From assembly GCA_013331575.1 (NCBI GenBank), contig DUGD01000086.1, positions 1,370-16,478 of the forward strand: a DNA stretch of 15,109 nucleotides, written 5' to 3'. A program made the translations under genes and the position numbers. The stretch is from Candidatus Woesearchaeota archaeon. Lineage in GTDB: Archaea > Nanobdellota > Nanobdellia > Woesearchaeales > UBA525. The first letter of the stretch is position 1; each line of letters starts with the position of its first letter. Below the pieces are notes generated by a model, which worked only from the letters and a program-made list of their open reading frames with translations, was not told the DNA's origin and ran no database searches. Positions 1 to 15,109 of the stretch are shown here, one piece after another.

Positions 1-2
1 AC

Positions 3-209
3 TACATGTGCACGAAGTGGTTCAGCGACGGCGACGTGCACAAGTACTTCAATCCGTACGAGAGCCCGTACGAAGGTTACATCGCGTTCATCAACGTCCT
101 CAATGATATCGCGCTCCGTGCCAAGGTCAAGGTCGGAAGCAGCCCCGCCGCGAATCTGATACGCGCCAGCCCGAGCGAGCACCTCGCGATGGTGGGACTA
201 CCGCGATAG
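3..209 (+). CDS. GH57 alpha-amylase, C-terminal fragment
   Basis: This reading frame is open from the left edge of the window to the TAG at 207-209, so it is the last ~68 residues of a longer protein. Near the fragment's N-terminus is MCTKWFSDGDVHKYFNPYES, followed by PYEGYIAFINVLNDI. From memory this matches the conserved C-terminal block of archaeal GH57 alpha-amylases (MJ1611-like), which hydrolyse internal alpha-1,4 bonds of glycogen or starch. The catalytic residues lie upstream and cannot be seen. The final ~25 residues (Ala/Ser-rich) look like a variable tail. Its position ahead of a glycogen synthase and a debranching enzyme supports a glycogen role. The ATG at 6 is unlikely to be the start because the conserved block already begins there. 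The family call is from motif memory only. Confidence 0.6.
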   Translation, partial: YMCTKWFSDGDVHKYFNPYESPYEGYIAFINVLNDIALRAKVKVGSSPAANLIRASPSEHLAMVGLPR

Positions 210-280
210 TCGTTCGGCGAAGTGTCTTGTTCGTTCTCGCAGCCTCTTCCGTACTCTTATCGTAATCATCGTATCGTAAT

Positions 281-290
281 CTTATTATAT
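281..290 (+). promoter_or_regulatory. TATA-like box for the 32-residue microprotein
   Basis: The sequence CTTATTATAT lies about 39 nt before the ATG at 325. That leaves room for a short leader carrying the GAGGTG ribosome binding site at 315-320. Four ATCGTA hexamers cluster around it (259, 268, 273 and 304). Confidence 0.4.
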
Positions 291-324
291 GGATGCGATT
301 CCAATCGTATCATCGAGGTGTCAT

Positions 325-423
325 ATGGCTGCAAAGAAGGTTGCGAAGAAATCTGCAAAGAAGGTTGTGAAGAAGACTATGAATGGAACTCCTAAGAAAG
401 GCGGTTGCTGCGGCTGCTGCTAA
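325..423 (+). CDS. Lys-rich microprotein with Cys tail (32 aa)
   Basis: This is a 32-residue ORF with ATG at 325 and TAA at 421-423. A strong ribosome binding site, GAGGTG at 315-320, sits four bases before the start, and a TATA-like box lies further upstream. The protein has two parts. Residues 1-25 are very basic, with KK pairs spaced by Ala/Val/Ser like histone-H1-type tails. The last seven residues are GGCCGCC, giving four cysteines. It has no membrane segment or signal peptide. The basic part could bind nucleic acid, phosphate or polyanions, and the Cys cluster could bind a metal, but both are inference and I recognise no family. The next gene (705) also begins with a Lys/Ser/Thr-rich tail. 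The T-rich stretch after the stop fits an archaeal terminator and supports an independent short transcript. Confidence 0.5.
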   Translation: MAAKKVAKKSAKKVVKKTMNGTPKKGGCCGCC

Positions 424-445
424 GTGCCGCGAGCGTCCTTCTCTC

Positions 446-472
446 CGATTTTTTATTTCACGTTTTATCTCA
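446..472 (+). terminator. T-rich terminator after the microprotein
   Basis: The runs GATTTTTTATTT and CGTTTTATC follow the TAA at 421-423 by about 25 nt. This is typical of archaeal oligo-T termination. The rest of the 424-656 gap shows no convincing gene. Confidence 0.35.
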
Positions 473-655
473 TCATCTCCGGATTCCAATCGTCGCTTTG
501 TTCTGATGCCGGCTTTCGGCTCGATCACGCACGGTATGCTCCGCATGATGTCGCGCAAGAACTGCCGTGTGATCACCCGAGGAAATAATTATCCACTGTT
601 GAATGAATACAGTTTTACCCGTTTCTCGACGATATTCCAATCGACAAAACCAAAT

Positions 656-665
656 GCTTATAAAT
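656..665 (+). promoter_or_regulatory. TATA box of the 705 gene
   Basis: GCTTATAAAT lies about 44 nt before the ATG at 705. The predicted mRNA then has a short leader containing GGGTGAG at 693-699, a good ribosome binding site five bases before the start. Confidence 0.6.
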
Positions 666-704
666 GAGAAGGTGCGGTATCCATTTGGGAAAGGGTGAGA
701 TAGT

Positions 705-1112
705 ATGGCAAATAAAAAGTCAGTTTCCTCTAAAAAGACCACGAAGCGGCCTACCAAGACCGTCAAACGAAGCACCAGTGCCTCGTCGAAGACGAAGGCT
801 CCCGTGCAACGATCAACGACGCCCGTGACATCGCGTGTGCGCGTGTACAATTTGACGCGCGACATTCCGCAGGAGAAATTCTTCGTGCTTGCGAACGGCC
901 AGCCGGTGAAGAATGTCGCGGAGCTCGCGGCGATACTCGATCAGCTCGAGGACCACGTCTTCCACCACCACGTTACGCCTGACCGCAATGATTTCCACAA
1001 TTGGATCAGGGATGTATTCGAGGATGTGGAGCTCGCGCGCAAGATATCGGGTATCGGCGACAAAAAGCACTTGCAGCTCGTCATCTACCGTCATATGGCG
1101 GGACACGACTGA
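705..1112 (+). CDS. small glycogen-locus domain protein with basic tail (DUF5752-like)
   Basis: This is a 135-residue protein. Residues 1-45 are a basic, low-complexity tail of Lys, Ser and Thr. Residues ~50-132 form one compact domain with the pattern IPQEKFF...HHV..(D/E)+NDFHNWIRDVFEDVELA. The protein at 1330 carries the same domain (IPQEK.F, HV, NDFANWIR, LA), so the two are paralogous. From memory the pattern resembles a small domain annotated DUF5752 or left hypothetical in archaeal glycogen loci; I could not verify the name. No catalytic motif is evident. A domain with His-Val and Asn-Asp-Phe motifs next to glycogen enzymes suggests an accessory or binding role (inference). The start is set by the SD at 693-699 and the TATA box at 656-665. 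Confidence 0.8.
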   Translation: MANKKSVSSKKTTKRPTKTVKRSTSASSKTKAPVQRSTTPVTSRVRVYNLTRDIPQEKFFVLANGQPVKNVAELAAILDQLEDHVFHHHVTPDRNDFHNWIRDVFEDVELARKISGIGDKKHLQLVIYRHMAGHD

Positions 1113-1236
1113 GCCGCATCGATACGAGTGTATCACGCGTAGATAATCGACGCGTAATAATATCACGTCATAGGCCGCAGGTCCTGGGCCCCTCACCCGC
1201 GCCCTCCTCCGACCATTCCCCGTTTCCACCGCTTTC

Positions 1237-1276
1237 GCAATCCTTTTTTCGCTCCTCCTTTGCATTCCTCATTTGA
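1237..1276 (+). terminator. pyrimidine/T-rich terminator region
   Basis: After the 705 gene stops at 1112, the gap to 1329 is strongly pyrimidine-rich. A run CCTTTTTTCG near 1240 and further T-rich segments run to 1275, consistent with archaeal oligo-T termination. No other element is clear in the gap. Confidence 0.3.
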
Positions 1277-1329
1277 CGTCGTTATTTTCCCCGGAGAGGT
1301 GAGATTCTTCGGGTACTAGGGGGGACCTC

Positions 1330-2085
1330 ATGGATATTCCGCAAGAAAAACAGTTCCACTTCCACGATGGCACCGCTGCGGCCGACATCGAGCAGCTCAT
1401 GCGTAAGATAGAGACCATCAGCTACCAGGAATTCTATCGTCATGTGAACGCCGAGAAAAACGATTTTGCGAACTGGATACGCTACGTCGTGAAAGACGAT
1501 CGTTTAGCGGATGACTTGCAAAAAGTCGGCAGCATCGTCGAGACTGTTGAGATATTGGAGAGCCATCTGCGCCCGAGACCTGTGATCGCGTCACGCGGCG
1601 ATATTCAATCGCGCATCGAGGACACCGTCATCGGATCACCCCTTCCCGCGCTCACCGATGATGAACCTGCCGTGTTCGAACGACGAAGCATGCAGTCCTC
1701 TCCGACGGCACCGCAATCACAATCTCGGGACTCGCACCGCACGGATGACGGTTTCAAACCGATCGACTTGCATATCATCGAAGAGAAGCTCGGCTTGCAT
1801 GATGACGCGCATCGACCGGCGGGTAGACCGCAGGAACTCCTGCGTGATCAGAAGGTGCGCGATGAGCTCTTCGGTCCCGAGAATCGCGCGCGCGCGACAC
1901 TCGATCGGGACGCCGATACAGACGCCGGTACTGCTGGACGCGAAGCGGGCGATACGCGCGGGTCCGTACCGTCGTCACACAACATCGATAATGATACGAC
2001 AAGGCTCATCGTCAAGGATTTCATCTACGGTCTCATCTTCGGTCTGGTCCTCGGGCTCATCTTGGGGCGGTTGATCTCCACATGA
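1330..2085 (+). CDS. tail-anchored protein with the same small glycogen-locus domain
   Basis: This is a 251-residue protein in three parts. Residues 1-~88 are the same domain as in the 705 protein (IPQEKQFHFHDG, then HVNAEKNDFANWIRYV and LADDL). Residues ~90-225 are a hydrophilic, charged, probably disordered linker. Residues ~228-249 are one membrane helix, with glycines at 234, 238, 242 and 246 giving a G-x3-G-x3-G-x3-G zipper. With no N-terminal signal and the helix at the extreme C-terminus, it is probably tail-anchored with the domain in the cytoplasm. The zipper suggests helix packing and oligomerisation. A G-rich AGGGGGG at 1318-1324 sits five bases before ATG 1330, and an in-frame stop at 1300-1302 limits the start. 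It could tether glycogen enzymes or particles to the membrane (inference). Confidence 0.8.
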   Translation: MDIPQEKQFHFHDGTAAADIEQLMRKIETISYQEFYRHVNAEKNDFANWIRYVVKDDRLADDLQKVGSIVETVEILESHLRPRPVIASRGDIQSRIEDTVIGSPLPALTDDEPAVFERRSMQSSPTAPQSQSRDSHRTDDGFKPIDLHIIEEKLGLHDDAHRPAGRPQELLRDQKVRDELFGPENRARATLDRDADTDAGTAGREAGDTRGSVPSSHNIDNDTTRLIVKDFIYGLIFGLVLGLILGRLIST

Positions 2086-2187
2086 TGTCATTCGGCGGGA
2101 TGATCCAGTGAGATGGCTCCTTGCATGGCGGCAGTCGTGGATGATACCGCGTTGTAATCCGTTCAGATTATGAGATGAGATCACCGC

Positions 2188-4029
2188 ATGGCCGCCATCG
2201 AGACTTCCCGAGCAGAACCCGTAGGTCAGACGCTCTTCGAAATATCCTGGGAAGTCTGCAACAAAGTCGGCGGCATCTATACCGTGGTGCGGAGCAAGGC
2301 GCCGTTCGTCGCGAAAAATTATTCCCGATACATCACTATCGGTCCGGCATTCGACGAATTGGGGCCTGAATTCGATCCACGGCCCACACCGCCGGAATTC
2401 CAAGCGGTATTCGAGGCGCTCAAGACGAAACACGGCATCATTTGCCACTACGGCGTATGGTTGATACCGGGGATGCCGGTCACCATCCTGGTTGATTCCC
2501 GTAACGTCATCGCCCGTCGCAACGATCTCAAAGCGTTCTACTGGGAACGCTTCCGTGTCGATTCCCTCAAGGCGGCGTGGGAGTTCGATGAGCCGCTCTG
2601 CTTCTCGACCGCGGCGGGCATGCTCGTCGAAGAGTACGCGAAACGCGCCAACGCCCCGGGGCGCGAGAAGGACGCTGCCTGCGAACGGATCGTCGTGCAG
2701 TGCCATGAGTGGATAGCGGGATTCGCGATACTCCACCTCAAAGCGTACGCAGTGGACGTCGCCACCGTCTTCACGACGCATGCCACCATGCTCGGCAGAT
2801 CCATCGCGGGCAACGGACATCTGTTATACGAAATAATAGATTCGGTCGACCCGATGGCGTGGGCGTACCGCTTGGGCGTGCAGGACAAGCACACCGCCGA
2901 GGTCGCATGCGCGCACAACGCCGACGTTTTCACGACTGTGAGCGAGATAACCGGCATGGAGGCAGAACGGCTTCTCGGCAAGAAACCCGACGTCCTGCTC
3001 TACAACGGATTCCATATTGACAGTTTCCCGACGTTCGAGGAGACGAGTAGCCGGCATCTGCAGAGCAAGGAGCTCCTCAAGGAGTTCGCGGCGTACAATT
3101 TCTTCCCCTACTACTCGTTCGACTTGGATAAGACGCTCTTCTACTTCACCTCCGGCAGATATGAATTCCAGAACAAGGGCATGGACATCTTCGTGGAGGC
3201 GCTCGGACAGCTCAATCGCAAGCTCATCGAAGAGCGATCTGACAAGACCATCGTGGTCTTCTTCTGGGTGATCATGGGTAAGGGGACGGTGCGTAGCGAC
3301 GTGATGGAGAATAAGAGTTTCTACCAGCATGTCAAGAGCACTGTGGATTGGCAGGGGAAGTATCTCCTGCAGCGCCTCGTGCTTGACATCCTGAGCGGCC
3401 ACCGCCCCGGCGAAGACGACGTGTTCACGAGCTCCATCATGAATGATCTCTATTCCGGGATACGCCGCTTGCGACGCACGGGGAATCCTCCGCTTGTCAC
3501 GCACGACATCGGAAGCTGGGACAACGACCCGTTGGTGCAGGCTTGCAGAGCGCAAGGGCTCCTCAATGCGGAGAGCGACCGTGTCAAGATAGTCATCTAT
3601 CCCGGATATCTGGACGGGACGGACGGGCTGCTCAACCTGCATTATTACGATGCGGTCGTCGGCACGCACCTCGGCGTCTTCGCGAGCAGCTACGAACCAT
3701 GGGGTTATACGCCGCTCGAGAACGCCGCGCTCGGCGTTCCGGCCATCACGACGGATCTCGCCGGTTTCGGCCGTTACCTCTGCACGCAAGGCGCCGGCAA
3801 GGATGGCGCGGATGGACAGTGCGATCTCGTGCTCCAGCGTTTCAAGCGTCCGCGCAATGAAGTGGTGGCGGAGCTTGCCCGCCGTCTGCAGCTGCACGCT
3901 AAACTCGGTCACGCCGAACGTGTCCAGCAAGGTTTCGTGGTCAAATCGATGGCGAGCCTATGTGACTGGAACAATTTCGTGAAACACTACATCACCGCGC
4001 ACAATTTGGCGATTGAGCGCCACGGTTGA
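2188..4029 (+). CDS. glycogen synthase, GT3 (eukaryote-type)
   Basis: This 613-residue cytoplasmic enzyme would extend alpha-1,4-glucan chains from a sugar nucleotide, UDP-glucose in characterised GT3 enzymes. The N-terminal nucleotide-sugar loop is EISWEVCNKVGGIYTVV (18-34). Next come QCHEWIAGF (171-179), FTTHATMLGR (195-204), and SEITGMEAERLL with YNGFHID (252-278). SGRYEFQNKGMDIFVEAL (322-339) is highly characteristic of GT3. The catalytic E-x7-E is E503 and E511 in YEPWGYTPLE. The length is a little shorter than fungal and animal enzymes (~700), mainly lacking the regulatory tails, so phosphorylation control as in eukaryotes is not expected. This is GT3, not the bacterial/plant GT5 family. 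The start is the ATG at 2188, preceded by a weak GATGAGA at about 2174. The debranching gene follows 161 bp later. Confidence 0.95.
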   Translation: MAAIETSRAEPVGQTLFEISWEVCNKVGGIYTVVRSKAPFVAKNYSRYITIGPAFDELGPEFDPRPTPPEFQAVFEALKTKHGIICHYGVWLIPGMPVTILVDSRNVIARRNDLKAFYWERFRVDSLKAAWEFDEPLCFSTAAGMLVEEYAKRANAPGREKDAACERIVVQCHEWIAGFAILHLKAYAVDVATVFTTHATMLGRSIAGNGHLLYEIIDSVDPMAWAYRLGVQDKHTAEVACAHNADVFTTVSEITGMEAERLLGKKPDVLLYNGFHIDSFPTFEETSSRHLQSKELLKEFAAYNFFPYYSFDLDKTLFYFTSGRYEFQNKGMDIFVEALGQLNRKLIEERSDKTIVVFFWVIMGKGTVRSDVMENKSFYQHVKSTVDWQGKYLLQRLVLDILSGHRPGEDDVFTSSIMNDLYSGIRRLRRTGNPPLVTHDIGSWDNDPLVQACRAQGLLNAESDRVKIVIYPGYLDGTDGLLNLHYYDAVVGTHLGVFASSYEPWGYTPLENAALGVPAITTDLAGFGRYLCTQGAGKDGADGQCDLVLQRFKRPRNEVVAELARRLQLHAKLGHAERVQQGFVVKSMASLCDWNNFVKHYITAHNLAIERHG

Positions 4030-4190
4030 ACACTCCGTTGAGCGCCATAGCGCATGAGTGGCTGTGTGCCGCCGTGTGACGCGCGTTCGTGTACCGCGTT
4101 ATCGCGCGTCCCAAGCGTACCATACGTACAACACATACCTCAATCCCGCAGCATCGCATCGTGATATCATCCGCTTAGCATCGAGGAACC

Positions 4191-6005
4191 ATGGCAGACA
4201 TCCATCATCATTGCAACAGGACGGTGGTCGCAGCACAGAGCAGCAATCCGCATTTCTTGCTCACGAATCTCAACGGCGATTTCTTCGATCTGGGATCACC
4301 GAACACCTCGAACTACAACGGCCTCTTTCACAAACGGCAGGACGCGTTCTACAAGGCGCTCTCCGATATAGCGCCGACCGCGCCATTGCGGTCATTGGAG
4401 ATCGACGGCAGCTGCGCCGTGCGGGTGTACGATGGCGCGAAACAGCGATTCACCCTTATCGATGAAGGCCTGATCATGGAATCATCCGGCGATTTCATCG
4501 TCACTGCCGATTGCAAGCGTCTCTACGACGAATCCGACCAAGGGCGGGTATACCATGTCGACATCGCTGGCTCGGCAGGAGTGATGACAGCGGTCATAAG
4601 TTATACGAAATACTCGGACGGGTCGCTCGCCGCTCCGCTCTACGGCATCCACATAGCGATCGCGACGGACGTCCAGATTGCCCCCTCGCAGAGATGGCGG
4701 CAGGTATACTACTCATACGATATCCGTCGTGGCACTGCAAGCACGCCATGGGTGCACGATGCGCTCACGCTCCGTGGGGCAGGGACGACCGTCATCTGCG
4801 TCGCCGAAAACGCCGATGATGCGTTGCGTCGAGCGCGAGCCCTGTTCGCGAGCAAGGATGCGCGCCTGCGCGAGCATGCCGCTGGACGCGCCGCCGGAAC
4901 ACCCACGCTCCCCGTGAGGCAGCAACTCGCGTGGCGGGCGCTCGATACGCTGCGCACGCGTACAGGTATCGTCGCGGGATTGCCTTGGTTCTTCCAGGAG
5001 TGGAGCCGCGACGAACTCATCGCGCTCGGCGGTCTGCTCGCGTCGAAAGAATACCGTGCTGTCATTCCCATACTCGATAAATGGTACTCGGTCGTCAAAC
5101 CGGACGGGACGCTTCCCGCGATGTACCCCGACAAGGGATTGCCGTCGAGCGACGCGCCGGGATGGCTTGGCAAACGCACGCGCGACCTCCTGCTCCTGCT
5201 CGCGCAGGAGAACATGACCTCCATCCTGCCGCAATCCGCCATCGCGCGTTGGCGCGATGCCACCGGACGCATCATAGACGGCTATCGTTCCCAGATGCGC
5301 GGCGGTCTCATCTGGAGCGGCAAGAATACCACGTGGATGGATACGAGCAGCAATGACGATGGCCGAGCAGGCGCGTGCATCGAGATACAAGCGCTCTTTC
5401 TCGCGCTTTTCGATGCGCACGTACACCTCTGCGCGATGACTCGTGTCCAGGTCGACCAAGCGCGTTCACGCAGCGCGCGCGAACTCCTCGACGCAGTCCA
5501 TACGCGTCTTTTCATCGACGGGAGAGTGCTGGATGGCCTGCATGAGGACGGCTCTCCGGACATGATCGTCCGTCCGAACGCGTTCATAGCGTGGTACGTC
5601 GCGCCCCGTCTTTTCTCGCATGCCGAGTGGAGGGGCATCTTCGGGTCGCTCTTGCCAGATCTCTGGCTGCAGTGGGGCGGTCTCTCGAGCATCGCGCGTG
5701 GCGATCCGAACTACCATCCACGCTACACCGGCGAAGATGTGGCGTCATACCATCGCGGCGACTCGTGGTATTTCGTCAACAACATGGCGGCGATGGCGTT
5801 ACACGCAATAGATCCCGTTCGCTTCGGCGACTATGTCGGACGCATCGCCGCGGCGAGCATGCACGATCTCTTGGCGCACGGTTACGCAGGCCACGCGAGC
5901 GAGCTCTCGAATGCCATCGACCAGGAGCCTGCAGGGTGTTATGCGCAAGCATGGAGCGCGAGCACGCTCCTAGAGCTCCTGCAGTCTCTCGATGACAACA
6001 GTTGA
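4191..6005 (+). CDS. glycogen debranching enzyme (amylo-alpha-1,6-glucosidase, GH133-like)
   Basis: This 604-residue enzyme is predicted to hydrolyse alpha-1,6 branch points of glycogen. An N-terminal beta-rich domain (~15-230) carries FLLTNLNGDFFDLGSPNTSN (23-42), then NGLF. The (alpha/alpha)6 catalytic domain (~245-600) has GLPWFFQEWSRDELIALGGL (263-282), TWMD (381-384), EIQALFLALFDA (398-409), SYHRGDSW (519-526), ASEL (569-572) and AGCYAQAWS (581-589). By comparison with characterised glycogen debranching glucosidases, D384 and E571 are the likely acid and base (inference). There is no 4-alpha-glucanotransferase domain, so this is the single-function archaeal/bacterial type, not the bifunctional eukaryotic one. 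GAGG at 4183-4186 sits four bases before ATG 4191. Together with the upstream synthase and amylase it completes synthesis and breakdown of the polymer. Confidence 0.92.
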   Translation: MADIHHHCNRTVVAAQSSNPHFLLTNLNGDFFDLGSPNTSNYNGLFHKRQDAFYKALSDIAPTAPLRSLEIDGSCAVRVYDGAKQRFTLIDEGLIMESSGDFIVTADCKRLYDESDQGRVYHVDIAGSAGVMTAVISYTKYSDGSLAAPLYGIHIAIATDVQIAPSQRWRQVYYSYDIRRGTASTPWVHDALTLRGAGTTVICVAENADDALRRARALFASKDARLREHAAGRAAGTPTLPVRQQLAWRALDTLRTRTGIVAGLPWFFQEWSRDELIALGGLLASKEYRAVIPILDKWYSVVKPDGTLPAMYPDKGLPSSDAPGWLGKRTRDLLLLLAQENMTSILPQSAIARWRDATGRIIDGYRSQMRGGLIWSGKNTTWMDTSSNDDGRAGACIEIQALFLALFDAHVHLCAMTRVQVDQARSRSARELLDAVHTRLFIDGRVLDGLHEDGSPDMIVRPNAFIAWYVAPRLFSHAEWRGIFGSLLPDLWLQWGGLSSIARGDPNYHPRYTGEDVASYHRGDSWYFVNNMAAMALHAIDPVRFGDYVGRIAAASMHDLLAHGYAGHASELSNAIDQEPAGCYAQAWSASTLLELLQSLDDNS

Positions 6006-6019
6006 ATGGCGTTTGTGCC

Positions 6020-6089
6020 GTGATCATGCGGCGCGGGCTGACCGTCCGGGGCCGAATGTGCCGGGTCGGATGTTTCGCGGCATGATCAC
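6020..6089. other. nested inverted repeat after the debranching gene
   Basis: GTGATCATGC (6020-6029) pairs perfectly with GCATGATCAC (6080-6089). CGCG at 6032-6035 pairs with CGCG at 6076-6079 across a two-base bulge. Shorter pairings (TCCG/CGGA, GGC/GCC) lie in the loop. It sits between the end of the debranching gene and the MscS promoter and could be an RNA 3' structure or an operator. Confidence 0.35.
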
Positions 6090-6150
6090 CGTGCAGCGTT
6101 CTCGCGAGTCTTCCCATGGGCAATAGCTTTTGCCGTATTTTGCGCGCAAT

Positions 6151-6159
6151 GTTTTTATA
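6151..6159 (+). promoter_or_regulatory. TATA box of the mscS-like gene
   Basis: GTTTTTATA is centred about 28 nt before the ATG at 6183. No ribosome binding site lies between, so the mRNA is predicted to be leaderless. This decides the start against the GTG at 6162, which would fall upstream of transcription. Confidence 0.65.
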
Positions 6160-6182
6160 CAGTGCCGCGTCATTGCGCATGT

Positions 6183-6767
6183 ATGGGTCTTCCCGAGCTG
6201 CTGCTTTTCGCCGATGCGTCTTTTCAACGCATCTCTGGCCCGCTCAATGTCGTAGTGGTCGCGCTCGTCATACTGCTCTTCGGGTTCATCATCGGCAAAA
6301 TAGTCGACCGGATCCTGCGGCGATTCTTCGCCGATATCCGCTTCGATGAGGTCATCACGCGCTGGCGCGGTGTGAAGCGGAATTACGCGAGGGCGTCACG
6401 GCACGCGGTCGTGCGCACCATCTACGCCGCGACCATCATCCTGGCGTTGCAGTGGCTCTCCTTGCTGCTGTATGTCGCATACGCCCTGCTGGCTATCGTT
6501 GCGCTTGTAGCAGTCGTCTCTTCAGCGTTCTGGCTGCGCGATCTCATGCCGAACATCTCGGGTCGGGTGCGTTTGCAGGAACGTCGTCTGCGAGAGGGCG
6601 ACGAGGTCACTATCGTCGGAAAGACGGGAGTCATATCAGGTACTGTGCGGCGTATCGGTGCGATGTCGACGCGCGTGAGCCGACAGAACGGCGATATCTT
6701 CTTCATCCCCAACGCGACGCTCGCGCAGGATCGTATCGTGCAACGCCGCATCCCGAAAAGCACGTGA
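6183..6767 (+). CDS. short MscS-family mechanosensitive channel
   Basis: This 194-residue membrane protein is likely to open under membrane tension and release solutes. It has three hydrophobic segments: ~22-44 (VVVVALVILLFGFIIG), ~75-92 (TIYAATIILALQWLSLLL) and ~95-118 (the pore-helix position). Next comes the MscS signature LMPNISGRVRLQERRLREGD and the beta domain (VTIVGKTGVISGTVRRIGAMSTRV, FIPNATL). The protein stops soon after FIPNATL, so the C-terminal alpha/beta vestibule domain of full MscS (~280 residues) is missing. The third helix lacks the Gly/Ala ladder of E. coli MscS. The start at 6183 follows from the TATA spacing; the longer GTG reading at 6162 adds MPRHCAC, which looks non-native. 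It is convergent with the mre11-like gene. Confidence 0.85.
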   Translation: MGLPELLLFADASFQRISGPLNVVVVALVILLFGFIIGKIVDRILRRFFADIRFDEVITRWRGVKRNYARASRHAVVRTIYAATIILALQWLSLLLYVAYALLAIVALVAVVSSAFWLRDLMPNISGRVRLQERRLREGDEVTIVGKTGVISGTVRRIGAMSTRVSRQNGDIFFIPNATLAQDRIVQRRIPKST

Positions 6768-6807
6768 ACGTGCGCAATGAACGCTCGTCGGAATATCAGT
6801 TGTACTG

Positions 6808-8049
6808 CTATCCTCTTTTACGTAGATCGTCTATCAGTTTGAGCGTCTCGAGCGTCATCCTGCTCTCGTACTCGTGGAGCTTCTCGCCTTCGATGGCTTC
6901 GCGCGAGAGGAGCTTGAGTAATTCGCGCGCGAGCGCGGTGCCATCCATGCCATCGAGCGCGAGCTCCGCGCCATGCTCAGCGAGGAGCCGTTCCTGCAAG
7001 TCTTGATGAGGCGCGTTCGGGTCTATCTGCGTGGCTTTGAATTCGCTCGATGTCAGTTGCGATGTGCTGCGCAGCACGATGTACGCTCCCCGGTCCTCGA
7101 GATGGCGTACCGCCGATCTGAGATCGAGGTCGCCTGGATTGCCGCTCGAGAGCATGCCGGTCGCGCGCACGAGCACGATCGAATCCTGCGGTTCGGCCAC
7201 TGCCGCTTGCGAGGCGAGTTTCGCGCTCGCGTCATGCGCGCTCATGCCTTGCGCGTCGAGCTCTATCTTCACGACGCGTTTCTGCGGAAGTTCCTCGCGT
7301 ATGAGCCGTTCCCCTTCCTGGCGAGCGTCATCGTACACGTAGTATCCGCCGCTACCCAGGCGTTCGAGCTCGGAGAAACTGTTCGGGAAGAGCGGGCCGG
7401 GATAGACGACGTTGCGGTACCCTCGCGCCGCTTCGTCGTAGCGTTCCACGATGTGCACGTGGCCGCCCGCGTAATAATCGAACCCCTTCGGCAGGAAGCT
7501 CACCGGAGCGCTCTCCATCTCCGCGAGATGCTGTGGCTTCAACTCCGATATCGATGTGTGGAACAAGAACACCTTCTTTCCCGTCTCGCGCTCTATCGAT
7601 CTGTCGAGCTCTTCGTAGATGGCCCGATCGAGCATCCCTCGTCGGCCGATGACTCCGGTGAGCTTGACGCCGGTCTTCTTGTCGATGGTGAATGCGAGCT
7701 TGAGTTTTCCTTCGGTTGTCACGTTGCCCTTGCAGACGTTCATGAGGAGTCCTGCCTCTTCGAGCACATCGAGCATGGTCTTGCCGCTCGGGCTGTAATC
7801 GTGGCTTCCTGGGATGGCATAGACAGGTATGCCTTGCGATCGCAACCGTCCGAGCTGGGTGACGGTGAACTTGAGCGTATCGATGCCTGGTATCGCTGTG
7901 TTGAAGAGGTCGCCTGCGATGATGGCGAAATCGACGCGGTGCTTGATGCTGCCATCGATGAATTGCATGAATGCCCTCTCGGTGAGGTCCCGCAATCGGG
8001 TATCACGATGCCCTCCTATGTGGCAATCGGCAGTGTGGGAGAATCGCAT
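6808..8049 (-). CDS. mre11: Mre11/SbcD-family DNA repair nuclease
   Basis: This is a 413-residue Mn-dependent phosphoesterase of the Mre11/SbcD family, which with Rad50 processes DNA double-strand breaks. The metallophosphatase motifs are in order: HTADCHIG (5-12), GDLFN (46-50), GSHDYS (81-86), FHTSIS (163-168) and GGHVHI (195-200), followed by YPGPLFPNSF (217-226). Residues ~230-320 fit the capping region, and the last ~60 are helical and could form the Rad50-binding segment. The length is close to that of Pyrococcus Mre11 (~426). Motif III reads GSHD rather than the usual GNHD; similar variants occur in archaeal homologues. No rad50/sbcC gene is adjacent, which is unusual. A TATA box at 8071-8080 sets a leaderless start at 8049. 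Confidence 0.9.
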   Translation of the reverse strand: MRFSHTADCHIGGHRDTRLRDLTERAFMQFIDGSIKHRVDFAIIAGDLFNTAIPGIDTLKFTVTQLGRLRSQGIPVYAIPGSHDYSPSGKTMLDVLEEAGLLMNVCKGNVTTEGKLKLAFTIDKKTGVKLTGVIGRRGMLDRAIYEELDRSIERETGKKVFLFHTSISELKPQHLAEMESAPVSFLPKGFDYYAGGHVHIVERYDEAARGYRNVVYPGPLFPNSFSELERLGSGGYYVYDDARQEGERLIREELPQKRVVKIELDAQGMSAHDASAKLASQAAVAEPQDSIVLVRATGMLSSGNPGDLDLRSAVRHLEDRGAYIVLRSTSQLTSSEFKATQIDPNAPHQDLQERLLAEHGAELALDGMDGTALARELLKLLSREAIEGEKLHEYESRMTLETLKLIDDLRKRG

Positions 8050-8070
8050 ATCGGAACGGATAGGCGCGGT

Positions 8071-8080
8071 GTTTTTATGT
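8071..8080 (-). promoter_or_regulatory. TATA box of the mre11-like gene
   Basis: On the minus strand this reads ACATAAAAAC, centred about 27 nt before the ATG at 8049-8047. No ribosome binding site is visible between them, consistent with a leaderless transcript. Confidence 0.6.
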
Positions 8081-8120
8081 CCTGCGAAAGTGTAGTTACG
8101 AAATCGCGGCTATTGGACGC

Positions 8121-8261
8121 ATGGCTGGCGAGTATGCGGCTAGTGCGGGATGGGTTGTGGGGGTCTTTATCATAGTTGAATACCTCGTGCTTCAGCTCGA
8201 GGATGAACGCCTTGGAGTAAGTTCAGAAATCGTGCCGATTCATGCAGGCACGATTTCGTAA
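8121..8261 (+). CDS. possible 46-aa single-span membrane peptide
   Basis: An open frame runs from ATG 8121 to TAA 8259-8261, divergent from the mre11-like gene. It encodes a short N-terminus, one hydrophobic segment (GWVVGVFIIVEYLVLQL, residues 10-26), then an acidic stretch and a polar end. No good ribosome binding site or TATA spacing supports it. Its stop codon falls just after the hairpin at 8226-8257, so the coding sequence runs through that structure. A frame this short can arise by chance, so this is weakly supported. I recognise no family. Confidence 0.25.
   Translation: MAGEYAASAGWVVGVFIIVEYLVLQLEDERLGVSSEIVPIHAGTIS
8226..8257. repeat. 11-bp perfect inverted repeat
   Basis: GAAATCGTGCC (8226-8236) and GGCACGATTTC (8247-8257) pair perfectly around a ten-base loop. 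It could be an RNA hairpin on either strand or a protein binding site. Confidence 0.55.
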
Positions 8262-8316
8262 AATCACGGAACGGAGTGAGTTAGATGCTCCGCGTTTCTC
8301 GAGCTTTAGAGCGGAT

Positions 8317-8338
8317 ACCGCGGCCTTTAGGCCGCGGT
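8317..8338. repeat. 9-bp GC hairpin with TTTA loop
   Basis: ACCGCGGCC (8317-8325) and GGCCGCGGT (8330-8338) pair around TTTA. It lies just downstream of the stop (8342) of the minus-strand orphan gene, where it may end or stabilise that transcript. The CTTTAG-capped form also resembles ends of IS200/IS605-type elements, but no transposase is present. Confidence 0.5.
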
Positions 8339-8341
8339 GAT

Positions 8342-8782
8342 TCATTCTTGTCCGCTCACATCTTCCGTTACCCATCGTTGCGGCGGGAACGGAATGCTCT
8401 TGCCGCAGAAATCATCAAGGTATTTCGCGCCGATGCGCTCGGTTCCTTTGAATCCTCGAGCGACGATGAGCGCTTGCGCGGCAGTTTGTGCAATCATGAT
8501 GTCTTGATCGGAGAGTGTGAAGCCGTCCTGTCTGTGTATGCGGCCATACTCTGCGTCGTTCGCGATGTGGATTGGCTCACACCACGGTTCGCCATAGCCG
8601 GTATTGTTGCGTAGACTGATGGCGTACGATATCATGTCGTCGCGATGCAACGACAATCCCTCGAGGTAGAAATGCGGTTCTAGACCGATGCGAGTATATG
8701 CCGCTGCCGCTTGTGCGCTTGTACGCCAGAACTCTGCGAAGGCAGGCCCGAACTCATCATAGGGACCATCTTCGTGTGTCAT
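8342..8782 (-). CDS. orphan soluble protein, 146 aa
   Basis: I do not recognise this 146-residue protein. It is acidic at the N-terminus (MTHEDGPYDEFGPAFAEFW), has an aromatic/His segment PHFYLEGLSLHRDDM (36-50), then NNTGYGEPWCEP (59-70), and a helix-like LSDQDIMIAQTAAQALIVA (91-109). There is no signal peptide, no membrane helix and no known catalytic signature. Two cysteines (about residues 69 and 127) do not form a metal motif. The codon pattern looks coding, and a TATA box at 8803-8812 places a leaderless start at 8782. It is transcribed alone: the upstream coiled-coil operon ends at 9033, and a hairpin (8317-8338) follows its stop. An expressed accessory gene is the most that can be said. 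Confidence 0.65.
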   Translation of the reverse strand: MTHEDGPYDEFGPAFAEFWRTSAQAAAAYTRIGLEPHFYLEGLSLHRDDMISYAISLRNNTGYGEPWCEPIHIANDAEYGRIHRQDGFTLSDQDIMIAQTAAQALIVARGFKGTERIGAKYLDDFCGKSIPFPPQRWVTEDVSGQE

Positions 8783-8802
8783 TATAAAGTAGTTATTTTA
8801 TG

Positions 8803-8812
8803 TGATTTATAA
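8803..8812 (-). promoter_or_regulatory. TATA box of the 8782 gene
   Basis: On the minus strand it reads TTATAAATCA, centred about 26 nt before the ATG at 8782. The transcript is predicted to be leaderless. The surrounding 8783-8820 stretch is AT-rich, unlike the flanks. Confidence 0.65.
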
Positions 8813-8852
8813 TGTTTTCTATTGCGCTGGATCTTTGGCGATACGATGTTTT

Positions 8853-8951
8853 CAATCACTGCGGCGGCCGTACTCTCGACTGATTTCGGACCTCATCGGG
8901 CTCGACCCTGTCGAGCATTTGGTCCTCAGGGTTACGCCAAGGCAGTGATTG
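8853..8951. other. ~100-nt nested stem-loop in the 8783-9032 gap
   Basis: An outer stem CAATCACTGC (8853-8862) pairs with GCAGTGATTG (8942-8951). Next, GGCG (8863-8866) pairs with CGCC (8935-8938) across a three-base bulge, then GGACC (8888-8892) with GGTCC (8921-8925). The tip is GCTCGAC-CCT-GTCGAGC (8900-8916). The gap has no convincing ORF. A structured non-coding RNA or 3' end of the coiled-coil operon is possible; I found no tRNA signature. Confidence 0.35.
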
Positions 8952-9032
8952 CGACACTATCTACCTTAGAGCACGCGTTGCACAACACTCTCGTGGTTGT
9001 GGCCGTAAGATGCTGCTACTCGGCATCACTTC

Positions 9033-9539
9033 CTACGATGTGCGTCGTAAGAGATTGGTGTGCATTTCAAGCTCGCCGTACACTCTGCTTTGTTCTTGTT
9101 CGAGATATGTGCTGAGATTGCCGTTCGCAGTGTAGACTCGCGAGAGCTGGCCTGCCAAGTCCTGTTTGGTCACTATGGTGCCGTTGCGCATCGCGTTGAC
9201 TATCCCATTAAGCAGCTGTTCGATTGTCTGTGACGCTTCGGCAATCGCGAGCGGCTCGCCCGTCTTCCGTAATTTTCCCACTTCGCGATATATCCTCACA
9301 AGCTTGGTGAGGTGCCCTACGATATTCATCCGTTCAGCAGGCAACGAGAAATCCGCACGAGCGACCACATTCTGCAATGCCATATTCGCGCTCTTAAGGT
9401 CCTTATTGAGTCTGCTGAGCTCTGCGTTGAGATCGTTGAGCGTGCTTGCGATGCTGCGTCTGTATGCGAGAACTCTATTCTCGTCGCGGACGACTCTATG
9501 AGCGTCATTCTCTCCTGGATTGCTATTGAAAAGCGCCAT
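9033..9539 (-). CDS. coiled-coil protein starting MALFN (168 aa)
   Basis: This is the second gene of a minus-strand pair. The start is the ATG at 9539-9537: a ribosome binding site GGTGA at 9549-9545 sits five bases before it. The in-frame GTG at 9548 lies inside that site and is unlikely. The protein begins MALFNSN, has a charged N-terminus, then a long helix with heptad-like Leu spacing (LNDLNAELSRLNKDLKSANM, ~35-54). Further helices follow (LTKLVRIYREVGKLRK; EASQTIEQLLNGIVNAM). There is no membrane segment or enzyme motif. The upstream neighbour begins MGLFNTS and is also all-helical, so the two probably act together. Short helical proteins starting MGLF recall PspA/ESCRT-III-type membrane-remodelling proteins, but this is a weak resemblance. 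The family is unknown. Confidence 0.7.
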   Translation of the reverse strand: MALFNSNPGENDAHRVVRDENRVLAYRRSIASTLNDLNAELSRLNKDLKSANMALQNVVARADFSLPAERMNIVGHLTKLVRIYREVGKLRKTGEPLAIAEASQTIEQLLNGIVNAMRNGTIVTKQDLAGQLSRVYTANGNLSTYLEQEQSRVYGELEMHTNLLRRTS

Positions 9540-9551
9540 GCTGTTCACCGT

Positions 9552-9842
9552 TTATTGTTTTGTGTTCTTGATGTGCTCTCTGAATCTCTCTAATTTCCCT
9601 TTGATATCTTTGAGGTGCGTCTCGAGCTGCTCGATATGCCGTTCAGATATCTCCATAGCGCTCTGGAATCCCTGCAGCGAATCGCCTGGTGCCGCATCGG
9701 GGAGCGCTTTACGCAACTCCTCAAGGTCGTGCTCTATCTTGCGCAGTTCATGCACGACGGATATCGCGTGGCGCTCTATCTGCTGCGCTTTCACGAGCGT
9801 GTGCCGTGCTCTATCCTTTGCGCTGGTGTTGAATAGACCCAT
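9552..9842 (-). CDS. coiled-coil protein starting MGLFN (96 aa)
   Basis: This is the first gene of the pair. The start is the ATG at 9842-9840, preceded by AGGAG (9851-9847) and by a TATA-like TTTAAAAA near 9874-9881. The longer in-frame ATG at 9920 lies upstream of that promoter, and its extra 26 residues look non-native. The protein begins MGLFNTSAKD, then is almost wholly helical and highly charged. It shows coiled-coil segments at ~20-45 (ERHAISVVHELRKIEHDLEE) and ~60-92 (ISERHIEQLETHLKDIKGKL). A Pro/Gly-containing break (PDAAPGDS) separates them, so a helical hairpin is likely. The next gene starts 12 nt after its stop and begins with the same M-x-LFN motif. Cytoplasmic, possibly membrane-associating through the LFN end; function unknown. 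Confidence 0.7.
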   Translation of the reverse strand: MGLFNTSAKDRARHTLVKAQQIERHAISVVHELRKIEHDLEELRKALPDAAPGDSLQGFQSAMEISERHIEQLETHLKDIKGKLERFREHIKNTKQ

Positions 9843-9870
9843 ATATCTCCTAGCGTCCGCTTTTGGAAGC

Positions 9871-9883
9871 GTGATTTTTAAAC
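9871..9883 (-). promoter_or_regulatory. TATA-like box of the coiled-coil operon
   Basis: On the minus strand it reads GTTTAAAAATCAC, about 35 nt before the ATG at 9842. That spacing leaves a short leader carrying AGGAG. Confidence 0.5.
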
Positions 9884-9988
9884 TTTCGTCATTATCTCGT
9901 GATTTCACGTTGCGATGCATCTGTTCGCTTTTTACCCGTTCTGATGTTTACATCGCTGCGCAGTCATATTTTGACTATTTTACATAAT

Positions 9989-9999
9989 GTTTATAAATT
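9989..9999 (+). promoter_or_regulatory. TATA box of the ACT-domain gene
   Basis: GTTTATAAATT is centred about 28 nt before the ATG at 10022. No ribosome binding site intervenes, so the start is leaderless. This excludes the upstream in-frame start at 9899 and makes the ATG at 10001 unlikely. Confidence 0.7.
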
Positions 10000-10021
10000 A
10001 ATGGCGGGTTTCGGTCACTCC

Positions 10022-10675
10022 ATGACAAGCATCACCAAGCAGGTCTGGGAGATCCTCGACAACGACATCACCATAAAGAAGGACCTCGAGCGCGGCATCA
10101 TCAATGTCAGCGCGCTCGCACAGTACATCCTCGAGACCTACGCCATAAAGGGCAGTCTTGACTCCGTCATCAGCGCAGTGCGCCGCTACAAAGCGGACGA
10201 GACCATCCAGGACGACTACGCCAAGATCAGCAAAGCGCTCGGCGAGGCGGTCATCAGCACGAAGACGAATATCAGCAGGATAACGCTACGCAACACGAGC
10301 AACGTCTACAAATACGTCGGACAGCTCATGGGCAACGACGACTTCCTCAAAAACGACGTCTTCAGGCTCATCAAGACGCGCCACGAGGTGCAGATAGTGG
10401 TCGACCGCGACAGCTTCGCGAAGGCCAAGGCGTTCTTCCCCGAGTCCGCGGTCGAGGACACGCACAAAGGACTCGTCGAACTCAGCATCCAGCTCACGCA
10501 GAAAGGATGGGACACTAAGGGCGTGCTCAGCAGGATCGCGAACGAACTTGCGACGCAAGGCATCAACATCGTCATGATATTTTCGGTCTACCCGTCGGTG
10601 AGCATCTTCCTTGACGAGAAAGACCTGGTTCGCGCACATGAAGCCATCGTCAGGATCAGCGCGAGAAAGGATTAG
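10022..10675 (+). CDS. archaeal ACT-domain protein with N-terminal helical/HTH-like region
   Basis: This is a 217-residue cytoplasmic protein. Residues 1-60 are helical (MTSITKQVWEILDNDITIKK, then INVSALAQYILE and VISAVRRYK). This is the pattern of a family found widely in archaea, in which a winged-helix-like N-terminus precedes an ACT domain. Residues ~148-213 fit an ACT domain: VELSIQLTQKGWDTKGVLSR, IANELATQGINIVMIFSVYP, SVSIFLDEKDLVRAHEAI. ACT domains bind amino acids or similar small ligands, so a ligand-sensing regulator is plausible; the ligand is unknown. The start is set by the TATA box at 9989-9999. The upstream region is shared with the divergent coiled-coil operon. The stop overlaps the stop of the convergent gene by four bases (10672-10675). 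Confidence 0.8.
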   Translation: MTSITKQVWEILDNDITIKKDLERGIINVSALAQYILETYAIKGSLDSVISAVRRYKADETIQDDYAKISKALGEAVISTKTNISRITLRNTSNVYKYVGQLMGNDDFLKNDVFRLIKTRHEVQIVVDRDSFAKAKAFFPESAVEDTHKGLVELSIQLTQKGWDTKGVLSRIANELATQGINIVMIFSVYPSVSIFLDEKDLVRAHEAIVRISARKD

Positions 10676-11006
10676 ATTCTTTCTTTCGGTTTTTTCTTAG
10701 ATTTCTTGCCAGTTCCGTAAACGATGTTTACGTCGCCTTCGGCGTAAACTTGGGGGCTTTGATGTGATTTTCTTCGGGATTGTTTTGTGGTTCGACGTGA
10801 TGTCGATTGTCTTTTGAACCAGTGGCCGAGTACTTCAGCAACATTCGGGTATTTGAACGCGGCTACGCCCACACCCTCACATAGCAGGCCTAAAATTGTT
10901 ATTATGCTTTCAGGTGGCCAAGAGGAAAATGCAACGTACAAAAAATAATTCCGACAAGTACAAACATTGCAGCAACGACGTACGCATTTCTTTCAGAGCT
11001 CTTCAC
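10672..11006 (-). CDS. two-TM small protein, reading frame broken by -1 shift at an A6 run
   Basis: Two overlapping minus-strand frames read as one protein if the frame moves by -1 at the T6 run (A6 on the + strand, 10940-10945). The first frame starts at GTG 11006, 26 nt from the centre of a TATA-like ACTTTAAACA (11036-11027), and runs to TAA 10904-10902. The second is open from 10941 to TAA 10674-10672 but offers only TTG there. Joined, they give ~111 residues: helix 1 NAYVVAAMFVLVGIIFLYVAF, loop SSWPPES, helix 2 IITILGLLCEGVGVAAF. A basic linker follows, then VYAEGDVNIVYG and a Lys-rich end. Alternatives are a sequencing indel, a recent mutation, or programmed/transcriptional slippage. The family is unknown; the DNA is AT-rich relative to neighbours. 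Confidence 0.5.
10676..10702 (+). terminator. T-rich terminator of the ACT gene, inside the convergent gene
   Basis: TTCTTTCTTTCGGTTTTTTC follows the TAG directly. The same bases on the other strand encode the Lys-rich tail of the convergent membrane protein, so one sequence may serve both. Confidence 0.45.
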
Positions 11007-11026
11007 AACGTTTATTGGAGGATACT

Positions 11027-11036
11027 TGTTTAAAGT
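11027..11036 (-). promoter_or_regulatory. TATA-like box for the 11006 start
   Basis: ACTTTAAACA on the minus strand is centred about 26 nt before the GTG at 11006. The spacing matches the other leaderless genes here and supports this start for the interrupted gene. Confidence 0.4.
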
Positions 11037-11101
11037 TGTATGGGGCTGGTGAAGTTATTCTGGTATCAACAGGTGCGTGTTTTGACGACAGAAGTATGGT
11101 G

Positions 11102-11578
11102 TTATGGACGATATGTTCTGAGGTGCTTTATTGAAATGAGTAACTGTATGGTTGCGGTAGCAAATGCTATGGCTAAACAAATAGTTGCCCAATGTTCTTT
11201 TGTTGCGCAATCTTCCATTTTTTGACTGATGATGACATCTTGTTTTGTCGATGCATCGAGAAACTCTCGATATGTCACATATGGTCCCGGAATGCTGGAT
11301 TGTGCTGCCGCAGCCTCTTCTTTGTTACCTATGGCTTCAAAAATATCTCTTCTTCCAATGGACCAGGTTCGCTCAATCAAAAGAGCTTGTTTTTCAATAA
11401 ACTGTTGTGTTTTATTAAGAAGTAATTTGTTTATTTCGTAATTACAATTATTGCTTTCATTTGAAAAATAGGTTGAACTTCCGAGAAAAATAACGACGAT
11501 GATTCCAAGTAAGGATATCGTCGAACTCAATGCGAGTTTGCCATTCCATATTTTTTTTAGATATTGTGTTATGTTCAT
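11102..11578 (-). CDS. membrane protein with two terminal helices, 158 aa
   Basis: The protein has one hydrophobic helix near each end: ~15-38 (LALSSTISLLGIIVVIFLGS) and ~128-150 (HWATICLAIAFATATIQLLI). Between them is a polar domain of about 90 residues, rich in Asn/Gln/Glu, with three cysteines (one at the start of the second helix). With a short basic N-terminus (YLKKIWNGK) and basic C-terminus (KHLRTYRP), both ends are probably cytoplasmic and the middle domain faces outside. I recognise no family. A TATA box at 11603-11612 gives a leaderless ATG at 11578. It lies in an AT-rich island with the interrupted two-helix gene, which follows on the same strand from its own promoter. Codon use is far more A/T-ending than in flanking genes, a sign of separate origin. 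Confidence 0.65.
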   Translation of the reverse strand: MNITQYLKKIWNGKLALSSTISLLGIIVVIFLGSSTYFSNESNNCNYEINKLLLNKTQQFIEKQALLIERTWSIGRRDIFEAIGNKEEAAAAQSSIPGPYVTYREFLDASTKQDVIISQKMEDCATKEHWATICLAIAFATATIQLLISIKHLRTYRP

Positions 11579-11602
11579 TACTGATTATTTCTTATCAGAC
11601 AC

Positions 11603-11612
11603 CTATAAATAC
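11603..11612 (-). promoter_or_regulatory. TATA box of the 11578 gene
   Basis: On the minus strand it reads GTATTTATAG, centred about 29 nt before the ATG at 11578. The rest of 11620-11783 contains no supported gene. Confidence 0.6.
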
Positions 11613-11783
11613 TTTCTTTAATGAATCTCTTCCTCGGTTTTGTCACACAATGGATCAAAGGACACATTGGGACACCTGTGTCGCGAGCACGATGACGTGA
11701 AACGACATCGCGAGCGGCGAAACTGTGCTGCAAGGAACGAGTAGCGTGTCCTTCGCGTCCCGAGAATCGTAGGTACTCGTCAG

Positions 11784-12197
11784 TCACTTGCGCTTCTTCT
11801 TCCGTTCAGCGGCAAGCTCCTTCTTCGCGTGCTCGAGCTCGTGCTCCAAGCGGTGCAATTCCTTGTGGTGCTTGTGGTCCGCGAAGATGTAATAGAAACT
11901 GAGCGGCACGAACAGGATGTACGCGAACTGCATCGCCGGATGGAAGAGTATCGCGCCGAAGTTGATCCCGAAGAGCACAAGCGCCTCGTGCGCGTGTTCT
12001 GCTGCGTGTTCGCCGGCCTGTTCCTCGATCGCGTACCCTAAGACGCCGAGCGCGGGCAGCAAGTGCGAGAGCGTGTGGACGACGCTCAGCACGCCTAGCG
12101 CGATGACCGCCCATACGCTACCGCCCGCGGCCGCGGACGATATGCGATACATGATGCCTCTCTTCTTTTTCGATGAATCGTGAATGCAATGTTCCAT
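11784..12197 (-). CDS. His-rich three-helix membrane protein, probably Fur-controlled
   Basis: This 137-residue protein is divergent from the fur-like gene. It has about three hydrophobic segments: ~27-55 (VWAVIALGVLSVVHTLSHLL), ~72-88 (LVLFGINFGAILFHPAM) and ~90-106 (FAYILFVPLSFYYIF). A His/Lys/Glu-rich tail follows (DHKHHKELHRLEHELEHAKK, 107-126) and ends in KKKRK. Fourteen histidines are present, including EHAAEHAHE (63-71) between helices 1 and 2 and His41/His45 inside helix 1. That is suited to metal binding or transport. The ATG at 12197 is 26-27 nt from the shared TATA box (leaderless). An internal ATG at residue 16 has GAGAGG before it and is an alternative start. A Fur box lies between it and fur. 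A metal-uptake, efflux or sensing role is inferred; the family is not recognised. Confidence 0.7.
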   Translation of the reverse strand: MEHCIHDSSKKKRGIMYRISSAAAGGSVWAVIALGVLSVVHTLSHLLPALGVLGYAIEEQAGEHAAEHAHEALVLFGINFGAILFHPAMQFAYILFVPLSFYYIFADHKHHKELHRLEHELEHAKKELAAERKKKRK

Positions 12198-12218
12198 GCG
12201 GACCGAGTATTGACGTAT

Positions 12219-12228
12219 ATTTATAAAT
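12219..12228. promoter_or_regulatory. palindromic TATA box shared by two divergent genes
   Basis: ATTTATAAAT is a perfect palindrome. Its centre (12223.5) lies 27.5 nt from the fur ATG (12251) and 26.5 nt from the divergent ATG (12197). One TATA box therefore fits both leaderless starts. Confidence 0.7.
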
Positions 12229-12230
12229 GA

Positions 12231-12249
12231 ATTGATATTCATTATCAAT
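12231..12249. promoter_or_regulatory. Fur-box-like operator
   Basis: ATTGATATTCATTATCAAT is a 7-5-7 inverted repeat. Its core TGATATTCATTATCA (12233-12247) matches 13 of the 14 fixed positions of the classical 7-1-7 Fur box (TGATAATnATTATCA). It covers the predicted fur transcription start and the likely BRE of the divergent gene, so bound Fur could block both. Confidence 0.7.
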
Positions 12250-12250
12250 A

Positions 12251-12661
12251 ATGGGGCGCGTATCGAGAGCGACGAAGCAGAAGCAGTCGATGGCTGGCGC
12301 GGTCGAATCGCAACGCGCATTTTTCACCGCGGCGCAACTGCACAAGATGGTCTCCGACGAGATAGGCATCGCAACGGTCTATCGCTACCTCAAAGACGAG
12401 GCGAAACGAGGGAGGCTGCACGCGTACAGTTGCGGCAAGAGCACGATATACTCGACCACGAAGAGCGCGCACTGCCATTTCCTCTGCACGCGGTGCAAAC
12501 GCGTCGAGCATATCGCCATCGAGGAGGCGCATTTCCTCAAGAGCGTGCGCGCCGGCACAGTATGCCACTTCCAGATAGATGTCCACGGGATCTGCAACGC
12601 GTGCCTGCGTGCGCAAGGCGCTTCGATTGTGCACCCCCACGCGCAACGGAAGACGTGTTGA
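12251..12661 (+). CDS. Fur-family metal-dependent transcription regulator
   Basis: This 136-residue regulator has an N-terminal winged helix (~10-70) with recognition segment IGIATVYRYLKDEAKRGRL (38-56). That matches the SxATVYRxLxxLxxxGL pattern of Fur proteins. The C-terminal dimerisation and metal domain carries HCHFLCTRCKRVEHI (74-88) and GICNACL (113-119). Cys79/Cys82 and Cys115/Cys118 form the structural zinc site of many Fur/Zur/PerR proteins. The metal sensed (Fe, Zn, Mn or peroxide via Fe) cannot be told from sequence. The N-terminus is shorter than in bacterial Fur. The start is leaderless, with the shared TATA box 27 nt upstream, and the Fur box at 12231-12249 implies autoregulation. 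A Cys-rich microprotein follows 17 nt downstream in the same operon. Confidence 0.88.
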   Translation: MGRVSRATKQKQSMAGAVESQRAFFTAAQLHKMVSDEIGIATVYRYLKDEAKRGRLHAYSCGKSTIYSTTKSAHCHFLCTRCKRVEHIAIEEAHFLKSVRAGTVCHFQIDVHGICNACLRAQGASIVHPHAQRKTC

Positions 12662-12678
12662 TATCATTGAGGGATAGT

Positions 12679-12816
12679 ATGGGTGTCATCATCAAACCGA
12701 ATAACAAGTGCTGCAATTGCAAGCACTACATCGATTCCATGTGCGCGAAACGCAGCGTCCCGCGCTTTTGCGGCGCGAGATACGAGCGCAAAGACGACGC
12801 TGATACCGCGGTGTAG
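12679..12816 (+). CDS. Cys-rich microprotein in the fur operon (45 aa)
   Basis: This is a 45-residue ORF with ATG at 12679 and TAG at 12814-12816. GAGGG (12669-12673) lies five bases before the start, and the gene begins 17 nt after the fur stop, so it is probably co-transcribed. Cysteines at 11, 12, 14, 22 and 31 give CxxC (11-14), then CKHYIDSMC and FCGARYE, a layout typical of small metal-binding (zinc or iron-sulfur) knuckles. The C-terminal third is charged and acidic. There is no membrane segment or signal. Its place behind a metal regulator suggests a small metal-binding or metal-buffering protein, or a Fur partner (inference). I do not recognise the family. Confidence 0.65.
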   Translation: MGVIIKPNNKCCNCKHYIDSMCAKRSVPRFCGARYERKDDADTAV

Positions 12817-12890
12817 GCCGATACCACGATGGAGGGTGCCTGCGTCGATGTCCTGCTCGTACATTTCCTGTTCCTTGCGCCGTCTCTGCA

Positions 12891-13046
12891 CTACGGTTGC
12901 TGCGGAGCATCCTCTTTCGAGCGGGTCTCGGGCGCCGCGTTGCCGTCGGGTCCCCCGACCTCTTCGGCCGTACCCGACACGGCGCCCGCGGGATGGCTCC
13001 AAGGCAGCAACACTATGTCTTGCAACCCTGTGTCTCGCGATTTCAT
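12891..13046 (-). CDS. possible 51-aa acidic, Pro-rich protein antisense in the fur-valS gap
   Basis: The 12817-13116 gap holds a minus-strand frame from ATG 13046-13044 to TAG 12893-12891. The product starts MKSRDTGLQDIVLLPW, then becomes Gly/Ala/Pro/Glu-rich and ends KEDAPQQP. The TATA box of valS (TTTAAA, palindromic) would place a divergent transcript start near 13066. There a seven-codon frame begins at ATG 13066 and ends in TGA overlapping the ATG at 13046 as ATGA, suggesting coupled translation. No ribosome binding site at good spacing is present. Random open frames are common in this GC-rich DNA, and an 87-codon frame exists on the opposite strand (12829-13092). Weakly supported. Confidence 0.25.
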   Translation of the reverse strand: MKSRDTGLQDIVLLPWSHPAGAVSGTAEEVGGPDGNAAPETRSKEDAPQQP

Positions 13047-13084
13047 GTCTTTTCTTTTCTCCGCATGTGCCGTTCCGGCCGCAA

Positions 13085-13095
13085 ACCTTTAAAAC
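13085..13095 (+). promoter_or_regulatory. TATA box of valS
   Basis: ACCTTTAAAAC is centred about 26-27 nt before the ATG at 13117. No ribosome binding site intervenes, so the start is leaderless. The out-of-frame ATG at 13109 ends after three codons. Confidence 0.65.
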
Positions 13096-13116
13096 CGGAC
13101 TCTCGTCCATGGGCGT

Positions 13117-15109
13117 ATGAACGTTCCTGTCCAAGAATCCGACCTCCCGACGCGATACGACCCGAAGGCCGCCGAGGCCAAGTGGGCGCAACGCTGGCAA
13201 GATGATGCGACCTACAAGCACGATCCCACTCCTGAATCGTACACCATCGACACGCCGCCGCCGACAGTGAGCGGCAAGATGCATATCGGCCACGCGTACA
13301 GCTACGCGCAGCAGGATTTCTACGCGCGCTACCAACGCATGAAGACGGACGGCAAGGTCTTCTTCCCGTTCGGTACTGACGACAACGGTCTTCCCACCGA
13401 GAAACTCGTCGAGAAGATGAAGAGCGTCCGCGGGACGAAGATGGACCGCAGCGACTTCCGCGCCCTCTGCTACGCGACGGTGAAAGAGATCAAGCCCGAC
13501 TTCGTCTCCGACTGGAAACGCATCGGCATGAGCTGCGATTTCGACACGACGTACAGCACGATAGATCCCCATTGCATCGCGACAAGCCAACGCAGTTTCG
13601 TCGACCTGCACAATAAGGGGCTGGTCTACCGCAAAGAGACCCCTGCCGCATGGTGCGTGCAGTGCCAGACCGCGATAGCGCAGGCCGACTTCGAGAACGT
13701 CGATCTGCAGAGCCAGTTCAACGATATACAGTTCCACATCAAGGACGGGCACGGCGGCAAACATCCGGTGACCATCGCGACGACGAGGCCGGAGCTCATC
13801 CCCGCATGCGTCGCCATCGCCGCGCACCCGGATGACAACCGTTATACGCAATACCACGGCAAGCGTGTCACCGTACCGCTCCTCGACTACGAGGTGCCGC
13901 TCATCCTGGATGAGAACGTCGCGCTCGACAAAGGCACCGGCCTCATGATGGTCTGCACCTTCGGCGACAAGGACGATATCGACAAGTGGTTCCGCCACAA
14001 GCTCGAGCTGCGCGTCATCTTCACGAAGGACGGGAAGCTCAACGAGTTGAGCGGAAAATACTCCGGGCTCGGCATCAAGGACGCGCGCAAGGCCATCATC
14101 GAGGACCTCAAAGCGGCGGGATTTCTCGTCGGGCAAAAACCCATATCGCACCCGGTGAATGTGCACGAACGCTGCGGCACCGAGATAGAGTTCCTGAAGA
14201 CCCCGCAGTGGTACATCAACGTCCTCGACCATAAAGACGAACTCGTCAAGGCGGCGGACGGCATCGAATGGCATCCTGAGTTCATGAAGGTGCGTTATGC
14301 GCACTGGGTGGAGAACCTCAATTGGGATTGGTGCATCAGCCGCCAGCGGTTCTACGGCGTACCGTTCCCCGTGTGGCACGATCCCGAGACGGGCGATACA
14401 TACGTCGCGAGCGAGCGCCAGTTGCCGTGCGATCCGTACCTCGACAAGCCTCTCGGCGTTCCGGAGGATATCGCCGCGCGTCTCGTGCCGGAGTCGGACG
14501 TCATGGACACGTGGATGACGAGCAGCATCTCGCCGCAGATCATACTCAAATGGAACGATGACTCTGCGAAAGCATTGAGCCTCATGCCCACGAGCCTGCG
14601 TCCACAAGGACAGGACATCATCAGAACGTGGGCGTTCTACACGATAGTGAAATCATGGTACCATCACCATCTCGTGCCGTGGAAGAACATCGTCATCTCA
14701 GGGTACGTCACCGATCCACACGGGCAGAAGATGTCGAAATCCAAAGGCAACGTCGTGGATCCCCGCGTCATCATGGACAAATACAGCGCGGACGCGGTCC
14801 GCTACTGGGCGGCTGGATGCAAGCTCGGCGAGGACATACCTTTCATCGAGAAAGAGCTGCAGGTCGGCGGCCGCACCATCACGAAACTCTGGAACGCGAC
14901 GCGTTTCGCGCTCATGAACCTCGCCGATTACGACGATGATTGGACCGGACGCTTCGATGAGCTCGAGGCGATCGATCGATGGCTCCTCTCGAAACTCAAC
15001 CGTCTCGTCAAGGACTGCACGGAGGCGTTCGACTCGTACCAGCACAACCAGGCGCGTATCGCTATCGACGCGTTCTTCTGGTCGGTGTTCTGCGACAATT
15101 ACCTGGAGA
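13117..15109 (+). CDS. valS: valyl-tRNA synthetase, archaeal type (3' end outside window)
   Basis: The first 664 codons of valyl-tRNA synthetase, which charges tRNA-Val with valine using ATP, are present. The frame is open to the right edge. The N-terminus is typical (YDPKAAEAKWAQRW). Next comes YTIDTPPPTVSGKMHIGHAY with the class I HIGH motif at residues 56-59, then FPFGTDDNGLPTEKLVEKM, the archaeal ValS form. The CP1 editing domain carries TTRPE (222-226) and removes mischarged threonine. NWDWCISRQRFYGVPFPVW and QGQDIIRTWAFYT follow, then KMSKSKGN with the second class I motif at 538-542. The last visible residues (LEAIDRWLLSKLNRL onward) begin the anticodon-binding domain. About 150-200 residues are missing, judged from family length. 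It is transcribed away from the fur operon by its own TATA box. Confidence 0.96.
   Translation, partial: MNVPVQESDLPTRYDPKAAEAKWAQRWQDDATYKHDPTPESYTIDTPPPTVSGKMHIGHAYSYAQQDFYARYQRMKTDGKVFFPFGTDDNGLPTEKLVEKMKSVRGTKMDRSDFRALCYATVKEIKPDFVSDWKRIGMSCDFDTTYSTIDPHCIATSQRSFVDLHNKGLVYRKETPAAWCVQCQTAIAQADFENVDLQSQFNDIQFHIKDGHGGKHPVTIATTRPELIPACVAIAAHPDDNRYTQYHGKRVTVPLLDYEVPLILDENVALDKGTGLMMVCTFGDKDDIDKWFRHKLELRVIFTKDGKLNELSGKYSGLGIKDARKAIIEDLKAAGFLVGQKPISHPVNVHERCGTEIEFLKTPQWYINVLDHKDELVKAADGIEWHPEFMKVRYAHWVENLNWDWCISRQRFYGVPFPVWHDPETGDTYVASERQLPCDPYLDKPLGVPEDIAARLVPESDVMDTWMTSSISPQIILKWNDDSAKALSLMPTSLRPQGQDIIRTWAFYTIVKSWYHHHLVPWKNIVISGYVTDPHGQKMSKSKGNVVDPRVIMDKYSADAVRYWAAGCKLGEDIPFIEKELQVGGRTITKLWNATRFALMNLADYDDDWTGRFDELEAIDRWLLSKLNRLVKDCTEAFDSYQHNQARIAIDAFFWSVFCDNYLE

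Follow-up and report, generated by a model that had tools for sequence, protein, structure and literature searches.

Bacterial Zur regulons, in which zur accompanies znuABC, ZIP/zupT and COG0523 genes, resemble the archaeal locus described here in having a Fur-family regulator, a 7-1-7 palindrome and targets of the zinc-uptake type, as laid out in the available portion of a review on Zur (PMC6103462). In contrast to these bacterial systems, the present locus has an archaeal TATA promoter, a zur gene divergent from its target over one TATA and a variant Cys/His set. The same portion of the review mentions 'archaea' once and indicates that autoregulation appears to be confined to those zur genes that form part of operons (PMC6103462). 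The predicted archaeal zinc uptake regulon of Methanosarcina ZntR likewise comprises znuABC and COG0523, but its regulator is MntR/DtxR-like and thus comes from another protein family; according to the accessible text of that 2009 paper, recognisable Fur or Zur was absent from the archaea then sequenced (PMC2770081).

Two-way promoters have been described as well. In Pyrococcus furiosus, one TATA drives transcription in both directions, with starts 49 bp apart from one promoter in vitro, and its bidirectional BRE-TATA-BRE promoters are akin to the present arrangement in placing one TATA between two starts ~50 bp apart; however, the second RNA is assumed there to be non-functional antisense, whereas our locus has genes on both sides and a built-in repressor box (excerpted text of PMC6640164). 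Bidirectional promoters of E. coli also comprise a symmetric core element read both ways, and AcrR can act on both RNAs, but they employ the bacterial -10 element and a sigma factor rather than TBP/TFB; the available part of this 2026 paper states that nothing was known about the control of bidirectional promoters (PMC12825309). The parts of our locus are of known kinds. For their combination, and for a Zur regulon or a shared-TATA promoter in this archaeal group, we found no report among the open-licence PMC papers listed by our searches.

One TATA element and a Fur-type box between two start codons

In the window (the whole stretch of 15,109 nucleotides that was analysed), the palindromic TATA element ATTTATAAAT can be read directly at 12219-12228 as a single copy, with 0.01 copies expected by chance and a copy present in 2 of 200 shuffles. 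Its centre at 12223.5 is separated by 26.5 nt from the leftward start codon (an ATG on the minus strand, first base 12197) and by 27.5 nt from the rightward one (ATG at 12251), in agreement with the coordinates and distances given by the first-pass annotation, and we read it as a TBP site common to both genes. The element ends 1 nt before a 23-bp box at 12229-12251 (plus strand), the window's counterpart of TTAYTGATTYTCATTATCAATAA, the last base of which is the A of the ATG of the rightward gene, read here as zur. Within this box lies the 19-bp palindrome ATTGATATTCATTATCAAT (12231-12249) with perfect 7-bp arms, itself enclosing the 7-1-7 Fur/Zur-type core TGATATTCATTATCA at 12233-12247 (plus strand), which differs from TGATAATNATTATCA by one mismatch and hence agrees at 13 of 14 fixed positions. 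None of 200 window shuffles gave a Fur-type match as good as this one, and no second site with at most one mismatch was present elsewhere in the window's assembly (1.63 Mb, 74.6% complete). The annotation's second observation, that a Fur-box palindrome stands beside a Fur-family gene, was confirmed by direct reading, by the shuffles and by the PF01475 match in the right gene. The sequence layout goes beyond chance and is conserved, but the palindromic TATA taken alone is not unusual; such an element is ordinary in archaea, given that the P. furiosus TATA consensus is WTTTAAAW (available portion of PMC6640164).

Since the gap between the two genes is short and AT-rich within a region of 59% GC, one could argue that it merely happens to contain a palindrome and a TATA. 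The shuffles, together with conservation inside and outside the order, reject this explanation, to which we assign next to no probability: the layout is correctly observed and is not due to chance.

Conservation of the box and of its spacings

A first round covered 58 genomes, the window's own included, with Fur-family matches in 13; nine similar Fur-family sequences, among them that of the window, were assembled into alignment A1. Searching with A1 at E <= 1e-20 yielded 62 orthologous genes in 60 of the 352 genomes of the order, indicating a patchy distribution of the regulator gene. By matrix match, the 23-bp box was found upstream of the regulator gene in 59 of these 62 loci (score cut of 10, the weakest accepted site being L057 at 14.5), the matrix having been trained on the same 62 loci. 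No box was detected by this search within 160 nt upstream of zur in L020, L025 and L066; in the last of these, a box lies next to a ZIP-like gene at ~290 nt upstream. The TATA-like element, sought at gaps of 0-6 nt only, is separated from the box by 2 nt in 54 of the 59 loci vs. 1 nt in the window, with some accepted matches being weak (e.g. L070). The information content of box and TATA columns reaches up to 1.8 bits, most others of the 90 columns being below 0.5.

Loci from other orders, which lie outside the matrix training, constitute the fair test. In a phylum sample of 371 genomes, orthologues were present in 51, ten of which belong to orders of the class other than that of the window, and at these ten loci both the box and a gap of 2 nt were found in 10/10 (TATA sought at gaps of 0-8 nt with ties given to 2 nt, one match, L153, having 6/8 positions). 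Box scores ranged from 20.7 to 32.3, while the best of 200 shuffles did not exceed 13.1 at any locus. The divergent ATG was located at 24.5-27.5 nt in 8 of the 10, the exceptions being L147, with its ATG at 104.5 nt, and L149, which showed no ORF. The conservation that the first-pass annotation had looked to relatives to supply is thus seen, with the palindrome and both spacings recurring in the order and in other orders.

Among the 59 box-bearing loci of the order, 57 carry a divergent ORF (taken as the longest one, of at least 80 aa), and in 45 of these an in-frame ATG occurs 25.5-27.5 nt from the nominal TATA centre (25.5 nt in 7, 26.5 nt in 24 and 27.5 nt in 14). By partner type, the ATG fits in 39/42 ZIP, 1/6 ZnuA, 1/3 CobW and 2/2 His-rich loci, and also in L069 and L072, but it does not fit where the neighbour is a TrmB or a dehydrogenase gene (L057 and L060, respectively). 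Judged by start codons, one TATA accordingly stands at start-site distance from both genes in the window as well as in relatives. The layout is a poor fit in G004, a genome of the same family and the closest relative to carry the regulator gene: its box is degenerate, with the divergent ATG at 34.5 nt and a TTG at 25.5 nt. Another result that fits less well is that the three same-genus genomes searched (G001-G003) contained no regulator orthologue. Regulator homologues bearing an organism name, among the best 120 listed, are mostly from Candidatus Woesearchaeota, with some from Nanoarchaeota and one from Thermoplasmatota, on which basis we regard the host as a DPANN archaeon of the Woesearchaeota type. 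As a separate observation, contig C35 of G240 has two zur copies ~4 kb apart (L030 and L051), facing ZIP and ZnuA genes respectively, with a separate box at each copy.

The TATA position of -30 to -23 reported for P. furiosus (accessible portion of PMC6640164), if it holds in this group, would make spacings of 25.5-27.5 nt indicative of leaderless transcripts. For the window, a leaderless leftward mRNA is thus predicted to begin at 12197 on the minus strand. Of the two leaderless genes proposed by the first-pass annotation, the divergent one is supported by these 45 loci, but the claim is weaker for zur, the ATG of which is close to the box end, 27.5-33.5 nt from TATA, in only 29 of 59 loci (window included), with short spacing on both sides in 18 under a slightly narrower limit. 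Below 27.5-28.5 nt, the distribution of zur distances breaks off sharply. In the other 30 loci the zur ATG is more than 34 nt from TATA, and in five of these (L034, L074, L076, L078 and L080) the box is followed by a further TATA-like element belonging to zur, as though the gene had been detached from the shared promoter. These longer spacings and second elements could be taken to mean that TATA and box serve the divergent gene only, with zur being transcribed from elsewhere and not autoregulated. We regard this as quite improbable, as the 29 loci with the short spacing leave no room for a second promoter between TATA and the zur ATG, and hence favor a promoter shared by the two genes.

Regulator, partner genes and the likely metal

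The rightward gene (12251-12661, plus strand) encodes a 136-residue protein with a FUR domain (PF01475, 41.7 bits vs. a cut-off of 23.1) and a model of mean pLDDT 81.1. Its membership in the Fur family is also reflected in PDB matches: by sequence, the best is M. tuberculosis FurB/Zur (2o03, 3.3e-14), followed by PerR (3.9e-14); by fold, it is the cyanobacterial zinc sensor 7ne9 (1.3e-8), again followed by PerR (1.8e-8). As controls, PF01475 matches were present in 13 of 14 genomes, three of them archaea. The NCBIfam Zur model PRK11639 did not match the window protein and matched 3 of nine members, with PerR models ranked first in NCBIfam but far below cut-off (39.6 vs. 200 bits). Of the presumed sensor residues, C61, H74 and H76 are kept in all 62 orthologues and H87 in 61, while the counts for C79, C82, C115 and C118 are 59, 38, 58 and 56, respectively. 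With another residue in place of C82 in 24 of the 62 orthologues, and with three proteins devoid of C79, C115 and C118, the usual structural zinc site seems to be altered or lost, with the presumed sensor residues staying in place. Two further observations concern other Fur-like sequences. The window's genome has a second FUR-like match (G000:C90:9232-9525) at 21.3 bits, below the cut-off, and 7-1-7 palindromes agreeing at 12-14 of 14 positions lie upstream of more distant Fur-family genes in L011, L013, L014 and L015 (perfect in L013), possibly marking a second, iron-type regulon.

By Pfam, the 57 divergent ORFs of relatives include 42 ZIP, 6 ZnuA and 3 CobW types, and no clearly iron-specific family is among the families listed for them. 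The nearest NCBIfam names of the partners are ZupT, AdcA/AztC/ZnuA and ZigA, the six proteins viewed singly all being below cut-offs, and the ZnuA-type partners are matched by manganese/iron models as well. The ZIP and ZnuA families are known to contain iron and manganese proteins, too. In L072, the ORF facing zur (694-1443, minus strand) matches nicotianamine synthase (PF03059, best E of 1.4e-11) and, below cut-off, CntL (3.8e-13), so that this partner could possibly be a metallophore enzyme under the zur switch. In L113, L118 and L119, additional boxes precede ORFs that were recognised by eye as resembling znuA or znuABC. Across the 352 genomes, matches with at most one mismatch number 35, of which, by eye, 30 were assigned to zur promoters, including one truncated at a contig end, 2 to znuA-like genes and 3 to positions near other genes; allowing three mismatches gave 133 matches vs. 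~35 for a reversed control (hand counts), from which we conclude that many of the three-mismatch sites are due to chance. The window's own assembly has no convincing further box, and its regulon therefore cannot be read there.

Taken together, the predominance of ZIP, ZnuA and CobW/COG0523 partners suggests that the metal is probably zinc and not iron, and for this reason we prefer a zinc sensor to an iron Fur, in a departure from the Fur reading of the first-pass annotation. We infer the metal from these partners; Zur is likely the best reading of the regulator, but not a proven one. The same switch could conceivably respond to another signal, i.e. to Fe(II), Mn(II) or peroxide as in PerR, with the transporters importing that metal. 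Such a signal would be in keeping with the fit of the core to the classical Fur box, the closeness of PerR by sequence, fold and NCBIfam rank, and the Mn/Fe matches of the ZnuA-type proteins. However, the CobW/COG0523 and CntL-like genes and the nearest names AdcA/AztC/ZupT point to zinc, and the sensor set presumed for the regulator includes a conserved Cys, a feature typical of Zur sensory sites in the available part of the review (PMC6103462). On balance, we consider a non-zinc signal unlikely and retain zinc as the preferred reading.

The window itself is a variant locus in that the partner slot is occupied by a small, His-rich, probable membrane protein of 137 aa (11784-12197, minus strand). 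At the thresholds applied, neither Pfam nor NCBIfam yielded a family for this protein, PF02535 (ZIP) included, and three homologues were found among 73 database candidates. Its start at 12197 is likely but not certain, as the ORF is open upstream, with further ATGs at 12242 and 12152; for the near relatives P0121 and P0122 (136 aa), however, the predicted start is the one corresponding to 12197. A remote relative, L058 (a 97-aa ORF in G270, from another family; BLASTP E of 7e-7 for one comparison), takes the same slot opposite zur, with its ATG 26.5 nt from TATA. The window protein and L058 are the only convincing members of the family in the 352 genomes. Two other candidates with weak hits, L125 and L126, were dropped because the matching stretch contained stop codons or was short and confined to a repetitive tail, and because no box was present. 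The predicted structure of the leftward protein is too poor for use (pLDDT 57.5). Judging from the alignment, the conserved His residues would fit a metal role, with any assignment to zinc drawing mainly on position and composition. Closely 3' of zur, at 12679-12816 (plus strand), there is also an ORF of 45 aa, several of them Cys, for which Pfam gave no family even at E values as high as 1.

A proposed bidirectional, metal-repressed switch

Based on these data, we believe it quite probable that zur and its divergent gene have in common a bidirectional, metal-repressed promoter, most likely responsive to zinc. We surmise that TFB and RNA polymerase would use the TBP site at 12219-12228 facing either way, so that a leaderless leftward mRNA would start at ~12197 and a rightward mRNA at ~12251, the latter encoding the putative Zur-type repressor of the Fur family. 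A zinc-bound repressor dimer may cover ~12229-12251, i.e. the region between TATA and the zur start as well as the place expected for the leftward BRE, and by occupying both it is proposed to block both directions, excluding TFB and polymerase either way. When zinc is scarce, the repressor would come off, and both the leftward gene product and Zur would be made. If the zur start is indeed at the box end, the core would span about -18 to -4 of zur, while on the other side it would adjoin TATA where the divergent gene needs its BRE. What is seen directly is the arrangement of the sequence, how far it is conserved and which types of gene lie opposite zur in relatives; the identity of the metal, metal and DNA binding, the start sites and repression are what we infer in this scheme.

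A BRE for the leftward gene would fall within the left arm of the box. Read on the divergent strand, the consensus form of this arm agrees with RRAAA at 3 of 5 positions, an agreement that is weaker in the window, the left arm of which is GAA vs. TTA in the consensus. One column is biased in the direction expected of a BRE (Fisher p of 0.0005, the column having been chosen after looking). More tentatively, and with somewhat less than even confidence, we postulate a class-wide zinc switch in which one TBP site would serve repressor and transporter genes, a single Zur box would overlie one gene's BRE and the other's start region, competition between TFB orientations would set the ratio of repressor to transporter, and the transporter would be replaced in the window by a small, hitherto undescribed His-rich membrane protein for zinc acquisition.

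The layout suggests the presence of a Zur-type regulon in DPANN archaea, involving a group of regulators that was described in 2009 as missing from the archaea sequenced by then (available text of PMC2770081), and the slot opposite zur can be used for finding new metal-uptake genes. The element is short, and its mechanism would be testable with purified archaeal factors. Two-way transcription from one archaeal TATA was treated earlier as likely noise (accessible portion of PMC6640164); here, with genes on both sides and the geometry kept across many genera, it would be a functional case.
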